Translations under genes and position numbers: made by a program
Shown: piece by piece, positions 1 to 64,000 of the stretch
Layout of the letters: every line of letters begins with the position of its first letter
How positions within the stretch are numbered: the stretch's first letter is position 1
Origin: Sphingobacteriales bacterium 44-61
GTDB lineage: Bacteria > Bacteroidota > Bacteroidia > Chitinophagales > Chitinophagaceae
Direction: 5' to 3'
DNA length: 64,000 nt
NCBI GenBank assembly: GCA_001898405.1
Contig: MKTW01000011.1
Location: forward strand, 68,801 to 132,800
Notes under the pieces: model-generated
Seen by the model: the letters and a program-made list of their open reading frames with translations, nothing else
Told to the model about the DNA's origin: nothing
Database searches by the model: none

Positions 1-1
1 G

Positions 2-424
2 GCCGATTCCGAGTTTTATGGAAAGCTGGATAAGATCAAGTCGGACATTGAAAAAAAATTGCTGGAAAGGCGGTATGACGATATCCGGTTTTTCCTGAAC
101 AAAATTGACACCCGAAAGGAAAAGGAAGAACTGTTGCATAGTTTCGATATCATTTTCCTGAAACTGTTCCCCAATTTCCTGGCGGAAGTGAATAGTCTGC
201 TAAGGGAAGAAGAAAAGATAAAGCTGAAGGAAGGGGAACTGCTCATTACAGACCTTCGCATTTTTGCGCTGATGAGGATGGGAGTGACAGACCCGGAGAA
301 AATCGCACAGATATTAGAGTATTCTGTGAAGACCATTTATAGTTATAAGTCGCGGATTAAGAATAAGGCGGCTATTCCGGGGGAGGAATTTGAAGAACGG
401 ATCATGCAGATAAAGACGTTGTAA
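2..424 (+). CDS. DUF6377-type transcriptional regulator, C-terminal fragment
   Basis: The window opens inside this gene; only the last 140 residues are present and the real start lies upstream. The visible part is a charged, probably coiled-coil helix followed by a LuxR-like helix-turn-helix: 'LRIFALMRMGVTDPEKIAQI' and then 'SVKTIYSYKSRIKNKA', the recognition-helix pattern of Bacteroidota DUF6377 proteins. Members of that family carry N-terminal TPR repeats and a membrane segment before this end and commonly sit beside SusC/SusD loci. Its place just upstream of a Sus-type cluster on the same strand suggests that it controls this cluster; that is inference. The family call rests only on the C-terminus. 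Confidence 0.8.
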   Translation, partial: ADSEFYGKLDKIKSDIEKKLLERRYDDIRFFLNKIDTRKEKEELLHSFDIIFLKLFPNFLAEVNSLLREEEKIKLKEGELLITDLRIFALMRMGVTDPEKIAQILEYSVKTIYSYKSRIKNKAAIPGEEFEERIMQIKTL

Positions 425-571
425 GCGATACTTTACGCCAGATAAGCCTTGAATTAATCGATGTTTCGTTTCTATAATAAAAATTGATAATATTTTATAA
501 TAAAATAATTTTCAATTCATTAATTTCTGCTTTTCAGATTTTTCCCTTCTATTTTTTCCATTTTCAGTATA

Positions 572-579
572 AAACTTTG
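572..579 (+). promoter_or_regulatory. Possible -7 promoter element before GH31 gene
   Basis: AAACTTTG matches the Bacteroidota -7 consensus TAnnTTTG at 7 of 8 positions. It lies about 60 bases before the GH31 start, in an A/T-rich 217-base gap after the DUF6377 gene. No convincing -33 TTG was found, so this is a weak call. Confidence 0.3.
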
Positions 580-641
580 CCGGCCTCTACCAGCATTGTT
601 CCTTAGCATCACATTCATTCAACAGATTGCTAAGGCCAACA

Positions 642-3068
642 ATGAAAAAGACGCTGCTGCTACTCACGCTTATTGCCCGGCTACTGACAACCGGTGCCCA
701 GGATGCCGTTATCCCTGTCGGCGAGCTTAGAAAATTTTCAATTACAAATAACCAGTTGGATATTACCGCGACTAACGGCTATGTGAGAATACAGTTATAT
801 AGTCCCACAGTGGTCAGGGTCAGGATCTCTGCTCAGCCATTCCGGGACGATTTTTCCTATGCCGTCATAGCCCGCCCTTCCGGTGCGATCATCAAACCGG
901 TGCAAACCGCAGAAGAGATCCGGTTCAGCACCGATTCGCTGAAAGTAATAATTGGAAAAAAGCCTTTCTCTATCCGCTTTCTTACACCGGACGATAAGAT
1001 CATTAATGAAGACGAGCCCGGCCTGGGCAGTTCCTGGATCGGTACTGAAATAACCACCTATAAACATTTGCAGGAAGGGGAACGCTTTATCGGTCTTGGT
1101 GAAAAAACCGGGAACCTCGACCGGAAAGGCAATGCTTACACCAACTGGAACTCGGATGTGTATGGTTACACTGTTTCGCAAGACCCTTTATATTCTACCA
1201 TTCCCTTTTATATCGGCATTCATCACGGATTGCAATACGGGATATTCTTTGATAACAGCTTTCAATCGGATTTTAATTTTGGTGCCAGCAATAACCGCTT
1301 TTCTTCTTTTGGTGCAAAAGGTGGTGAAATGAATTATTACCTGATCTACCACCGGTCTGTTGCCGGCATCATCAACGATTACACCTGGCTCACCGGACGC
1401 ATGAACATGCCTCCGCTCTGGAGCCTGGGTTACCAGCAAAACCGCTATTCTTATTATCCCGATACAGAAGTGTTTCGCATTGCGCACACGCTCCGGGAGA
1501 AGAAGATCCCTGCGGATGGCATTACACTGGACATACATTACATGGATGCTTACAAATTATTTACCTGGAATAAAGAACGCTTTCCCGACCCGGAAGGCAT
1601 GATAGACAGTTTAGGAAAAATGGGATTCAGGACCACGCTGATCGTTGACCCGGGCATTAAAGTAGAAAAGAATTATCCTGCTTATGAAAGTGGAATTAAA
1701 GAAAATATTTTCCTGAAATATGCCGATGGTCAGCCTTACACTGGCGAAGTATGGCCTGGCTGGTGCAATTTCCCTGATTTTACCAGTGAGAAAGCCAGGA
1801 ACTGGTGGAAAACGCAGATCACTGCCTACACACGTACCGGTGTGGCCGGTATCTGGAACGATATGAATGAGATCGCCACCTGGGGGCAAAAAATGCCGGA
1901 TAATGTGTTGTTTGATTATGATGGACATCCCACCACGCATTTAAAAGGGCATAATGTATTTGGATTGCAGATGGCGCGTTCCAGTTATGAAGGCGCCAGG
2001 CAGGCGCTGCAGAAAAGGCCTTTCATACTTACCCGTGCCGGTTATGCAGGCCTTCAGCGCTATACCGCATTATGGACGGGCGACAACCGCGCAGAAGATG
2101 CACACATGCTGGCAGGAGTGCGATTGCTGACCAGCCTTGGTTTGAGCGGTGTGGCTTTTACCGGTATGGATATTGGCGGCTTCACCGGCAATCCAACGCC
2201 CGGCCTGTATACACGCTGGATGCAACTTGGCGCTTTTGTCCCTTATTTCAGGAATCATACAGCATTCAATACAAAATCGGCCGAACCATGGTCATTCGGA
2301 GAAGATGTGCTGGAGATAACGCGTAATTATATCAATCTCCGCTACCGGATGCTGCCTTATCTCTATTCCACTTTTTATGAAGCTACGCAAAACGGGTTGC
2401 CGGTAGCACGTTCGCTCGCGATCGATTACACCCACGATGCACAGATCTATAGCCCCGTTTTTCAAAACCAATACCTGTTTGGACAATCATTGCTGATAAT
2501 GCCCCAGGAGGGCGAACGGTCTTTTGCCAAAGTATATTTTCCTGCAGGCGATTGGTACAATCTGTATAACGACGATACAGAAAAAGGCAATACGGAAAAG
2601 CTGCTGGAACTGTCGCCGGCTTTATTGCCGGTGTATGTTAAGGCCGGCAGCATTATCCCTATGCAATCGCTGATCCAAAGCACTATAGAAAAACCATCTG
2701 ACACGCTGGTGCTGCATGTATATAAAGGAAATGCGGCCAGTGTTTTTGATTACTATGAAGACGATGGGGAGAGTTATCGTTACGAGCAGGAAGATTTCTA
2801 TAAAAGAAGCATCCGCTTTGACCCCGCGGCTAAAAGTATCATCCTTGATAAACCAACCGGTAACCGGTCATCCAGGTATCGTTTCATCCGCCTCGCACTT
2901 CACGGGTTTAAAGAAACAGCGGTAAAAATAAACGGAGCGCAGGCCAGGGTGAACGATTGGCGCGGATCATTCATCGATGCCGTTCCTCCGCCAGGACCAG
3001 TACCCGCTTATGAAGCAAAAAGCCTGGTATTGGATAACGATCCTGGTATTGTAGTGATCAGTTATTAA
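642..3068 (+). CDS. GH31 alpha-glucosidase, exported (SusB-like role)
   Basis: 808-residue glycoside hydrolase family 31 enzyme that should release glucose from the non-reducing ends of alpha-glucans or malto-oligosaccharides in the periplasm. A signal peptide (residues 1-20, ending TTGAQ) precedes an N-terminal beta-sandwich (about 25-230), the TIM barrel (about 250-600) and C-terminal beta domains. The barrel carries GIWNDMNEI with the nucleophile Asp407, and WTGDNRAED with the acid/base Asp481, both at their usual spacing. The ATG at 642 was chosen over an in-frame TTG at 627 because it begins a clean signal peptide. It is the first gene of a same-strand cluster GH31-SusC-SusD-SusE-GH13, which matches a starch Sus locus. 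Alpha-xylosidase or another alpha-specificity cannot be excluded from the sequence alone. Confidence 0.93.
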   Translation: MKKTLLLLTLIARLLTTGAQDAVIPVGELRKFSITNNQLDITATNGYVRIQLYSPTVVRVRISAQPFRDDFSYAVIARPSGAIIKPVQTAEEIRFSTDSLKVIIGKKPFSIRFLTPDDKIINEDEPGLGSSWIGTEITTYKHLQEGERFIGLGEKTGNLDRKGNAYTNWNSDVYGYTVSQDPLYSTIPFYIGIHHGLQYGIFFDNSFQSDFNFGASNNRFSSFGAKGGEMNYYLIYHRSVAGIINDYTWLTGRMNMPPLWSLGYQQNRYSYYPDTEVFRIAHTLREKKIPADGITLDIHYMDAYKLFTWNKERFPDPEGMIDSLGKMGFRTTLIVDPGIKVEKNYPAYESGIKENIFLKYADGQPYTGEVWPGWCNFPDFTSEKARNWWKTQITAYTRTGVAGIWNDMNEIATWGQKMPDNVLFDYDGHPTTHLKGHNVFGLQMARSSYEGARQALQKRPFILTRAGYAGLQRYTALWTGDNRAEDAHMLAGVRLLTSLGLSGVAFTGMDIGGFTGNPTPGLYTRWMQLGAFVPYFRNHTAFNTKSAEPWSFGEDVLEITRNYINLRYRMLPYLYSTFYEATQNGLPVARSLAIDYTHDAQIYSPVFQNQYLFGQSLLIMPQEGERSFAKVYFPAGDWYNLYNDDTEKGNTEKLLELSPALLPVYVKAGSIIPMQSLIQSTIEKPSDTLVLHVYKGNAASVFDYYEDDGESYRYEQEDFYKRSIRFDPAAKSIILDKPTGNRSSRYRFIRLALHGFKETAVKINGAQARVNDWRGSFIDAVPPPGPVPAYEAKSLVLDNDPGIVVISY

Positions 3069-3106
3069 AAGTTCTGTTACACATTGTTCATTTTAACTTG
3101 TCATAT

Positions 3107-6067
3107 ATGCATTCATCTATCATTCCTAAATTGCTCCTGCTTGGCTGCCTCTTTGTTTTGAGCACTATTGCAGTAAAAGCGCAGGGCAGCATCCAGGTAA
3201 CAGGTTCTGTTAAGAACGAAAAAGGAGAACCTGTTGACCTTGCTTCTATTAAGATCATCGGCACAGACAAAGGGACCATCACTGATGCCAAAGGGAATTT
3301 CACGCTTACCGCACCTTCCAATGCGCAATTGCTGATCTCCCATGTGGGATATGACAGCCTTGAAGTAACGGCGCAGGCATCATTGAATGTGATACTGGTA
3401 CCAGCTGCAAGCACGCTGAATGATGTAGTGGTGATCGGTTATGGTACACAGCGCCGGAGGGAACTGACCGGTTCTGTAGCCACTGTAACAGCAAGGGATT
3501 TTCAGCAGGGAACGATCACTACGCCAGAGCAATTGATCGCCGGTAAAGTAGCCGGTGTATCGGTTACTTCCAACGGTGGTTCGCCAGGTGCAGGCAGCGT
3601 GATACGAATCCGTGGTGGCGCTTCACTGAATGCCAGTAATGACCCGCTGATCGTGATAGATGGTGTGCCGCTGAGTGGCAATAATATTTATGGCGCTTCC
3701 AATTCCTTAAGCCTGATCAACCCGAATGATATCGAGTCGTTCACTGTGTTGAAAGATGCCGCTGCAACGGCTATCTACGGTTCCAGGGCTTCCAATGGAG
3801 TGATCATTATCACTACTAAAAAAGGAGCACAGGGAAAGCCTGTGTTCAGTTTCTCTACACAGGTATCTGCGGCCACACTGGCAAAAAAAATGGATGTGCA
3901 ATCAGCAACTGATTTCCGTAAATACGTGGACTCTTTGGGTGGAGGCACATTTGATAATGTGCATACCTATAAATCACTGTTAGGTTCTGCCAGTACGGAT
4001 TGGCAGGATGAAATATTCCAAACGGCCATCAGTACGGACAACAACCTGAGCGTGTCCGGTGCAATGAAGAACATGCCTTACCGTATTTCTGCAGGCTACC
4101 TGAACCAGGATGGTTTATTGAAAACCGATAACCTGCAACGGATCTCTGCAGGCATATCCTTAAGCCCGCGCCTGCTCAATAACCATTTGAAAATAGATAT
4201 CAACCTGAAGGGCGCGTATAATAAATCCAGGTTTGCCAACCAGGCTGCTATCAGCTCTGCTGTGTATTTTGATCCTACCCAGCCGGTGCATGCTACTTCG
4301 CCTTATGGTAATTATTATGAATGGGCTTCAGTGGACCCTGGCTCGGGTGCTGTTACCCTGAACAAACTGGCCCCACGGAACCCTGTGGCGCTTCTTGAAT
4401 TGTATCACAATAAAAGTGATGTGAAAAGAAGTTATGGCAATGTGCAGTTCGATTATTCTTTTCATTTTCTTCCGGAATTGCATGCCAATCTCAATCTTGG
4501 ATATGATATAGCAAAAGGCGAAGGAAAGATTGATGTGCCTGCTTTTGCCGCGCAGAATTTCCTGGATGGTGGACAGCGCAATAAATATTCCAACGAGATC
4601 AACAACAAGGTCGCTGAGTTCTACCTCAATTATACAAAAGAGCTAAAGGACATTAAAAGCAATATCAATGTAACGGCAGGGTACGGCTATTACAATAATT
4701 TATCTACGAACGATAATTACCCGGTCTTCCGTGCCAATGGCGACACGATCCCTGGCACCAAGCCTTTGTTTGCTTTGGACAAACCGGAAAACACGCTGAT
4801 CTCTTATTATGGCCGTTTGATCTATACATTCGATAACAAATATATACTGGCAGCTTCACTCCGCACAGATGGATCATCGCGGTTTGCGCCCAATACCCGT
4901 TGGGGAACTTTCCCTTCCGTGGCATTCACCTGGAGGTTGAACCGTGAATCATTCCTGGAAAATTCAAAAACGTTCTCTGATCTTAAGCTGCGTCTGAGCT
5001 ATGGCGTAACGGGCAACCAGGATGGCATTTATAATTATCCTTATCAATCCATTTATTCGCTCAGCGGCAACAGCTCCAATGTTCTGTTTGGGAATACCTA
5101 CTATAGCATGGGAACGCCTGCTGCTTATGATGCCGGCATCAAATGGGAGCAGACGGCTACTTATAATGCCGGCCTTGATTACGGCTTCCTGAATGGACGC
5201 ATCTATGGCAGTCTTGATTTTTATTTCAAGAAAACAAAGGACCTTTTAAATACCATACCTATTCCCGCCGGTTCCAATTTCAGCAGCACGATCCTGACAA
5301 ATGTGGGCAATGTGGAGAATAAAGGTGTTGAGCTGGCTTTGAATGCAGGCATTATCCGCAATGCCCGCTTCTCCTGGGACGCAGGTTTTAATATCGCCTA
5401 TAACAACAGCAAGATCACCAAACTGACGGCTACAGAAGATTCCACCTATCCTGGTACGCTTACAGGCAATGGTGTGATACAGATCAATACGGTGGGTTAT
5501 CAGCCCAGTTCATTTTATGTATATCATCAGCAATACAAGGATGGAAAGCCTGTGGAAGGTGTGTATGTGGATGTGAATGGTGATGGTATCATTAATCAGA
5601 ATGATCTGTACCGCTATAAATCCCCTGCGCCGAAGTTTATCCTGGGCTTCTCTTCTCAGTTTACCTGTGGCAAATGGGCTTTGAGCACTGTGTTGCGGGC
5701 CAATATCGGCAACTATATGTATTATGGCATTGCTACCGGCTCTGTAAAAAGCAATATTCTCAACCCCCTGGGTTACCTGGCCAATAGCCTGAATGATGTG
5801 TATAATACGGGGTTCACGAATGGGCAGGTACAATCTGATTATTATATCCAGAACGCGTCTTTCCTGAAAATGGACAACCTGGGCCTGTCTTACAATCTCG
5901 GCAGGATCATACACGATAAAGTAGGATTGCGGATCATGGCAAACTGCCAGAACGTGTTCACCATTACAAAATACAAGGGACTTGATCCGGAAGTCTTTGG
6001 CGGTATAGACAATACCATCTATCCAAGACCACGCACTTTCGTGCTCGGTGCAAGCCTTCAATTCTAA
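3107..6067 (+). CDS. susC: SusC-family TonB-dependent receptor (starch-type locus)
   Basis: 986-residue outer-membrane importer that works with the SusD lipoprotein encoded next to take up oligosaccharides using TonB energy. After the signal peptide (1-23, cut after VKA) comes a carboxypeptidase-regulatory-like domain (about 25-105), then NDVVVIGYGTQRRRELTG, typical of the linker into the plug, the plug with IRIRGGASL and VIDGVPL (about 115-235), and the 22-strand barrel ending in Phe (ASLQF). An EF-hand-like loop, DVNGDGIINQND, lies in the late barrel as in most SusC proteins. The ATG at 3107 is preferred to a TTG at 3098. Its gap to the upstream GH31 is 38 bases and to SusD 23 bases, so these are probably cotranscribed. 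Confidence 0.95.
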   Translation: MHSSIIPKLLLLGCLFVLSTIAVKAQGSIQVTGSVKNEKGEPVDLASIKIIGTDKGTITDAKGNFTLTAPSNAQLLISHVGYDSLEVTAQASLNVILVPAASTLNDVVVIGYGTQRRRELTGSVATVTARDFQQGTITTPEQLIAGKVAGVSVTSNGGSPGAGSVIRIRGGASLNASNDPLIVIDGVPLSGNNIYGASNSLSLINPNDIESFTVLKDAAATAIYGSRASNGVIIITTKKGAQGKPVFSFSTQVSAATLAKKMDVQSATDFRKYVDSLGGGTFDNVHTYKSLLGSASTDWQDEIFQTAISTDNNLSVSGAMKNMPYRISAGYLNQDGLLKTDNLQRISAGISLSPRLLNNHLKIDINLKGAYNKSRFANQAAISSAVYFDPTQPVHATSPYGNYYEWASVDPGSGAVTLNKLAPRNPVALLELYHNKSDVKRSYGNVQFDYSFHFLPELHANLNLGYDIAKGEGKIDVPAFAAQNFLDGGQRNKYSNEINNKVAEFYLNYTKELKDIKSNINVTAGYGYYNNLSTNDNYPVFRANGDTIPGTKPLFALDKPENTLISYYGRLIYTFDNKYILAASLRTDGSSRFAPNTRWGTFPSVAFTWRLNRESFLENSKTFSDLKLRLSYGVTGNQDGIYNYPYQSIYSLSGNSSNVLFGNTYYSMGTPAAYDAGIKWEQTATYNAGLDYGFLNGRIYGSLDFYFKKTKDLLNTIPIPAGSNFSSTILTNVGNVENKGVELALNAGIIRNARFSWDAGFNIAYNNSKITKLTATEDSTYPGTLTGNGVIQINTVGYQPSSFYVYHQQYKDGKPVEGVYVDVNGDGIINQNDLYRYKSPAPKFILGFSSQFTCGKWALSTVLRANIGNYMYYGIATGSVKSNILNPLGYLANSLNDVYNTGFTNGQVQSDYYIQNASFLKMDNLGLSYNLGRIIHDKVGLRIMANCQNVFTITKYKGLDPEVFGGIDNTIYPRPRTFVLGASLQF

Positions 6068-6090
6068 CTAACGATTAAAACACTTCCTTT

Positions 6091-7689
6091 ATGAAGAAAT
6101 ATCCTTTTTATATAAATCTGTTGGGATGCCTGGCAGCAGCGATCGTATTAAGCTCCTGCCATAAAGATCTCGATCTTCAGCCGCTTAATTCAAACACAGC
6201 GGAAAAGCAATACAGCACGCTGGCTGGTTATAAGCAGGTGCTGGCAAAAGTGTATGGAAGTTATTCATTAGTGAGCAGCACAGGTGTAGGGAACTCGGAT
6301 ATCAATGTGCCGGGCATTACCGATGCAGCCACTACTGATTTTGTGAGAGCCTACTGGAACCTGCAGGAACTTACTACCGATGAAGCCGTTTGTGCCTGGA
6401 ATGATGCCAGCCTGCAAAGCTTTCATAACCTCAACTGGGCTTCTTCCAATGTGCTGATCCAGGCCCTCTATGCAAGAAGCCTGTTCCAGATCACTGTCTG
6501 CAATGAGTTTGTCCGTCAGTCGACCGATGAAAAGATAGCGGCACGCGGGTTTAAAGATGCTGATGCAACGGAGATCCGTCACTTCAGGGCAGAAGCGCGT
6601 TTTCTCCGGGCATTTCAATATTGGGTACTGATGGACCTTTTTGGAAGACCGCCTTTTGTTACGGAAAACGACCCGATCGGTAAATACATCCCCAAACAGA
6701 TTGAAAGGGCCGATCTTTTTAACTATGTAGAAAATGAGTTGAAAGCAATCGATGCGGATCTGGTAGCTCCCCGGCAGAATGAATATGCCCGGGCCGACCA
6801 GGCTGCTGCATGGGCATTGCTCGCCCGTGTATATCTCAATGCCAAAGTGTATACCGGTACGGAACGTTACACAGATGCGATCACCTATGCATCAAAAGTG
6901 ATCGGTGCGGGATATATACTGAAGAGCGATTTCAAGACCCTGTTCATGAGTGATAATGATGAGGCCAATACAGAAGTGATCCTGCCGATTGCGTATGATG
7001 CTACCAATTCGCAGAATTATGGCGGCACCACGTTCCTTGTTTGCTCTTCTCATGGCACCAACCCTCCGGACAACCAGGCGTTTGGTATTCCTGGTGGCGG
7101 ATGGCTGGGCAATCGCAGCACGCAAAACCTGCCGCAGGTATTTGGTGATTACAGCGGCAATGCAGACAAGCGTGCATTGTTTGGCCCCGGTAACCTGGAA
7201 GTAAGGGATGTGCTGACGTTCAATGATGGAGTAGGCGTATATAAATTCAACAATATTACTTCCGGTGGTGCCACACCTCCTTCACCCAATGGTGTACTGT
7301 GCAGTGTTGATTTTCCTTTATTCAGGCTGGCTGAAATGTATCTGGTGTATGCAGAAGCGGTATTGCGTGGCGGCACTGGTGGCAGCAGCACTACTGCTTT
7401 GCAATATTTCAATGCACTGCGCACAAGAGGATATGGAAATACCAGCGGAAACCTGGGCAGCATCAGCCTGCAGGATGTATTGAATGAACGTCAGCGTGAA
7501 TTGTATTGGGAAGGGTTCAGAAGGACCGACCTCATCCGTTATGATCAATTCACCGGCGGTTCTTATTTGTGGCCCTGGAAAGGGGGCGTGAAAGATGGCC
7601 GCTCTGTGGATGCGCATTATAGCTTGTTCCCCATACCTGCTGCCGAAACAATTGCTAACCCCAATCTGAAACAAAATCAGGGATACTGA
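6091..7689 (+). CDS. susD: SusD/RagB-family surface lipoprotein
   Basis: 532-residue starch-binding-type lid protein that pairs with SusC. The signal peptide ends in a lipobox (VLSSC, Cys near residue 23) followed by the usual linker and the NTAEKQYSTLAG start of the mature SusD fold. Internal TPR-like helices include ATEIRHFRAEARFLRAFQYW and ARADQAAAWALLARVYLNA, and the C-terminus has NERQRELYWEGFRRTDLIRY, the strongly conserved SusD signature, followed by FPIPAAE. The length is normal for the family. It lies 23 bases after SusC and 25 bases before SusE. Ligand identity is inferred from the GH31 and GH13 neighbours, not from the protein itself. Confidence 0.95.
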   Translation: MKKYPFYINLLGCLAAAIVLSSCHKDLDLQPLNSNTAEKQYSTLAGYKQVLAKVYGSYSLVSSTGVGNSDINVPGITDAATTDFVRAYWNLQELTTDEAVCAWNDASLQSFHNLNWASSNVLIQALYARSLFQITVCNEFVRQSTDEKIAARGFKDADATEIRHFRAEARFLRAFQYWVLMDLFGRPPFVTENDPIGKYIPKQIERADLFNYVENELKAIDADLVAPRQNEYARADQAAAWALLARVYLNAKVYTGTERYTDAITYASKVIGAGYILKSDFKTLFMSDNDEANTEVILPIAYDATNSQNYGGTTFLVCSSHGTNPPDNQAFGIPGGGWLGNRSTQNLPQVFGDYSGNADKRALFGPGNLEVRDVLTFNDGVGVYKFNNITSGGATPPSPNGVLCSVDFPLFRLAEMYLVYAEAVLRGGTGGSSTTALQYFNALRTRGYGNTSGNLGSISLQDVLNERQRELYWEGFRRTDLIRYDQFTGGSYLWPWKGGVKDGRSVDAHYSLFPIPAAETIANPNLKQNQGY

Positions 7690-7714
7690 TCCCTTCATCC
7701 TTAAATAAGATACT

Positions 7715-8809
7715 ATGCGAACAATAGTTAATTATATACTGGTAATTGTATTGATCTTCCTGGCATCCTGTAAAAAAGATGGAGAACAGTATAATCTGCA
7801 GGACGGAAATTTTGAAACGAATTCCTTAAGCGCTTCATCCACCAGCCTGGTATTAGCGGCAGCTAATGATGAGGAGAACGCCGTCAGTTTTCAATGGGGC
7901 CAGGCTGATTTTGGTAAACAGCCGGTAGTGAGTTATGTGTTGCAACTGGACACACCTGCCGACACAGCAGCTAATCATTGGACCACTGCCAAGAATTTTA
8001 CGGTCCCCGCCAACCTTCTGCAATATTCTTTTTTAACAAAGGACCTGAATAATCTATTGAACACAATGGGGCTTACTCCCGGAGCCGCTAATGCCATAGT
8101 GGTGAGGATCAAAGCAGATGTGAACCAATATAACGGCGCAACTTCTTCTATCGCCTCTGTGTATACAAATGTGGTAAGCCTGCAAATAACACCGTATGGC
8201 CTTAGCTTGTATGTGCCGGGCGATTACCAGGGTTGGAATCCCGCTGCAGCACCACAACTGGCGCCGGTAGCAGGCCGCCCGGGTTTGTATGAAGGATATG
8301 TGTATATGGCCGGGAGCGGCACGCATTATTTTAAATACACCAATGCACCCGACTGGGACCATACTAATTACGGTGATGGAGGCAATGGCAGTTTCAGTAC
8401 CGATGGGCTGGCAGCAGGTTTGTCTGTTCCCGATGGAGGCTACTACTATCTCACTGCTGATCTTAACAACAATACCTGGACGGCAACCAAAACCACCTGG
8501 AGTATACTGGGTGATGCAAGTCCCGGTGGCTGGGATACCGATACCCAATTGACGTATGATGAAACAACACAGGTATGGAAGGTTACTGCCAATATGATCA
8601 AGAACGGTTCATTCAAGTTCAGGGCCAATAATGCCTGGGCGCTTGACTTCGGCGTTGATAATAACGGCAACCTGCAATATGCGGATAATCCTTTTCTGGG
8701 TTATACACCGGGATTGAACAATCTTTCTGTTGGAACTGATGGTAATTACACTATCACACTCGATCTGCATATCGCCGGTCATTATACTTATATTTTACAG
8801 AAGAACTAA
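7715..8809 (+). CDS. susE: SusE/SusF-like starch-binding lipoprotein
   Basis: 364-residue surface lipoprotein with lipobox FLASC (Cys about 19) followed by KKDGE. The N-terminal part (about 25-150) has the SusE immunoglobulin-like pattern with SLVLAAANDEENAVSFQW. Two repeats follow that look like the SusE/SusF outer-membrane carbohydrate-binding modules: about 160-258, beginning LYVPGDYQGWNP, and about 259-362, beginning WSILGDASPGGWD. Each has a Trp-rich start and a strand with FKYT or FKFRA. Such modules bind starch on the cell surface and lend affinity rather than catalysis. Position between SusD and the GH13 enzyme agrees with a Sus-type starch operon. Confidence 0.88.
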   Translation: MRTIVNYILVIVLIFLASCKKDGEQYNLQDGNFETNSLSASSTSLVLAAANDEENAVSFQWGQADFGKQPVVSYVLQLDTPADTAANHWTTAKNFTVPANLLQYSFLTKDLNNLLNTMGLTPGAANAIVVRIKADVNQYNGATSSIASVYTNVVSLQITPYGLSLYVPGDYQGWNPAAAPQLAPVAGRPGLYEGYVYMAGSGTHYFKYTNAPDWDHTNYGDGGNGSFSTDGLAAGLSVPDGGYYYLTADLNNNTWTATKTTWSILGDASPGGWDTDTQLTYDETTQVWKVTANMIKNGSFKFRANNAWALDFGVDNNGNLQYADNPFLGYTPGLNNLSVGTDGNYTITLDLHIAGHYTYILQKN

Positions 8810-8830
8810 ACATGCGAAAGCATTCATGAA

Positions 8831-10204
8831 ATGGAAAAGTTGCTTATTTTATTTTCGTGGCTGTTGATGGCCTGTGGCAAGAAGGACAGCATTCCTGAGA
8901 ATCCCGATCCACCAACGCCTCCGCAAGAAACCCCCGTTCAATACGGAACTCCTTTTGCTGAAGTGCCCGATGCGCAGGACGCAGTAATTTATCAGGTCAA
9001 TATCCGCGCTTTCAGCAATCAACACAATTTTAAAGGTGTGCAAAGCAGGTTGGACGCTATAAGAGCACTCGGGGTGAATGTCATCTATCTGATGCCTGTT
9101 TACCCCGTGGGAGTCGAGAAATCGGTGAACTCGCCTTATTGTGTCAGGGATTTCAATTCGGTGAATGCTGAATTCGGCACACTGGAAGACCTCCGTGTGC
9201 TGGTTGCTGCTGCGCACGAAAGAAAGATGGCGGTGATCCTTGATTGGGTAGCCAATCATACTTCATGGGACAATGCCTGGATAGCTAATAAATCGTGGTA
9301 TACACAGAATGCAAGTGGCAATATCATCAGTCCGGCCAATACTGGTTGGAACGATGTAGCTGATCTTAATTATGATAATGCTGATATGCGGAAGGCCATG
9401 ATCAAAGCGATGAAGCAATGGGTCTATACAGCCAATGTGGACGGCTATCGTTGTGATGCAGCCGATTTTATTCCTGCTGATTTCTGGGAGCAGGCTATAG
9501 ATTCGCTGAAGAAGATCAGTACGCATAAATTATTATTGCTGGCCGAAGGAACAAGGGCTGATCATTTCACAGCAGGTTTCCAACTAAAATATGGGATGGG
9601 TTTTTATTATTATATGGTAGATAAAGTGTATCATGATGGCCGTTCCGCGCAGGCAATCGATTCTGTAAACACTGTAGAATACATTTCCTCCAATACTGCC
9701 AGCAGGGTAGTGCGCTATATCAGCAATCATGATGTGAACAGTAGTGACGGAACGCCGCTTGAATTGCTGGGCGGACAAAAAGGATCGCTCGCAGCATTTG
9801 TGGCGGCGGCGTATTCCAAATCAGTTCCTATGATCTATAATGGACAGGAAGTGGGCTGCCCGGTAAGATTGAACTTCTTTAATACGAGTACTACCATTGA
9901 TTGGACCATCAATCCTGACATGACGGAGGAATATAAAAGGATCATCGCTTTGCGAAACAGTAATAAAACAATAAGGGAAGGCGTATTCACTTCTTTCAGT
10001 ACACCGGATGTATTTGCTTTTACGAGGACGGTGAACAATGAAAAAGTATGGGTAATGGTAAATCTGCGGAATGCAGATGTTACTTACCAGGTACCGGCGG
10101 CAATGATTAATAGTAACTGGAAAAATGCTTATGATGGAACAACTGTTTCCGTACAGCAGCAAATAGCCCTGGAGCCTTATGAATATATAGTGTTGGAGAA
10201 TTAG
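8831..10204 (+). CDS. GH13 alpha-amylase-family lipoprotein (SusG-like role)
   Basis: 457-residue glycoside hydrolase family 13 protein, expected to cut alpha-1,4-glucan at the cell surface or in the periplasm. The lipobox is WLLMAC (Cys about 15). All four conserved GH13 regions can be read: DWVANHTS (region I), GYRCDAADF with the nucleophile Asp209 (II), LLAEGTR with the acid/base Glu239 (III) and ISNHDVN with Asp301 (IV). The C-terminal region after about residue 380 forms the usual short beta domain. The gene starts 21 bases after the SusE stop and closes the starch-type part of the cluster. It is shorter than SusG and lacks an inserted binding module between the barrel strands. Confidence 0.92.
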   Translation: MEKLLILFSWLLMACGKKDSIPENPDPPTPPQETPVQYGTPFAEVPDAQDAVIYQVNIRAFSNQHNFKGVQSRLDAIRALGVNVIYLMPVYPVGVEKSVNSPYCVRDFNSVNAEFGTLEDLRVLVAAAHERKMAVILDWVANHTSWDNAWIANKSWYTQNASGNIISPANTGWNDVADLNYDNADMRKAMIKAMKQWVYTANVDGYRCDAADFIPADFWEQAIDSLKKISTHKLLLLAEGTRADHFTAGFQLKYGMGFYYYMVDKVYHDGRSAQAIDSVNTVEYISSNTASRVVRYISNHDVNSSDGTPLELLGGQKGSLAAFVAAAYSKSVPMIYNGQEVGCPVRLNFFNTSTTIDWTINPDMTEEYKRIIALRNSNKTIREGVFTSFSTPDVFAFTRTVNNEKVWVMVNLRNADVTYQVPAAMINSNWKNAYDGTTVSVQQQIALEPYEYIVLEN

Positions 10205-10284
10205 GTTAAATATGGCACTTCTTTTGTCTTTTTTATGGCAGGTGAAACAACTATCGTATTTTGCCGCCAAATTAAAGATGAATT

Positions 10285-10587
10285 ATGTCTGATCTTAAAC
10301 TGAGTATACCCCATAACCTGCCCGCTGAAGAAGCATTGAACCGCATAAAGGACTTGCTGGGAAACCTGAAAAAAGATCACAAAGACCTGGTGGATAATGC
10401 TGAAGAAAGCTGGGAAGGCAATACCGGTCAATTCAGCTTTTCTGCAAAGGGATTTGACCTGTCGGGTACGATCAATGTTAGCCCCTCCGGTGTTGATATT
10501 GATGCGAAGCTTCCGTTTGCATTATCTTTCTTTAAGGGAAAGATCTCACAGGTGATTACGGACAAAGCAAAAGAATTGCTTTCGTAA
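10285..10587 (+). CDS. PHA-granule-regulation-family small protein
   Basis: 100-residue soluble protein of the polyhydroxyalkanoic acid system family (PHA_gran_rgn). The pattern LSIPHNLPAEEALNRIKDLL, then SWEGNTGQFSFSAKGFDLSG and the end SFFKGKISQVITDKAKELL is the family fold: a helix followed by a small beta-sheet of the kind seen in polyketide-cyclase-like proteins. No signal peptide. Family members occur in many bacteria without polymer genes and their function is largely unknown. It sits alone between the starch-type genes and the galactanase genes, 80 bases after GH13 and 124 before GH53; nothing suggests a role in glycan use. Confidence 0.75.
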   Translation: MSDLKLSIPHNLPAEEALNRIKDLLGNLKKDHKDLVDNAEESWEGNTGQFSFSAKGFDLSGTINVSPSGVDIDAKLPFALSFFKGKISQVITDKAKELLS

Positions 10588-10711
10588 GTATCATCTTTTA
10601 TTTTTTCAGGTCTTTCAAAACTGCGTAGGCGTTTTCCCCTGGGTTGGAAAAATAATGATCAGCGCCGGAAGCAGTTCCTTCTATCCTGGACTCCATGGGC
10701 AAATTACATTA

Positions 10712-11779
10712 ATGGACATAAAAAGAATAAAACCGCAGATGTTCCGCACACTTTTTCTTGGCACCATCCTCTTTCTTGGATCAGGACTTTCCTGCAAAAA
10801 GAGTGCGGGGCGCAATGGGCCTGAACCACCTGGTCCGGAACCGCCGGTAACAACCGGTTTTGCCAAAGGTGCAGATGTAAGCTGGATAACACAGATGGAA
10901 GCAGAGGGCAGGAAGTTTTATAATAGCGCAGGTGTGCAAACAGAAGGAATGCAATTGCTGAAAAGTTTAGGCATGAACACGGTCCGTTTGCGTGTGTGGG
11001 TCAATCCTGCCGGGGGCTGGAACAACCAGGCAGATGTAGTGGCTAAAGCGGTACGTGCAAAAAACCTGGGCATGCGGGTGATGATAGATTTTCATTATAG
11101 CGATAACTGGGCCGATCCCGGTAAGCAAACAAAACCTGTGGCCTGGGCTTCTCTTGATTTTGCAGGATTGAAAACAGCTTTAAGCGATCATACAAAATCT
11201 GTACTGAGTGCTTTAAAGAATAACGGTGTTGCGCCTGAATGGGTAGCTGTAGGTAACGAGACAAATGACGGTATGCTTTGGCCCGATGGCAAAGCTTCCA
11301 CCAACATGAGCAGTTTTGCACAATTGGTGAACACAGGGTATGATGCAGTAAAAGAAATATTCCCATCTGCAAAAGTGATCGTGCATATCTCAAACGGGTA
11401 TAATAATTCCTTGTTCCGATGGATGTTTGATGGCCTGAAAAATAATAATGCGAAATATGATGTGATCGGGATGTCTCTCTATCCTTCACCAGCAGACTGG
11501 TCAACACTGGCAACACAATGCCAGGCGAACATGAATGATATGGTAAGCCGCTATAATAAAGAAGTAATGGTTTGTGAAGTGGGTATGAGCTGGGACCAGC
11601 CTAATGCCAGCAAGGCATTCCTGGCAGATATTATTGCTAAGGTGAGATCCGTGGCCGATAATAAAGGGCTGGGAGTTCTTTACTGGGAGCCCGAAGCATA
11701 TAATAACTGGCAGGGATACACATTGGGCGCATTTGACAATTCCGGCAAGCCCACCATTGCGCTGGATGCATTTAATTAA
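10712..11779 (+). CDS. GH53 arabinogalactan endo-beta-1,4-galactanase, lipoprotein
   Basis: 355-residue GH53 enzyme, which cuts the beta-1,4-galactan side chains of pectin. A lipobox, GLSC, follows a hydrophobic stretch, so it is predicted to be a lipoprotein. The (beta/alpha)8 barrel (about 50-355) begins GADVSWITQME and shows NTVRLRVWVNP, IDFHYSDNWADPGKQ, GNETNDGMLWPDG with the acid/base Glu183, and VCEVGMSW with the nucleophile Glu289. Start: an ATG at 10712 or 10739; both precede the lipobox and the choice is open. The fused GH53 domain of the next gene is a paralogue: for example DFHYSDNWADPGKQ here against DFHYSDYWADPGKQ there. Confidence 0.93.
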   Translation: MDIKRIKPQMFRTLFLGTILFLGSGLSCKKSAGRNGPEPPGPEPPVTTGFAKGADVSWITQMEAEGRKFYNSAGVQTEGMQLLKSLGMNTVRLRVWVNPAGGWNNQADVVAKAVRAKNLGMRVMIDFHYSDNWADPGKQTKPVAWASLDFAGLKTALSDHTKSVLSALKNNGVAPEWVAVGNETNDGMLWPDGKASTNMSSFAQLVNTGYDAVKEIFPSAKVIVHISNGYNNSLFRWMFDGLKNNNAKYDVIGMSLYPSPADWSTLATQCQANMNDMVSRYNKEVMVCEVGMSWDQPNASKAFLADIIAKVRSVADNKGLGVLYWEPEAYNNWQGYTLGAFDNSGKPTIALDAFN

Positions 11780-11820
11780 ATGGTATCTTATTAGCTCTGG
11801 CAATTGATAGAGCAGATCGC

Positions 11821-11853
11821 CCTCGTCCGCAGAAACGGAAGAGGAATTTTGTT
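11821..11853 (+). terminator. Weak hairpin after the GH53 gene
   Basis: CCTCGTCCG and CGGAAGAGG can pair (one mismatch) around a 6-base loop and are followed by AATTTTGTT. This could be a modest terminator between the GH53 gene and the GH2-GH53 gene, or an RNA-processing site. The T-run is short. Confidence 0.35.
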
Positions 11854-11901
11854 GTCCATAGAGAATTAAAAAGGATATTTGATAAATGAAAAGAATAAGC
11901 A

Positions 11902-14900
11902 ATGAGAGTTAACAGCCAGCAAATAATCCTCGGTATCATTCTTACACAATTATTTTTTAATCAACCAGTTTTTTCACAAAATGGTGAAATAAGAAAGCAT
12001 ATCAGTCTTGATGAAGGCTGGCGTTTTCATTTTGGCCATGCGGCTAATGCTGAGAAGGACTTTAATTTCGGCATCGCCAATATCTTTTCGAAATCAGGGG
12101 CAGGTTTGCATACACCTATCGATACCAGGTTTGTAGATACAACCTGGCGTCAGCTCAATATTCCGCACGATTGGGCAGTGGAATTGCCTTTTGTGAATGT
12201 CGCCAATAACGATGTCACTTCACATGGATATAAGCCGGTCGGAGGCCTGTTTCCCGAAACAAGCATTGGCTGGTACCGGCAACGGTTTACTGTAGAGCCT
12301 GCAGATAGTGGTAGCCGTTTCCAATTGCAATTCGATGGCATTTTCCGCGACGCTAAAATATGGCTCAATGGATTTTACCTGGGCAATAATACAAGCGGTT
12401 ATGTAGGCGTATCGTATGATGTAACGGATTATGTCCGCTTCAAAGGGGAGAATGTGCTGGTGGTGAGGGTGGATGCTACGCAATACGAAGGATGGTTTTA
12501 CGAGGGTGCAGGTATATACAGGCATGTATGGCTCAATCAATATAATAATGTTCATATTGCGGATGGCGGTCTGTTTGCTTATTCAGAGGTGAAAGGGAAT
12601 GCGGCTACCGTAAATATTGAAACAACAGTGGAAAACCAGGGGCTTGCCTCTTCGGGTGTAACAGTCTATTCCTATGTCACCAGCAGGGATGGAAAATTGC
12701 TCAGCCAGTCGAAAGAACAGCCTGTATCGCTAGCGGTGAATAGCAGGAGCACGGTGAAGCAAAGATTGCAGGTGAATAATGCCCGGCTCTGGTCGTTGGG
12801 AGATCCTTATCTGTATCGGGTAGTGTCTGTTGTGAAACAGGATGGTAAAATAATAGATCAGGTGCAACACCGGTACGGTATACGGACAATTGCTTTTGAT
12901 GGGGAAAAAGGGTTTTTCCTGAATGGAAAACCGGTGAAGCTGCAAGGGACCAATAACCACCAGGACCATGCAGGTATCGGCAGTGCGTTACCGGATTATA
13001 TGCATTATTACCGCATCAGCCTTTTAAAAGATCTTGGCGCAAATGCTTACCGCACCAGTCATAATGCGCCCAATACAGAATTGCTGGATGCCTGCGACAG
13101 TCTCGGTATGCTGGTGGTGGATGAGCAGCGCCTGCTCAACAGCAGCCCGGAATATATGAGTCAGTTTGAACGGCTGATCCTGCGCGACAGGAATCATCCT
13201 TCCGTTTTTATCTGGTCGATCGGCAATGAAGAGGGATGGATACAAACCAATTCAACAGGTAAGCGGATCGCACAAACATTACTGGCCAGGCAAAAAGAAC
13301 TGGACCCTTCCCGTACCAGTACCTATGCGGCCGATCTGCCCAATGTATTTAATGGAGTGAATGAAGTGATCCCTGTGCGTGGGTTTAATTACCGCCATTT
13401 TGCAGTAGCGGATTATCATAAGGACCATCCGTCACAACCACTGATGGGAACGGAAATGGGCAGCACCGTTACTACAAGAGGTATTTATGAAAAGGATAGT
13501 ATCCGCGGTTATTTGCCTGACCAGGACATTACTGCTCCTTGGTGGGCCAGCCGTGCAGAACAATGGTGGCCGCTTGCTGCTGAAAATTCTTATTGGGCAG
13601 GTGGTTTTGTATGGACGGGTTTTGATTACCGTGGTGAGCCTACTCCATTTGAATGGCCTAATATCAATTCCCATTTTGGTATTATGGATATGTGTGGTTT
13701 CCCGAAAAATATTTACTACTACTATCAATCCTGGTGGACTGATAAGGACGTGTTGCATATATCCCCGCACTGGAATTTCAATAAGCAATGGGGAAAAATA
13801 AAACCGGTGGATGTATGGGTCAATTCCAATGCAGACAATGTAGAACTTTTCCTGAATGGGAAAAGCCTGGGCAAGCAGGATATGCCGCGCAATGGACACC
13901 TGCAATGGAAAGTGGAGTATGAACCGGGTACGCTGGAAGCTGTCGCTTATAAGAAAGGAAGGAAGTTGACCGCCAAAATAGAAACGACCGGGCCACCTGC
14001 AGAAGTTGTGGTAACGCCATATAAAACAACCATGCTTGCTGATGGTACGGACGTGTCGGTGGTCAATATCACCGTAGTGGACAAAGAGGGCAGGGAAGTG
14101 CCCAATGCTGATAACCTTATCCGTTTCAAACTGGAGGGGCCGGGTAAGATCATTGGTGTAGGCAATGGCGATCCCAGCAGCCATGAAGCTGACAAATGCA
14201 TGGATGGTTTGTGGCAGCGCAGCTTGTTCAATGGGAAATGCCAGGTGATCATACAGGGGCTTAAAAAACCCGGTATGATCAAATTTGAAGCAACAGCAAC
14301 AGGCTTATATCCCGGTTCAACAGATATTCTTACTGTTACTCCGGCAAGCATTGCACAGGCTTCTATTGATCCCGTTTATATTTTAAGGGGTGAGGCGGCA
14401 AAGGCAAGGGAAACGACTAAAATGTTGGGAGCTGATATCTCTTTTCTTCCTGAACTGGAAGACAGGGGCATTAAGTTTTCCGACAATGGCGTGGAAAAAG
14501 ACGCGATGCAGATCTTGAAAGATCATGGCTTTAATTATATACGGTTGCGCATCTTTAATGATCCGGCGCAAGACAGCGGATACTCTCCCAAAAGGGGGTT
14601 CTGCGATCTTGAACATACAAAGCAGATGGCTAAAAGGGTGAAAGCAGCAGGGCTGAAATTATTGCTGGATTTTCATTACAGTGATTACTGGGCCGACCCT
14701 GGTAAGCAATACAAACCAGCTGCCTGGAAAGGATTGTCGTTCCCGGAATTGAAGAAAGCATTATACGATTATACAAAGAAGGTGATGCAGGAATTGAAGG
14801 ACCAGGGCACGGTGCCTGATATGGTGCAGATAGGCAATGAGATCAATCACGGTATCGTTTGGCCAGACGGGAATGTTAGCAATTTTGATGGACTGGCTCA

Positions 14901-15324
14901 GTTAGTGAGCGCCGGAACGGCGGCTGTGAAAGCTGTAGACCCTACTGTGATCATGATGCTGCATGTGGCGCTGGGCGGGCAAAATCATGAATCAGTATTT
15001 TTTATAGATAATATGGTGGCGCGTGGCGTTCATTTTGATGTGATCGGGGAGTCTTATTATCCTAAATGGCATGGGACCCTGGATGATCTGCGGGACAACC
15101 TGAATGACCTGGCAAGACGCTATGATAAGGATGTGATAGTGGTGGAGTATTCACAATTAAAAGAGGAGGTAAACAAGATCGCTTTTGATCTGCCAAATGG
15201 AAAAGGAAAGGGCACTTGCATCTGGGAACCGTTAAGTACCTGGGAGGCCATATTCGACAGGCAGGGAAAATCGAATGAATTGCTGTTGAAATACGATACC
15301 ATTTCAAAGCAGTTTATCAAATAA
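11902..15324 (+). CDS. GH2 beta-galactosidase fused to GH53 galactanase
   Basis: 1140-residue exported protein joining two complete enzymes. Residues 1-25 are a signal peptide (VFSQ cut). The GH2 part follows: sugar-binding jelly roll (about 30-215), Ig-like domain (215-325), TIM barrel (325-610) with WSIGNEEGW (acid/base Glu443) and LMGTEMGST (nucleophile Glu518), then two beta-sandwich domains (about 640-825). From about residue 841, MLGADISFLPELEDRG starts a full GH53 barrel with IGNEINHGIVWPDG (Glu980) and VVEYSQ (Glu1082). The predicted joint activity is endo-cutting of beta-1,4-galactan plus release of galactose from the ends. It follows a stand-alone GH53 gene by 122 bases. No stop or frameshift occurs at the joint, so the fusion is read through in one frame. 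The GH2 specificity is inferred from the partner. Confidence 0.92.
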   Translation: MRVNSQQIILGIILTQLFFNQPVFSQNGEIRKHISLDEGWRFHFGHAANAEKDFNFGIANIFSKSGAGLHTPIDTRFVDTTWRQLNIPHDWAVELPFVNVANNDVTSHGYKPVGGLFPETSIGWYRQRFTVEPADSGSRFQLQFDGIFRDAKIWLNGFYLGNNTSGYVGVSYDVTDYVRFKGENVLVVRVDATQYEGWFYEGAGIYRHVWLNQYNNVHIADGGLFAYSEVKGNAATVNIETTVENQGLASSGVTVYSYVTSRDGKLLSQSKEQPVSLAVNSRSTVKQRLQVNNARLWSLGDPYLYRVVSVVKQDGKIIDQVQHRYGIRTIAFDGEKGFFLNGKPVKLQGTNNHQDHAGIGSALPDYMHYYRISLLKDLGANAYRTSHNAPNTELLDACDSLGMLVVDEQRLLNSSPEYMSQFERLILRDRNHPSVFIWSIGNEEGWIQTNSTGKRIAQTLLARQKELDPSRTSTYAADLPNVFNGVNEVIPVRGFNYRHFAVADYHKDHPSQPLMGTEMGSTVTTRGIYEKDSIRGYLPDQDITAPWWASRAEQWWPLAAENSYWAGGFVWTGFDYRGEPTPFEWPNINSHFGIMDMCGFPKNIYYYYQSWWTDKDVLHISPHWNFNKQWGKIKPVDVWVNSNADNVELFLNGKSLGKQDMPRNGHLQWKVEYEPGTLEAVAYKKGRKLTAKIETTGPPAEVVVTPYKTTMLADGTDVSVVNITVVDKEGREVPNADNLIRFKLEGPGKIIGVGNGDPSSHEADKCMDGLWQRSLFNGKCQVIIQGLKKPGMIKFEATATGLYPGSTDILTVTPASIAQASIDPVYILRGEAAKARETTKMLGADISFLPELEDRGIKFSDNGVEKDAMQILKDHGFNYIRLRIFNDPAQDSGYSPKRGFCDLEHTKQMAKRVKAAGLKLLLDFHYSDYWADPGKQYKPAAWKGLSFPELKKALYDYTKKVMQELKDQGTVPDMVQIGNEINHGIVWPDGNVSNFDGLAQLVSAGTAAVKAVDPTVIMMLHVALGGQNHESVFFIDNMVARGVHFDVIGESYYPKWHGTLDDLRDNLNDLARRYDKDVIVVEYSQLKEEVNKIAFDLPNGKGKGTCIWEPLSTWEAIFDRQGKSNELLLKYDTISKQFIK

Positions 15325-15349
15325 GCATAGCAAACAGATAACTAATAAA

Positions 15350-15378
15350 AAACCCTGGCATTGCCAGGGTTTAAATTT
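15350..15378. terminator. Bidirectional terminator hairpin
   Basis: A 10-bp perfect stem (AAACCCTGGC / GCCAGGGTTT) with a 3-base loop lies between the convergent stops at 15324 and 15401. It is flanked by an A-run on the left and TTT...AATTTTT on the right, so it can work as a Rho-independent terminator in both directions. Confidence 0.85.
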
Positions 15379-15400
15379 TTGTAAGATATAGCACGCTGCG

Positions 15401-15781
15401 TTAGCTTACGTTTTTACCTACGATCTTAGCCAGGTCGAACATAGAGATCTGGCTTTTGCCACCAAACAATGTTTTCAGTTTGGCATCGGCATTGATCATA
15501 CGTCTGTTTTTTGTATCCTGTAATTTGTTCTTTTTGATATATTCCCAGATCTTTTTGATGATCTCTGTGCGGGGCAATGATTTATTACCGATCACGTCTG
15601 CGAGTGCTGCGCTTGGTGCCAGTGGTTTCATGAATGCCGCGTTGGGTTTGCGTGCTGATTTTTTCTTAGCTACTTTTTTTGCTGCTTTTTTAGGAGCTGC
15701 CTTTTTTGCTGCTTTCTTAGGGGCAGCTTTTTTTGCTACTTTTTTAGCGGCTTTTTTTGCTGCTTTTTTCTTTGTAGGCAT
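15401..15781 (-). CDS. SWIB/MDM2-domain protein with histone H1-like Lys/Ala tail
   Basis: 126-residue basic protein. Residues 1-47 are repeats built from Lys-Ala-Ala-Lys and Ala-Pro-Lys-Lys units, like the tails of bacterial histone H1-like proteins, and should bind DNA without sequence preference. Residues 50-126 form a SWIB/MDM2 fold: FMKPLAPSAALADVIGN, LPRTEIIKKIWEYIKKNKLQ and NRRMINADAKLKTLFGGKSQ. In eukaryotes the SWIB fold belongs to chromatin remodellers; in Bacteroidota and Chlamydiae small SWIB proteins of this type are known but little studied. It is monocistronic, convergent with the GH2-GH53 gene and ended by the shared terminator. The nucleoid role is an inference. Confidence 0.85.
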   Translation of the reverse strand: MPTKKKAAKKAAKKVAKKAAPKKAAKKAAPKKAAKKVAKKKSARKPNAAFMKPLAPSAALADVIGNKSLPRTEIIKKIWEYIKKNKLQDTKNRRMINADAKLKTLFGGKSQISMFDLAKIVGKNVS

Positions 15782-15899
15782 TGTGCTGAATTTAATGGTT
15801 AGTAATAAAATTACGTTTTAAACCGTAGCTAATATAAGGAATTGCTTTATATACAAAATACCAAATTCTCCACGGAATGTTGATGAAGTGTTTATAAGT

Positions 15900-16160
15900 C
15901 CCTCCGGAAAAAGCTGTTTTCCCCTATGAAAACCGTTTTTGCGGCCAGGTCGGTTTTCTTATTTGTTCGATGAAACCCTTACCAGTATTGAGTCTTATGG
16001 ATTCTTCCCTATGAAGAATGAGCCCATTTCTCCCTCGTGGGAACTTCTTCCGGCTCCGGGAAAAAGAGAAGAAAAATCTGGTTTTTCATAGGGGAAAACC
16101 CGTTCCAAAGGGCGCTCCCCAAGGGAAAAATGGGTTTTTGAGAGAGGGAATTTCCAGGGA
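15900..16160. other. Intergenic region with interlocking inverted repeats
   Basis: The 408-base gap between the SWIB start and the end of the BamA-type gene holds no credible gene. It does hold two long-range inverted repeats: 15916-15934 with 16080-16099 (19 paired bases, one extra T) and 16022-16034 with 16122-16134 (12 of 13). Their order is A-B-A'-B', so if both formed in one RNA they would make a pseudoknot. The core CCCTATGAA occurs at 15922 and 16007 and inverted at 16086, and 16001-16019 is itself a small hairpin (ATTCTTC/GAAGAAT). This may be a structured RNA, a regulatory region or a degraded repeat element. Confidence 0.45.
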
Positions 16161-16189
16161 GTGGTCCCGACTTGCCTTATGCAGTAGCT

Positions 16190-18775
16190 TTAAAACCTGT
16201 AACCTATCGTCAGGTAATTGATAGCGCCCTCTTTTGAATAACCCCTGGAAAATTGTAATAATACCAATTCCACCGGAATGATATAAATGCCCGCACCATA
16301 ACCATTATGCCATTCTTCCGATCTTTCACCCGGCAACCATACCCTTCCGATATCATCAAAGCCGATCATACCTATAGAGCCTGGAAAAAGATAGGAATTG
16401 AAATCAAACAGCTTCAAACGAAGTTCAAAGTTATTATACAGCATTGTTTTCCCTGAAAACCTCCATGTATGATAACCACGGAGAGTCTGGGGGCCGCCAA
16501 GTTTTAATAGCTGGAAATAGGCAGGCTCGCCTACCGTAACACCGGCACCTGTGCGATTGGCAATGGTGAGAACAGATCTTTTGTCGGGGTTGATATAAAA
16601 GCTGAATGCTGAATTGATCTGACCGTATGCATCCTGCTGATGGCCGAGCTGCCGCATGGCGGAAAGACTGGTGTACCAATGAATGCCCTGGGTCGGAAAT
16701 GTTTTATTCAACCGGGTATCCAGTTCTGCAGAGCCAATAAGTCCTGCATAATATTTAGTGGCAAAAACATTTTCTTCCGGATGTTCCTGGTTAAATTCTT
16801 TCAGGTATTTGAATTCATTGTTGACTGCTTTACTGGTATAATACTGACCGGCAATGCCTCCATTGATCGTAAGATGACGGTAAGTGCGGCCGATGCGCAC
16901 ATCGGCATTTACCACATCATACCTGTTGCGGTAATACCCGATCTTCTTCGTGTCTTTGTCTTCAAACATACTTTCATTGCCCAGTCCAAAGAAATTACTG
17001 ACATTATTGGGGCCTCTCGAAGTGATATTAATGTTCAGATCATTATTGCCAAAGGCTTTCTTATAATCTGCATAATAGGTGAAGAGAAAGGACCTTCTTT
17101 CAATAGAATAGTCCATGAGCAATTGGTGGCGGAAAGCATAAGGCGTTCGGCGGAAACCATGTTTGGTATAAGCAAAACCTGCGATCAGGCTGATGCCGAT
17201 ATCTGTATTGTAATGGGCGGATATGATAGGTTCAAAACGGTCATACTGGAAATTCTTCGGGTCGAAACTGTTGACCAGGCTATCTGTTGAAACCCTGACC
17301 CTGGCTTGCCGGTGGGAAGGAAGGAGATTATTCTTGTCTGAGCGGTCATAAATAAAAAGATTCTTCCTGTTGTTGGTATTGCTGTCAACATAAAACTGGT
17401 CTTCTCCGCCACCACCGATCATGCGGATGCGGATAGGAGAGGATACTGGCCCCTGCACATGAAATTCGTCCTTACCATCAAATCCGTATAATCTTATTTC
17501 CGTGGTAACAGCGGGATCAAAGCTGCGCTGGTAAACGATATCGTTTCTCGATGTGTCTTTCTTCAGTTTATAAATATTTACAAGCAGGTTATTGCCTTCC
17601 TGTTTTATAATGAACTGTTCCCGTTTATCAGAAGCGGGAACATCCACATAAACAGACAGGAAGCGATAATATTCCAGTGCCATTCTTTCCAGGTTATTAC
17701 GCCTGGCGATCATAGTGTTGATGGTTTCCTCACCTGAGAGTTGGTAAATTCCTTCAGGCATCCGGCGGATAGCCTGCCGGATCAATGTATCGGTGAGATG
17801 GGTTTGCACATAACTGATCTCTTTTAGCCAGTCGGCCTCACTAAGCCGGTTCAGGAAATAGCGGTCGAAATAGCGGGCATTGAAATTCCAGCCTTTTACA
17901 TCACGGATAGAGTTTTTATAAGGCTGGAATTTTGATTTCAGCCATTGATGGGAAACGATCCAGGGAAACACGCCGGATGTTTTGTAATACACCTGGTCAC
18001 GGTCACGCGGAATGGGTATATAGCTGGTTTCCTTATTATTCTTTATCCTTTCCCACCGCCATTGGTCTTCATGCCGGTCCCAATCGCCTAAGAGCATATC
18101 GAGCAGGCGTGCTCTTAATACGAGAGATTGATCAACGGTTACATCGTTATCTTCCTGCAATTTTTCCTGGGCTTTTACCGTGTTGTCTGTTTTGTTGGAA
18201 TCAACGGGCTCGCGTTCTTCCAGTAAAAAAACACGGTTGCCGAATTCCTGATGGTAACTGCCCAGTGCGGGATCATCTGCCACATAAACGATCTCGGGAT
18301 TGGAATGGGGAATGTTTAATGCTGCTGCTAAAGGAGGAACTGTGATGGCGGCGAAGGGGTTGGCCGTGGTTACCTGGTCCTGCAATATATCACGGGCAAC
18401 TGTTTGCTTCAGGTTGGCCGGCAGTTGCCGTTCGGGATATTTCTGTACGCTTCTTAAAACCCAATCGCGGCCTGCTCCATCACGCAACCTCAATGAACGC
18501 GTTTGCTGGCCTCCACCTTCCTGCAGAATTTTCAGCCCGCCTTTTTCAGTGCTTAAATGAACGATCCTCACTTTTACCGGCACGGCCCATAGTTGCCGGT
18601 AATTTTCACCGAATAGTAACCGGTGAAGTTTGCTTACTTTATTATATCCTGGTGCAATGGTGACCAGCATGCTGTCTGCATTGCTTTGAGCAATGCCTGT
18701 GAAAGCGCAGCTAATAAGGGCCAGCAAGAATATAAAAGGTAAATAAAACCGCTTGCCTTGCTTATCTGTCGCCAT
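16190..18775 (-). CDS. BamA/TamA-type outer-membrane barrel with kinase-like N-terminal region
   Basis: 861-residue exported protein. Signal peptide 1-30 (start ATG at 18775 preferred to an upstream one at 18862, which would add 29 residues before the signal). The C-terminal part (about 490-861) is a bacterial surface antigen (BamA/TamA) 16-strand barrel: LLKLGGPQTLRGYHTWRF, GMIGFDDIGRVW and the end YLTIGYRF. No POTRA domains are visible. Residues 90-300 instead show a pattern like PI4K/Fam20/HipA-type kinases: VLRSVQK (Lys112), a hinge-like VFLLEERE, LLGDWDRHEDQW (Asp233) and IPIPRDRD (Asp258, Asp260). About residues 400-450 have two RTX-like turns, GFDGKDEF and GGGGEDQF. The barrel call is firm; the kinase-like reading is inference from motif order only. 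Similar regions occur, as I recall, in longer Bacteroidota proteins with a metallophosphoesterase in front. Confidence 0.85.
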   Translation of the reverse strand: MATDKQGKRFYLPFIFLLALISCAFTGIAQSNADSMLVTIAPGYNKVSKLHRLLFGENYRQLWAVPVKVRIVHLSTEKGGLKILQEGGGQQTRSLRLRDGAGRDWVLRSVQKYPERQLPANLKQTVARDILQDQVTTANPFAAITVPPLAAALNIPHSNPEIVYVADDPALGSYHQEFGNRVFLLEEREPVDSNKTDNTVKAQEKLQEDNDVTVDQSLVLRARLLDMLLGDWDRHEDQWRWERIKNNKETSYIPIPRDRDQVYYKTSGVFPWIVSHQWLKSKFQPYKNSIRDVKGWNFNARYFDRYFLNRLSEADWLKEISYVQTHLTDTLIRQAIRRMPEGIYQLSGEETINTMIARRNNLERMALEYYRFLSVYVDVPASDKREQFIIKQEGNNLLVNIYKLKKDTSRNDIVYQRSFDPAVTTEIRLYGFDGKDEFHVQGPVSSPIRIRMIGGGGEDQFYVDSNTNNRKNLFIYDRSDKNNLLPSHRQARVRVSTDSLVNSFDPKNFQYDRFEPIISAHYNTDIGISLIAGFAYTKHGFRRTPYAFRHQLLMDYSIERRSFLFTYYADYKKAFGNNDLNINITSRGPNNVSNFFGLGNESMFEDKDTKKIGYYRNRYDVVNADVRIGRTYRHLTINGGIAGQYYTSKAVNNEFKYLKEFNQEHPEENVFATKYYAGLIGSAELDTRLNKTFPTQGIHWYTSLSAMRQLGHQQDAYGQINSAFSFYINPDKRSVLTIANRTGAGVTVGEPAYFQLLKLGGPQTLRGYHTWRFSGKTMLYNNFELRLKLFDFNSYLFPGSIGMIGFDDIGRVWLPGERSEEWHNGYGAGIYIIPVELVLLQFSRGYSKEGAINYLTIGYRF

Positions 18776-18877
18776 TAGCCGGAGAGATTTTGTGAACCTA
18801 AGATAACATAAGAAATTTGTTCGGTAACGAAATTGCCCTGTTGTCCTGGTCTCAGATCCCATTTTAGACGGGAAAGC

Positions 18878-19522
18878 TTATTCAATAATAAAAGGCAGTT
18901 TTACAGAAGCATATTTGGGCTTATCAAGTTGGACTTTCAGCCTTTTGAATGTTTCGAAAGGCCCTTTGGTGGCAAACATATTTACTAACCATGCGGGGAT
19001 AGACCCGCCGGGATCAGTTTCCAGTGTGTATTCCAGCCTTATGCGGTTAGTGCCTTTAGGAGTGATCACCCATTTTCCCGACGATTTATGCACCCGTACG
19101 ATCCCTTTTTTCTCCGGCAGATAATCAGGCTCAACCGGTCCATTGATAGTAACCACTTTGGTTGTTGGGTCCTGTGTGGCGATCAGGTGTGCAATAAAAT
19201 CCCGGTTGCTGAGCGGCCAGGGAAGTTTTACCTCAGAGTAATAATACAGTTCAGAAGGAGAGACCTGTTTTAGCAGTACGCTTGATTTGGTGCTGTATAC
19301 CCATTCCGTGCCAGCATTTGCATCCAGCACCACGGCTGTGAGTTTGGTAAGGGTAGTATTCAGTTCACAATCTACTTTAATAGCTTTGAAATCAGAATTG
19401 GCCGGTGTTTTTGTGTAAACGGCAATATTCTCTTTATTCAGTTTGAGTGTCCAGTCTTTCTGTGCCTCAGCCTGCAGAAATATGATCAACAGGGAAAGGC
19501 CAGACAATAAGTGCTTGATCAT
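18878..19522 (-). CDS. Exported START-domain protein
   Basis: 214-residue protein with a signal peptide (1-21, QAEAQ) and a START-like helix-grip fold that usually binds a lipid or other hydrophobic ligand. Readable features include WTLKLNKENIAVYTKTPANS, VLDANAGTEWVYSTKSS, SELYYYSEVKLPWPLSNRDF and the C-terminal helix IPAWLVNMFATKGPFETFKR, which matches the lid helix of START proteins. The ATG at 19522 was chosen because it begins the signal peptide; a further upstream ATG-like start would add a charged 22-residue leader. It shares its strand with the BamA-type gene 102 bases downstream and is divergent from the S41 peptidase gene. Confidence 0.85.
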   Translation of the reverse strand: MIKHLLSGLSLLIIFLQAEAQKDWTLKLNKENIAVYTKTPANSDFKAIKVDCELNTTLTKLTAVVLDANAGTEWVYSTKSSVLLKQVSPSELYYYSEVKLPWPLSNRDFIAHLIATQDPTTKVVTINGPVEPDYLPEKKGIVRVHKSSGKWVITPKGTNRIRLEYTLETDPGGSIPAWLVNMFATKGPFETFKRLKVQLDKPKYASVKLPFIIE

Positions 19523-19608
19523 CGGTTTTATTTTGATCCGGTCTGTATACGAATTTACAATTAACAAATGAGGGCGGCCGGAGTTCACTTTTTTTATTAG
19601 TTTGCTTT

Positions 19609-21063
19609 ATGATCACCCGTACATTGCTTCTTACCACCGTACTAATTTTTTTTATCAGGGGGGCCATTTTTTCCCAGGACAAAAAGGAATTGATCGGCGA
19701 TTTCGATGTTTACCGGTCCATCCTGGAAAAAGTTCATGCCGGTTTATATAAATATCATTCAAAAGCCCAGGTAGACAGCGTGTTTACTGTTCATCGCAGG
19801 AATATCAATGAGAAAACGACCCTGGTCGATTTTTACAAACAGGTTTCTGCCGTGCTGGTTTATATCGGCAGCCTTCATGATGAAATATCCCTTCCTGAAG
19901 CCGAAAAAAAGAAGCTCGCAATGGAAGCAGCTTTCTTTCCTTATCCTGTGAGGTTGGTAGATGGAAAGTTGTTGATCAATGCAAGCGAGGGGAGTATACC
20001 TGCCGGAGCAGAGCTTTTATCGATCAATGGGAAAAAAGTGACACATATGTTACCTGATTTGTATAAATATTATACAACAGACGGTTTTAATATTACGGGA
20101 AAGGCTGAAGGGTTTAAGACCCGTTTTCCCTGGTATTATCGCCTTGAATATGGCCCAGCAGCCTCCTTTAAGATCGATTACCAGGTTTACAATGACAAGC
20201 AAGTCAGACAGGCAGTATTAAAACCTGTTACCTGGAATGAATATGCTGCTGCATATCAAAGACGGTATTCTCTTGTATTGGACACTGCAACCGGCGATAA
20301 TTATTCTTTCCAACTGATCGATAGTCTCAATGCCGGCATTCTTACAGTGCCCAGCTTTTCATTAGGTAATGGTTCGTCAAAGAAGCATGCGGCCTATAAA
20401 AAGTTTTTGCAGGAAAGTTTTACTGTTCTGAAAGAAAAAAATATCCGGCATCTTATTGTTGATATCCGTGAAAACGGCGGTGGTTCAGACCCTAATGATC
20501 TGCTCACATTTTCTTACCTGGCGCAGAAGCCGTTTAAAGAAAATGCAAAAGCATTTACCCTGTTTCAGGAGCTTCCTTATAAGGAGTATTCAGAAGAAGA
20601 TACTGCCGATATACGCGACCTGGAAGAGAACTTTCATGATGAGCATGACCAGCTCTCGAATGGCCGGTATTACCAGAATCCCTCTTATAACCCTTACTGG
20701 CAGCCAGATTCCCTGGCTTTTAAAGGGAAGATCTATTTGCTGATAAGCCCGGCCGTTGCTTCTGCTGCTTCTTTATTTGCTTCACTGGTAAAAAGCGAAG
20801 GCTATGCTGTTGTTATTGGTGAAGAATCGATGGGAGGATATTATGGGCATACAGGGCATAACCCGGTCGCCTACCGCCTTCCTCATTCAGGTTTTTCGTT
20901 TACTGTTTCCACGGTTGACCTGGTACAATTCGTTATTCCTAAAAATGATATTCCTTTTGGCCGCGGGATAATTCCGGATATAGAAGTACATCAATCGCAG
21001 GCAGATTTTATCAGCAACAGGGATGCCGTGATGGAACGGACGGTCCAATTGATCCGTAAATAA
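19609..21063 (+). CDS. S41-family (C-terminal processing type) peptidase, exported
   Basis: 484-residue protein with a signal peptide ending FSQ (about residue 23). The N-terminal half resembles the helical and PDZ-like region of Bacteroidota S41 peptidases (AGAELLSINGKKVTHML). The catalytic half has HLIVDIRENGGGSDPNDLL, the characteristic core strand of the family, then SPAVASAASLFASLVKSEG with the probable nucleophile Ser385 and GEESMGGYYGHTG downstream. Such enzymes act as periplasmic or surface serine proteases. It is divergent from the START gene and convergent with the propeller lipoprotein gene, from which it is separated by 7 bases. Substrate unknown. Confidence 0.88.
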   Translation: MITRTLLLTTVLIFFIRGAIFSQDKKELIGDFDVYRSILEKVHAGLYKYHSKAQVDSVFTVHRRNINEKTTLVDFYKQVSAVLVYIGSLHDEISLPEAEKKKLAMEAAFFPYPVRLVDGKLLINASEGSIPAGAELLSINGKKVTHMLPDLYKYYTTDGFNITGKAEGFKTRFPWYYRLEYGPAASFKIDYQVYNDKQVRQAVLKPVTWNEYAAAYQRRYSLVLDTATGDNYSFQLIDSLNAGILTVPSFSLGNGSSKKHAAYKKFLQESFTVLKEKNIRHLIVDIRENGGGSDPNDLLTFSYLAQKPFKENAKAFTLFQELPYKEYSEEDTADIRDLEENFHDEHDQLSNGRYYQNPSYNPYWQPDSLAFKGKIYLLISPAVASAASLFASLVKSEGYAVVIGEESMGGYYGHTGHNPVAYRLPHSGFSFTVSTVDLVQFVIPKNDIPFGRGIIPDIEVHQSQADFISNRDAVMERTVQLIRK

Positions 21064-21070
21064 TACCAGG

Positions 21071-22054
21071 TTATTCTTTGCTATGATACCTTACCACCCC
21101 GTTATAAAGAGTTCCTAACCATTTGTTGCCCTTGCTGTCAACTGCAATTGTCTGAATGGGTGAATCAGTGTCTGGAATACTAAAACTGGGATGGTCCCGG
21201 CTGCCCAGCATAGATAAGCGGTCTCCGGCTAACCAGATTTTATCGCCTTCGGCAAAAAGAACTTTAACCCCGCCTGCAGCAGAAGAATAAGGAATTTCTT
21301 CCAGTGTATTGCCATTCACATGAACCACTGTTCTTACAGATGTGCCACTCAAAGCCACGACCGGTTTATTATTTTTATCGATAGCAAGAGAATAAGGAAA
21401 ACTGGAAGGGTATCCTGCTGTGGCGAGATTGAAACCGGACCATTGCCCGTTTTCATATTTGCCTATGCGGCCTATAAATGCGAAGAAATTGAACTGACCT
21501 GCCCAGAGCGATCCGTCCCTGTCAACAGCCAAAGAAAGTACGGGGTTATCATTTTCCAGCACTATGTCCCAATGGTTATCGGCGCCGATCTTAATAATAC
21601 TACCTTCTGTACCAATATATGTGATCTTTCTTTGTGCATCGTGTGCGATGCAAAGGATGCCTTTGTGGGTAAGAGGGCTGTTAGCGGTCGTGTACACCTG
21701 CCAGTCATTACCAGTCAGCCTGACCAACCCTTCTGTTGTACCAACCCAAAGGGTGCTGTTGTCTTCCACTGCCAGCGATTGCACATAATCGGAAGGAAGA
21801 GGTGAATTACTACTATTAAAGATCTTCCATTCATCTCCCTGCCACCTGATCAACCCTTTTGAAGTGCCGATCCATTTTACGTCCTGCTTATCGATAGCCA
21901 AAGCATTGATCTGGTCATCTGGAAGTGGTGAGTTATGTGTGTTGAACAAGGTCCATTCAGGAATATCCGTTGCAGGGCCGGGAGTATTGGGTGTTTCTTT
22001 TTTACAGGAAAAAAAGGAAATAAGCAGTAAGACTGCAACAGTAATACGTTTCAT
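21071..22054 (-). CDS. Two-component-regulator-propeller-like lipoprotein
   Basis: 327-residue lipoprotein (lipobox ISFFSC, Cys about 17, then KKETPNTPGP). The mature part is a beta-propeller of the kind found in the sensor region of HTCS regulators: repeated blades such as NALAIDKQDVKWIGTSKGL, SLAVEDNSTLWVGTTEGLVRL and TIAVDSKGNKWLGTLYNGVV. There is no transmembrane helix, kinase or DNA-binding domain, so it is a free-standing propeller, possibly a binding protein. The Asn-Ser-Pro-Leu-Pro pattern before blades 1-3 repeats about every 40-45 residues. Function unknown; it is convergent with the S41 gene and upstream lies a BamA-like gene on the same strand. Confidence 0.8.
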   Translation of the reverse strand: MKRITVAVLLLISFFSCKKETPNTPGPATDIPEWTLFNTHNSPLPDDQINALAIDKQDVKWIGTSKGLIRWQGDEWKIFNSSNSPLPSDYVQSLAVEDNSTLWVGTTEGLVRLTGNDWQVYTTANSPLTHKGILCIAHDAQRKITYIGTEGSIIKIGADNHWDIVLENDNPVLSLAVDRDGSLWAGQFNFFAFIGRIGKYENGQWSGFNLATAGYPSSFPYSLAIDKNNKPVVALSGTSVRTVVHVNGNTLEEIPYSSAAGGVKVLFAEGDKIWLAGDRLSMLGSRDHPSFSIPDTDSPIQTIAVDSKGNKWLGTLYNGVVRYHSKE

Positions 22055-22142
22055 GTAATAATCAGTGAATTGTCAAGGAGGTTTTGATAGCATTGACAAC
22101 CGGAGAGCCAAATACGTGGCAGATGCAGAATGATTTCTTATA

Positions 22143-23357
22143 TCAGAAAGCCTCACTGATATTTACCATTATTGTCTTGTAACCTTTACTGAACCCAAAA
22201 TCAAGTGCAAGATTAGTACCGGAGACTTTGCTGCATTTAATGCGGAGGCCGGCGCCTGCTGCAGGATGCCAGTCTCTGAACAGGCTATTGTTGCCGCTTA
22301 CAGTATTGGTATTGGCAAAAAGAACAAACCCGAACAGTCCGTTTGCTGTAATATCCCGGCGGTATTCGGCTTCAAAATAGATCAGGGTTTTGCCACGGTA
22401 ACGGTTCTGATCAACCCCGCGGGCAGAACGGTTATAAGGGTCCCATCCCGTACTGGGAAGATCAAGATAAGGCGCTCCATTGTTCAGTACTTTCCAAACA
22501 TAAGACCAGAGGGCCAGTGTATTTTGTTGAGATGGTTTGGACGGATTAAGGGAAATGTATTTGCGCACATCCACATAGATTGAATGCCAGGGTTGTGAAT
22601 TGCCTAAAAAACCAGGGTTGATGCGATATGTGAGATTGGCATAAAATCCAGGCAAGGGGTTGATCAGGTTATGACGTGTATCGTATACGGCCTGTAAGCT
22701 AATACCTGAAGTAAGTGAATGGCTATTGGTACCAAAGGGATAACCAGTAAATGTTTTCAGGTCGAGAGAGGAATCATTGCTATGGATATTAAAACGATAG
22801 TCAAGATTATATCCCAGCCCAGCGAAGAAATTGGGATGGATACGCTTAAGTGCCGCCTGGTAGAAGCGGATGTATTTATAGTCTACCAGTATCTTATTAT
22901 CGTTGTTATTCAAACTGCCGATGCCCCAGGTATGCTGGGGATATACAAGAAAGCGCATATCTCCCTGAATATTCCAGGTGTTGCCCGGGAGCCAGATGCT
23001 GGTCCGCAGCGGTAATCCAAAACGCCCCTTAAAATTCCAGTAAGGGGCAAAAGTGGCGCTTGATTTGTAAGTAGTTTGGCGAGGCCCCAGGTACATGCCG
23101 GCGGTAGTGCTGGTCACCAATGCCCTGCCTGTACCGCCCGGTGCATTACTAAAGGGGAGCAGCGAGAAATAGATCTTCTTTTCCCTCTTCTCCTGTATTT
23201 TTTGGGGGCTGATATGAAAGAGGTCTTTGGCTACATCGATCAGGTCTCTCATCCCTGTGGTATCAACCACGGGTTTATTCTGAGGGAGCGTATTCGATGC
23301 CTTCTGGGCATGCAGGGCAACGGATATAAAACATAATGGAATGATCAGTCGTTTCAT
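22143..23357 (-). CDS. Small BamA/TamA-family outer-membrane barrel without POTRA
   Basis: 404-residue exported protein (signal 1-17, ALHAQ). The N-terminal linker contains DVAKDLFHISPQKIQEKREKKI and then FSLLPFSNAPGGTGRALVTS, the start typical of POTRA-less surface-antigen barrels in Bacteroidota. The remaining 330 residues are alternating amphipathic strands with the BamA-like pieces QAVYDTRHNLINPLPGFYAN and FVLFANTNTVSG, ending in KTIMVNISEAF. Without POTRA domains it is unlikely to act as the BAM core and could be a channel or a secretion pore. It lies 88 bases upstream of the propeller lipoprotein on the same strand, so the two may be cotranscribed. Confidence 0.82.
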   Translation of the reverse strand: MKRLIIPLCFISVALHAQKASNTLPQNKPVVDTTGMRDLIDVAKDLFHISPQKIQEKREKKIYFSLLPFSNAPGGTGRALVTSTTAGMYLGPRQTTYKSSATFAPYWNFKGRFGLPLRTSIWLPGNTWNIQGDMRFLVYPQHTWGIGSLNNNDNKILVDYKYIRFYQAALKRIHPNFFAGLGYNLDYRFNIHSNDSSLDLKTFTGYPFGTNSHSLTSGISLQAVYDTRHNLINPLPGFYANLTYRINPGFLGNSQPWHSIYVDVRKYISLNPSKPSQQNTLALWSYVWKVLNNGAPYLDLPSTGWDPYNRSARGVDQNRYRGKTLIYFEAEYRRDITANGLFGFVLFANTNTVSGNNSLFRDWHPAAGAGLRIKCSKVSGTNLALDFGFSKGYKTIMVNISEAF

Positions 23358-23538
23358 CCTCAGGGCTAAGATTTGATAATGGCTTTACTGTTGCTGTAAG
23401 GCAAAAAAGGGGCCATGTATGGCACTAAGATAACCCGGATTTCTTTTATGGATCTGATGCATTGAAATTCAAGGGGAGATAAGTATATTTAATTACAAAC
23501 CACCGGACCAATGTAAAACTATACCAACGATTCGCCTG

Positions 23539-23985
23539 ATGAAAAAGAACAAACTGCTATTAGGTATTACCGGTGCGCTTATCATGATTGTTTGTACTTC
23601 CTTTCTTGCCTTTTATGCAGTAAGGGATTATTACCTTTCAAAGAATGGCAAAAGGGTGGAAGGAAAGGTAATTGATAACGCAAGCGTGTGTAAACGCTGG
23701 GACAAATATGTGAGTGTGGAGTATGGCGGTGAATTACATAAAGTATATGTTCATGGCCCCGGATGCCGGTCTGCTGAATTTCCCATCAATGAAATGGTCC
23801 AGCTTCGAAGCAATAAAAGCGGCAGCCTGCTGGTGCTTGAATCCAATCATTATGTTTTCAGGTTATATTTTATGCTGATCCTTTTTATCTTATCTGCTTT
23901 TGTGAATGTCCTCATGTATAATCAATACAGGTTCTGGAAACGTTCGATCCGTGCTTCAGACAACCAGCAGCAGCAATTGGTATAG
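23539..23985 (+). CDS. Hypothetical membrane protein with two TM helices (DUF3592-like)
   Basis: 148 residues. A transmembrane helix (about 8-28) is followed by an extracytoplasmic beta-rich domain of about 80 residues (KRVEGKVIDNASVCKRWDKY ... VHGPGCRSAEFPINEMVQLR) with two cysteines that could form a disulphide, a second helix (about 108-127) and a basic, Gln-rich cytoplasmic tail. The layout, with a small strand-rich domain between two helices beginning 'VEGKV', resembles DUF3592 proteins, but the match is loose. Divergent from the BamA-like gene across 181 bases. Function unknown. Confidence 0.6.
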   Translation: MKKNKLLLGITGALIMIVCTSFLAFYAVRDYYLSKNGKRVEGKVIDNASVCKRWDKYVSVEYGGELHKVYVHGPGCRSAEFPINEMVQLRSNKSGSLLVLESNHYVFRLYFMLILFILSAFVNVLMYNQYRFWKRSIRASDNQQQQLV

Positions 23986-24123
23986 ATTTGGCGACGATTA
24001 ATTGTGAAAGAAAAATCAACCCAACATATTTATTTCAACTGGGCAAGGGATGAACAGTGAGAGCTGCCCTGGTGAGTGGAAAGCATATAGCAGGGAAGAT
24101 CCTGAAAGAGAAATGATATTTCT

Positions 24124-24906
24124 ATGAAATTTTTTATCACCTGGATATTATCCATTGGGTTATGCTTTGCAGCAATTGCCCAACCTCCCCGGCTCACGGG
24201 AAAGGAAAAAATGGTTTCCTGTATACTGGGAGAAAAGAAGGTCCTTATAAGAATAATCCGGTTTGGGACTAATTCGCATACAGTGCTCATCAATCTTCAT
24301 CATAATGAAAACACTTCCCTCCAGGCGGCCAGAAGAGTATTGGAAAGAAGGGGAGGCTTACTGATCAATATAGAGAACGATAATGAGCGGTTTATCAGTT
24401 TTCGTCAGAATGGCCGGATTTTCCGGTTCGATCCCAATCGTATTTTCACCGATGTGGGTATAAAGCAGGACCTTGAAAAACAAAATGACCGCAGCACGCT
24501 GAGTGCTGTAAAGACAATAAAAAGATTTGCGCGGTTTATCCGCTTAAAGATCCCTTCATCTGCTACCACCATCATTGCATTGCATAATAATGATGATGGC
24601 AATTTATCTGTCGCCAGTTATTTGCCGGGGAAGGAATACGGCCGGGAAGCAGCTTTGGTGCACCGGGGAGCAGGGCATGATCCGGATAATTTCTTTTTTA
24701 CTACCGATGCCAGACTTTACAGAAGCTTAAGCCGTGAAGGATATAATGTGGTATTGCAACATAACGGGCAGGCAACCGATGATGGGTCACTGAGTGTATA
24801 TTATGGCCGGAAGAAAAAAAGCTACGTGAATGTGGAAGCTGAAACAGGCCAGCTGGAAAAGCAGGTAGAAATGCTTGACGTATTGATTTCACTAATTGGC
24901 AAATAG
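24124..24906 (+). CDS. Hypothetical exported protein with hydrolase-like His/Glu motifs
   Basis: 260 residues with signal peptide 1-19 (AAIAQ). I do not recognise the family with certainty. It carries LINLHHNENTS (His59, Glu62), a later strand TIIALHNNDDGNLS (His154) and VNVEAETGQLEKQ (Glu238/Glu240). The order HxxE, His, Glu is what zinc peptidases of the M14 type and Amidase_3 use, and 'IALHNND' followed by 'NVEAETG' resembles the SLHaN and lvEtGF signatures of amidases. Central segments such as RIFTDVGIKQDLEKQND fit neither family well. A cell-wall or peptide hydrolase is possible but unproven. It stands alone between two other short plus-strand genes. Confidence 0.6.
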   Translation: MKFFITWILSIGLCFAAIAQPPRLTGKEKMVSCILGEKKVLIRIIRFGTNSHTVLINLHHNENTSLQAARRVLERRGGLLINIENDNERFISFRQNGRIFRFDPNRIFTDVGIKQDLEKQNDRSTLSAVKTIKRFARFIRLKIPSSATTIIALHNNDDGNLSVASYLPGKEYGREAALVHRGAGHDPDNFFFTTDARLYRSLSREGYNVVLQHNGQATDDGSLSVYYGRKKKSYVNVEAETGQLEKQVEMLDVLISLIGK

Positions 24907-24962
24907 AAAGATGAACGATAATGAAATGTCGCAAATCGCCTCCAGGAAGTCGTTCTCACACA

Positions 24963-24993
24963 TTGTCCTTTCCTGTAACGCTACTTATGTTTG
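24963..24993 (+). promoter_or_regulatory. Promoter of the AHSA1-like gene
   Basis: TTG at 24963-24965 and TATGTTTG at 24986-24993 (exact TAnnTTTG) lie 20 bases apart, which matches the Bacteroidota -33/-7 promoter. Transcription would begin near 25000, about 28 bases before the start codon at 25028. Confidence 0.65.
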
Positions 24994-25027
24994 CATTGTC
25001 AAATAACAAAAAAATAAAAACAAGGGT

Positions 25028-25453
25028 ATGGAAACAGCAACTAAAAACCGGATCACCGTAGAAACAATCGTAAAAGCGCCAGTTGACAAAGTATGGAAAT
25101 CCTGGAATGAGCCGGAGCATATCATGAACTGGTGTCATGCTTCAGACGACTGGCACGCGCCTGCCTCCACGAATGATATCCGCACAGGCGGTACTTTTTC
25201 TACAACAATGGCTGCCAAAGATGGAAGCTATAGCTTCGATTTTGGCGGGGTGTATGACAATGTGAAAGAGCATGAACTGATCCAGTATACAATGGGAGAT
25301 GGCCGCAAAGTGGAAGTTATCTTCACCCGTGAAGGGAATGATACAAAGGTTGTGGAGACATTTGAGGCGGAGAGTACAAATCCATTGGAGATGCAGAGAA
25401 GCGGATGGCAGGCTATCCTGGATAATTTTAAAAAGTATACAGAGTCCTTATAA
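25028..25453 (+). CDS. AHSA1/SRPBCC-family protein
   Basis: 141-residue cytoplasmic protein with the AHSA1-type START-like fold (Hsp90-ATPase-activator homology domain). The family pattern is clear: ITVETIVKAPVDKVWKSWNE at the first strand and helix, MNWCHASDDWHAP, GGTFSTTMAAKDGSYSFDFGG and the C-terminal long helix EMQRSGWQAILDNFKKY. Bacterial members are small ligand-binding proteins of mostly unknown use and are not shown to act on Hsp90. It has its own promoter and no operon partner. Confidence 0.9.
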   Translation: METATKNRITVETIVKAPVDKVWKSWNEPEHIMNWCHASDDWHAPASTNDIRTGGTFSTTMAAKDGSYSFDFGGVYDNVKEHELIQYTMGDGRKVEVIFTREGNDTKVVETFEAESTNPLEMQRSGWQAILDNFKKYTESL

Positions 25454-25533
25454 TCTATCAAAGGGGCAGTTATTTTTTGCGTAGCATGCGCACATTGTTT
25501 TACTAACTTCGCGCCAGTTGTTAACCGGTCGTT

Positions 25534-26265
25534 ATGAAACAATGTGCGTTTTTTATTTTCTGGATAGTGTTAAGCGGTAAAGTAATTGCCCAATTCAATG
25601 ACAGCATTCATCACCAGTTGAAATATGCGGCTACAGGCGTGTTCAATAATACGAATGATGGCCGTTCATATGTGCTGAATAATGCAGTGTCATTTACAGT
25701 CAGTAAGAAAAAAATAACCCTGAACAGCAGCAATGCCTGGATATACGGCAAGCAGGGATCTAATCTCACCAATAATGATTTTTCTTCCGGCCTGAATTTT
25801 GATCTGCTGAAAAACATGCAACGCCTCTATTACTGGGGGCTGGCCACCTTTACAACCAGTTACTCTTTAAAGATCAATCATCAGTTCCAGGCTGGCGCAG
25901 GCATTGGGTATAATATTTTCAACCGGAAAGACCTGGAGCTGGTAGTCAGCGATGGGATATTATATGAAACGAACGACCTGCAATTGACTCCGCAAACGAG
26001 GGATGAATACCAGACATTCAGGAATTCGTTGCGGGTCAAATACCGTTGGGAAATAAAAGACCTGCTGGTATTTGACGGTTCGCATTTCTGGCAACCCTCT
26101 TTATCAGGATTTGATGATTATATTATCCGTTCTTCCAGCAGTTTAACGCTCAAATTGAGAAAATGGCTGGGTATTACAACGGCCGTTAACTACAACAAGC
26201 TTTCCCGTACGCGCAGGGAAAACCTGCTGATCAATTTCGGGCTTACAGCCGAGACATATTTTTAA
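25534..26265 (+). CDS. DUF481-type outer-membrane protein
   Basis: 243 residues with a signal peptide (1-19, KVIAQ). The rest is a run of amphipathic beta strands: LKYAATGVFNNTNDGRSYVL, NNAVSFTVSKKKITLNSSNA, YYWGLATFTTSYSLKINHQF and the closing KWLGITTAVNYNKLSRTRRE, as in DUF481 barrels, which sit in the outer membrane. Length and spacing fit the family (about 230-260 residues). TAACTTCG at 25504-25511 is a near match to the -7 promoter element. Convergent with the nucleosidase gene, with 7 bases between the stops. Confidence 0.8.
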   Translation: MKQCAFFIFWIVLSGKVIAQFNDSIHHQLKYAATGVFNNTNDGRSYVLNNAVSFTVSKKKITLNSSNAWIYGKQGSNLTNNDFSSGLNFDLLKNMQRLYYWGLATFTTSYSLKINHQFQAGAGIGYNIFNRKDLELVVSDGILYETNDLQLTPQTRDEYQTFRNSLRVKYRWEIKDLLVFDGSHFWQPSLSGFDDYIIRSSSSLTLKLRKWLGITTAVNYNKLSRTRRENLLINFGLTAETYF

Positions 26266-26272
26266 TCAATGG

Positions 26273-26902
26273 TCAGGAGATGGAACTGATAGCTTCTTTC
26301 AGAGCCAGCGCAGCGTGTTGCACGGCTACCTGCCAGTGTTCCGCAGCTTTTCCGTCAGCCCCATCAGAAATATATTTTAAGCAAAGAAAGGGGATCTGTT
26401 CCTGTTTTGCTATCCAGGCCAGGGTATAGGCTTCCATATCTATTACATCATATTCGGTAACGCGGTGATCAACCTCAAAGCTGTCTCCGCTGCCGCAGAT
26501 GCCTTGTGGCAGGCTGTGCAGATGATATCCATAATTGAAAACAACCGGTTCAGTTGAAAAAGGAGTTTGATATTTTTCAAATCCAAGTGCCGTTACATCC
26601 ATATCGCGCTGAATAAACCGGGTGCAGCAGATCACTTCACCGCGGGGAAAAGTGTTACTGCCGGCTGAGCCGAGATTGATGATCAGGTTGGGCCTTTTCT
26701 GGTGAATGCGTTTTATAAGGGTGAAAGCTGAATGCAATTTGCCAACGCCGGTAAAGAGAGTGTCTACATCAGAAAATTCGGAGGCGGCTTCAGTTTGAAG
26801 TGCGAAAACATAAAGAGGGTCCTGTTGGAGTAACGCAGTGGGAAATAAAGTAGGCTGGTTCAAATTTATTTTTCCGCAAGATACTGTTTGGCCGGAAATC
26901 AT
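26273..26902 (-). CDS. Nucleosidase of the phosphorylase superfamily (MTAN-like)
   Basis: 209-residue cytoplasmic enzyme with the purine-nucleoside phosphorylase/MTA-SAH nucleosidase fold. Markers: TLFTGVGKLHSAFTLI (substrate-binding glycine turn), LIINLGSAGS, VIDMEAYTLAWIAKQ with the Met-Glu pair that holds the ribose in MTA/SAH nucleosidases, and LKYISDGADG with the catalytic Asp. It most likely splits the N-glycosidic bond of methylthioadenosine, S-adenosylhomocysteine or a related nucleoside. The ATG at 26902 is two codons inside a possible TTG start and is preferred. The N-terminus is shorter than a classical mtnN protein, so the substrate is uncertain. Confidence 0.82.
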   Translation of the reverse strand: MISGQTVSCGKINLNQPTLFPTALLQQDPLYVFALQTEAASEFSDVDTLFTGVGKLHSAFTLIKRIHQKRPNLIINLGSAGSNTFPRGEVICCTRFIQRDMDVTALGFEKYQTPFSTEPVVFNYGYHLHSLPQGICGSGDSFEVDHRVTEYDVIDMEAYTLAWIAKQEQIPFLCLKYISDGADGKAAEHWQVAVQHAALALKEAISSIS

Positions 26903-26933
26903 GGACAAATAGCCGGCAAATTGAAATGGATAG

Positions 26934-26985
26934 TAAGGATGATTGCCATCTTAACAGTCCTTCTTTAAGATGGCAATCATCCTTA
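26934..26985. repeat. Perfect 21-bp inverted repeat (hairpin)
   Basis: Positions 26934-26954 and 26965-26985 are exact reverse complements with a 10-base loop. The hairpin sits between the nucleosidase start and the end of the barrel gene at 27053, both on the minus strand. On that strand it is not followed by a T-run, so it is not a typical Rho-independent terminator. A processing site, a transcript-end stabiliser or a palindromic repeat element are all possible. Confidence 0.75.
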
Positions 26986-27052
26986 TTCATATACGGTATT
27001 ACAATTATTGGATGAAGGGCAGGGTTATTCGGTTTAATCTTCCTGCCTGAGC

Positions 27053-27679
27053 TCAATCACGCATCGGGAAGCCAATACCTAATTTAATCCCTATAGAGTT
27101 CATATTATCGATAGAACCTTTATTGTAAGGAATATAATTATAATAAGCTCCCAGGTTTATTCCTGTATGGGAATCTTTTCCAAAAGGAATGTATATTCCG
27201 GCTTCGGGTCTTGCTGCAAATGCAAACCTGTTGGTGTTATCATTGGTGTACTCGCCAAGGAATTGCCTGTTCAATACCAGTTGCCCGCCTACACCGCCGA
27301 GCACATAAGGCCGTATCAGGCCTGAAGTAGTAAAATCGTACCGGGCTGTGGCGAGGAAAGGAATTTGCTGAACGGAGTTAGAGACAACAGCAGAGATATC
27401 GCTGCCGTCACTCAGTTTGTATACCTGGCGGGGATATTTTTCATAAAAATCCTGGTAACCTGTAGTAAGACCAACAGAAAGTTTAGAGGTTACTCCATAT
27501 AAAAGATTCACATCAACACCCCGGAAAGATGTTTTGGAAACGACATTGTCTTTAAAGCTTCCAACCGGGATAGCTGCAGCATAGCTGGCAGTGAGCCTGA
27601 ACTCTCCCTGTTGGGCGAAACTGCCGGCCGCAATGAACATGACGGTGATGAGCAGTATATATGATTTATAAGATCGCAT
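27053..27679 (-). CDS. Outer-membrane beta-barrel protein (OMP_b-brl type)
   Basis: 208 residues with signal peptide 1-23 (GSFAQ). The mature protein has eight or so amphipathic strands: EFRLTASYAAAIPVGSFKD, LLYGVTSKLSVGLTTGYQDF, LIRPYVLGGVGGQLVL, RPEAGIYIPFGKDSHTGINL and the closing NSIGIKLGIGFPMR. The pattern fits the small barrels of the OMP_b-brl families common in Bacteroidota. No enzymatic residues are apparent. It follows the DUF4136 lipoprotein gene on the same strand with a 17-base gap, so the two are probably cotranscribed and may act together in the envelope. Confidence 0.82.
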   Translation of the reverse strand: MRSYKSYILLITVMFIAAGSFAQQGEFRLTASYAAAIPVGSFKDNVVSKTSFRGVDVNLLYGVTSKLSVGLTTGYQDFYEKYPRQVYKLSDGSDISAVVSNSVQQIPFLATARYDFTTSGLIRPYVLGGVGGQLVLNRQFLGEYTNDNTNRFAFAARPEAGIYIPFGKDSHTGINLGAYYNYIPYNKGSIDNMNSIGIKLGIGFPMRD

Positions 27680-27696
27680 GGCTGATAAGATTTGAA

Positions 27697-28323
27697 TTAA
27701 TTGCGTTTTAAATAAGTGGACTGGTCAAATAGTGCCTGTACATTTTTATTGATGTTGGCCGACGTGAATGTTCCGGACCCGCGGATCAGGCCATTCCAGA
27801 GAAAATCCAGTTTATCGTTGGCTTTTGCATTTTTAATGTCAAACATATCAATTGAAATGGCTCCGTCAGTAACGGTGTAGGTGCCGATGATCCCGGGAAA
27901 ATAATACCCATAACCAGGATAGCCCCAATAGAAGGGATCCCAATATCCGCCATAGCCACCCCAATAGTCAGGATAGCTGATCACACCCGTATAATCATTG
28001 TACACCCGGCTGATGGTGATACCGATATCCGGGGTTGTGCCGGCTTGTACGCGGGTATAGCCATTTTGTTGCATACGGGCAGCTATTGCTTCGATCAGTT
28101 GAGCGTCAAAGTCGGTGCGGGCTTTTTCCTGTAATTGATTGTTATGTATAACTGCCACGGAATCAGCAACTCTGAAAGAGGTATAAGAAGAGAATGAAGC
28201 GCTATCGTTGTGGTTGGTGATGTAAAGTCGGGCTTCATCGGAGCTAAGGTTGTTTAGCGGGTCTTTAGCACAACCTGTAAAGATGAGCAACGCCAGGGCG
28301 ATGCCGGGCCAGGATTTTTTCAT
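27697..28323 (-). CDS. DUF4136-type lipoprotein with aromatic/glycine-rich loop
   Basis: 208-residue lipoprotein (lipobox LLIFTGC, Cys about 18). DUF4136 features: the strand SYTSFRVADSVAVI, the helix FDAQLIEAIAARMQQNGYTR, then TPDIGITISRVYNDY, and near the end AKANDKLDFLWNGLIRGSGT and VQALFDQSTYLK. Inserted in the middle is PDYWGGYGGYWDPFYWGYPG and more of the same, rich in Tyr, Trp and Gly, which is usual but pronounced in this family. DUF4136 proteins are periplasmic or outer-membrane lipoproteins with unknown function. Upstream is a 336-base divergent gap. Confidence 0.85.
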   Translation of the reverse strand: MKKSWPGIALALLIFTGCAKDPLNNLSSDEARLYITNHNDSASFSSYTSFRVADSVAVIHNNQLQEKARTDFDAQLIEAIAARMQQNGYTRVQAGTTPDIGITISRVYNDYTGVISYPDYWGGYGGYWDPFYWGYPGYGYYFPGIIGTYTVTDGAISIDMFDIKNAKANDKLDFLWNGLIRGSGTFTSANINKNVQALFDQSTYLKRN

Positions 28324-28659
28324 TGTAAAGAAATTTTATTGTTGTTAGTAGTTCAAACACAATGCCTGTTTGTGTAAGAAGAATATTAAATAAGGATAAT
28401 GAAACCTTAATGGGTGGGTATTTAGCTGCACGGGATGCCGTTAATATCCTGGTATCTCTGTTTAAAAACATTTATACCCGTTGTTTTTCCCATTGGCTTG
28501 CCTCTGAAGCAGTCTATCTTGTGTAAGATTAGTATAACACGTACAGGTTTAAAATGTTTGAAGAAAACTGAAAATTATGCGGGTATTTACTCAGTGGTAT
28601 TTATTTTCTGAACTGGGTAATGTTCCGGGTATTATTATTCACTTTATAAATAATTTAAA
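28324..28659. other. Divergent intergenic region, nothing definite
   Basis: 336 bases between the minus-strand DUF4136 gene and the plus-strand antitoxin-like gene. It is A/T rich. CAAACACA at 28353-28360 reads as TGTGTTTG on the minus strand, a 7-of-8 promoter match for the lipoprotein gene. No exact promoter element for the plus-strand pair, no hairpin and no small gene was seen. Confidence 0.4.
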
Positions 28660-28836
28660 ATGGCGAGGCCGATAAAAGATACACCTACTTTAAAGGGGAG
28701 AGATGCCAGGCGATTTTTAAAGCGTATGATGGAAGTTGATAGAGGAAAACATAGAGTAAGTCCGGAAGAGTTAGCCCGGATTAAAGAAAGCTATAACAAA
28801 TTGAATTCATTACCAGGCCCAGATGGAAAACCTTAA
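28660..28836 (+). CDS. Small antitoxin-like partner of a GNAT toxin
   Basis: 58-residue protein running from ATG 28660 to a TAA at 28834-28836. It begins MARPIKDTPTLKGRDARRFL, continues with a basic helix and ends SPEELARIKESYNKLNSLPG. Short proteins with the start ARPIK-TP-L-G-DA-RF are, as I recall, common in Bacteroidota directly before GNAT-type or other toxin-like genes. The stop overlaps the start of the GNAT gene by 14 bases, so the two are translationally coupled, which is the usual layout of antitoxin followed by toxin. DNA-binding and neutralising roles are inferred from context. Confidence 0.65.
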   Translation: MARPIKDTPTLKGRDARRFLKRMMEVDRGKHRVSPEELARIKESYNKLNSLPGPDGKP

Positions 28837-29356
28837 TTTTAAAATTGTAAGATTGGACCAGGGACACATGGTTCATAGTTTTGATTGCGACGATATTGAT
28901 CTGAATGATTTTCTAAGAAATGATTCTCTTAAACAGCAAGAGCAATTATTTGGTGTCACTTATCTGTTGCAGGATCAGCAAAGAACAGCGGCTTTTTTTA
29001 CTTTGATCAACGATAAGATCAAGTTGGAGGAAGGGCAAAGCAGGAATTACTGGAATACTCAGATTGGCAAGAATATACCCTACAATAAACGAAGAAAGGA
29101 TTATCCAGCAGTAAAATTGGGTAGATTGGGTGTGCAAAAAGAACTCAAGAATATGGGGATTGGGACAATGATTTTAAGGTATCTGAAAAACTGGTTCGGG
29201 ACCAATAGCAAAACTGGCTGCCGTTTCCTTACAGTGGATGCTTATACACAATCCATAAGTTTCTATCAAAAAAATGGGTTTAAATATTTAACTGATAAGG
29301 ACCAGAAGAAAAATACGCGCCTGCTGTATTTTGATCTCGGGACTGTTTGCAGGTAA
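28823..29356 (+). CDS. GNAT acetyltransferase, probable TacT/AtaT-like toxin
   Basis: 177-residue N-acetyltransferase. The acetyl-CoA site is readable as KLGRLGVQKELKNMGIGTMI, a Q/R-x-x-G-x-G/A version, and the last GNAT strands as FLTVDAYTQSISFYQKNGFK. The sequence start FKIVRLDQGHMVHSFDCDDI, with the FDCD turn and the FxL-ND linker, matches the toxin GNAT class that acetylates aminoacyl-tRNA and blocks translation. The start overlaps the small upstream gene by 14 bases. If the pair is a toxin-antitoxin module, the upstream protein should neutralise it and repress the operon. Ordinary GNAT enzymes are the alternative. Confidence 0.75.
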   Translation: MENLNFKIVRLDQGHMVHSFDCDDIDLNDFLRNDSLKQQEQLFGVTYLLQDQQRTAAFFTLINDKIKLEEGQSRNYWNTQIGKNIPYNKRRKDYPAVKLGRLGVQKELKNMGIGTMILRYLKNWFGTNSKTGCRFLTVDAYTQSISFYQKNGFKYLTDKDQKKNTRLLYFDLGTVCR

Positions 29357-29423
29357 TGGAGTCGATATGTGACTTACTGCCCAAAATCTTATCTATCCTG
29401 TTTTAATCTTCCCTTCAAATAAC

Positions 29424-29431
29424 TAAGTTTG
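29424..29431 (+). promoter_or_regulatory. -7 promoter element of the amidohydrolase gene
   Basis: TAAGTTTG is an exact match to TAnnTTTG. Transcription would begin around 29438, leaving a leader of only a few bases before the ATG at 29445. A TTTT at about 29401 could serve as the -33 element. Confidence 0.5.
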
Positions 29432-29444
29432 AACAAAAAGACAC

Positions 29445-30722
29445 ATGCAGCGACGTTTAATTGCTTTATCTGTCAACCTGATCGTACTTACTGCAACCTC
29501 ATTCGCTCAAAGAAATGATACTGCTTATCTTCTCCAGCCCGACCGTGTTTTTGACGGCCAGCAAATGCAGGACAAATGGCAGGTACTGGTATCCGGTAAC
29601 CGGATCATCGCCGCAGGCAAGCCCGGCTCTTTTTCAACCCCTGACCAGGTAAAAACTATTTCCCTGCCCGGGCAAACACTGCTTCCCGGTTTGATAGAAG
29701 GACATGGACATCTTTTTCTTCATCCCTACAATGAAGTAAGCTGGAAAGATCAATTGCTGAAAGAATCCCGCGCAGAACGGACTGTCCGTGCTGCTGAACA
29801 TGCAAAAGCTACCCTGCTTGCAGGGTTTACCACTTTGCGTGATCTTGGAACAGAAGGTGCAGAATATGATGATGTTGGATTAAAGCAGAGCATTGAAAAA
29901 GGTATAATCCCTGGTCCAAGGCTGATAATTGCTACCCGCGCTATCGTTGCAACAGGTAGCTATGGCGTTAAAAATGAAATACCCGAGCTTGATCTGCCCC
30001 GTGGCGCAGCTGAAGCAGATGGAAAGGAAGGGCTTATCAGAGAAGTGCGGACGCAAATTGGTAAAGGGGCCGACCTTATTAAAGTATATGCCGATTACCG
30101 GTGGGGGATAGGTGACCAGGCCATGCCTACTTTTACGCTGGAGGAATTAAAGACAGTAGTGGAAGTAACAGCTTCAAGCGGAAGATATGTAGTGGCCCAT
30201 GCCAGCACCGAAGAAGGAATGCGCAGGGCTATACTTGCAGGTGTGCATACCATTGAGCATGGAAGCAATGGTACCCCCGAGATTTTCCGGTTAATGAAAG
30301 AAAAAGGCGTTGCCTTTTGCCCTACTATCGCAGCCGACGAGTCGATCAGCCTGTACAATGGCTGGAAGCCAGGCAGTGATCCTGAACCGGAACGTATAAA
30401 ACAGAAACGCAAGAGTTTCCGTCAGGCCCTCGATGCTGGTGTTATGATCTGCGCTGGTGGAGATGTCGGTGTGTTCCCTCATGGAAAAAATTGGATCGAA
30501 CTCGAAAAGATGGTGGAATACGGTATGCCTGCAATAGATGTGTTGAAAGCTGCCACTAGCGGCAATGCAGCTTTATTCGGCTGGAAAGGGAAGGTAGGCA
30601 GCATCCAGAAAGATGCGCTGGCGGATATCATTACTGTACAGGGAAACCCTGCAGAAAACATAAAAACGCTGGAACAGGTAAAACTCGTGATGAAAGATGG
30701 AATAATCTATAAAAGGGACTAG
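29445..30722 (+). CDS. Exported metal-dependent amidohydrolase (prolidase/imidazolonepropionase-like)
   Basis: 425 residues with a signal peptide (1-21, SFAQ). The N-terminal beta-sandwich (ALLQPDRVFDGQQMQDKW type) is followed by the metal site: GLIEGHGHLFLHP (HxH), DLIKVYADY with the likely metal-bridging Lys, VVAHASTEEG (His), HTIEHGSNG (His) and CAGGDVGVF (Asp). This is the binuclear-metal layout of the Xaa-Pro/imidazolonepropionase-like amidohydrolases found exported in Bacteroidota. Substrate, for example a dipeptide or cyclic amide, cannot be read from the sequence. Convergent with the NAD(P)-binding gene at 30735. Confidence 0.87.
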   Translation: MQRRLIALSVNLIVLTATSFAQRNDTAYLLQPDRVFDGQQMQDKWQVLVSGNRIIAAGKPGSFSTPDQVKTISLPGQTLLPGLIEGHGHLFLHPYNEVSWKDQLLKESRAERTVRAAEHAKATLLAGFTTLRDLGTEGAEYDDVGLKQSIEKGIIPGPRLIIATRAIVATGSYGVKNEIPELDLPRGAAEADGKEGLIREVRTQIGKGADLIKVYADYRWGIGDQAMPTFTLEELKTVVEVTASSGRYVVAHASTEEGMRRAILAGVHTIEHGSNGTPEIFRLMKEKGVAFCPTIAADESISLYNGWKPGSDPEPERIKQKRKSFRQALDAGVMICAGGDVGVFPHGKNWIELEKMVEYGMPAIDVLKAATSGNAALFGWKGKVGSIQKDALADIITVQGNPAENIKTLEQVKLVMKDGIIYKRD

Positions 30723-30734
30723 TTATACCGGGCT

Positions 30735-31397
30735 TCAGGGCTTTGTTTTCGCAAGTTGGATAATGTCCTTTCCTTCGATAATTTTCTTATTTGTCCCGTT
30801 CGCCGTAGCATTGATCATTGCCAACCCCAGTTCCTCCATGGTACAGAAACCACCTGGATAAACTGCCCTTCCGATAGGGAAAAGCCAACCAATATATTTG
30901 TAAAAGCCATGCGTATTGCTTAAGCCCTTTATCGGTTTAATAAAGCCGGGCCTGAAAGCAAATACCTGTCTGAACGGCAATTTCATAAGATCATTTTCTG
31001 TTTTCCCTTTTACTCTTGCCCACATGCTTCGTCCTTTCTCAGAACTGTCAGTTCCTGCTCCGGAGATATAGGAGAAACTCATGCCCGGGTTGAGCCTTGC
31101 CAGCGTGTTTGCTACATGCAGGGTAAGCGTATAAGTCACTTTATAATAGTCAGGTTCTTTCATACCAATGGAAGAAATACCAAGGCAAAAGAAACAGGCA
31201 TCATATCCCCTTAAATCGTCTTCTATTGCAGAAAGATCATAAAAATCAGTGTGCAATATTTCTTTTAATTTGGGGTGAGTGTGCCCAAGAGGTTTGCGGT
31301 TAATGATCAATACGGATTCTATCCGTGGATCCTGCAGGCAAACATGCAGCACGCCTTCGCCAACCATGCCGGTGGTGCCGGTGATAATGACTTTCAT
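30735..31397 (-). CDS. NAD(P)-binding Rossmann protein (atypical SDR, NmrA/epimerase-like)
   Basis: 220-residue cytoplasmic protein. It begins MKVIITGTTGMVGEGVL, a TGxxGxxG dinucleotide-binding turn, followed by SVLIINRKPLGHTHPK (phosphate-binding second strand), YDACFFCLGISSIGM, SFSYISGAGTDSSEKG and VFAFRPGFIKPI. There is no clear YxxxK catalytic pair at the usual place, so it belongs to the atypical short-chain dehydrogenase group (NmrA-like or NAD-dependent epimerase-like). The ATG at 31397 was chosen because the upstream extension to 31499 is not protein-like and would run into the divergent xseA promoter. Confidence 0.85.
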   Translation of the reverse strand: MKVIITGTTGMVGEGVLHVCLQDPRIESVLIINRKPLGHTHPKLKEILHTDFYDLSAIEDDLRGYDACFFCLGISSIGMKEPDYYKVTYTLTLHVANTLARLNPGMSFSYISGAGTDSSEKGRSMWARVKGKTENDLMKLPFRQVFAFRPGFIKPIKGLSNTHGFYKYIGWLFPIGRAVYPGGFCTMEELGLAMINATANGTNKKIIEGKDIIQLAKTKP

Positions 31398-31469
31398 ACC
31401 CAGCAAAGTTGGGGAGATAATTTGGAATCCCAATGGAGCCGCGAAGGCTTTATCCAGTGGGAATAATAG

Positions 31470-31477
31470 TATTTTTG
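31470..31477 (+). promoter_or_regulatory. -7 promoter element before xseA
   Basis: TATTTTTG is an exact TAnnTTTG match, 6 bases before the TTG codon at 31484. If real, transcription starts at or near that codon, so an ATG at 31433 cannot be the start and the mRNA would have almost no leader. Confidence 0.45.
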
Positions 31478-31483
31478 CATCCT

Positions 31484-32923
31484 TTGTCACCCATTGCACA
31501 CATACGATTATCTGAGCTGACCAGCTCTATAGCGAAAGCCATTAACGCCACGTTCAGCAATCAGCAATACTGGATTGTGGCGGAAGTGACCAATTATAGT
31601 TTTCAATCAGGTAAGGGGCATCATTATTTCGATCTGGTAGAGAAAGACAGTGGCAGTACGCAGATCATTGCCAAAATGCAGGCTGCTGCTTGGTCTCAGG
31701 GCCATGAAAGGATACTTGAGTTTCAACGCCTCACCGGTCAGCAATTTAAGAATGATATCCAGGTGATGATGAAAGTGTCGGTGAACTACCATGCGTCTTA
31801 TGGGCTTAAGTTGACCCTGCTGGATGTGGACAGCAATTTTACCATAGGCGCACTCGAATTACAGAAGCAACAGACACTACTAAAGTTGATAACGGACCAC
31901 CCCGATTTTATCAGGAAAGTGGGTGATCAGTATATCACTGCAAATAAGCAAAAACCGCTTCCGGCCGTGATCCAGAAAGTGGCTGTGGTCACTTCCAGCT
32001 CATCTGCAGGACTGCAGGATTTTTTGCATACCCTGGAATCAAACAGCTTTGGGTATAAAGTGGAGATAGATCCTTATTATACCATTGTGCAGGGAGAAGT
32101 AAAAGCAGAACTTATTTATAACAAATTGCTGGATGTGTTTAAGTCGGGGATAGCGTACGATGTAGTAGTGATGATACGGGGTGGCGGTGCGCAAACAGAC
32201 TTCCTGATCTTTGATCAGTACCCATTGGCAAAGATCGTAGCAAAATTCCCTATCCCGATCATCACTGGTATCGGGCACCAGGTGAACCATACTGTCGTAG
32301 ACATGATGGCGCATACCGCAACAAAGACCCCTACCAAAACGGCTGAATGGATCATTGCGCATAACCGGGCTTTTGAAGACCGTATGATGGAAATGCAGAA
32401 AGCAATAGTGATCAAGTCGCAGCAACTGCTTTCGAAACATGGTAATGCCCTTGCTTCGATCAAAGCTTCTGTTTCCCATCAAACACAAACCCTGCTGTCG
32501 GAGAGCCGGAAGTTTCTGGTAGAAGCCCATCAGGTAGTGGTGAACAGGTCACGGGAAATATTGTTTGATAAGGAAAATGAACTGGTTCAATTGAGCTCTT
32601 TGATCTCTACCCAACCGAGGATACTGGTATCAACGTATAAGAACGATCTGGTGAATATTATTTCAAACATTAAAATATTCAAAAGCCAGTTCCTGAAAAA
32701 CCAGCAAGCATATCTAAGCCATCACCAGGCAGTTACAAAAATGATGGCGCCCGATAATATTTTAAAGAAAGGATTTGCCATTGTGAAAGTGAATGATGAG
32801 ATCACCAGTGATCCAGCCAGGATAGAAGAAGGAAAAGATATTTCCATAATATTAAAAGAGGTGGAGATCAGGTCTACCGTAAAACAAAAAACAACATATG
32901 GCGGAAAAGATTTTATCATATGA
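31484..32923 (+). CDS. xseA: Exodeoxyribonuclease VII large subunit
   Basis: 479 residues from TTG 31484. XseA binds single-stranded DNA and, with XseB, cuts it to short acid-soluble oligonucleotides in DNA repair. Visible are the OB-fold start LSELTSSIAKAINATFSNQQ YWIVAEVTN with GKGHHYFDLVEKDSG, the catalytic core VAVVTSSSSAGLQDFLHTLE, VVVMIRGGGAQTDFLIFDQ and PIITGIGHQVNHTVVDMMAHT, then a long coiled coil (about 290-430) and DNILKKGFAIVKVNDE at the end. The start is unusual: TTG with a -7 element just ahead, or ATG at 31433, which adds 17 residues including PRRLYPVG. It overlaps xseB by 26 bases, as in many genomes. Confidence 0.9.
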   Translation: MSPIAHIRLSELTSSIAKAINATFSNQQYWIVAEVTNYSFQSGKGHHYFDLVEKDSGSTQIIAKMQAAAWSQGHERILEFQRLTGQQFKNDIQVMMKVSVNYHASYGLKLTLLDVDSNFTIGALELQKQQTLLKLITDHPDFIRKVGDQYITANKQKPLPAVIQKVAVVTSSSSAGLQDFLHTLESNSFGYKVEIDPYYTIVQGEVKAELIYNKLLDVFKSGIAYDVVVMIRGGGAQTDFLIFDQYPLAKIVAKFPIPIITGIGHQVNHTVVDMMAHTATKTPTKTAEWIIAHNRAFEDRMMEMQKAIVIKSQQLLSKHGNALASIKASVSHQTQTLLSESRKFLVEAHQVVVNRSREILFDKENELVQLSSLISTQPRILVSTYKNDLVNIISNIKIFKSQFLKNQQAYLSHHQAVTKMMAPDNILKKGFAIVKVNDEITSDPARIEEGKDISIILKEVEIRSTVKQKTTYGGKDFII

Positions 32924-33110
32924 AGAAGCTTATCGTGAGCTGACATCTATAGCAGAGGAAATACAGAACGAGTCTGTTTCGGTAGATGTACTTGCACAGA
33001 AAGTGAAACGGGCTTCTGAACTGATCACTTATTGCCAGGGAAGGCTGCGGTCAACTGAAACAGAGGTGAATAAGATCATTGCGCAGATGGAACAAAAGAC
33101 CAGGGAATAG
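32898..33110 (+). CDS. xseB: Exodeoxyribonuclease VII small subunit
   Basis: 70-residue protein with the XseB signature: YEEAYRELTSIAEEIQNESV, then SVDVLAQKVKRASELITYCQ and a helical basic-acidic end, KIIAQMEQKT. XseB forms a multimer around the coiled coil of XseA and is needed for exonuclease VII activity. The start ATG lies 26 bases inside the xseA end in another frame, so translation is coupled. Length is normal. Confidence 0.93.
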   Translation: MAEKILSYEEAYRELTSIAEEIQNESVSVDVLAQKVKRASELITYCQGRLRSTETEVNKIIAQMEQKTRE

Positions 33111-33190
33111 AATGGGATTGTTCTTCTTTAACATTTATATGTATATTCTGTAACTCCTTTTTCCCCGGCGTTTAGTAATTTACATACACT

Positions 33191-34024
33191 ATGAAAGCGC
33201 CGTATTTGTGTTGGCTGGTATCTATTAGTGCTTTATTATATCCATACATTTCATCTGCTCAGTGGGATGAAAATAATAGCCTGGGAAGATACAGTTATCC
33301 CATTTTTGCTGTTACAGGCAAGCAGCAATTCACCGGCACTGCATTTTTTTACCGCTCAGGCGATACTACTTTTCTTGTCAGTAATTATCATGCGATCAAA
33401 GGCATGAGCCCGCTTAAAAAAACAATCACGTTTAATTCAGATACCTTATATCTCAAATATTCTGTAAAAGATTCCGGTGGATCGAAGGTCCTGCCTATTG
33501 ATGTCAGTGATGCTGCCATCGGGGAAACGGAAATATTCAGTATGGTCGATCGTATCGATCTGTTGAAAATACCAATGGAATTACCGGGTGATGCCGATAT
33601 CCATTTTATTAATGACCTGGTTGATCCTGCATATTTCAATGCTGTGCCGGAAGAAGTGGTGGTATTTGGATTTCCAACAGGGCCTGGAAATATTCCGCCA
33701 TTCTACTCACAGCAGCAAATACTGGCAGGCCAGGTTAATCAGCAGGGGTTTGCTGATTATGATGCTTCGCTCAAAGTAAACTTTCCCGGTTCTTCAGATA
33801 GTGCCCGGGCCATCTTAAGCGGAACAGCGCGATATTATTATTTCATCAAACCTTATGCAGCCCAGGGCTATTCAGGAGCTCCTGTTTTTGGTAAGTTCAG
33901 GACGGCAGAGGGGCAGGTTATTTACCGGTTCTCTGGTGTTATTTTTGCCGGGCAGCCAATGACAAGACAAACCTGGGCGATAAAAGGCTCTGTGGCATTG
34001 CAATACCTGAAGGGCGAATTATAA
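33191..34024 (+). CDS. Exported trypsin-like serine protease
   Basis: 277 residues with signal peptide (1-23, SSAQ). Trypsin-like fold with SNYHAIKGM (His67), DRIDLLKIP (Asp123) and GYSGAPVFG (Ser228) in the order and spacing of the His-Asp-Ser triad. The sequence FTGTAFFYRSGDTTFLVSNY before the His matches the first barrel of S1/HtrA-type peptidases. There is no PDZ domain, so it is not a classical DegP. Some exported proteins of this shape are inactive binders; here all three residues are present. It stands alone after xseB (80-base gap). Confidence 0.83.
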   Translation: MKAPYLCWLVSISALLYPYISSAQWDENNSLGRYSYPIFAVTGKQQFTGTAFFYRSGDTTFLVSNYHAIKGMSPLKKTITFNSDTLYLKYSVKDSGGSKVLPIDVSDAAIGETEIFSMVDRIDLLKIPMELPGDADIHFINDLVDPAYFNAVPEEVVVFGFPTGPGNIPPFYSQQQILAGQVNQQGFADYDASLKVNFPGSSDSARAILSGTARYYYFIKPYAAQGYSGAPVFGKFRTAEGQVIYRFSGVIFAGQPMTRQTWAIKGSVALQYLKGEL

Positions 34025-34082
34025 ATTTACCCTGTTCTGTTTAGTGCACGCGGAGTAATGATCCAATTTCAGTAATCAAATT

Positions 34083-34112
34083 CCCACAAAGACGGCAAAG
34101 GCCACAAAGGCG
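34083..34112 (+). repeat. CACAAAGG-type short tandem repeat
   Basis: Three 9-base units (CACAAAGA, CGGCAAAGG, CCACAAAGG) lie in the 303-base gap between the protease gene and the small minus-strand gene at 34328. Such CAAAG-rich intergenic repeats recur in many bacterial genomes. The rest of this gap holds only a hairpin at 34285-34315 and no credible gene. Confidence 0.4.
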
Positions 34113-34284
34113 GAGATCTTTTTCTTGCCGCTTTTCTTTCTTCTGTTTTAAAAGGAACAGTATCCGGGCAGGCATTGGAATTGCCAGTAGTCTCGGCACT
34201 TTGGTTACTTCCAAAACGCGTGGATGGCCTGAATACACTCTCAGTGAGACCCTTCAAATAATTGATAAAGGATAGAGAGATAAG

Positions 34285-34315
34285 ATCTGCGGGAGATTTA
34301 TTAATCCCCGCAGAT
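34285..34315. terminator. Hairpin in the gap after the small minus-strand gene
   Basis: ATCTGCGGG and CCCGCAGAT form a 9-bp perfect stem around a 13-base loop. It lies after the 3' end of the minus-strand gene at 34328-34555 and also after the protease gene on the plus strand. There is no T-run on either side, so termination is uncertain. Confidence 0.35.
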
Positions 34316-34327
34316 GGCTATATCCCT

Positions 34328-34555
34328 TTAGCGAATTAACCTCGGATCAAAAACACAATGAACTCCTGCAAAGAAATTTCCGATATGCGCTTTTCTTTGG
34401 AATTCTTTTTTACTGCTGCTCTTATCTTCTTTGATATCTTGTTTTGTCGCAGTCACCTTTTTTACAATAGTGCTCCGTTGTGCAGGGATCGAATCCCCTG
34501 TAAATGGCTTGAATGCCTTTAACCAGGTCGTTAAACCAAGATTTGTTGTTTTCAT
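34328..34555 (-). CDS. Hypothetical small basic protein
   Basis: 75 residues, start ATG at 34555. The sequence begins MKTTNLGLTTWLKAFKPFTG and is Thr-, Lys- and Ser-rich with no Pfam-like pattern that I recognise. There is no signal peptide. It has an upstream A/T-rich leader and downstream hairpin at 34285-34315, and codon use looks acceptable, but a chance open frame is possible. A small peptide of unknown role or a decaying gene are the alternatives. Confidence 0.4.
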   Translation of the reverse strand: MKTTNLGLTTWLKAFKPFTGDSIPAQRSTIVKKVTATKQDIKEDKSSSKKEFQRKAHIGNFFAGVHCVFDPRLIR

Positions 34556-34637
34556 GTTGCTATAGTTTAATAAAAGAGTTGCAATTTTTATTGGATGCTG
34601 CTCATCCCATTATTAGCTGATGGTTATTATTCTTTAT

Positions 34638-34664
34638 AAAAAAAGCCTGCTTATAAAAGCAGGC
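34638..34664 (-). terminator. Rho-independent terminator of the 34738 gene
   Basis: Reading the minus strand, GCCTGCTT and AAGCAGGC form an 8-bp stem with a 4-base loop, followed by seven Ts. It lies about 75 bases after the stop of the small Rossmann gene and ends its transcript before the 34555 gene. Confidence 0.8.
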
Positions 34665-34737
34665 AATCGGTGTTTTTCATAAATATTAAGCGGGTGACCT
34701 CTGGTGAATCCCTAATCTGAATTTTTTTATATCGTCT

Positions 34738-35028
34738 TTAAAGTATCCGTACGCTTTTTCCTGCTTCAAGTGCTGCTGCTGCAATTCCGAGGTCACTGCT
34801 GGCCGGATCGGCCAGGATTATAAGATCAATTGATTCGTCGTTCAATATATCGTTGCTATTGCTGACAATCTCTGCCTCTGGAAATTGCCTGGAGAGATTG
34901 TGGGTAAAAGATCCTTTTGGCAGAACTTTTTTCAAGTTGCCTCCATTCACCGGACTTGTTGCAGATTTCCACAACGAAGAAGCTGAATGGCTGCATTCAA
35001 TAACAGCGATAGAAGTAAAAGTTTTCAT
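34738..35028 (-). CDS. Short Gfo/Idh/MocA-like N-terminal Rossmann fragment
   Basis: 96 residues (ATG at 35028). The sequence TSIAVIECSHSASSLWKSAT starts like a nucleotide-binding strand, and VLPKGSFTHNLSRQFPEAEI then NDILNDESIDLIILADPASS and LGIAAAALEAGKSVRIL match the N-terminal half of Gfo/Idh/MocA oxidoreductases, where residues 'SIDLVIIATP...AALEAGKHVLCEKP' are usual. The protein stops just where the EKP motif should follow. Either it is a naturally short Rossmann protein or a truncated remnant. It has its own terminator and is divergent from the LacI-family gene, 156 bases away. Confidence 0.6.
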   Translation of the reverse strand: MKTFTSIAVIECSHSASSLWKSATSPVNGGNLKKVLPKGSFTHNLSRQFPEAEIVSNSNDILNDESIDLIILADPASSDLGIAAAALEAGKSVRIL

Positions 35029-35159
35029 GATCATCCGGATTATTGTGTTTTCAGTACACAAATGTACGAAACTTCGTTTAAACGATTAAACAATTAACAT
35101 ACTTTTTCGGGAACATCTCCGTTTTATATTGATTCTCAGTGCCTGTTTTCATTTTAAAG

Positions 35160-35167
35160 TATCTTTG
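35160..35167 (+). promoter_or_regulatory. -7 promoter element of the LacI-family gene
   Basis: TATCTTTG is an exact TAnnTTTG match, giving a start of transcription near 35174, ten bases before the ATG at 35184. No clear -33 TTG at the usual distance was found. Confidence 0.5.
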
Positions 35168-35183
35168 GATACAGCTTGATGTT

Positions 35184-36185
35184 ATGAAAAAAAGAATTTC
35201 GTTAAAAGATATCGCCCAAAAAGTGGGTGTGTCAACTGCGCTGGTCTCTTATGTATTGAACAACCGGATGCAGGGAAGGATCAGAGAGGAAGTGGTACAG
35301 AAAATAAAGAAAGTAGCCGCCAGCCTGCATTATCAACCAAACCAGGTAGCCAAGAGCCTTAAAATAAATAAAACCAATACCATCGGGTTGATCGTAGCAG
35401 ATATATCCAACCCCTATTCATCCGGACTGGCACGTATCATCGAAGATGAAGCATACAGCCATGGCTATACAGTGATCTTTGGAAGCTCCGATGAAAGGAT
35501 TGAGAAATGCGAATTATTGGTTGATACATTTATCAATCGACAGGTAGATGGATTGGTGGTGTTACCACCTGAGAATGCAGATAAATTAATAAAATCACTT
35601 CATACAAGAAAGATCCCTTTTGTATTGGTGGACAGGTATTTTCCTGAGCTTCCGGTGAACAGTGTATGTATTAACAACCATGAAGCTGCTAAAAGCGCTG
35701 TGAACATGCTCATACAGCAAGGAAAGAAACGGATTGGAATGATCTCGTATAATACTACTTTGACACACCTTCAGGACAGGGAGAAAGGATATAAGGCAGC
35801 ATTGAAAGGAGCAGGCTTAAAAGTGGATGCCAAATTGATTAAAAAGGTCATGCTGTCTAAAGAAGAGGAGGAAGTCCCTCTTGCTGTTGCCGGCTTATTA
35901 TCACTCAGTCAGCCTGTTGATGCCATCCTTTTTATTTCCAATAAAACAGTTTTGCCTGGCCTTCGATACCTGAATGCGCAACAGGTTGATATTGGAATTG
36001 CGGGTTTCGATAAAACAGAGATATTTGATTTTATCCAGATGCCAATAAGCTATATCCAACAACCCCTGCATCAGATAGGAGTAGCTGCTTTGGACATTCT
36101 TTTGAAGAATATCAGTAAGCGGCAAAAAAGCACTCAACTGTTTATGGAAGCACAGCTTGTTAATAAAGTTCAATTTGCGGACTAA
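35184..36185 (+). CDS. LacI-family transcriptional regulator
   Basis: 333 residues. The N-terminal LacI helix-turn-helix and hinge are explicit: SLKDIAQKVGVSTALVSYVL, followed by NNRMQGRIREEV and LHYQPNQVAKSLK. The periplasmic-binding-like sugar-sensing domain runs from TIGLIVADISNPYSSGLARI to the C-terminus, with DGLVVLPPENADK and PFVLVDRYFPELP. It should repress or activate genes in response to a sugar or a related ligand. The ATG at 35184 begins the HTH and fits the promoter at 35160; the longer start at 35139 is unlikely. Neighbours give no clear target; the outer-membrane receptor at 36201 converges on it. Confidence 0.93.
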   Translation: MKKRISLKDIAQKVGVSTALVSYVLNNRMQGRIREEVVQKIKKVAASLHYQPNQVAKSLKINKTNTIGLIVADISNPYSSGLARIIEDEAYSHGYTVIFGSSDERIEKCELLVDTFINRQVDGLVVLPPENADKLIKSLHTRKIPFVLVDRYFPELPVNSVCINNHEAAKSAVNMLIQQGKKRIGMISYNTTLTHLQDREKGYKAALKGAGLKVDAKLIKKVMLSKEEEEVPLAVAGLLSLSQPVDAILFISNKTVLPGLRYLNAQQVDIGIAGFDKTEIFDFIQMPISYIQQPLHQIGVAALDILLKNISKRQKSTQLFMEAQLVNKVQFAD

Positions 36186-36200
36186 AGTGAACCGGCGGAT

Positions 36201-38609
36201 TTAAAACTTATAATTATATCCCAGCCGGACCACCTGTGTTTCATAATAATCTGAGCTGATGTAGCGGAAGCCATTTCCCTTTACTTCTTTTTTCAATCTC
36301 ATTGTATTGGCCACATCTGTTGCGTTTATAAATATTTCACCATTCCCTTTTTGAATGCTTTTCTTTAAACCCAGATCAATGGAAAAACGGGAATAGGTTT
36401 TACCCTGCGGCACAAGATCAGGAGCCTGGTAAATAGCTGTCAACTGTCCTTCCATTTTGTTTGCAAAATGGAGCAATGCGGTGAATTTGATATTGCCGGA
36501 AAATATATCCTCTTTTGCTGCGGTAAATAAGTTTTCCGATGGATATTTATTCAGTACAGAAAATGAATCAATAATGTTCTGATAGCCGTTCATGTTAATA
36601 TTCAATGTAAGCCAACGATCGATATTTTGTGAGAACAATAATTCAATGCCGGTGCTATAGCTTTTACCTGCATTCTGAAAAATATTGTAGATGAGATCGC
36701 TACCCGGCACCACCGATCCTATGCGGGTGATTGTTCCTTTCATACGCTTGTGATAAACGGAAGAGAAAAGATAACCGGTATTCCAGTCTGTTTTATATCC
36801 CAGTTCAAAATTATTGGTGAACTGGGGCCGGAGTGCAGGATTTCCTACTTTAATGATCTCTGCATCATCATATTTTGGAAAAATGCGGATATCCACCTCA
36901 TTCGGCCTGTCTACACGGCGGTTATAGAAAAAGGATAATTTATTCCGATCATTGATCTTGTAGGCTACACGGAGATTAGGGAAGGGCTGAAAATAATGGT
37001 AGCCATCGCTTTTATAAACAGGATGATTGGGATTGACATAGTAATCCAGGTTCACATATTCAACACGCAAGCCTGCTTCGAGTTCGAGCCGTTCACTTTC
37101 ATAAATGTAATTCCCATATGCTGCCGGGATGGTTTCTCCATAGCTGGCATAGCCGCCGGCTGCCGAATCAAGTGGAGAATGCAGACCTGGCTTGAATTGC
37201 ATGTTAACAGGGATATAGCGCCTTCTGAATTTAAAACCTGCTTCAAAGCGACCTTGCTTCAACGGATGCACATAGTCGACCGAGAGATCAGTTACATGTT
37301 CATCGGAAAGCAGCTTGAAAGAATCAAGTCCTGTATAAGAAGGCATGAAATTCGTGAAAAAATATTTTTCATCTTCCCGGTGAAAGGTATAGTTGATCCC
37401 TGCACTTAGTAATCTTCCTGGTTGTTTGAAACGATGTTGCCAGTTTGCAGAAGCAGTAGCCGTGGTCTTCAACTCATCTTCCAGGAATTGCCAGAGGCGA
37501 AGCTTTTGTGAAAGATCGCCATTAAAGAAAGGCTCATCGCCACGGTCCAGGATCTTTTCGCTGGAGAATAAACCTGAAACAGTGATCGTATTGCTGGCAT
37601 CAGCAAACCAGTCCATACCTAATTTGGTTGTAACGATATTGGTGGTCCTGTTTCTTTTGGTTTGCTGTTTTACAGTATCGCCGCTGTCGTAAAACCGGTC
37701 AACGAACTCATTTTTATTCAATGTTTTTGTATACAGGTTATCTCCCTGGAAAAAGAGGTTGACTTTGTTTTTCCGGTAATTCAGCGAGAGTGAGGGATTG
37801 ATCTTTGGTGTTATATGATATTGAGGCCGGATGCCGGGATAATTTTCTTTTTTTATCCATAATGCGCCTGCCCCTCCGGCGAGTCCGATCTTTCCATTAA
37901 AGCCCTGTTTCTTTTCTTTTTTATAAACAATATTAATAATGCCGGCATTGCCTGCTGCATCATATTTAGAAGGGGGATTGTTAATGATCTCGATCTTTTC
38001 GATGGCGGAAGCCGGAATATTGTCCAGCCCGCTTTGTCCGCCAAAGCCTGTCAATGCTGTTTGTTTGCCATCTATCAGTATCATCACTTTATCACTGCCA
38101 CGAAGTAATACTTTCCCATCCTGCCCGGCAGTTACGCCTGGCAGATTTTTCATTGCTTCCAGCACAGAGCCCCCTGCCTGGCTGATATTGTCTGCAACGG
38201 TGAAAGTTTTTTTATCCATTTTGGAAGAAATGGTTTCCTGTTTGCCTGATACGGTCACTTCGCTCAGTATGCGACTATCCTGCTCCAGTTCTATATTGCC
38301 AAGGTCAAGGAAATTACTTAACTGCCCCACCAGCACCGGTTGTGTTTTTGAGAGATATCCTGCGATGGAAACAGTCAGTACATAGTTACCGCTCTTGATA
38401 TCGGGAAGGGAAAACCGGCCGTCTTCACCGGAAATGGTACCGGCGGTAAAAGCACTGTCTGTTGCAACTTTCAATGCAATGTTTACAAATGATAAAGGCG
38501 ATTTGGAACCGGCATCACGCACAGAGCCGGAAAGGGTGGCTTTACCAGATTGGGCTGTAGTTGTTGAATAGAGGTACAGGAAAAAAAGTGTAGAGAGCAG
38601 GGATTTCAT
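36201..38609 (-). CDS. TonB-dependent outer-membrane receptor (OMP_b-brl_3 type)
   Basis: 802 residues with signal peptide (1-19, TTAQ). The carboxypeptidase-regulatory-like domain (about 24-105, FVNIALKVATDSAFTAGTIS) leads to the plug: LSEVTVSGKQETISSKMDKK, EAMKNLPGVTAGQDGKVLLR, VMILIDGKQTALTG, IEKIEIINNPPSKYDAAGNA and GIINIVYKK. The barrel follows, as in the OMP_b-brl_3 family, ending with a terminal Phe (RLGYNYKF). These are non-SusC receptors for unknown ligands, possibly ones in a signalling pair. The gene lies 90 bases downstream of the sensor kinase on the same strand. A SusD partner is absent. Confidence 0.9.
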   Translation of the reverse strand: MKSLLSTLFFLYLYSTTTAQSGKATLSGSVRDAGSKSPLSFVNIALKVATDSAFTAGTISGEDGRFSLPDIKSGNYVLTVSIAGYLSKTQPVLVGQLSNFLDLGNIELEQDSRILSEVTVSGKQETISSKMDKKTFTVADNISQAGGSVLEAMKNLPGVTAGQDGKVLLRGSDKVMILIDGKQTALTGFGGQSGLDNIPASAIEKIEIINNPPSKYDAAGNAGIINIVYKKEKKQGFNGKIGLAGGAGALWIKKENYPGIRPQYHITPKINPSLSLNYRKNKVNLFFQGDNLYTKTLNKNEFVDRFYDSGDTVKQQTKRNRTTNIVTTKLGMDWFADASNTITVSGLFSSEKILDRGDEPFFNGDLSQKLRLWQFLEDELKTTATASANWQHRFKQPGRLLSAGINYTFHREDEKYFFTNFMPSYTGLDSFKLLSDEHVTDLSVDYVHPLKQGRFEAGFKFRRRYIPVNMQFKPGLHSPLDSAAGGYASYGETIPAAYGNYIYESERLELEAGLRVEYVNLDYYVNPNHPVYKSDGYHYFQPFPNLRVAYKINDRNKLSFFYNRRVDRPNEVDIRIFPKYDDAEIIKVGNPALRPQFTNNFELGYKTDWNTGYLFSSVYHKRMKGTITRIGSVVPGSDLIYNIFQNAGKSYSTGIELLFSQNIDRWLTLNINMNGYQNIIDSFSVLNKYPSENLFTAAKEDIFSGNIKFTALLHFANKMEGQLTAIYQAPDLVPQGKTYSRFSIDLGLKKSIQKGNGEIFINATDVANTMRLKKEVKGNGFRYISSDYYETQVVRLGYNYKF

Positions 38610-38698
38610 TTATCAGTTTTATGCTTCGCAAAAATGGGAGTGGATTTGGAAGAAAAACTGAATTTCCCAGGTGAGCATGCAATAGAAGAGGTACTACT

Positions 38699-39742
38699 TC
38701 AAAAGTGTACAGTAAAAATATGATGGTTGTTCTCAAACATATAAGTGATCTTCCAGTTGTACCGGTTGCAGATCTGCTTCACCAGGGCGAGACCAAGGCC
38801 AGTGCCGGCCGATCCGGTGGAAGCAGAGGCAAACCGTTTAAATAGCTGATCGGTCCTGAGTGAATTGCTGCCTTCATTACTTACCACGAACTGATCAGGC
38901 GAAAGATGCAGGTTAACCTTACCATTTTGCGGACTATGACGGATGGCATTGGTCATTAGATTGTTGAGCAATATTTCAACTAATGTTTTATTGCCTTCAA
39001 TCTCAACACCCGGATGGATCTCTGTTTTCCATTCCAGGCGTTTTTCTTCTGAAAATGGAGCGAATAAGGAGGCACACTGCCTCAGCAAAACGGAAAGATC
39101 GATTTTCTCCTTTTCCATGAACTGGCTGTTCTCGATCTTGGTCAGCAGCAAAAGATTTTTGTTGATCCGCCCTGCTCTGGCCAGTGCAGCCAGTGCATCT
39201 TCGATAATATGGTATTGCTCATCGGTGAGAGAACTGTTTTGCGACAATAATTCCAGTTTCGATTGCACAATAGCCAGCGGTGTTTGCAATTCATGGGAAG
39301 CATTATCCGCAAATTCTTTTTGCTGATTGTACACAGAGATATTGGCATCGATCAATTTTTGCAGGCTTTGGTTCAGTTCGGTAAACTCTGTAATGCCAGT
39401 CTTCTCAAAGTTGATATGATCACGTTGGTTCAGATCAAAATTCCTGATCTTATCCAGGCTGCGGTAAAAAGGCTGCCACATTTGCCTGGATATCCTTCTG
39501 TTTAAAAGAATAAGCCCGCCGAGCAAAAGCGCAAAAAATGAAATGGTCAGAATTGTAACAGCACCGATGATCAGAAAGCTGTCTTCCCGCCCGGCCGCAG
39601 GAGTCAGGATAACATCATGTTCTTTCATCTCATACTTCCAGAGCATGCTGATGCCCAGGTAGTAGACGGGTATGCTGCAGGCCAGCACAAGGCCGGCGTA
39701 GATAATGGTCCTTCTGAGCGAGTGGCTGAGCAGTTTAACCAT
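38699..39742 (-). CDS. Sensor histidine kinase without an adjacent response regulator
   Basis: 347 residues. Two transmembrane helices (about 14-35 and 60-85) flank a short periplasmic stretch (WKYEMKEHDVILTPAAGRED). A HAMP-like region is followed by the H box FADNASHELQTPLAIVQSKL (His150), then the ATPase: an N-box-like LVEILLNNLMTNAIRHSPQN (Asn pair), a weak G1 and GSAGTGLGLALVKQICNRYN (G2). It is close in type to the small CreC/QseC-like kinases. ATG at 39742 was chosen; an upstream TTG would add eight residues. No response-regulator gene adjoins it, since the neighbours are a TonB receptor and a pseudogene. It may signal for the receptor gene downstream. Confidence 0.85.
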   Translation of the reverse strand: MVKLLSHSLRRTIIYAGLVLACSIPVYYLGISMLWKYEMKEHDVILTPAAGREDSFLIIGAVTILTISFFALLLGGLILLNRRISRQMWQPFYRSLDKIRNFDLNQRDHINFEKTGITEFTELNQSLQKLIDANISVYNQQKEFADNASHELQTPLAIVQSKLELLSQNSSLTDEQYHIIEDALAALARAGRINKNLLLLTKIENSQFMEKEKIDLSVLLRQCASLFAPFSEEKRLEWKTEIHPGVEIEGNKTLVEILLNNLMTNAIRHSPQNGKVNLHLSPDQFVVSNEGSNSLRTDQLFKRFASASTGSAGTGLGLALVKQICNRYNWKITYMFENNHHIFTVHF

Positions 39743-39880
39743 ATTTCCTGTTATTTCATTATCCAAATTATCAACTAATTCTGAAAAAATTTAGATATAA
39801 AATTTCCGCTTATCCCGGAATGCTGAAAAAAATTGATAAATGAACTCATTGATCGTAATATCACAATTAAAATTTAAATA

Positions 39881-40351
39881 ATGAAAACACAGGAGCAAAT
39901 CAAAGAGATGGTAAGGCAGAAATACGCTGAAATTGCTTTACAGGATAAAACTGAAAATGCTTCTTCCTGCTGTGGCGCAGGCGGTTGCTCAACAGAGGTA
40001 TACAATATCATGACGGACGATTATACAGGCATGAAGGGTTATAATGCCGATGCAGACCTGGGTCTTGGCTGCGGGCTCCCAACACAATTTGCTCAAATAA
40101 AAAAAGGCGATGTGGTGATCGGCCTGGGCTCGGGAGCAGGTAATGATGCTTTTATTGCGAGGGCAGAAACGGGTGAGACGGGTAAAGTGATCGGTATTGA
40201 TTTTACGCCGGCTATGATTGAAAAGGCAAGGGCCAATGCAGAGAAACTGGGATTTCATAATGTTGAATTCAGGGAAGGAGATATTGAAAAAATGCCTGTT
40301 GCCGGTAATACTGCCGATGTGATCGTCAGTAACTGTGTCCTTAACCTCCTG
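39881..40351 (+). pseudogene. arsM: 5' half of arsenite methyltransferase (arsM), truncated
   Basis: The first about 157 codons are a good ArsM N-terminal half: the cysteine pair and cluster SSCCGAGGCSTEVYN, DYTGMKGYNADADLGLGCGL PTQFAQ, then the SAM site VVIGLGSGAGNDAFIARAET and TPAMIEKARANAEKLGFHN. It ends at VSNCVLNL near 40350, where an intact protein would continue with about 110 residues carrying the arsenite-binding C-terminal half. The frame stays open but passes into sequence of an unrelated gene (next entry). Enzyme activity is not expected. The junction suggests a deletion of the arsM 3' half and the start of the next gene. Confidence 0.8.
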
Positions 40352-40667
40352 CTGGTGCATGGCAGCCCCAGGCGGAACAATGAATACCTGTTTGAAGACA
40401 GGGATGAGAAAAGCCTGTTGAGGATCATGCAGGACGCAAATGCCGATATCATGTATAAATACTGGTTCAGTTGGCAAGCCAAAGGATGGGGACAACAGAG
40501 GCGGTTATGTAATTCTTTATATTGATCACAATAGCAGTATCCTGGAAAGAGATTCTATCAAGGTTGAGTTCATCAGGTTTGATTATGATATAGAGAAAGC
40601 AGCGGGAGCAATTGAAAACAGCCCTTTGCCTGATGCGTATGCAATGAGCCTGAGAAAAGGAGTGTAG
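40352..40667 (+). pseudogene. Metallophosphoesterase remnant, C-terminal, frameshifted
   Basis: Continuing in the arsM frame, the translation LLVHGSPRRNNEYLFEDRDE and SLLRIMQDANADIM matches the middle of a calcineurin-like phosphoesterase of about 240 residues. Around 40454 the frame shifts by one: in the +1 frame INTGSVGKPKDGDNRGGYVI and SIKVEFIRFDYDIEKAAGAI match the C-terminus of the same family and run to the TAG at 40665. The stretch between, which should hold the metal-binding GHTHKPYHR, is missing (about 60-80 bases). As I recall, this phosphoesterase is often found beside arsenic genes in Bacteroidota, which fits a once intact arsM-phosphoesterase pair. Non-functional. Confidence 0.78.
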
Positions 40668-40739
40668 CAGAAATGCTGAACTGTCGGTATTATATCAGCA
40701 AAGGATAAGAAAATATTAAAGTTGTTGAGGATACTGGAA

Positions 40740-40747
40740 TAACTTTG
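40740..40747 (+). promoter_or_regulatory. -7 promoter element of the AGE epimerase gene
   Basis: TAACTTTG is an exact TAnnTTTG match. Transcription should begin near 40754, so the TTG at 40745 and ATG at 40751 cannot be used and the ATG at 40766 is the start. A TTG at about 40722-40727 could act as the -33 element. Confidence 0.6.
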
Positions 40748-40765
40748 GGCATGTTTGTCGGTACT

Positions 40766-41968
40766 ATGCAATCTTCCTATCCATTCAAAAAAGAACTTTT
40801 CTCCATACTTCATTACTGGGAGCAAAATTTACCCGATCCTGTGCAAGGTGGTTTTTATGGCAGGATCGACGGCAACAATATTCTTGATAAGCAAGCTCCG
40901 AGGGGGGCTGTATTGAATGCCCGGATACTTTGGTCTTTCTCTGCTGCATTTAACGCATTCAAAGAACCATTCTGCCTATCGCAGGCAGAGAGAGCATTTG
41001 ACTATATAACCCGTTTTTTTATTGACAGGCAATATGGCGGCACTTACTGGTTGCTTACCAGCAAAGGTGAAAAGCTCGACCCTAAAAAACAGGTATACGC
41101 CCAGGCTTTTATGATATATGCCCTGGCAGAGTATTACAGGGCTTCCGGCAGCGACGAGGCCAGGAATGAAGCTATTAAAATTTATCAGTTAATAGAACAA
41201 TATAGTTTCGATCATGCGCATGGTGGTTATGGGGAAGCCTATGCAGAAGATTGGAGCCTGTTGCAGGATGTGAGACTCAGTGAAAAAGATGCCAATGAAA
41301 AAAAGACGATGAATACCCATCTTCATATTATTGAAGCATATACCAACCTGTATGGTATTTGGAAGGATGATGGGCTTAAACAAAAAATCGAGGGGTTGCT
41401 CGGGGTGTTCAGGGACCATATCATTGACAGGAACAACTCTCATCTTCACCTGTTCATGGACGAACAATGGGTTGTCCGCTCTCCTGTTATTTCTTACGGG
41501 CATACTATTGAAGCCGCCTGGCTTTTGCAGGAAGCTGCTGAGATGATCGGGGATGAACAATGGATAAAATATACCCGGCAAAAAGCGGTGGACATGGCAA
41601 AGGCATCGCTGGAAGGCATGGATGTGGATGGTTCAATGCTTTATGAATATGACCGCACTGCAGATCACTGGATAAAGGAAAAACACTGGTGGGTACAGGC
41701 AGAGGCGATGGTTGGTTTTCTGAATGCTTATTCGGTTAGCGGCGATCAATTGTTTTTGGATAGTTTCAACAGAATATGGAGCTATACAAAAGAATATATA
41801 ATTGATAACAAGCAAGGGGAGTGGTTTTGGGGAAGAACGAAGGATAATGAACTGATGCCTGACCAGGATAAAGCGGGCATCTGGAAATGTCCCTATCATA
41901 ATAGCAGGGCCATGTTGGAAGTGATCAGGAGATATGAGTCCGTATTTCCTGAACTGACTACAAGATGA
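40766..41968 (+). CDS. AGE-family epimerase/isomerase, cellobiose 2-epimerase-like
   Basis: 400-residue cytoplasmic (alpha/alpha)6-barrel enzyme with no signal peptide. The sequence has the marks of cellobiose 2-epimerases rather than N-acylglucosamine epimerases: LPDPVQGGFYGRIDG, MNTHLHIIEAYTNLYG, SYGHTIEAAWLLQEA, EKHWWVQAEAMVGFLNAYSV and AGIWKCPYHNSRAMLE. Such enzymes convert the reducing glucose of cellobiose, mannobiose or lactose to mannose or glucose at C2. The start at 40766 follows from the promoter. It sits alone between the arsM remnant and the HTCS-type regulator genes; a link to beta-glucan or mannan use is possible but not shown here. Confidence 0.9.
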   Translation: MQSSYPFKKELFSILHYWEQNLPDPVQGGFYGRIDGNNILDKQAPRGAVLNARILWSFSAAFNAFKEPFCLSQAERAFDYITRFFIDRQYGGTYWLLTSKGEKLDPKKQVYAQAFMIYALAEYYRASGSDEARNEAIKIYQLIEQYSFDHAHGGYGEAYAEDWSLLQDVRLSEKDANEKKTMNTHLHIIEAYTNLYGIWKDDGLKQKIEGLLGVFRDHIIDRNNSHLHLFMDEQWVVRSPVISYGHTIEAAWLLQEAAEMIGDEQWIKYTRQKAVDMAKASLEGMDVDGSMLYEYDRTADHWIKEKHWWVQAEAMVGFLNAYSVSGDQLFLDSFNRIWSYTKEYIIDNKQGEWFWGRTKDNELMPDQDKAGIWKCPYHNSRAMLEVIRRYESVFPELTTR

Positions 41969-41989
41969 GAGAAGACCGGTTTGCCGTTA

Positions 41990-42763
41990 TTATTTTCTTT
42001 TCTCTGCTTTTTTAAGCGCTATATATTCCATAGGTGATATTCCAAACTGTTTACTGAAGTTACGCCCAAAATGGGTTTGCGAGCTGAATCCTGTCATTTC
42101 AGCCACTTCATAAACTTTGTAATCATGTTCTGCAAGCAGTTCGGCTGCTTTTTTCAGCCTGGTGATATTGATGAGTTCATTGGGGGTGAGATTGGAAATA
42201 GCTTTGATCTTACGGTACAGGGTAGCCCGGCTCATGTTCATGAAATCAGCGAGTTGATCAACGCTGAGTTCCATATTTTCAATATTCTGATAAATGGCTT
42301 CGTTCAGTTCCTCAAGGAATTGTTCATCTGCCTTTGAATAGGCCATGGTGTTGATATGCACCAATGGACTGCTGGCAAAGAATTCCCTGATCTTGTTCCG
42401 GTTGGAAAGCAGGTTGGCAATCTGTACCTGCAAGTGTTCGGGTGAAAAAGGTTTTTCAATATAAGCATCTGCTCCCATTTCCAATCCTTCGATCTTTGAT
42501 TGCAGGGTGTTTTTAGCTGTAAGCAGGATCACAGGGATATGGCTGTATTCGAAATTTGATTTGATGTTGCGGCACAATTCATAACCATCCATCACCGGCA
42601 TCATGATATCGCTGATCACCAGTTGAACAGGTTCGTGCTGCAGGAGGTCGAGCGCTTCCCGGCCGTTGAATGCTTTCAGGACGGTATATTTTTCGCCCAG
42701 GTCCTCCGATATAAAATCAAGGATCTCTCCGTTATCATCCACAAGCAGTATAACAGGTTTCAT
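41990..42763 (-). CDS. Response regulator with receiver and AraC-type DNA-binding domain
   Basis: 257 residues. Receiver domain 1-120: VILLVDDNGEILDF, VISDIMMPVMDGYEL with phosphoacceptor Asp52, PVILLTAKN and ADAYIEKPFSPEHL. An AraC-type helix-turn-helix follows at about 155-255: VDQLADFMNMSRATLYRKIK and VAEMTGFSSQTHFGRNFSKQ. The domain order is the C-terminal half of a hybrid two-component system (HTCS). The gene starts 8 bases after the stop of the sensor kinase in a different frame, so what is usually one polypeptide is here two. It is expected to activate the divergent SusC/SusD locus. Confidence 0.93.
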   Translation of the reverse strand: MKPVILLVDDNGEILDFISEDLGEKYTVLKAFNGREALDLLQHEPVQLVISDIMMPVMDGYELCRNIKSNFEYSHIPVILLTAKNTLQSKIEGLEMGADAYIEKPFSPEHLQVQIANLLSNRNKIREFFASSPLVHINTMAYSKADEQFLEELNEAIYQNIENMELSVDQLADFMNMSRATLYRKIKAISNLTPNELINITRLKKAAELLAEHDYKVYEVAEMTGFSSQTHFGRNFSKQFGISPMEYIALKKAEKRK

Positions 42764-42771
42764 ACTTTGTT

Positions 42772-45700
42772 TTATCGGCTCAAATTAAATTCAATTTCCT
42801 GGTGCACGGGCAGGGCCAGCACGAATACGTTCATATTGCCACCGGGTTCTTTAAGGCATAAAGTTCCTTTATGTAATTCAGCCAGTGAACGCGACAGGGC
42901 CAGCCCGATGCCGGTACCGGATTGTTTTCCGTTTTCCTTTATCCTGAAAAAACTTTCAAATATTTTTTCCTTCATATCCGGAGGGATCAGGTATCCATCG
43001 TTTTCCACTTCCACTCTGAATAAAGTATCCTGTTCGCCATCAGCGACCAGTTTGATATGAACTTTTCTTTCTGCATATTTAACTGCATTATCAAGCAGGT
43101 TACTCATGATCTTGTTGAAAGCTTCTGTATCTACATAAGCATTGAAGAGGGTAGGTGATTCCAGCGTAAAGGATAACCTTTTTTGCTCTGCAGCAGGTTT
43201 AAACCTGATATAGGCATCGGTGATAAGATCAGCAATATTGGCCTTTACGAAATTCAGGCTGAAGCCCTTGGTTTCGGTTTTACGAAAATCCAGCAACTGC
43301 GTGGTCAGGTCCAGCAGCCGGTCAATATTGCGCTTCATGATCTGCAGGTTATTACTCACAGCAGGAACGGAGTCGATCTGTTTCATTACTTTTTCCATTG
43401 GCCCTTTGATCAATGTTAAAGGTGTACGGACCTCATGTGCCACGTTCGTAAAGAACTCTATCTTGGCCTGGTATATCTCTTTTTCTTTTTCATGTTCCAG
43501 TATTTCCAGCTTGCGCCGGTTCTTTTCTTCAGTGCGGCGATGATAACTGCGTATCAGGAACAGTACGATCGCTGTGATAACAAGAGCATACAACAAATAG
43601 GCCCAAACACTTGCCCAGACAGGAGGTAATATCTTAATGACCAGTGAAGCTGGTTCACATTTCCATTCACCACCGCTATTGCTGGCTTTAACAGTAAAGA
43701 TATATGTACCGGGAGACAGTTTGGTAAAATATGCCTTGCGATTGGTCTTCAGGTAACTCCATTCTTTATTCAACCCTTCCATTTTATAGGCATACTCTGT
43801 CATGTCTGGCGCTGTATAACTCAATGCTGCAAAATCAATGCTAAAAGAACTCTGGTTATGGGTGAGCGTAATCGTATGTGTGTAGGTAATGGATTTCTGT
43901 AAAGGTGATCCTTCTTTATTAATGGCCAGTTCCTTATCGTATACCTGGAAGCCGGTAATGTATACGGGTAAAACAAAATCGTTTTTGATGAACTCATCCG
44001 GGTGAAAACTGATCATTCCTTTCACACTGCCGAAATACATGCGGCCTTTGGGATCTTTATAAGCAGAGTTGTAATTGAATTGATCGTTCAGCAATCCATG
44101 TGCACGGGTGAACACTGTTATATTCCCATTGGCTGGTGTGAACCGGACCAGCCCTTTTGAAGTGCTTACCCAGAAATTGTTTTGCCCGTCTTCTAGCACA
44201 GCATACATGATATTGCTGGGGAACCCGTTTTTAGTGGTATAGGTAGTGAATTGCTGCCTGGATGGGTCCAGTTTGCATAAGCCGCCTTCCGTAGCTATCC
44301 ATAGTTGCTGTTGACTGTCTTCAAATATCCAGTTGACACGGTTGCCACCCAGGCTGCCGGGCTTCCCGGGTTCATACCGGAAATGGCCGCTGGCGCCAGT
44401 TTGCGGATTGAACCAATGTACACCATCAGCATAAGTACCAGCCCATACATTTCCCAGGTGGTCTTCATACAGGATGGTATAAAAGTTTTCGGGTGCAGCT
44501 TCAACAAAATCAAAATTATCTTTTTGCTTATTATAATAAGAAAGCCCCCGGTCTGTGCCTACAACAAGCTTTCCCTGTTTTGTTTTCAGGAAACAATAAA
44601 TAAAATCGCTGCGGAGGTTGTGAGTGGCGGCAGAATAATGCCGTAAAAAACGTCCGGTCCTGATATCCAGCACATCCAGTCCACGGTGAAATGTGCCCAC
44701 CCATAATTCATTTCCATATACCAGCAAGCCATGGATATTGGAAGAAGATACATGGCGCGGTGATGAGGTATTGAAATGAGTGAAGATGCCGGAACTCATT
44801 TGCAGCTTGTTCAACCCCGCATCTTCTGTTCCGATCCACAGGTTTCCTTCATTATCACGGACGATCTCGCGAACAGCATTGCCACTGATAGCATTACTGC
44901 CTGATTGTGGAAAGAATTTTTTAAAACTGGTGTATTGTTTTGGATAATAATTAATGCCGCCGAAATAAGTGCCGGCCCAAATGCCGCCTTCTTTATCGCA
45001 ACAAAAAGTATACACAGCATTATCTGAAATGGAGTAGGGATTATTATAATTTTTTTTCAGGTTTATATATTCCCCCGTGCTGTTATCATAAATAAAAACG
45101 CCTGATTCGGTTGCGATCCAGTATTCGTTATCAGATTGGCGGATAAAATCCCGTACAAAAATTTCCTGTTCATCAGCGGTATGATTGAGTATGTCTTTAT
45201 ACAGGCCCGTGCGCGTATCAAAGAGTTTGGCACCCTGCTTGGATGTACCCACCAGGATATTACCATTGCCTGCATCGTAAATTTTTTCAATCCAGTTATT
45301 GACACCAGGGCCGCTATGGTCAAATACATTATAGCCAGTAGCGGAAGGCCCGTCCTGCAACAACCGGTGAATGGTGCCGGCGCTGGAAGAGATCCAGAGA
45401 TCGCCATTGGCAGTAGCGCAAACGGATGAAACATTCAGATGGCCGGGCTGATCAAAAATTTTAAACGCACCTGTTTTCGGATGGTAATAATATAATACCA
45501 GCCGGGAGATGAACCAGATGGCGCCGGTGGAATCTTCCTGGATATCCAGTATTTCCGTAACAGGAGCTTTGCTTATCCTATGAAAGCTTTCTGTAGTTGC
45601 ATCATAGGCAAAAAGGCCGCGATCACAACCTACCCATAAAATACCGGCAGGGCCCTCATGCAAGCTATAAATATAATTACTGCCGACGCTGGTAGAATCA

Positions 45701-45918
45701 TCTGCGTCGTTGCGGAAGATCTTGAATGAATAACCATCAAAACGGTTGAGCCCGTCTTTAGTGCCAAACCATAAAAAGCCGTTATGGTCTTGCAGGCTAC
45801 AGATAACAGCATTATTGGAGAGCCCGTTTTCCACCTGGTAATGGGTGAAATAATATGACTGGCTTTTCGCAAAGCTGATACCGAAGACCAGTAGCATGGA
45901 CAAAAGCCAATGTTTCAT
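42772..45918 (-). CDS. HTCS-type sensor histidine kinase with two beta-propellers (split form)
   Basis: 1048-residue inner-membrane sensor. Signal peptide 1-21 (ATG at 45918 chosen; earlier ATGs add cysteine-rich residues). A run of Reg_prop blades (VICSLQDHNGFLWFGTKDGL and similar, about 12-14) makes two periplasmic propellers, followed by a Y_Y_Y domain (MEGLNKEWSYLKTNRKAYFT), a single transmembrane helix (about 750-775, LYALVITAIVLFLIRSYHRR), the H box FFTNVAHEVRTPLTLIKGPM (His828) and an ATPase with SGTGIGLALSRSLAELHKGT. The protein ends there with NLSR, without the fused receiver and AraC domains usual in HTCS. It probably senses an oligosaccharide and controls the divergent PUL. Confidence 0.93.
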   Translation of the reverse strand: MKHWLLSMLLVFGISFAKSQSYYFTHYQVENGLSNNAVICSLQDHNGFLWFGTKDGLNRFDGYSFKIFRNDADDSTSVGSNYIYSLHEGPAGILWVGCDRGLFAYDATTESFHRISKAPVTEILDIQEDSTGAIWFISRLVLYYYHPKTGAFKIFDQPGHLNVSSVCATANGDLWISSSAGTIHRLLQDGPSATGYNVFDHSGPGVNNWIEKIYDAGNGNILVGTSKQGAKLFDTRTGLYKDILNHTADEQEIFVRDFIRQSDNEYWIATESGVFIYDNSTGEYINLKKNYNNPYSISDNAVYTFCCDKEGGIWAGTYFGGINYYPKQYTSFKKFFPQSGSNAISGNAVREIVRDNEGNLWIGTEDAGLNKLQMSSGIFTHFNTSSPRHVSSSNIHGLLVYGNELWVGTFHRGLDVLDIRTGRFLRHYSAATHNLRSDFIYCFLKTKQGKLVVGTDRGLSYYNKQKDNFDFVEAAPENFYTILYEDHLGNVWAGTYADGVHWFNPQTGASGHFRYEPGKPGSLGGNRVNWIFEDSQQQLWIATEGGLCKLDPSRQQFTTYTTKNGFPSNIMYAVLEDGQNNFWVSTSKGLVRFTPANGNITVFTRAHGLLNDQFNYNSAYKDPKGRMYFGSVKGMISFHPDEFIKNDFVLPVYITGFQVYDKELAINKEGSPLQKSITYTHTITLTHNQSSFSIDFAALSYTAPDMTEYAYKMEGLNKEWSYLKTNRKAYFTKLSPGTYIFTVKASNSGGEWKCEPASLVIKILPPVWASVWAYLLYALVITAIVLFLIRSYHRRTEEKNRRKLEILEHEKEKEIYQAKIEFFTNVAHEVRTPLTLIKGPMEKVMKQIDSVPAVSNNLQIMKRNIDRLLDLTTQLLDFRKTETKGFSLNFVKANIADLITDAYIRFKPAAEQKRLSFTLESPTLFNAYVDTEAFNKIMSNLLDNAVKYAERKVHIKLVADGEQDTLFRVEVENDGYLIPPDMKEKIFESFFRIKENGKQSGTGIGLALSRSLAELHKGTLCLKEPGGNMNVFVLALPVHQEIEFNLSR

Positions 45919-46168
45919 ATAGCAGCCGGCAAATTTCATAATAGCGGAAACGAACTTACTCAAAAAACACACACAAGTAGTTATGCACGTAACATGATAC
46001 TGGCTCAAAGCCTTTACTAAACGGCAACAAGATAGTTAATCAGGCTTTTTGAGACGAATTGAGGAAAGAATGAGACGATCGGGCACTGGCTTTAAGCCGG
46101 AAAGGTTCAACTTAGATGCCAAATCGATCTGCTTTCCAAACCAAAATTTCTAACAAATAATTGCCATT

Positions 46169-49100
46169 ATGAGAAAAAGATCATTCGCACATACCTTTTG
46201 TTGTGCTTTTGCATCCATACAACAGAAGGTATACAGCACAGCCAGTGCTGTTTTACTGTTGATCGCACTGTTCTTTGCTCAATTACTATCAGCACAAACA
46301 TCCCACACAGTTAAAGGAAAAGTAACCAATCAGAAAGGCGAAGCGCTGGAAGGCGTCAGCGTTACTGTGAAAGGCGCTACTGCAGGTACCAGTACTGATG
46401 CAGGTGGTAATTACACTTTGCAGGTGCCTGATGCTCAGGCCACCCTTGTATTCAGCAACATTGGCTATGCTGATATGGAGATGTCAGTAAATGGGCAATC
46501 TACCATTAATGTGCAATTGCGACAGGGTGCTACTGACCTGGGCGAAGTGGTAGTGGTAGGTTATGGTTCACAACGTAAAAAAGATCTTACAGGTGCAATA
46601 GCGGTAGTGCCTGTGGAAGAAGTGACCAAGCGTCAGGCAACCACTATCGGCGAAGCAATGCAGGGCCTTGCTTCGGGCGTACTGGTCCGTGGCGGCGGCC
46701 AGCCTGGTTCAGAAGCCAGGGTGGAGATCCGTGGTTTAAAAAATCTTACCGGCACCAATCCGCTTTATGTGATCGATGGCCTGGTCACTACTGCCAATCG
46801 TGATTTTAATCCCAATGATGTTGAATCCATCCAGATATTGAAAGATGCTTCTGCAGCGGCGATCTATGGCTCACGTGCTGCCAATGGTGTGATCATTATC
46901 ACTACTAAAAGGGGTAGGAAGGGACCGATGAAAGTTGATTTTGCTGCCAAATCAAGTATACAAACCACACCGCGGTATGATCTGGCCGGTAAAGATGAAT
47001 TTGTGAAGTTGAACTATATGGCCTATGATAACGCTGGTGTTCCCCGTCAAAACCTGAACCTGGATGTAAATACCGACTGGCAGGATGCCGCGTTTCAAAC
47101 AGGTAATATGCAGGATTATAATGTGAGCTTCTCTGGTGGTGGCGACAATGGCAGTTATCTCGTATCAGCCAATTACTTTGATAACAAAGGAACGGTGATC
47201 AGCACTGGTTTCAAACGTCTTGGTTTGCGTGTGAATGCACAGGGTTCAAAAGGTATTTTCAGTTTTGGAGAGAACCTTGCCCTTACCAATGCCAGAGCAG
47301 ATGAAATGTCGGGCAATCCCTATGCAGATGTAGTACGCCTGCTGCCCACTATTCCTATATATGATGCAGCAAATCCCGGTGGTTATGGTTATGGCAGTGA
47401 AAGCCGTGCACGCACGTTTGGTACTAACCCCGTAGCTATTGCGGATCTGGAAGACCGCACCAATGAGAACTTCCGTGTCCGTGGCAATATATGGGGAGAA
47501 CTGAAACTCCGCCCCTGGTTGAAATACCGCCTGAACCTGGGTTATGAAACAAGCGCTGACAATTATCAGTATAAAAGAAAAGAAGGCAACTGGACATTGA
47601 ACCAGGCTTATGATCCTGCTATCTATAACGAGAACAGGGCACGTTGGCAAACTATGCTCGTGGAAAACACCCTTTCTTTTAGTGAGCGGTTTGGTAAACA
47701 TTCTGTGAATGCTATTGCGGGTCAAACCTATCAGCGTGATAAATACGGACAGGTATGGGGCACGAAGCGGAACATTCTTCAAAACTCTTCATCCGGTTCC
47801 TATTACTGGGTGCTTGATCAGGGCAGTGAGCCACAAACTGGCGGTTATCTCCAGGAAGCGATCCTCTTATCTTACCTGGGAAGGGTAGAATATAATTTTG
47901 ATGATAAATACCTGTTGAATGGTGTGATCCGCTATGATGGATCTTCCCGCCTTGGCCGCAATGATCAGTGGGGCACATTCCCTTCTGTGTCAGCAGCCTG
48001 GCGAATCAGTAATGAAGAATTCTTTAAAGTGAAATGGATCAATGATCTGAAGATCCGTGCCAGTCATGGTACACTGGGCAGCAGCAGCAATCTCGGTTAT
48101 TGGGATTACCTGCCGGTGATCAATACCTTCTCCACTATTGCTATGGGAACAGGTCAGAACACATTCCCGGGTGCTACACAGGTGAGGCTGGCCAATCAGG
48201 ACCTGCGCTGGGAAAAGCTTACACAAACAAATTTTGGTTTCGACGCTACCGTGCTGGATAATAAATTATCGCTTACTGCAGAGTATTTCATTGCTAAAAC
48301 AACCGATGTGCTGACCTATATGCCCATCCTTATGACAACAGGCAATGATGGTGGTAACCCTGCTGTGAATGCTGCCAGCTTACGTAATACAGGCTTTGAG
48401 TTTTCTGCTACCTATAAAGGGAAAGCAAAGGATTTCAATTATTATATAACGGCTAACCTGACCACACTGAAGAACAGGGTATTGAATCTTGGCTATGGAC
48501 GCAACGATATATTCACCGGTACAACTGTCACAAAGGTTGGCAGTTCCGCTGCAATGTGGTACCTGCTGGAAACCGACGGTCTTTTCCAGACTCAACAGGA
48601 AGTAGATAATTATAAGAACAAGGATGGGATAGTGATACAACCTGCAGCTAAGCCCGGTGATATCCGTTTTGTTGACCATAATGGGGATGGACAGATCAGC
48701 AATGATGATAAAGTGGTGCTGGGCAGCCCCTGGGCTGATTTTGAACTGGGGTTGAACATGGGTGCTTCTTATAAGAATTTTGATCTTACCATGAACTGGT
48801 TTGGCTCTTTTGGCTCAACTGTGTATAACGGTTACAGAAGCCTGGTTGACCGGTTTGATGATAACTCTAATTACCGTGCCGGCATCAAACCCTGGACTCC
48901 TGATAATACCAATACTGATGTGCCCCGTGCCTATTATGGCTCCACGCTCAATTCAAGAGGGGACAGCAACCGCTGGCTGGAAAGCGGAACTTTTATGCGA
49001 CTGAAATTTATCAGCCTCTCTTATCGTCTGCCTGCATCATTCGTAAAACGCATTGGTTTTGCAAATGCACAGGTGACACTATCCGGTCAGAACCTCATCA

Positions 49101-49225
49101 CCATTACCAATTTTGGCGGACTTGATCCTGAGTTCAATAACTCGAATATGTTTGAGAGGGGTGTATACAGTTTTCAGTTCCCCAATCTGAAAATGTATTC
49201 AGCCGGTTTGCAGTTTGGATTTTAA
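46169..49225 (+). CDS. susC: SusC-family TonB-dependent receptor (second locus)
   Basis: 1018 residues with a long signal peptide (about 1-46; basic start, then VLLLIALFFAQLLSAQ). CarboxypepD_reg-like domain (about 47-130: TVKGKVTNQKGEALEGVSVT), then DLGEVVVVGYGSQRKKDLTG and plug with EIRGLKNLTGTNPLYVIDGL, and a barrel of about 750 residues with HNGDGQISNDD (EF-hand-like loop). It imports oligosaccharides with the SusD lipoprotein encoded 39 bases downstream. It is divergent from the HTCS-type sensor gene across a 250-base gap, the usual layout for direct regulation. No exact promoter element was seen in that gap. Confidence 0.95.
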   Translation: MRKRSFAHTFCCAFASIQQKVYSTASAVLLLIALFFAQLLSAQTSHTVKGKVTNQKGEALEGVSVTVKGATAGTSTDAGGNYTLQVPDAQATLVFSNIGYADMEMSVNGQSTINVQLRQGATDLGEVVVVGYGSQRKKDLTGAIAVVPVEEVTKRQATTIGEAMQGLASGVLVRGGGQPGSEARVEIRGLKNLTGTNPLYVIDGLVTTANRDFNPNDVESIQILKDASAAAIYGSRAANGVIIITTKRGRKGPMKVDFAAKSSIQTTPRYDLAGKDEFVKLNYMAYDNAGVPRQNLNLDVNTDWQDAAFQTGNMQDYNVSFSGGGDNGSYLVSANYFDNKGTVISTGFKRLGLRVNAQGSKGIFSFGENLALTNARADEMSGNPYADVVRLLPTIPIYDAANPGGYGYGSESRARTFGTNPVAIADLEDRTNENFRVRGNIWGELKLRPWLKYRLNLGYETSADNYQYKRKEGNWTLNQAYDPAIYNENRARWQTMLVENTLSFSERFGKHSVNAIAGQTYQRDKYGQVWGTKRNILQNSSSGSYYWVLDQGSEPQTGGYLQEAILLSYLGRVEYNFDDKYLLNGVIRYDGSSRLGRNDQWGTFPSVSAAWRISNEEFFKVKWINDLKIRASHGTLGSSSNLGYWDYLPVINTFSTIAMGTGQNTFPGATQVRLANQDLRWEKLTQTNFGFDATVLDNKLSLTAEYFIAKTTDVLTYMPILMTTGNDGGNPAVNAASLRNTGFEFSATYKGKAKDFNYYITANLTTLKNRVLNLGYGRNDIFTGTTVTKVGSSAAMWYLLETDGLFQTQQEVDNYKNKDGIVIQPAAKPGDIRFVDHNGDGQISNDDKVVLGSPWADFELGLNMGASYKNFDLTMNWFGSFGSTVYNGYRSLVDRFDDNSNYRAGIKPWTPDNTNTDVPRAYYGSTLNSRGDSNRWLESGTFMRLKFISLSYRLPASFVKRIGFANAQVTLSGQNLITITNFGGLDPEFNNSNMFERGVYSFQFPNLKMYSAGLQFGF

Positions 49226-49264
49226 TAGCAGCGCATCAATATTTAATATAACTAATTGCACTAT

Positions 49265-50800
49265 ATGAAACAGTTTATAAGATTAACAATAGCCATAAGC
49301 GTGATGGCATGTATAATGCCTTCCTGTAAAAAGGACCTGCTTAATGTGGATAATCCCAATACCATTACAGAAGAGCAGTTCTGGAAAACAGAAGCTGATG
49401 CGGAAAAAGGCATCAATGCAGCTTATGCCATGTTCTACAAACCTGGTGGCTGGGCACGTTGGATCTATTTCCGTCTTGATCTTACTTCCGATGAAGGTTG
49501 CAGCAAAAGTCCATGGATCGAGCTGGCCGACTGGACACGTTTCCAGTATGTGAATTATAATTTCTGGGAAGGTAATGCGATCACCTGGCGGGATACCTAT
49601 AAAGCGGTTTTCCGTTGCAACCAGGTACTGGCCAATGTTCCCGATATCCCTTTTACGGATAACAGCAAAAAAGATCTGATACTGGCACAGGCTAAATTCC
49701 TGCGTGGGTTACATTATTATTATGCAGCTATTATGTGGGAGAACATTCCATTGGTACTGGAACCTTCAAAGCCGGATGATCTTCCCCAGCAATATCCGTT
49801 GGCAGAAGTGTGGACACAGGTGGAAAAAGATTTTACAGAAGCACTGGCTGTGCTGCCCGTGCAATGGGATGATGGAAATGTAGGCCGCCCTACCAAAGGT
49901 GCTGCGAATGCTTTTCTTGCCCGCACATTTATGCAACAACATAAATGGCAGCAGGCTAAAACCGCACTGGACTATTTCTTTACCGGTGCTGGCTCCGGCA
50001 AATATGACCTGATGCCGAATTTCCAGGATAATTTCGTTCACACCAGTGAAAACAATAAAGAGTCTGTATTTGAAATACAATTCTCTGATGTAAACAAAGG
50101 AGGCGATGGCGACGACCCCAACCAGAACATGGGAAGCCACCGTGCACAATTCTTTGCTCCCCGCGGCATTGGCTGGAGTGATGGCCAGGCGCGTTACTGG
50201 TTGGTCAACGAATTCAAAAAAGAAAAGACCGCAAGCAACAGCCTTGATCCACGGTTGCGTTATTCTTTGTTCTATCCCGCACTGCAGGCCGATTTTGGCG
50301 ATAAAGTGTATGGCCGCAACTGGGAATGGAATAATGATGAAGCCTGGTTCAGGAAATACCAGCGTGATTACTTCCGCACCAATGAAGATTATTTTTCCCA
50401 GGATAACTTCCGTATGGTCCGCTTTTCCGATGTGTTGCTGATGTATGCGGAAACATTGAATGAGCTTGATCAAACAATTACTGCAGCAAAATATGTAGAC
50501 AGCGTGCGTGCCCGTGTAAATATGACTCCGCTGGCCATGGCACATCCTGATGCACTGCTGAGTAAAGATGCTTTTCGTGAGCGCTTAAAAACAGAACGGG
50601 TACTTGAACTTTGTGGTGAAAGCGTACGCTGGGCTGATCTGAAACGCTGGGGCGACCTGGAAACACAGACAAAAGTGAACCTCGTAGCACAAAGAGATCC
50701 TGACTTCAACAATTTTGTGGTAGGCAAGCATATACGGCTACCGATACCTCAAACAGAGGTGCTCAATAATCCCAACCTGGACCAAAACGACAAATATTAA
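49265..50800 (+). CDS. susD: SusD/RagB-family lipoprotein (second locus)
   Basis: 511 residues. Lipobox IMPSC (Cys about 21) followed by KKDLLNVDNPNTITEEQFWK, the common opening of mature SusD proteins. TPR-like helices include LILAQAKFLRGLHYYYAAIM and AANAFLARTFMQQHKWQQAK; the end has RERLKTERVLELCGESVRWA DLKRWG and VVGKHIRLPIPQTE. The lipobox start at 49265 was chosen over a TTG at 49256. A surface lid for SusC; ligand unknown but inferred from the neighbouring GH43 and GH5-like enzymes. Confidence 0.95.
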   Translation: MKQFIRLTIAISVMACIMPSCKKDLLNVDNPNTITEEQFWKTEADAEKGINAAYAMFYKPGGWARWIYFRLDLTSDEGCSKSPWIELADWTRFQYVNYNFWEGNAITWRDTYKAVFRCNQVLANVPDIPFTDNSKKDLILAQAKFLRGLHYYYAAIMWENIPLVLEPSKPDDLPQQYPLAEVWTQVEKDFTEALAVLPVQWDDGNVGRPTKGAANAFLARTFMQQHKWQQAKTALDYFFTGAGSGKYDLMPNFQDNFVHTSENNKESVFEIQFSDVNKGGDGDDPNQNMGSHRAQFFAPRGIGWSDGQARYWLVNEFKKEKTASNSLDPRLRYSLFYPALQADFGDKVYGRNWEWNNDEAWFRKYQRDYFRTNEDYFSQDNFRMVRFSDVLLMYAETLNELDQTITAAKYVDSVRARVNMTPLAMAHPDALLSKDAFRERLKTERVLELCGESVRWADLKRWGDLETQTKVNLVAQRDPDFNNFVVGKHIRLPIPQTEVLNNPNLDQNDKY

Positions 50801-50810
50801 CGTGTCACTA

Positions 50811-51803
50811 ATGAATAAACAAACAATGATCCTGTATGCTTCTCTGTTGGTGTTGATGACGATGTGCACAAAGAACAAGGAGGCACAAAGCGGAACAGGC
50901 ACTCCTTCCTGGCAGCCTGTTTCGCTCGCCGATCCTTTTGTACTGAAGCATGAAGGCATGTATTATCTCTATGGAACATCCGGTTCCAACCCTGATGAAG
51001 GTATTCCGGTGTATAAATCCACTGATGGAAAAAACTGGGAAGGACCGGCGGGCAAGGCAGGTAATGGATGGGCGCTTGCAAAAGGGCAATCCTACGGCAC
51101 TACAGGATTTTGGGCACCGGAAGTGTTTTACCGTAACAACACTTTCTACATGTTCTATACCGCTAATGAACATATTGCCGTTGCTACCAGTGATTCGCCG
51201 TTAGGCCCATTTAAACAAAGCGATCAGCAACCGTTGCATACAGAAAAAGAAATCGACCCGCATGTATTTGTTGATGATAATGGGAAAAGCTATTTGTATT
51301 TTGTCCGGTTCGATAATGGCAACCGTATTTTTGGAGCTGAGTTGAATGACGACTGGAAGTCGATAAAGGAAAATACGATTGTTCCCTGCATCTCGCAAAG
51401 CCAGGAATGGGAGATCGTTTCAGGTGCGCAATGGCCGGTAACGGAAGCTCCGGCTATGCTGAAACATAAAAACCTGTATTATCTGTTTTATACGGCTAAT
51501 GATTTCAGAAGCCCTGCCTATAATGTGGGATATGCTGTATCTGCTTCACCATTGGGCCCTTTTACCAAGTATGCAGCTAACCCGATCATTCCAAAAACGG
51601 ACAATATACAGGGTACCGGTCATAATGCATTTGTTACAATAGGAGATAATCTGGTGATGTATTATCATGCTCACAACAGCCCGCAGCATGTGGCACCGCG
51701 CCGTACACTATTCAGCACCTGCCAGTTTATAGCCGGAAGTGATGGAGTTGATGTATTGCAGGTAAATGAAAACAAGCAGGTGCCGGTTACTCAAGTTCAA
51801 TAA
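50811..51803 (+). CDS. GH43 glycosidase lipoprotein
   Basis: 330-residue five-bladed propeller enzyme (glycoside hydrolase family 43). Lipobox LMTMC. The three acids are in place: LADPFVLKH (base Asp41), EIDPHVFVDD (Asp149) and TEAPAMLKH (acid Glu212), along with GTTGFWAPEVFYRNNTF and SFTATHNSPQHV-like VMYYHAHNSPQHV. GH43 enzymes are alpha-L-arabinofuranosidases, endo-arabinanases or beta-xylosidases; the residues here do not tell which. It follows SusD by 10 bases; the next gene starts 25 bases later, so it is part of one operon. A GTG at 50802 would add three residues and is not preferred. Confidence 0.9.
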   Translation: MNKQTMILYASLLVLMTMCTKNKEAQSGTGTPSWQPVSLADPFVLKHEGMYYLYGTSGSNPDEGIPVYKSTDGKNWEGPAGKAGNGWALAKGQSYGTTGFWAPEVFYRNNTFYMFYTANEHIAVATSDSPLGPFKQSDQQPLHTEKEIDPHVFVDDNGKSYLYFVRFDNGNRIFGAELNDDWKSIKENTIVPCISQSQEWEIVSGAQWPVTEAPAMLKHKNLYYLFYTANDFRSPAYNVGYAVSASPLGPFTKYAANPIIPKTDNIQGTGHNAFVTIGDNLVMYYHAHNSPQHVAPRRTLFSTCQFIAGSDGVDVLQVNENKQVPVTQVQ

Positions 51804-51828
51804 TATAAATCCTGAAAATTTAAATAGC

Positions 51829-53013
51829 ATGAAGTTAATCCGACTTTCCGGGCTTTTATTGATAGCCGGTATTTTAATTTATTCAACAGCATGTAATGAA
51901 CAGGGGAAGGAAGAGGAAAAGCAGCAAGCTGCACAACAGAAAACTACCACCGGTCGTGGAGTATGGACCAAAGAGCAGGCCAATGCATGGTATAGTAAAC
52001 AACCCTGGCTGGTAGGTTGCAATTTCATTCCAAGTACTGCTATCAATGAACTGGAAATGTTCCAGGCAGAAACTTTTGATACAGCTACGATCAACCGTGA
52101 GCTGGGTTGGGCCGCAAGTATCGGTATGAATACTGTTCGTGTGTACCTGCACGATCTCTTATGGAAGCAGGATGCAGCGGGATTTCAGAAGAGACTGAAT
52201 ACGTTTTTGGAAATAGCCAGCCGTCATCATATCAAGCCGGTATTCGTATTGTTCGATTCCTGTTGGGATCCCTTTCCTAAACTGGGCAAGCAGCGTGATC
52301 CCAAACCTTTTGTGCACAATTCAGGCTGGGTGCAAAGTCCCGGTTATGAAGCGCTGAAAGATTCAACCGAATATCCCCGCCTGGAAGCATATGTAAAAGG
52401 AGTGGTGTCAGCATTTGCCAATGATGAGCGCATACTTGCATGGGACCTATGGAATGAACCAGACAATACCAATAATACTGCTTATGGTAAAGTGGAGTTA
52501 CCTAATAAAGGCGACTACGTGCTGCCGCTGTTGGAAAAAACCTTTGAGTGGGCGCGTTCTGTAAACCCATCACAGCCGCTGACATCAGGCGTATGGGCTG
52601 GCGACTGGTCATCACCAGAGAAACTGAAGCCTATTGAAAAACTGCAATTGGACCAGTCAGACATCATCACTTTCCATAATTATGAAAATGGTGAGGAGTT
52701 TGAAAAGCGGATCAAATGGTTACAGCCTCTTGGCCGACCTATTATTTGTACAGAATATATGGCCCGTGGCAACAACAGCTATTTTGAAAGTTCATTACCC
52801 ATTGCTCAAAAATATAAAGTGGGAGCTATCAATTGGGGGTTGGTAGATGGCAAGAGCCAGACCAAGTATGCCTGGGATAGCTGGACTAAGCAATACAATT
52901 CTGAACCTCCATTATGGTTCCACGAAATTTTCCATACCAATGGGAAACCCTACAGGGAAAAAGAAGTTGAGTTGATCAGCAAATTGACAAGTGAGGCAAA
53001 TGCGATGAAATAA
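51829..53013 (+). CDS. GH5-like (clan GH-A) glycoside hydrolase lipoprotein
   Basis: 394 residues. Lipobox YSTAC (Cys about 22) then NEQGKEEEKQQAAQQKTT, a long flexible linker. TIM barrel with GMNTVRVYLHDLLW, HHIKPVFVLFDSCWDPF, AWDLWNEPDNTNN (acid/base Glu210) and PIICTEYMARGNNS (nucleophile Glu309), the two Glu layout of clan GH-A. Bacteroidota members with this sequence style are commonly labelled cellulase or 1,4-beta-xylanase. The subfamily and substrate cannot be fixed without alignment. In the window it lies between two GH43 genes (gaps 25 and 10 bases), so probably acts on a hemicellulose or arabinan-type polymer. Confidence 0.85.
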   Translation: MKLIRLSGLLLIAGILIYSTACNEQGKEEEKQQAAQQKTTTGRGVWTKEQANAWYSKQPWLVGCNFIPSTAINELEMFQAETFDTATINRELGWAASIGMNTVRVYLHDLLWKQDAAGFQKRLNTFLEIASRHHIKPVFVLFDSCWDPFPKLGKQRDPKPFVHNSGWVQSPGYEALKDSTEYPRLEAYVKGVVSAFANDERILAWDLWNEPDNTNNTAYGKVELPNKGDYVLPLLEKTFEWARSVNPSQPLTSGVWAGDWSSPEKLKPIEKLQLDQSDIITFHNYENGEEFEKRIKWLQPLGRPIICTEYMARGNNSYFESSLPIAQKYKVGAINWGLVDGKSQTKYAWDSWTKQYNSEPPLWFHEIFHTNGKPYREKEVELISKLTSEANAMK

Positions 53014-53023
53014 AATCATTACA

Positions 53024-55060
53024 ATGAAAGCCCTTTCAATTATAGCAGCCATGCTGTTCTGCATCAGCACAGCTGCTCAGCAAAAGATCATCAATCCTGT
53101 TATTGATCTCGATTTCCCAGACCCTACGGTTATCCGCACCAATGGTAAATATTATGCTTATGCTACCAATCCCAACCGGCGTGGGAAAACATTACACATA
53201 CAGGTGGCGGGCAGCACTGATCTGCAAAACTGGGCCATTATAGGTGATGCATTGCCGCAGAAGCCGTCCTGGGGCAGCCATGACTTCTGGGCACCGCATG
53301 TAATATATGATCAGCAGATCAAGAAGTATGTACTCTTCTATTCAGCAGAATCAGTAGATACAACATTGGGTAAATGCCTGGGTGTGGCATACGCGGATAA
53401 ACCCGAAGGGCCTTTTGTTGATAAAGGCACACCACTGATCTGTGGTGAAACTTTTGTGAACATAGACCCTATGGCTTTCATTGATCCTGTCAGTGGCAGG
53501 AAGTTACTGTACTGGGGTTCGGCTCATAAGCCGATCAAAGTGCAGGAGATGACAGACGATTGGAGTGCTTTCAAACCAGGTTCCTCCCCCAAAGACCTGA
53601 TCTTTCCTGCCCGCGAAAAAAAATATGATCGATTAGTGGAAGGTGCCTGGGTGGATTATTATAATGGCAAATACTATCTGTATTATTCCGGAGATAATTG
53701 TTGCGGGGCCAATCCCAGCTATGCTGTGTTGGTGGCACGGGCTGATAAACCCGAAGGGCCCTTTATTACATTGGGTGAAGAAAACGGAACAGGCAGCAGT
53801 GTGGTGCTTGAAATGAACGAGCACTGGATAGGTCCTGGACATAATTCCATTTTTACTGATGCAAAGGGTAATCGTTATATCGCTTATCACGCCATTGCTG
53901 CGAAGCCAGGAGAAAAAATAACAGGGGATATCCGTGTGTTCCTGATCGATCCTGTTGAATACAGGAATGGCTGGCCTGTTGTAAAACGGCAAAACGGTTC
54001 ATCTATCTCCTGGACAGATTCAGTTGATGTTCGGAATGTACCTGTATTTGAAGACAAAGGAAAAGTATCTGAAGCAGGTGGTACCAGTGGGCGTAGTCAT
54101 GGAAGATATGGAGCTCAATATGGAAGACTGCTGCCATTGAAAGGCAAAACATGGCTGGCTGGTTATACCATAAGCCGCAATAATGGCTATGCTAAAGAAC
54201 CCGATGGCGGGCTGGAACTGGAAATCGCCCGAAGTGATGATAATGGCAGGAATTGGAAAGCTATAGCCACCCTTTCTGATCCTGGAAGGGACCTGGACAA
54301 TGCACAACTGATCCAGTTGGCTGATAAAAGCATTTTGCTGTCGTGCAGGTCAGTACGCTGGCAGGAATCGTATCGCCTTTATGTTTATCGAAGTACGGAT
54401 AATGGTCTTAGCTGGACAAAGCTCAGCACTATCGATGCCAATGAAGGAAAGCCCGGAGAACTGGGCAAACCTGATAAAGGTGTATATGAGCCCCATTTTT
54501 ATATGCTGCCTGATGGTCGTTTGGCCGTTATGTATGCAAGTGAAAAACATGTTACAGACAGTGTTTCCTACAGCCAGATCATCTCACAAAAAATATCACC
54601 GGACCAGGGAAAGACCTGGGGGCATGAAATATGGGTGGCTTATGAACCTGGTCATCCTGAATCAAGACCGGGTATGCCTGTGTGGACACGGATGAAAAAT
54701 GGCCAGTATATCGTGGTATATGAAATATGCGGGCCTGAAAAATGTAATGTCTATTATAAGACCAGCAAAGACGGCTTTACATGGCCGGTTGGATTGGGTA
54801 CGCCGATCCCCAACCAATGGGCCGGTCCGTATATCCTGTCATTATCGGATGGTAGATTGATCGTTACTTCCAATAAAAGCAATATTTCCATCAGCGATGA
54901 TTATGGAAAGCACTGGCATACTACCAGTGCTGCCTGGAACAGGACCTTATGGCCTTCTATTTATCAAAGTGGTAAAAAAGAAATAATGGTGGTTAATTCT
55001 GCTGCACGCCCGGAGGGAGGGCATGCTATTAAAGTACGCATTGGACAGGTATCTGAATGA
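53024..55060 (+). CDS. GH43 fused to an Asp-box (sialidase/GH93-like) propeller
   Basis: 678 residues with signal peptide 1-18. Residues 20-330 are a GH43 propeller: DLDFPDPTVIRTNGKYYAYA (Asp33), SHDFWAPHVIYD, NIDPMAFIDP (Asp148) and VEGAWVDYYNGKYYLYYSG (acid Glu206). Residues 350-678 form a second propeller with four Asp-box-like turns, SDDNGRNWKA, STDNGLSWTK, SPDQGKTWGH and SDDYGKHWHT, as in BNR/sialidase and GH93 exo-arabinanases. The likely role is arabinan or arabinoxylan cleavage by two domains; activity of the C-terminal one is inference. It closes the operon after the GH5-like gene with a gap of 10 bases. Confidence 0.85.
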   Translation: MKALSIIAAMLFCISTAAQQKIINPVIDLDFPDPTVIRTNGKYYAYATNPNRRGKTLHIQVAGSTDLQNWAIIGDALPQKPSWGSHDFWAPHVIYDQQIKKYVLFYSAESVDTTLGKCLGVAYADKPEGPFVDKGTPLICGETFVNIDPMAFIDPVSGRKLLYWGSAHKPIKVQEMTDDWSAFKPGSSPKDLIFPAREKKYDRLVEGAWVDYYNGKYYLYYSGDNCCGANPSYAVLVARADKPEGPFITLGEENGTGSSVVLEMNEHWIGPGHNSIFTDAKGNRYIAYHAIAAKPGEKITGDIRVFLIDPVEYRNGWPVVKRQNGSSISWTDSVDVRNVPVFEDKGKVSEAGGTSGRSHGRYGAQYGRLLPLKGKTWLAGYTISRNNGYAKEPDGGLELEIARSDDNGRNWKAIATLSDPGRDLDNAQLIQLADKSILLSCRSVRWQESYRLYVYRSTDNGLSWTKLSTIDANEGKPGELGKPDKGVYEPHFYMLPDGRLAVMYASEKHVTDSVSYSQIISQKISPDQGKTWGHEIWVAYEPGHPESRPGMPVWTRMKNGQYIVVYEICGPEKCNVYYKTSKDGFTWPVGLGTPIPNQWAGPYILSLSDGRLIVTSNKSNISISDDYGKHWHTTSAAWNRTLWPSIYQSGKKEIMVVNSAARPEGGHAIKVRIGQVSE

Positions 55061-55163
55061 GATATGGTGTAATTGCCCGTATATTTACCCCACCACTTTC
55101 TTTTCGTTTCCTGCTGCCTGTTGGAAGCATTCCCTTATTCAAAATTTCCTCCAAATTGCTGAA

Positions 55164-55171
55164 TAGGTTTG
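55164..55171 (+). promoter_or_regulatory. -7 promoter element before the COG4705-type gene
   Basis: TAGGTTTG is an exact TAnnTTTG match 10 bases before the ATG at 55182. The predicted leader is only about 5 bases. It marks a new transcription unit after the glycan locus. Confidence 0.5.
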
Positions 55172-55181
55172 CTTTAAAAAA

Positions 55182-55931
55182 ATGAAGCATTTAAATAAAG
55201 TAGCACCCATTACGTTATTGTTCTGGTTAATGAAAATAGTGGCTACTACCTTGGGTGAAACGCTTGGCGATTTCATTTCAATGACATTAAATTTTGGCTA
55301 CGTTATAGGGATAATAATTACACTGGCCATTTTCCTGGTTGCCCTTCTCATACAATTGAATGCCAAAGAATATACCCCTGTTAAATACTGGTTAGTGATT
55401 ATTGGTACTACTACTTTGGGTACGGAGCTCTCCGATTTTATAGACAGGACACTGCATTTGGGATATTTTGCAGGGAGTATTATATTGGTTTCCTGTCTTG
55501 TGTTGACACTATTCCTTTGGAACAAGAAATACAAATCCCTTGAAGTGTACCCCATCTTTGAAAGAAATAAAGAGTTTTTCTTCTGGACTGCAGTTTTATT
55601 CTCTAACAGTTTAGGTACAGCCTTTGGTGATTTCTTAAGCGATAACTTAGGATTAAGCTATTTTTCTGGAGCATTGATCACGGGAATTATTATACTGGTA
55701 GTCGTTTTGCTGCACTATCTAACCAGGCTTAATCATATACTGCTGTTTTGGATAGCCTTCATTTTTACAAGGCCATTTGGCGCAACATTTGGGGACTTAC
55801 TTACCAAACCCCCAGGAAAGGGTGGGCTAGATCTTGGCACGCTCAATGCTTCTATTGTATCGGTTGCAATGATGGCGGTATTGATCGCTGTTTCCCATCG
55901 TAACCTTAAAAGAATGAATTGGGTTGAATAG
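55182..55931 (+). CDS. COG4705-type membrane protein with four internal repeats
   Basis: 249 residues and eight predicted transmembrane helices with no signal peptide. The protein is built from four copies of a two-helix unit, each with a conserved polar turn: TTLGETLGDFIS, TTLGTELSDFID, NSLGTAFGDFLS and RPFGATFGDLLT, each followed by a hydrophobic helix starting near GY or SYFSG. The Gly-Asp turn repeats every 50-60 residues. COG4705 members are called uncharacterised membrane-anchored proteins; a transport role is suggested by the repeats but not known. The turn could bind a cation, which is inference. It has its own promoter and lies 63 bases upstream of the PepSY-like gene. Confidence 0.78.
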   Translation: MKHLNKVAPITLLFWLMKIVATTLGETLGDFISMTLNFGYVIGIIITLAIFLVALLIQLNAKEYTPVKYWLVIIGTTTLGTELSDFIDRTLHLGYFAGSIILVSCLVLTLFLWNKKYKSLEVYPIFERNKEFFFWTAVLFSNSLGTAFGDFLSDNLGLSYFSGALITGIIILVVVLLHYLTRLNHILLFWIAFIFTRPFGATFGDLLTKPPGKGGLDLGTLNASIVSVAMMAVLIAVSHRNLKRMNWVE

Positions 55932-55994
55932 GTCATTCAAAGTTTCTTCTAAATCGCTTCGGATATTGTAGTTCATTATTTAAAATTTGAAAAA

Positions 55995-56423
55995 ATGAAA
56001 AAAATAGTTTTTCTATTGGCTGCTGTGGCAAGTGTATCATTCGCCAACGCACAAAAAATTCAGGAGAAAGATGTTCCTGCGCCAGTTAAAGCCGGTTTGC
56101 AAAAGCAATTTCCCAACGCCCAAAATATAAAATGGGAAAAGGAAAAAGGTAATTATGAAGCAGGTTTTAAAGTAAAGCAGGCTGATTATTCCGTTCTGGT
56201 AGGTGCTTCGGGGAATATAATAGAAACGGAAGTGCCCATTGCAAACGATGCGCTGCCGGCATCGGTAAAAGAGTATGTTTCGAAACATTACCCCAGCAAA
56301 AAGATTAAAGAAGCTGCCAAAATCACTGATGCCAAAGGAGTGCTTACTTATGAAGCGGAAGTAAATGGTAAGGACTTGATTTTTGATGATTCAGGTAAAT
56401 TTTTAAAAGAGGTTAAGGATTGA
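55995..56423 (+). CDS. Periplasmic PepSY-like (DUF2874) protein
   Basis: 142 residues with a signal peptide (1-19, ANAQ). The mature sequence contains two PepSY-like repeats: VPAPVKAGLQKQFPNAQNIK WEKEKG NYEAGFKVKQADY and LPASVKEYVSKHYPSKKIKE with VLTYEAEVNGKDLIFDDSG. Each has a short helix followed by three strands and an aromatic at the centre, the shape of BLIP-like/PepSY-like proteins of Bacteroidota. The function is unknown; such proteins are often made under envelope or metal stress. It follows the COG4705-type gene and is closed by a terminator-like hairpin. Confidence 0.85.
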   Translation: MKKIVFLLAAVASVSFANAQKIQEKDVPAPVKAGLQKQFPNAQNIKWEKEKGNYEAGFKVKQADYSVLVGASGNIIETEVPIANDALPASVKEYVSKHYPSKKIKEAAKITDAKGVLTYEAEVNGKDLIFDDSGKFLKEVKD

Positions 56424-56449
56424 GATCCTGAGAGGTGTCTTAGTCGTAT

Positions 56450-56500
56450 AAAAGCTGCGGGTTTCAATGATCTTATCCTTGACTTGCAGCTTTTGTCTTT
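56450..56500 (+). terminator. Possible terminator after the PepSY-like gene
   Basis: AAAAGCTGC (56450-56458) and GCAGCTTTT (56486-56494) form a 9-bp stem with a 27-base loop, followed by GTCTTTC. The loop is large and the T-run is within the stem, so this is a fair but not strong terminator. Confidence 0.4.
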
Positions 56501-56525
56501 CAGTAAAAACTCAGATTTCTTATTC

Positions 56526-56562
56526 GGTACAGGGGTATTAATTGTAAATTTACCCAGTACAG
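56526..56562 (+). promoter_or_regulatory. Direct-repeat sites (GGTACAG / AGTACAG) before the MocR gene
   Basis: GGTACAG at 56526-56532 and AGTACAG at 56556-56562 lie 30 bases apart, starting 45 bases before the ATG at 56571. Between them are the arms GGGTA and TACCC. MocR regulators usually bind direct repeats at their own promoter, so this is a plausible autoregulatory site. Related sites lie at 57981, 58005 and 59933. Confidence 0.4.
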
Positions 56563-56570
56563 TTTGCAAA

Positions 56571-57980
56571 ATGAAAGACTACAGATACAGGATATTCACT
56601 TCTGTTATAGAAAAGCGTATTAATAAAAGAATTCTAAAGCCAGGAGATAAATTACCTTCTGTAAGAAGTATAAAGCAGGAATACCACCTGAGTACCAGTT
56701 CTGTTCAAAGCGGGTACGATTATCTTGTTATTAAGGGATTGGTAGTAAGTATTCCCCGTTCGGGGTATATCGTAGCTGTTCCGGCTAAACAGGAGATCAG
56801 CGAAACTTATCCTGAATTGCCACGTGTTCCCAGGGACCCGGTTTTTAAAAAGAATATACTTCTGACTTCAGACATGCAGGACTATTCGGAATCCACTTCT
56901 TTCAATGTGGCAGCACCTTCGGATCTTTTGGTGCCGCAAAAGCTAGTACTAAGAACGATGCAAGAGGTTATTCGCGAAAAAGGCGCTGCTTTGCTTCGCT
57001 ATTATCCGGCTAACGGATCTAAGAAATTGAGAGAACTGCTATGCCGACGTGCTGCCCTGCATGGAGCTTTAATTCAGCCTGACGAATTACTGATCACCGA
57101 TGGAGCTCTACAGGCATTATATATTGCATTGGCAGCTGTAACTGTTCCGGGCGACGTAATAGCTGTTGAAAGCCCCTGCGTATTCTCTGTTTTGGAAGTT
57201 ATCGCTAATCTTCGTTTAAGGGCCATTGAAATTCCTGTCAGGTATAAAGATGGGTTTGACACTGACTATTTGAAGGATATCTGTACCAAGAACAGGATAA
57301 AAGCTATTGTGCTTACACCTAATTTCCATAACCCTACCGGAATATTAATGACAGATGAAAAGAAAAGGGAAGTGCTTTCCATAGCGTCCGGCTATAATGT
57401 GCCCATTATCGAAAACGATGTTTATGGCGATCTGTATTTTAATGATACGAGACCATCAACTATACGGAACTTTGATACCAGTGGGCTGGTGATCACCGTA
57501 TCTTCCTTTTCTAAGACCATTGCTCCTGGTATGCGTTTGGGCTGGATAGCTGCCGGCCGTTTTTTTTCGGAAACCGAGCGGGTAAAATTTTCCCTGGGCA
57601 GATCGGTTTCTCCGCTTAACCAGGAAGTTGTCATGAAGTTGCTCCTTTCATCCAGTTATGACAGGCATTTAAGATCATTTCGTCATCAGTTGGAATATCA
57701 ATCCATCCAGTTATTGAATCAATTCAATAAGTATTTTCCTGAACATGCTTATGCCCATATCCCACAAGGAGGATATAGCATCTGGTGCAGATTGCCTTCG
57801 GAAGTTGAGATGGCATTGTTCTATGAAAATTGTAATAAATTCCGCATACGCTTTACCCCGGGTACCACCTTTTCGTTTACGAACGCTTATGAACATTATT
57901 TCCGAATGGTTTTTTCACAACGCATTACACGAACCAGCCTTGATGCAGTGAAAAAAACAGGCATGTCGCTAAAGGATTAA
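56571..57980 (+). CDS. MocR/GntR-family regulator with aminotransferase fold
   Basis: 469 residues. N-terminal GntR winged helix (about 1-70): RIFTSVIEKRINKRILKPGD, KLPSVRSIKQEYHLSTSSVQ, YLVIKGLVVSIPRSGYIV. The fold-type I aminotransferase domain follows: RYYPANGSKKLRELLCRRAA, LLITDGALQALYIALAAVTV, VLTPNFHNPTGIL (aspartate and asparagine contacts), NDVYGDLYF and SSFSKTIAPGMRLGW with the PLP lysine Lys315, and an R near the end (GGYSIWCRLP). MocR proteins sense an amino-acid-like ligand or PLP and control a nearby gene. The ATG at 56571 is preferred; the longer start at 56484 adds 29 residues lying over the control sites. The downstream GNAT-like gene is the likely target. Confidence 0.92.
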   Translation: MKDYRYRIFTSVIEKRINKRILKPGDKLPSVRSIKQEYHLSTSSVQSGYDYLVIKGLVVSIPRSGYIVAVPAKQEISETYPELPRVPRDPVFKKNILLTSDMQDYSESTSFNVAAPSDLLVPQKLVLRTMQEVIREKGAALLRYYPANGSKKLRELLCRRAALHGALIQPDELLITDGALQALYIALAAVTVPGDVIAVESPCVFSVLEVIANLRLRAIEIPVRYKDGFDTDYLKDICTKNRIKAIVLTPNFHNPTGILMTDEKKREVLSIASGYNVPIIENDVYGDLYFNDTRPSTIRNFDTSGLVITVSSFSKTIAPGMRLGWIAAGRFFSETERVKFSLGRSVSPLNQEVVMKLLLSSSYDRHLRSFRHQLEYQSIQLLNQFNKYFPEHAYAHIPQGGYSIWCRLPSEVEMALFYENCNKFRIRFTPGTTFSFTNAYEHYFRMVFSQRITRTSLDAVKKTGMSLKD

Positions 57981-58042
57981 CTGTACCGGTTTGTTTTTCG
58001 ATTTCTGTACTCAATACCAGCTTTCCTTGTACTGTATTTTTG
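57981..58042 (+). promoter_or_regulatory. Promoter with inverted GTACAG sites before the GNAT-like gene
   Basis: TATTTTTG at 58035-58042 is an exact -7 match with transcription starting near 58049. CTGTACC (57981-57987) and CTGTACT (58005-58011) are the reverse complements of the sites before the MocR gene, 24 bases apart, and TGTACTGTA at 58028-58036 overlaps the -7 element. MocR control of this gene is a reasonable inference. Confidence 0.45.
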
Positions 58043-58057
58043 TGTAAAAGGTATAAG

Positions 58058-58582
58058 ATGGACATTGTATCAAAGTTTACAGTGGCTTCAGAGCAAGGGA
58101 TCAATGACCTGTTCTTTCTTAAGGAGGCTAAGTATAAAGGAATGTACAGAGGCATTGTACAGGCAGATAAATTAGATTACTATATCAGCCAGCAGCTTGA
58201 TTATGTTAACGCAGTAAATGAACTGAATGCCCTCGGCAACCAAATGATCATCCTGTATGTCAGGAATGAGCCTGCCGGGTTTGCTATTATCAAAAAAACA
58301 GGTACTTATCCTGATGTGTTAAGAGGAAAGAGAATTCTCAACTATTCTTTCTTTTATATCCATCCCGGGTATGATGATCCCGAAACAAGAGCATCTTTAT
58401 GGCAAAAGTGTTTGTCTGTAAGCAAAATGCAGGATGCTGTTTGGGTAGAGCTGCTTCAGAATGACCCATTGGTACCATTTCTTGAAAGCTGCGGATTTAT
58501 CATCCATGAAAGAGCTGCAATAGCGCCATTTGATCAGCCATCGTATATTTTAATACGATATAAGGAGGTTATTTATGGATAA
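58058..58582 (+). CDS. GNAT-fold acetyltransferase-like protein
   Basis: 174 residues, cytoplasmic. The N-terminal helix KEAKYKGMYRGIVQADKLDYYI and the strand MIILYVRNEPAGFAIIKKTG resemble the opening of GNAT proteins, FYIHPGYDDPETRASLWQKC takes the place of the acetyl-CoA loop, and VELLQNDPLVPFLESCGFIIHERAAI matches the last strands. A canonical Q/R-x-x-G-x-G/A acetyl-CoA loop is not obvious, so activity is uncertain. It lies immediately downstream of the MocR gene with matching control sites, hence probably its target. The ATG at 58058 fits the promoter; the upstream TTG does not. Confidence 0.65.
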   Translation: MDIVSKFTVASEQGINDLFFLKEAKYKGMYRGIVQADKLDYYISQQLDYVNAVNELNALGNQMIILYVRNEPAGFAIIKKTGTYPDVLRGKRILNYSFFYIHPGYDDPETRASLWQKCLSVSKMQDAVWVELLQNDPLVPFLESCGFIIHERAAIAPFDQPSYILIRYKEVIYG

Positions 58583-58652
58583 GGATAGAAATATTCTTGT
58601 GGGAAACAGGAAGTTTACGTAGCAGAAGCTTTTTATGCAATGATGAAGCGCA

Positions 58653-58689
58653 CGGTTGTCAACCTTAAAGTTGGCAACCGTTTGTTTTT
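58653..58689 (+). terminator. Rho-independent terminator after the GNAT-like gene
   Basis: CGGTTGTCAAC and GTTGGCAACCG form an 11-bp stem with one G-U pair and a 6-base loop, followed by TTTGTTTTT. The rest of the 326-base gap to 58909 holds no gene; TATTTTTT at 58875 is a 7-of-8 promoter match for the aldolase gene. Confidence 0.8.
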
Positions 58690-58908
58690 CAACGGATAGA
58701 GCCGTCTTTTCTCTCTTCCCATTACAATAGGTAGTGCTTCAATGCAATAGGATGGTAGATGAGGGCGAACAGGAAAAGCCAGCGCAATCTGTATACTAAT
58801 AGCACCAGTTGGCTAATTTCCTATAAAAGGCAGTTAACATGTTATAAAATGGCAGGTTCTCTCCGTGCTAATTTTATTTTTTATTAAAGAAACTACTGTA
58901 GTTATTCA

Positions 58909-59844
58909 ATGAGCAAACAACCAAAAGGATTCATACCCGTAATGCTGACACCATTCAAGGATAATGGCGAAGTGGATTATAATGGATTGACAAAACTGAC
59001 CGAGTTTTATTTAAATGCAGGAGCAGCCGGACTGTTCGCCAATTGCCAGTCGAGCGAGATGTTTACGCTTACCGAAGCAGAACGGCTTGCAGTAACAAAG
59101 CACGTGATAAAAATAGCCAATGGAGCAGTGCCCGTAGTAGCCGCCGGAACATTTGGCGGTTCTATCACAAGCCAGGCTGATTTTATCAAAAGATTGTATG
59201 ATACCGGCATAGAAGCAGCAATTGTTATTACCAGCATGTTGGCAGGGGAATGGGAAAAACCAGAGCAATTCGATGAAAGATTTTATAGCCTGCTGCAGCA
59301 AACAGAAGATATCCCATTGGGTTTCTATGAATGCCCGGTACCTTATAAACGTGTTCTTTCAGCGAGCGAGGTGAAGCAGTTTGTAGATACCGGAAGGGTC
59401 ATTTACTATAAGGATACCTGCCTGGACCTTGGGCTGATCAAAGCCAAACTGGAAGCAAGTGAAAGCGTTCCGTCATTTGGCTTGTATGATGCCTACATGG
59501 GACATGCAGTGGAGTCTTTAAAAGCAGGATCAGCAGGTCTGTCATGCATACAGGGAAATTATTTTCCTGAATTGATTGTCTGGCTATGCAAGTATTATGA
59601 TGATCCATCAAAAAAAGAAGAAGTAGCGCAAGTTCAGCAGTTTTTTATCGATCAAATGGATGTGATGCACGAGGTGTATCCGGTGGTAGCAAAATATTTC
59701 CTGCAAAAACGAGGGCTGAAAATCTCCCGTTACACGCGAACTTTTGTAGGCGTATTTAATGAAAAAGTGCAAACACAGATTGACCAGCTGTATGAAGCTT
59801 ATCAGTTGTTGTACCAGGAGATCGAAGTGCCAATTATTACGTGA
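58909..59844 (+). CDS. DapA/NanA-family aldolase (dihydrodipicolinate synthase family)
   Basis: 311 residues, class I pyruvate-type aldolase or lyase with a TIM barrel. Catalytic residues: LGFYECPVPYK (Tyr140) and VIYYKDTCLDLGL (Schiff-base Lys168); the pyruvate-site turn of NanA/DapA (GxTGE) is replaced by QSSEMFTLTEAERL. This substitution and its position ahead of a SusC gene speak for sugar-acid or hydroxyproline-type catabolism rather than lysine synthesis. It could split N-acetylneuraminate, 2-keto-3-deoxy sugars or related acids; which one is unknown. It shares its strand with the SusC gene 158 bases on. Confidence 0.82.
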   Translation: MSKQPKGFIPVMLTPFKDNGEVDYNGLTKLTEFYLNAGAAGLFANCQSSEMFTLTEAERLAVTKHVIKIANGAVPVVAAGTFGGSITSQADFIKRLYDTGIEAAIVITSMLAGEWEKPEQFDERFYSLLQQTEDIPLGFYECPVPYKRVLSASEVKQFVDTGRVIYYKDTCLDLGLIKAKLEASESVPSFGLYDAYMGHAVESLKAGSAGLSCIQGNYFPELIVWLCKYYDDPSKKEEVAQVQQFFIDQMDVMHEVYPVVAKYFLQKRGLKISRYTRTFVGVFNEKVQTQIDQLYEAYQLLYQEIEVPIIT

Positions 59845-59932
59845 CCCTGGCCAAAATGAAAGAGGGATTAAATAGAAAGCAATTATAGTGAACAATTGGA
59901 TTTCCAAAGAGCACGGATTGATTTTTTTGTAT

Positions 59933-59951
59933 AGTACAGGATATATCCTGT
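59933..59951 (+). promoter_or_regulatory. Palindrome and AGTACAG site before the third SusC gene
   Basis: ACAGGATATATCCTGT at 59936-59951 is a perfect 16-bp palindrome overlapping an AGTACAG site at 59933-59939. It lies 51 bases before the SusC start at 60002 and may be an operator. No regulator gene for it is identified. Confidence 0.4.
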
Positions 59952-60001
59952 CGAAGTTTAAAGTACTTGCCATTTATAATCTTAAAAAACCAAAATGAAT
60001 T

Positions 60002-63000
60002 ATGAGAAGGAGTCTGATTAGGGTTAGTTTGCTGGCCTGCTGGATCTTAATAGGACTACAGGTCTGGGGACAATCACCTGTGAAAGGGCGCGTCACCGAT
60101 GCCAATACAGGCGTGCCGCTGGTTGGTACAACCATCAGCGTTATTGGTGGAACTGCCAGCGCAGTGACCAATGATTCAGGGTACTACTCGATAGTAGTCC
60201 CATCACTGCAGTCGCGCCTGCGCTTCTCACACGTAGGCTACCTGAGTTTTGAAAAAGGCATTAATGGTGATGCCAATCTCAGCATTACCATGAGCCAGGC
60301 CAACTCCTCCCTTGATGAAGTGGTGGTAGTAGGTTATGGCGCTCAGAAAAAAGTGACACTGACCGGCGCCGTCAGCACCATCGATTCCAAAAAGCTGCAG
60401 GACCGGCCTGTTGCTTCCGTAGTGGAAGCGTTGCAAGGGCAGGTGCCGGGACTCACCGTTGTGCGCACCAGCGCCCAACCTGGCGCTCAAAGCATCGATT
60501 TTCGCGTACGCGGTACAAGCACGTTCAGCAACAATCCTGTGCTGACCATTGTAGACGGAGTACCTTCTTCATTGGACAGGATCAGCCCTGCCGATATTGA
60601 AACTATCAGCGTATTGAAAGATGCGGCATCGGCTGCTATTTATGGATCAAGAGCAACAGGTGGTGTGATCCTTGTTACTACCAAGTCGGGCAAAAAAGGC
60701 CCACCCCGTGTTACATTGACTATGTCGATCGGCAATCAAACACCTACCCGCTTTCCTGAAAAAGTTTCCGCACTGGACCATGCGCTGCTTTCCAACGAAG
60801 CACGCAAGAACGATGGACAACCACCGAAATTTACCGATGATGAGATCGCACGACTTTCTTCTCCCGATTTCAAACAGGTGAACTGGGATGATTATTTGCT
60901 GGGTAATGCCCTCCAAACCGATTATAACATCAGCATTTCCGGTGGTGGTGAAAATAACGACTACTACCTTTCAATCGGATATTTGAAACAGGAAGGCATC
61001 ATGCTTAATACATCCTATGAGCGGTTCAACGTGCAGCTTAACCAGAATGTACGTATCAATGACCGTCTCAAACTCGGTTTGAAACTGGGTTATGTTCCCT
61101 CTACTGTTACCGCGCCTACAGGCAACCAGCTGAGCGGAACCTTAACGAATGTCGCTGCGCTGCCCAACACGGATGACGAATTGAAAACATCGGACGGTCA
61201 CTGGCTGGGACGGGCTGATGGTGGCGGCAATTCCATTGCACAGGCGTCTGAAGATGGGGGACAGACATTGATCAAAGGGGCACGACTGGCAGGAAATATT
61301 ACTCTTGACTACAACATCACGCCGCATTTGAAGTTTACCGGCAACTATGGCATCGTCAGAAATCAATCCCGCCTGCGTGATTATGCCAAAATACTCACCC
61401 TCTACAAACAGGATGATCACGAAGCTGTAGCCTCAAAGACTGAATTCAACACATTGAAGATCGGTTATGCTACCGACGTACAGCAAAATGCAAACCTGCT
61501 GATGAACTATACACAGAAGTTCGGTGATCACTCTCTCTCCGTAATGGGTGGCTTTACAGCCGAATGGTTTGAGCAGAATAATGACGGCATCACCACCCGT
61601 GATTTCCTGACCGACGAAATTTATACCGTAGGGGCTGGTACCAGCAATCCTACTTTCTGGACTATCACCGGTACCGCTTCTGACTGGTCACTGGCATCAT
61701 TGGTGTCAAGAGCTTCCTACAGTTATAAAGACAAATACCTGCTGGAAGGAACGCTTCGCTATGATGGCTCATCCCGTTTCCTTGAAGATGTAAGGTGGGG
61801 CTTGTTTCCATCCGTATCTGCAGGATGGGTGATCAGCAAAGAAGATTTCTTCAATGTTGATCAGGTCAATTTCCTGAAATTAAGAGCATCATGGGGCCAG
61901 GTAGGTAATCAGAATGTAGGAAGCTATTATCCTTTTGCCAATACACTTTCTCAAACAACCTATTATTTCAATGGGCTTCCCAACCGCGGCGTACAAACTG
62001 CGGGTGCGCCCAATCCCGCTCTTACCTGGGAAACCAAATCAGCTTTTAACCTCGGCCTTGATGGAAGATTTTTTCAAAACAAACTGGAATTAAGCGTCGA
62101 TGTATTTAAAGAAAGAACTTCGGATATCCTGTTGCAACTGCCACTGCCGACTACGTTTGGACAAAATGAGCCGTATCAGAATGCAGGTGTGATCGAGAAC
62201 AAAGGGTGGGAAATTGAGATCGCGCACCGCAACAAGATCGGGGAGTTTACTTATGGCATCAGCTTCCAGGTTTCCAATGCCACCAATAAGGTAATCAGCA
62301 TGGGTGGTGTAAGCCCGATCATCAATGGCAACACTATTACTGAAGAAGGATATCCAATCAACGAATGGTATGGCCTTCGCTCTATAGGTTATTTCCAGTC
62401 TGACCGGGAAGTAACAAACTCACCGTACCAGAATGCATTGACATCTCCCGGCGACCTGCGTTATCAGAATAATGGCGGTGATCCCAATGTCATCAATGCA
62501 GATGATCGTGTAAGACTGGGTCTTTCCAATCCGCGCTATCCTTACGGTGTACGATTGAATGTAGGCTTCAAAGGATTTGACCTGATAGCTTTTGGTCAGG
62601 GGCTGATGAAACACGAGGTATGGAGCAATGGCTGGACAGCACAAAACTTTGACAGGGAAAATTCAACGCTGCGTACTTATCATCTTGATCGCTGGACGCC
62701 GGAGACACCTAATGCAAGATTCCCCAAAACAAGAATGGGAAGCGGTGCGGCAGATGATGGCATCAATGATAAATTCTCAAGCTTCTGGCTGGAAAACGCA
62801 GCTTATTTCCGGATGAAAAATATTGAATTGGGATATACTCTTCCTTCCAGCATCCTGAAGCGTGTGAAGATACATAGCGCACGGATCTATGTCAATGCTG
62901 AAAACGCATTCACTATTACAAAGTACCTGGGTTATGATCCAGAAGCCTCAACAGGCACCGATTCACGCCTGGTGGAATCGCGCTACCCACTTGCCAAAGT

Positions 63001-63031
63001 TTATAGCGTTGGATTGAACATTAATTTTTAA
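60002..63031 (+). CDS. susC: SusC-family TonB-dependent receptor (third locus)
   Basis: 1009 residues with signal peptide 1-23 (VWGQ). CarboxypepD_reg-like domain (about 24-105: VKGRVTDANTGVPLVGTTIS), SSLDEVVVVGYGAQKKVTLT, plug with FRVRGTSTFSNNPVLTIVDG, and barrel ending NINF. The usual EF-hand-like loop is degenerate here: NNGGDPNVINADDRVRLGL. Import substrate unknown. It is followed after 9 bases by the SusD gene and preceded by the DapA/NanA-family gene. Confidence 0.95.
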   Translation: MRRSLIRVSLLACWILIGLQVWGQSPVKGRVTDANTGVPLVGTTISVIGGTASAVTNDSGYYSIVVPSLQSRLRFSHVGYLSFEKGINGDANLSITMSQANSSLDEVVVVGYGAQKKVTLTGAVSTIDSKKLQDRPVASVVEALQGQVPGLTVVRTSAQPGAQSIDFRVRGTSTFSNNPVLTIVDGVPSSLDRISPADIETISVLKDAASAAIYGSRATGGVILVTTKSGKKGPPRVTLTMSIGNQTPTRFPEKVSALDHALLSNEARKNDGQPPKFTDDEIARLSSPDFKQVNWDDYLLGNALQTDYNISISGGGENNDYYLSIGYLKQEGIMLNTSYERFNVQLNQNVRINDRLKLGLKLGYVPSTVTAPTGNQLSGTLTNVAALPNTDDELKTSDGHWLGRADGGGNSIAQASEDGGQTLIKGARLAGNITLDYNITPHLKFTGNYGIVRNQSRLRDYAKILTLYKQDDHEAVASKTEFNTLKIGYATDVQQNANLLMNYTQKFGDHSLSVMGGFTAEWFEQNNDGITTRDFLTDEIYTVGAGTSNPTFWTITGTASDWSLASLVSRASYSYKDKYLLEGTLRYDGSSRFLEDVRWGLFPSVSAGWVISKEDFFNVDQVNFLKLRASWGQVGNQNVGSYYPFANTLSQTTYYFNGLPNRGVQTAGAPNPALTWETKSAFNLGLDGRFFQNKLELSVDVFKERTSDILLQLPLPTTFGQNEPYQNAGVIENKGWEIEIAHRNKIGEFTYGISFQVSNATNKVISMGGVSPIINGNTITEEGYPINEWYGLRSIGYFQSDREVTNSPYQNALTSPGDLRYQNNGGDPNVINADDRVRLGLSNPRYPYGVRLNVGFKGFDLIAFGQGLMKHEVWSNGWTAQNFDRENSTLRTYHLDRWTPETPNARFPKTRMGSGAADDGINDKFSSFWLENAAYFRMKNIELGYTLPSSILKRVKIHSARIYVNAENAFTITKYLGYDPEASTGTDSRLVESRYPLAKVYSVGLNINF

Positions 63032-63040
63032 AAAACGATC

Positions 63041-64000
63041 ATGAAAAAGTTACCGATATATTGGATAGCAGTCCTGATGATTGCCTTCTCATCGCTGTCC
63101 TGTAAAAAATTTCTTGACAAAACACCGCTGGATGCGGCTTCCTCTGAAACCTTCTGGGCAACGCCCGACCAGGCAAAGATGTGGGTGAACAACCTGTATA
63201 ATGCATTGGGCGGCGTGGAGGAATCCATTTATGAAGCGTTTAGCGATAATGCCTATGGCCGTGCAGGCAATGGCGCCAACAATATCGCCAATGGCGCTTA
63301 TGAAACGATCGATTCCCGCGTTGCCACAGAATGGAACTATCGTTATATCCGCTTGTGCCTGGAGTTTTTTCAGAATATCGACCGCGTACCGAATCTTGCC
63401 CAGGCCGATAAGGACCAGCTTTCAGGCCAGGTAAGATTCATACTCGCGTACCGATATTATAAAATGATGACCTTCTTCCGCGATATCCCCCTGGTAACTT
63501 CTCCTTTACCGGTGGAAGATGCGGATATGGAAAAATCAAGCAAAGCGAAAGTGCTGGCTTATGTACTGGACCAATTGGACCAGGCCATTGCCGAATTGCC
63601 CAATACATGGGCGGCGGCTGCAGACAACGGCCGCGCTAACAAAGGAGCAGCACTGGCATTGAAAGCAAGAGTTTTGCTATACAATGATAAATGGGCAGAA
63701 GCCGCAACCACGGCTAAACAGATCATGGATATGAACATTTATCAGTTACATCCCAAATTCAATGAACTGTTTATTTCTTCTTTCAATAATAAAACAAAAG
63801 AAGTGATCCTGGCCAAACAGTATGCAGATGTTGCCAATACACACGATATCTATCTCAGGTACGGTCCGGTGCAAATGAATGGACAATCGCTCATTCTCCC
63901 AACTGCAGAACTGGAAGCGGCCTTTGAGCAAGAAGATGGCTTGCCCAAGGATGAATCACCGCTGTATGATCCAACACATCCTTATGATCATAAGGACCCC
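63041..64000 (+). CDS. susD: SusD/RagB-family lipoprotein, 5' part (cut by window end)
   Basis: Start ATG at 63041; 320 codons are present and the gene runs past the window. Lipobox SSLSC (Cys about 21) followed by KKFLDKTPLDAASSETFW. Characteristic SusD parts seen: NNLYNALGGVEESIYEAFSD, the TPR-like LSGQVRFILAYRYYKMMTFF and ANKGAALALKARVLLYNDKW. It pairs with the SusC gene 9 bases upstream. The last third, with the R-x-x-E-x-x-x-E-G signature, is outside the window. Confidence 0.93.
   Translation, partial: MKKLPIYWIAVLMIAFSSLSCKKFLDKTPLDAASSETFWATPDQAKMWVNNLYNALGGVEESIYEAFSDNAYGRAGNGANNIANGAYETIDSRVATEWNYRYIRLCLEFFQNIDRVPNLAQADKDQLSGQVRFILAYRYYKMMTFFRDIPLVTSPLPVEDADMEKSSKAKVLAYVLDQLDQAIAELPNTWAAAADNGRANKGAALALKARVLLYNDKWAEAATTAKQIMDMNIYQLHPKFNELFISSFNNKTKEVILAKQYADVANTHDIYLRYGPVQMNGQSLILPTAELEAAFEQEDGLPKDESPLYDPTHPYDHKDP

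Follow-up and report, generated by a model that had tools for sequence, protein, structure and literature searches.

The 64 000-nucleotide stretch of DNA analysed here (the window) encodes a GH2–GH53 fusion which, judging from its sequence and by analogy with the galactan pathway of Bacteroides thetaiotaomicron, rather probably combines two galactan enzymes in a protein that is conserved in Bacteroidota, acts in a similar pathway and is most likely periplasmic. The gene (11902–15324, + strand) was identified from the ORF call, Pfam and NCBIfam matches and catalytic motifs, and starts with ATG and runs for 1140 codons with no internal stop. Its 1140-residue product consists of a Sec-type signal peptide followed by a GalA-type GH2 enzyme (residues 37–808), a short linker and a GH53 barrel (residues ∼839–1140). 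The first-pass annotation had read the frame as a full GH2 enzyme joined to a full GH53 enzyme, and the ORF, Pfam, NCBIfam and the predicted models all bear this out. Its choice of catalytic residues was also correct: Glu443, Glu518, Glu980 and Glu1082 lie in the expected motifs (WSIGNEE, MGTEMGS, QIGNEIN and VVEYS, respectively) and all four are invariant in the 37 aligned homologues (37/37), which counts against decay of either half. A sequencing artefact at the GH2/GH53 joint was considered and rejected as very unlikely, as the same single frame recurs elsewhere in the window's family (38 of 40 stretches, chosen for a GH53 lying in a frame of more than 1000 residues) and in all of the 80 named loci described below.

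The GH2 part (12010–14325, + strand; acid/base Glu443, nucleophile Glu518) comprises Pfam GH2 domains at residues 35–806, the last of which before the linker is the C-terminal Ig-like domain C5 (residues 704–806; 14011–14319, + strand; Pfam). The NCBIfam model for GalA β-galactosidases (NF041462) covers residues 37–808 with 1069.7 bits against a curated cutoff of 900, and the match spans model positions 1–762 of 763; the difference from this near full-length relative is the GH53 domain that follows GH2, which is absent from the model. In the predicted structure of the mature fusion (mean pLDDT 78.1, with the GH2 barrel region weaker and including stretches under 50) the GH2 part aligns with solved GH2 enzymes at Z scores of 26–33. 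A β-galactosidase activity of the GalA type is predicted for this half. The solved relatives include, besides β-galactosidases, a GH2 enzyme active on λ-carrageenan (9bey), and two genomes carry the same type of GH53 fused to GH95, so that the GH2 half could instead have a target other than β-1,4-galactan, such as sugars of side chains or caps, and clear the way for the GH53 half. This reading is quite improbable, given that the GH2 half scores above the curated GalA cutoff and that a galactokinase-like gene lies directly downstream of the fusion in 14 of 90 loci (with a Pfam galactokinase match confirmed on one).

The GH53 part (residues 839–1140; 14416–15321, + strand) is matched by PF07745 at residues 842–1084 (311.1 bits, cutoff 24), but only over profile positions 2–245 of 340, and because this match is partial the structure was predicted to check the claim of a full GH53 enzyme. 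Both the model of the mature protein and that of the isolated GH53 domain (mean pLDDT 88.2) contain eight strands and eight helices, with the acid/base Glu980 on strand 4 and the nucleophile Glu1082 on strand 7. Residues 839–1137 (813–1111 in model numbering) align with the endo-β-1,4-galactanase IaGal (7osk) over 295 residues with a Z score of 35.9 and an r.m.s.d. of 1.9; 7osk is the top solved match of the GH53 part and also comes first in a Foldseek search with the domain alone. According to the models, the GH53 half is a complete (β/α)8 barrel. Both catalytic glutamates are also invariant in 41 of 41 GH53 domains of fusions.

What sets this barrel apart is its rim. The closest solved relatives of the fused GH53 by sequence are the endo-β-1,4-galactanases IaGal, which ranks first (E = 7.6 × 10−70) and is also closest by fold, and BlGal (1r8l and 1ur0). 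Unlike in these enzymes, loops 7 and 8, which there carry the calcium site and the −3 and −4 subsites according to PMC8447715, are much shorter in the fused domain. The distance from the nucleophile to the Trp of the WEP motif is 24–26 residues in 99 fusions and 26 in 20 unfused members of the fused-type GH53 clade, compared with 33–36 in 32 stand-alone GH53s; loop 8, taken as the distance from WEP to the next conserved Phe, is seven residues long in 97 fusions and 4–7 in the 20 unfused clade members, compared with 12–13 in 31 stand-alone GH53s (two fused and 13 stand-alone proteins without a motif match were dropped from these counts). For BtGal, a hand count from the alignment gives 29 and 14 residues, respectively. 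The Trp of WADP, to which the −2 tryptophan of PMC8447715 corresponds (Trp115; chain number minus 26), is retained throughout, in the 99 fusions, the 20 unfused clade members and the 32 stand-alone GH53s alike.

The same source places the −3 subsite of IaGal and BlGal on loop 8 and links both the size of the products and subsites −3 and −4 to this loop. It also reports that galactotriose is left uncut by IaGal and BlGal but is degraded to galactose and galactobiose by fungal enzymes, and that BtGal, in which loop 7 is markedly shorter than in other solved GH53 enzymes, degrades down to galactobiose (PMC8447715). With loops 7 and 8 shortened, the −3 subsite located on loop 8 and the −2 Trp of WADP kept, a short glycone rim is predicted, and the short loops point to few glycone subsites and to action on short oligosaccharides. 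BtGal already has a short loop 7 yet is an endo-enzyme, so that short loops alone are no proof of a preference for short substrates. The shortening could also be read as a sign that the GH53 half has become a binding module without cleavage activity, but this appears very improbable in view of the retained WADP Trp and the invariance of Glu980 and Glu1082 across the aligned fusions and fusion GH53 domains. More tentatively, and with some doubt attached, the fused GH53 could represent an uncharacterized Bacteroidota clade of periplasmic enzymes with a very short glycone rim, which would cut short galacto-oligosaccharides to galactobiose and galactose and hand these to the attached β-galactosidase. 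No description of this short-loop clade was found in the open-licence literature searched.

A stand-alone GH53 gene is present just upstream of the fusion (10655–11779, + strand; ORF and Pfam), as the first-pass annotation had noted; these are the only two GH53 genes in the source genome. Its called ATG is probably too early, with the lipoprotein-like signal peptide beginning near residue 20 or 29 and the true start probably at 10712 or 10739. The accompanying description of this gene as a paralogue of the fused domain stands only in a loose sense, since the two GH53 domains share 41% identity over 273 aligned residues and fall into separate clades divided by a branch with 100/100 support in the careful tree described below. 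The best solved relative of the neighbour is BtGal (6gpa), which aligns with it from end to end (E = 8 × 10−96). A recent tandem duplication was accordingly rejected on the grounds of the low identity, the separate clades and the different best solved relatives (BtGal for the neighbour, IaGal for the fused domain).

The signals of the two proteins also differ. The fusion carries a Sec-type signal peptide (residues ∼1–26, ending in PVFSQ, with the cleavage point placed by eye; 11902–11979, + strand) in which the lipobox Cys is absent by pattern, in agreement with the earlier claim of one exported polypeptide. A crude lipobox pattern occurs in eight of 110 complete fusions and in 49 of 56 stand-alone GH53s, in a set that was not deduplicated. 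By eye, the eight matches in fusions mostly reflect a Cys inside the hydrophobic core and one belongs to a different fusion (L166, discussed below), while one fusion that stands in two records (L057 and L115) has an ambiguous Cys; in the remaining seven stand-alone GH53s, including that of the window, a Cys is seen at the lipobox place. This distribution makes it probable that the stand-alone GH53 is a lipoprotein and that the fusion is a soluble periplasmic protein.

The surroundings of the fusion were surveyed in 101 distinct fusions, of which 82 loci extend 4 kb upstream and 33 extend 7.5 kb upstream. Of the 82 loci, 36 have a same-strand, stand-alone GH53 no more than 4.5 kb upstream, which directly adjoins the fusion in 31, and a SusC- or SusD-like gene is present somewhere in 25 of the 33 longer loci. 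No stand-alone GH53 that could serve for outer cutting was found within 4.5 kb upstream in the other 46 of the 82 loci. This, together with the export of the fusion, would fit an extracellular protein whose GH53 half cleaves the polymer and whose GH2 half trims the freshly made ends at the same site. Such a location is considered unlikely, however, as the lipobox pattern is absent from 102 of the 110 complete fusions and no type 9 sorting domain appears among the Pfam or NCBIfam matches listed at E = 0.001 for the window fusion. The proposal of the first-pass annotation that galactose is produced at the site of cutting is thus not supported: the signal patterns suggest instead that the lipoprotein GH53 cuts outside and that the fusion acts in the periplasm on imported fragments.

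A periplasmic fusion would fit into a known scheme. As described in PMC8002723, the order in B. thetaiotaomicron galactan utilization is a surface GH53, SusCD and a periplasmic GH2. The present genes resemble this galactan PUL (BT4667–BT4673) in having a GH53 of the stand-alone gene's type (6gp5 and 6gpa, the latter with the E value given above) and a GH2 β-galactosidase, and in many related loci SusCD adjoins the GH53. They differ in that GH53 and GH2 are separate proteins in B. thetaiotaomicron as described there, whereas the present GH2 is fused to a second GH53 of a different kind, and in that the GH53 pair of this genome has no SusCD of its own adjoining it. In the corresponding sequence of steps, the neighbouring GH53 lipoprotein would cut β-1,4-galactan at the cell surface and a SusC/SusD pair would import the oligosaccharides; the GH53 half of the fusion, with short loops leaving mainly the −1 and −2 glycone subsites, would then release galactobiose and galactose from these, and the attached GH2 half would take the remaining galactose units off the nonreducing ends. 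A role of the fusion in galactan breakdown, as first annotated, is plausible, and both enzymes are complete. This is not a new kind of system, but a fused architecture on a known galactan pathway theme.

No galactan SusC/SusD pair was found beside the GH53 genes in the window. The nearest SusCD belongs to a starch-type cluster directly upstream of the GH53 pair (GH31–SusC–SusD–SusE–GH13; 627–10204, + strand; Pfam and NCBIfam), which was assigned as such because ten of the 12 best SusD matches, its own included, lie in the order SusC–SusD–SusE–GH13. Membership of the GH53 pair in this cluster is the less likely reading and was disfavoured, given these relatives and the small PHA_gran_rgn gene that lies between (10285–10587, + strand). 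Elsewhere in the genome no clear galactan SusCD was found; a second SusCD, on contig 18, is located beside a weak GH13 match. Just 3′ of the fusion there is a terminator-like stem of ten pairs, T-rich on both sides (15350–15372, no strand assigned; consensus match only). Ten such stems were found in the region compared with 5.8 expected, and promoter-like sites are not enriched (12 compared with 12.2 in shuffles). Beyond the stem, on the opposite strand, lies a gene for a SWIB-domain protein whose N-terminal tail is rich in Lys and Ala and resembles histone H1 (15401–15781, − strand).

The first-pass annotation regarded the pairing as uncommon and proposed a database search for further GH2–GH53 fusions. 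This search returned many, and the supposed rarity fails within Bacteroidota. GH53 is present in 147 of the 294 sampled genomes of the window's family, and GH2 and GH53 share one frame in 56 of the 294, counted as a match to window residues 634–1140 covering at least query positions 3–502 of 507 in a single frame. The frames are 1017–1177 residues long in 55 of these 56 genomes and 778 residues long in the remaining one (G019). By the same test, four of 395 genomes of a phylum sample carry the fusion, all four from the window's own family, and a further genome from another family of the class (G633) has a distant GH2–GH53 fusion (L166, 40% identity) in addition to these four; the fusion is thus rarer outside the window's family. 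Among named genomes, a scan gave 442 relatives, and the best 80 of the 442 all span both halves, in one frame in 80/80 by gene calls, several of which are cut by contig ends. These loci come from several Bacteroidota families, with carriers including Lacibacter cauensis, L. luteus, Arcicella rosea, Flavihumibacter stibioxidans and Pinibacter, and further Flectobacillus, Flavisolibacter nicotianae, Cellulophaga sp. and Flavobacterium; for metagenome bins, the family assignments may be loose. Within the window's genus two genomes were compared and the other one lacks the fusion, so that the gene is patchy in its distribution. The fusion is a common design in Bacteroidota, little noticed rather than rare. 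No description of a GH2–GH53 fusion was found in the titles or abstract starts of the open-licence papers listed, a search outside which the CAZy catalogue lies.

Two trees bear on how the fusion arose. In a quick tree of 67 rows with a midpoint root, unfused members of the fused-type GH53 clade nest inside the fused ones. In a careful tree of 59 rows, rooted on the stand-alone GH53s and calculated without eight rows (L062_4, L075_4, L125_1, L153_5, L166_6, L166_7, L167_1 and L167_4, the last six being long-branched), 15 unfused rows lie outside one clade of 34 rows with support of 100/96; besides 29 fusions, this clade contains four proteins in which GH2 is represented by the C5 domain only and one split pair. 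A single joining event in the main fused clade would be compatible with both trees, and whether free forms are older within it depends on the root. The four C5–GH53 proteins (L155, 5917–7296, and L162, L163 and L164; Pfam on one) keep the GH2 C-terminal Ig-like domain but do not contain the GH2 barrel. They fall within the fused clade, where they form an eight-row group together with four fusions (100/99). This position suggests that their barrel was lost and that they are possible remnants of fusions. A stepwise gain may be an alternative, since a grouping of the fusions without these four proteins was not rejected by the AU test (p = 0.239).

Other joinings were also encountered. In two genomes of one genus, the fused-type GH53 is linked to GH95 (L065, 7833–11123, − strand, by Pfam, in G030; L168, 4688–7960, + strand, by length, GH53 score and place in the tree, in G124). 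The GH2–GH53 fusion of G633 (L166, 5914–9387, − strand) has a GH53 nearer to the stand-alone type on a long branch and adjoins a stand-alone GH53 and SusCD-like genes; it is probably a separate joining. Taken with the GH95 cases, this makes it seem that exo-type enzymes have become fused to GH53 on more than one occasion. Separate or split arrangements occur as well: in G646 (L167) 12 bases separate a GH2 gene from a GH53 gene in the same frame, with an intervening stop, in Novosphingobium humi (L153) GH2 and GH53 lie in two overlapping frames, and in G200 (L156) the two halves of the fusion do so. One metagenome record (L149, 3–3140, + strand) encodes in one frame a GH2 cut by the contig end, a GH53 and a C-terminal α/β-hydrolase of the BD-FAE esterase kind.

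What had been presumed a rarity is a standing design in Bacteroidota that keep two dissimilar kinds of GH53 enzyme in a single pathway. If products are indeed handed on from the fused GH53 to its partner, the gain from this would explain the repeated joinings, of the fused-type GH53 to GH2 and separately to GH95, and elsewhere of GH2 to the other GH53 type. If the short-loop GH53 acts on periplasmic oligosaccharides, there would be a testable division of labour in the galactan pathway, and the fusion would be a natural two-step enzyme for the release of galactose.
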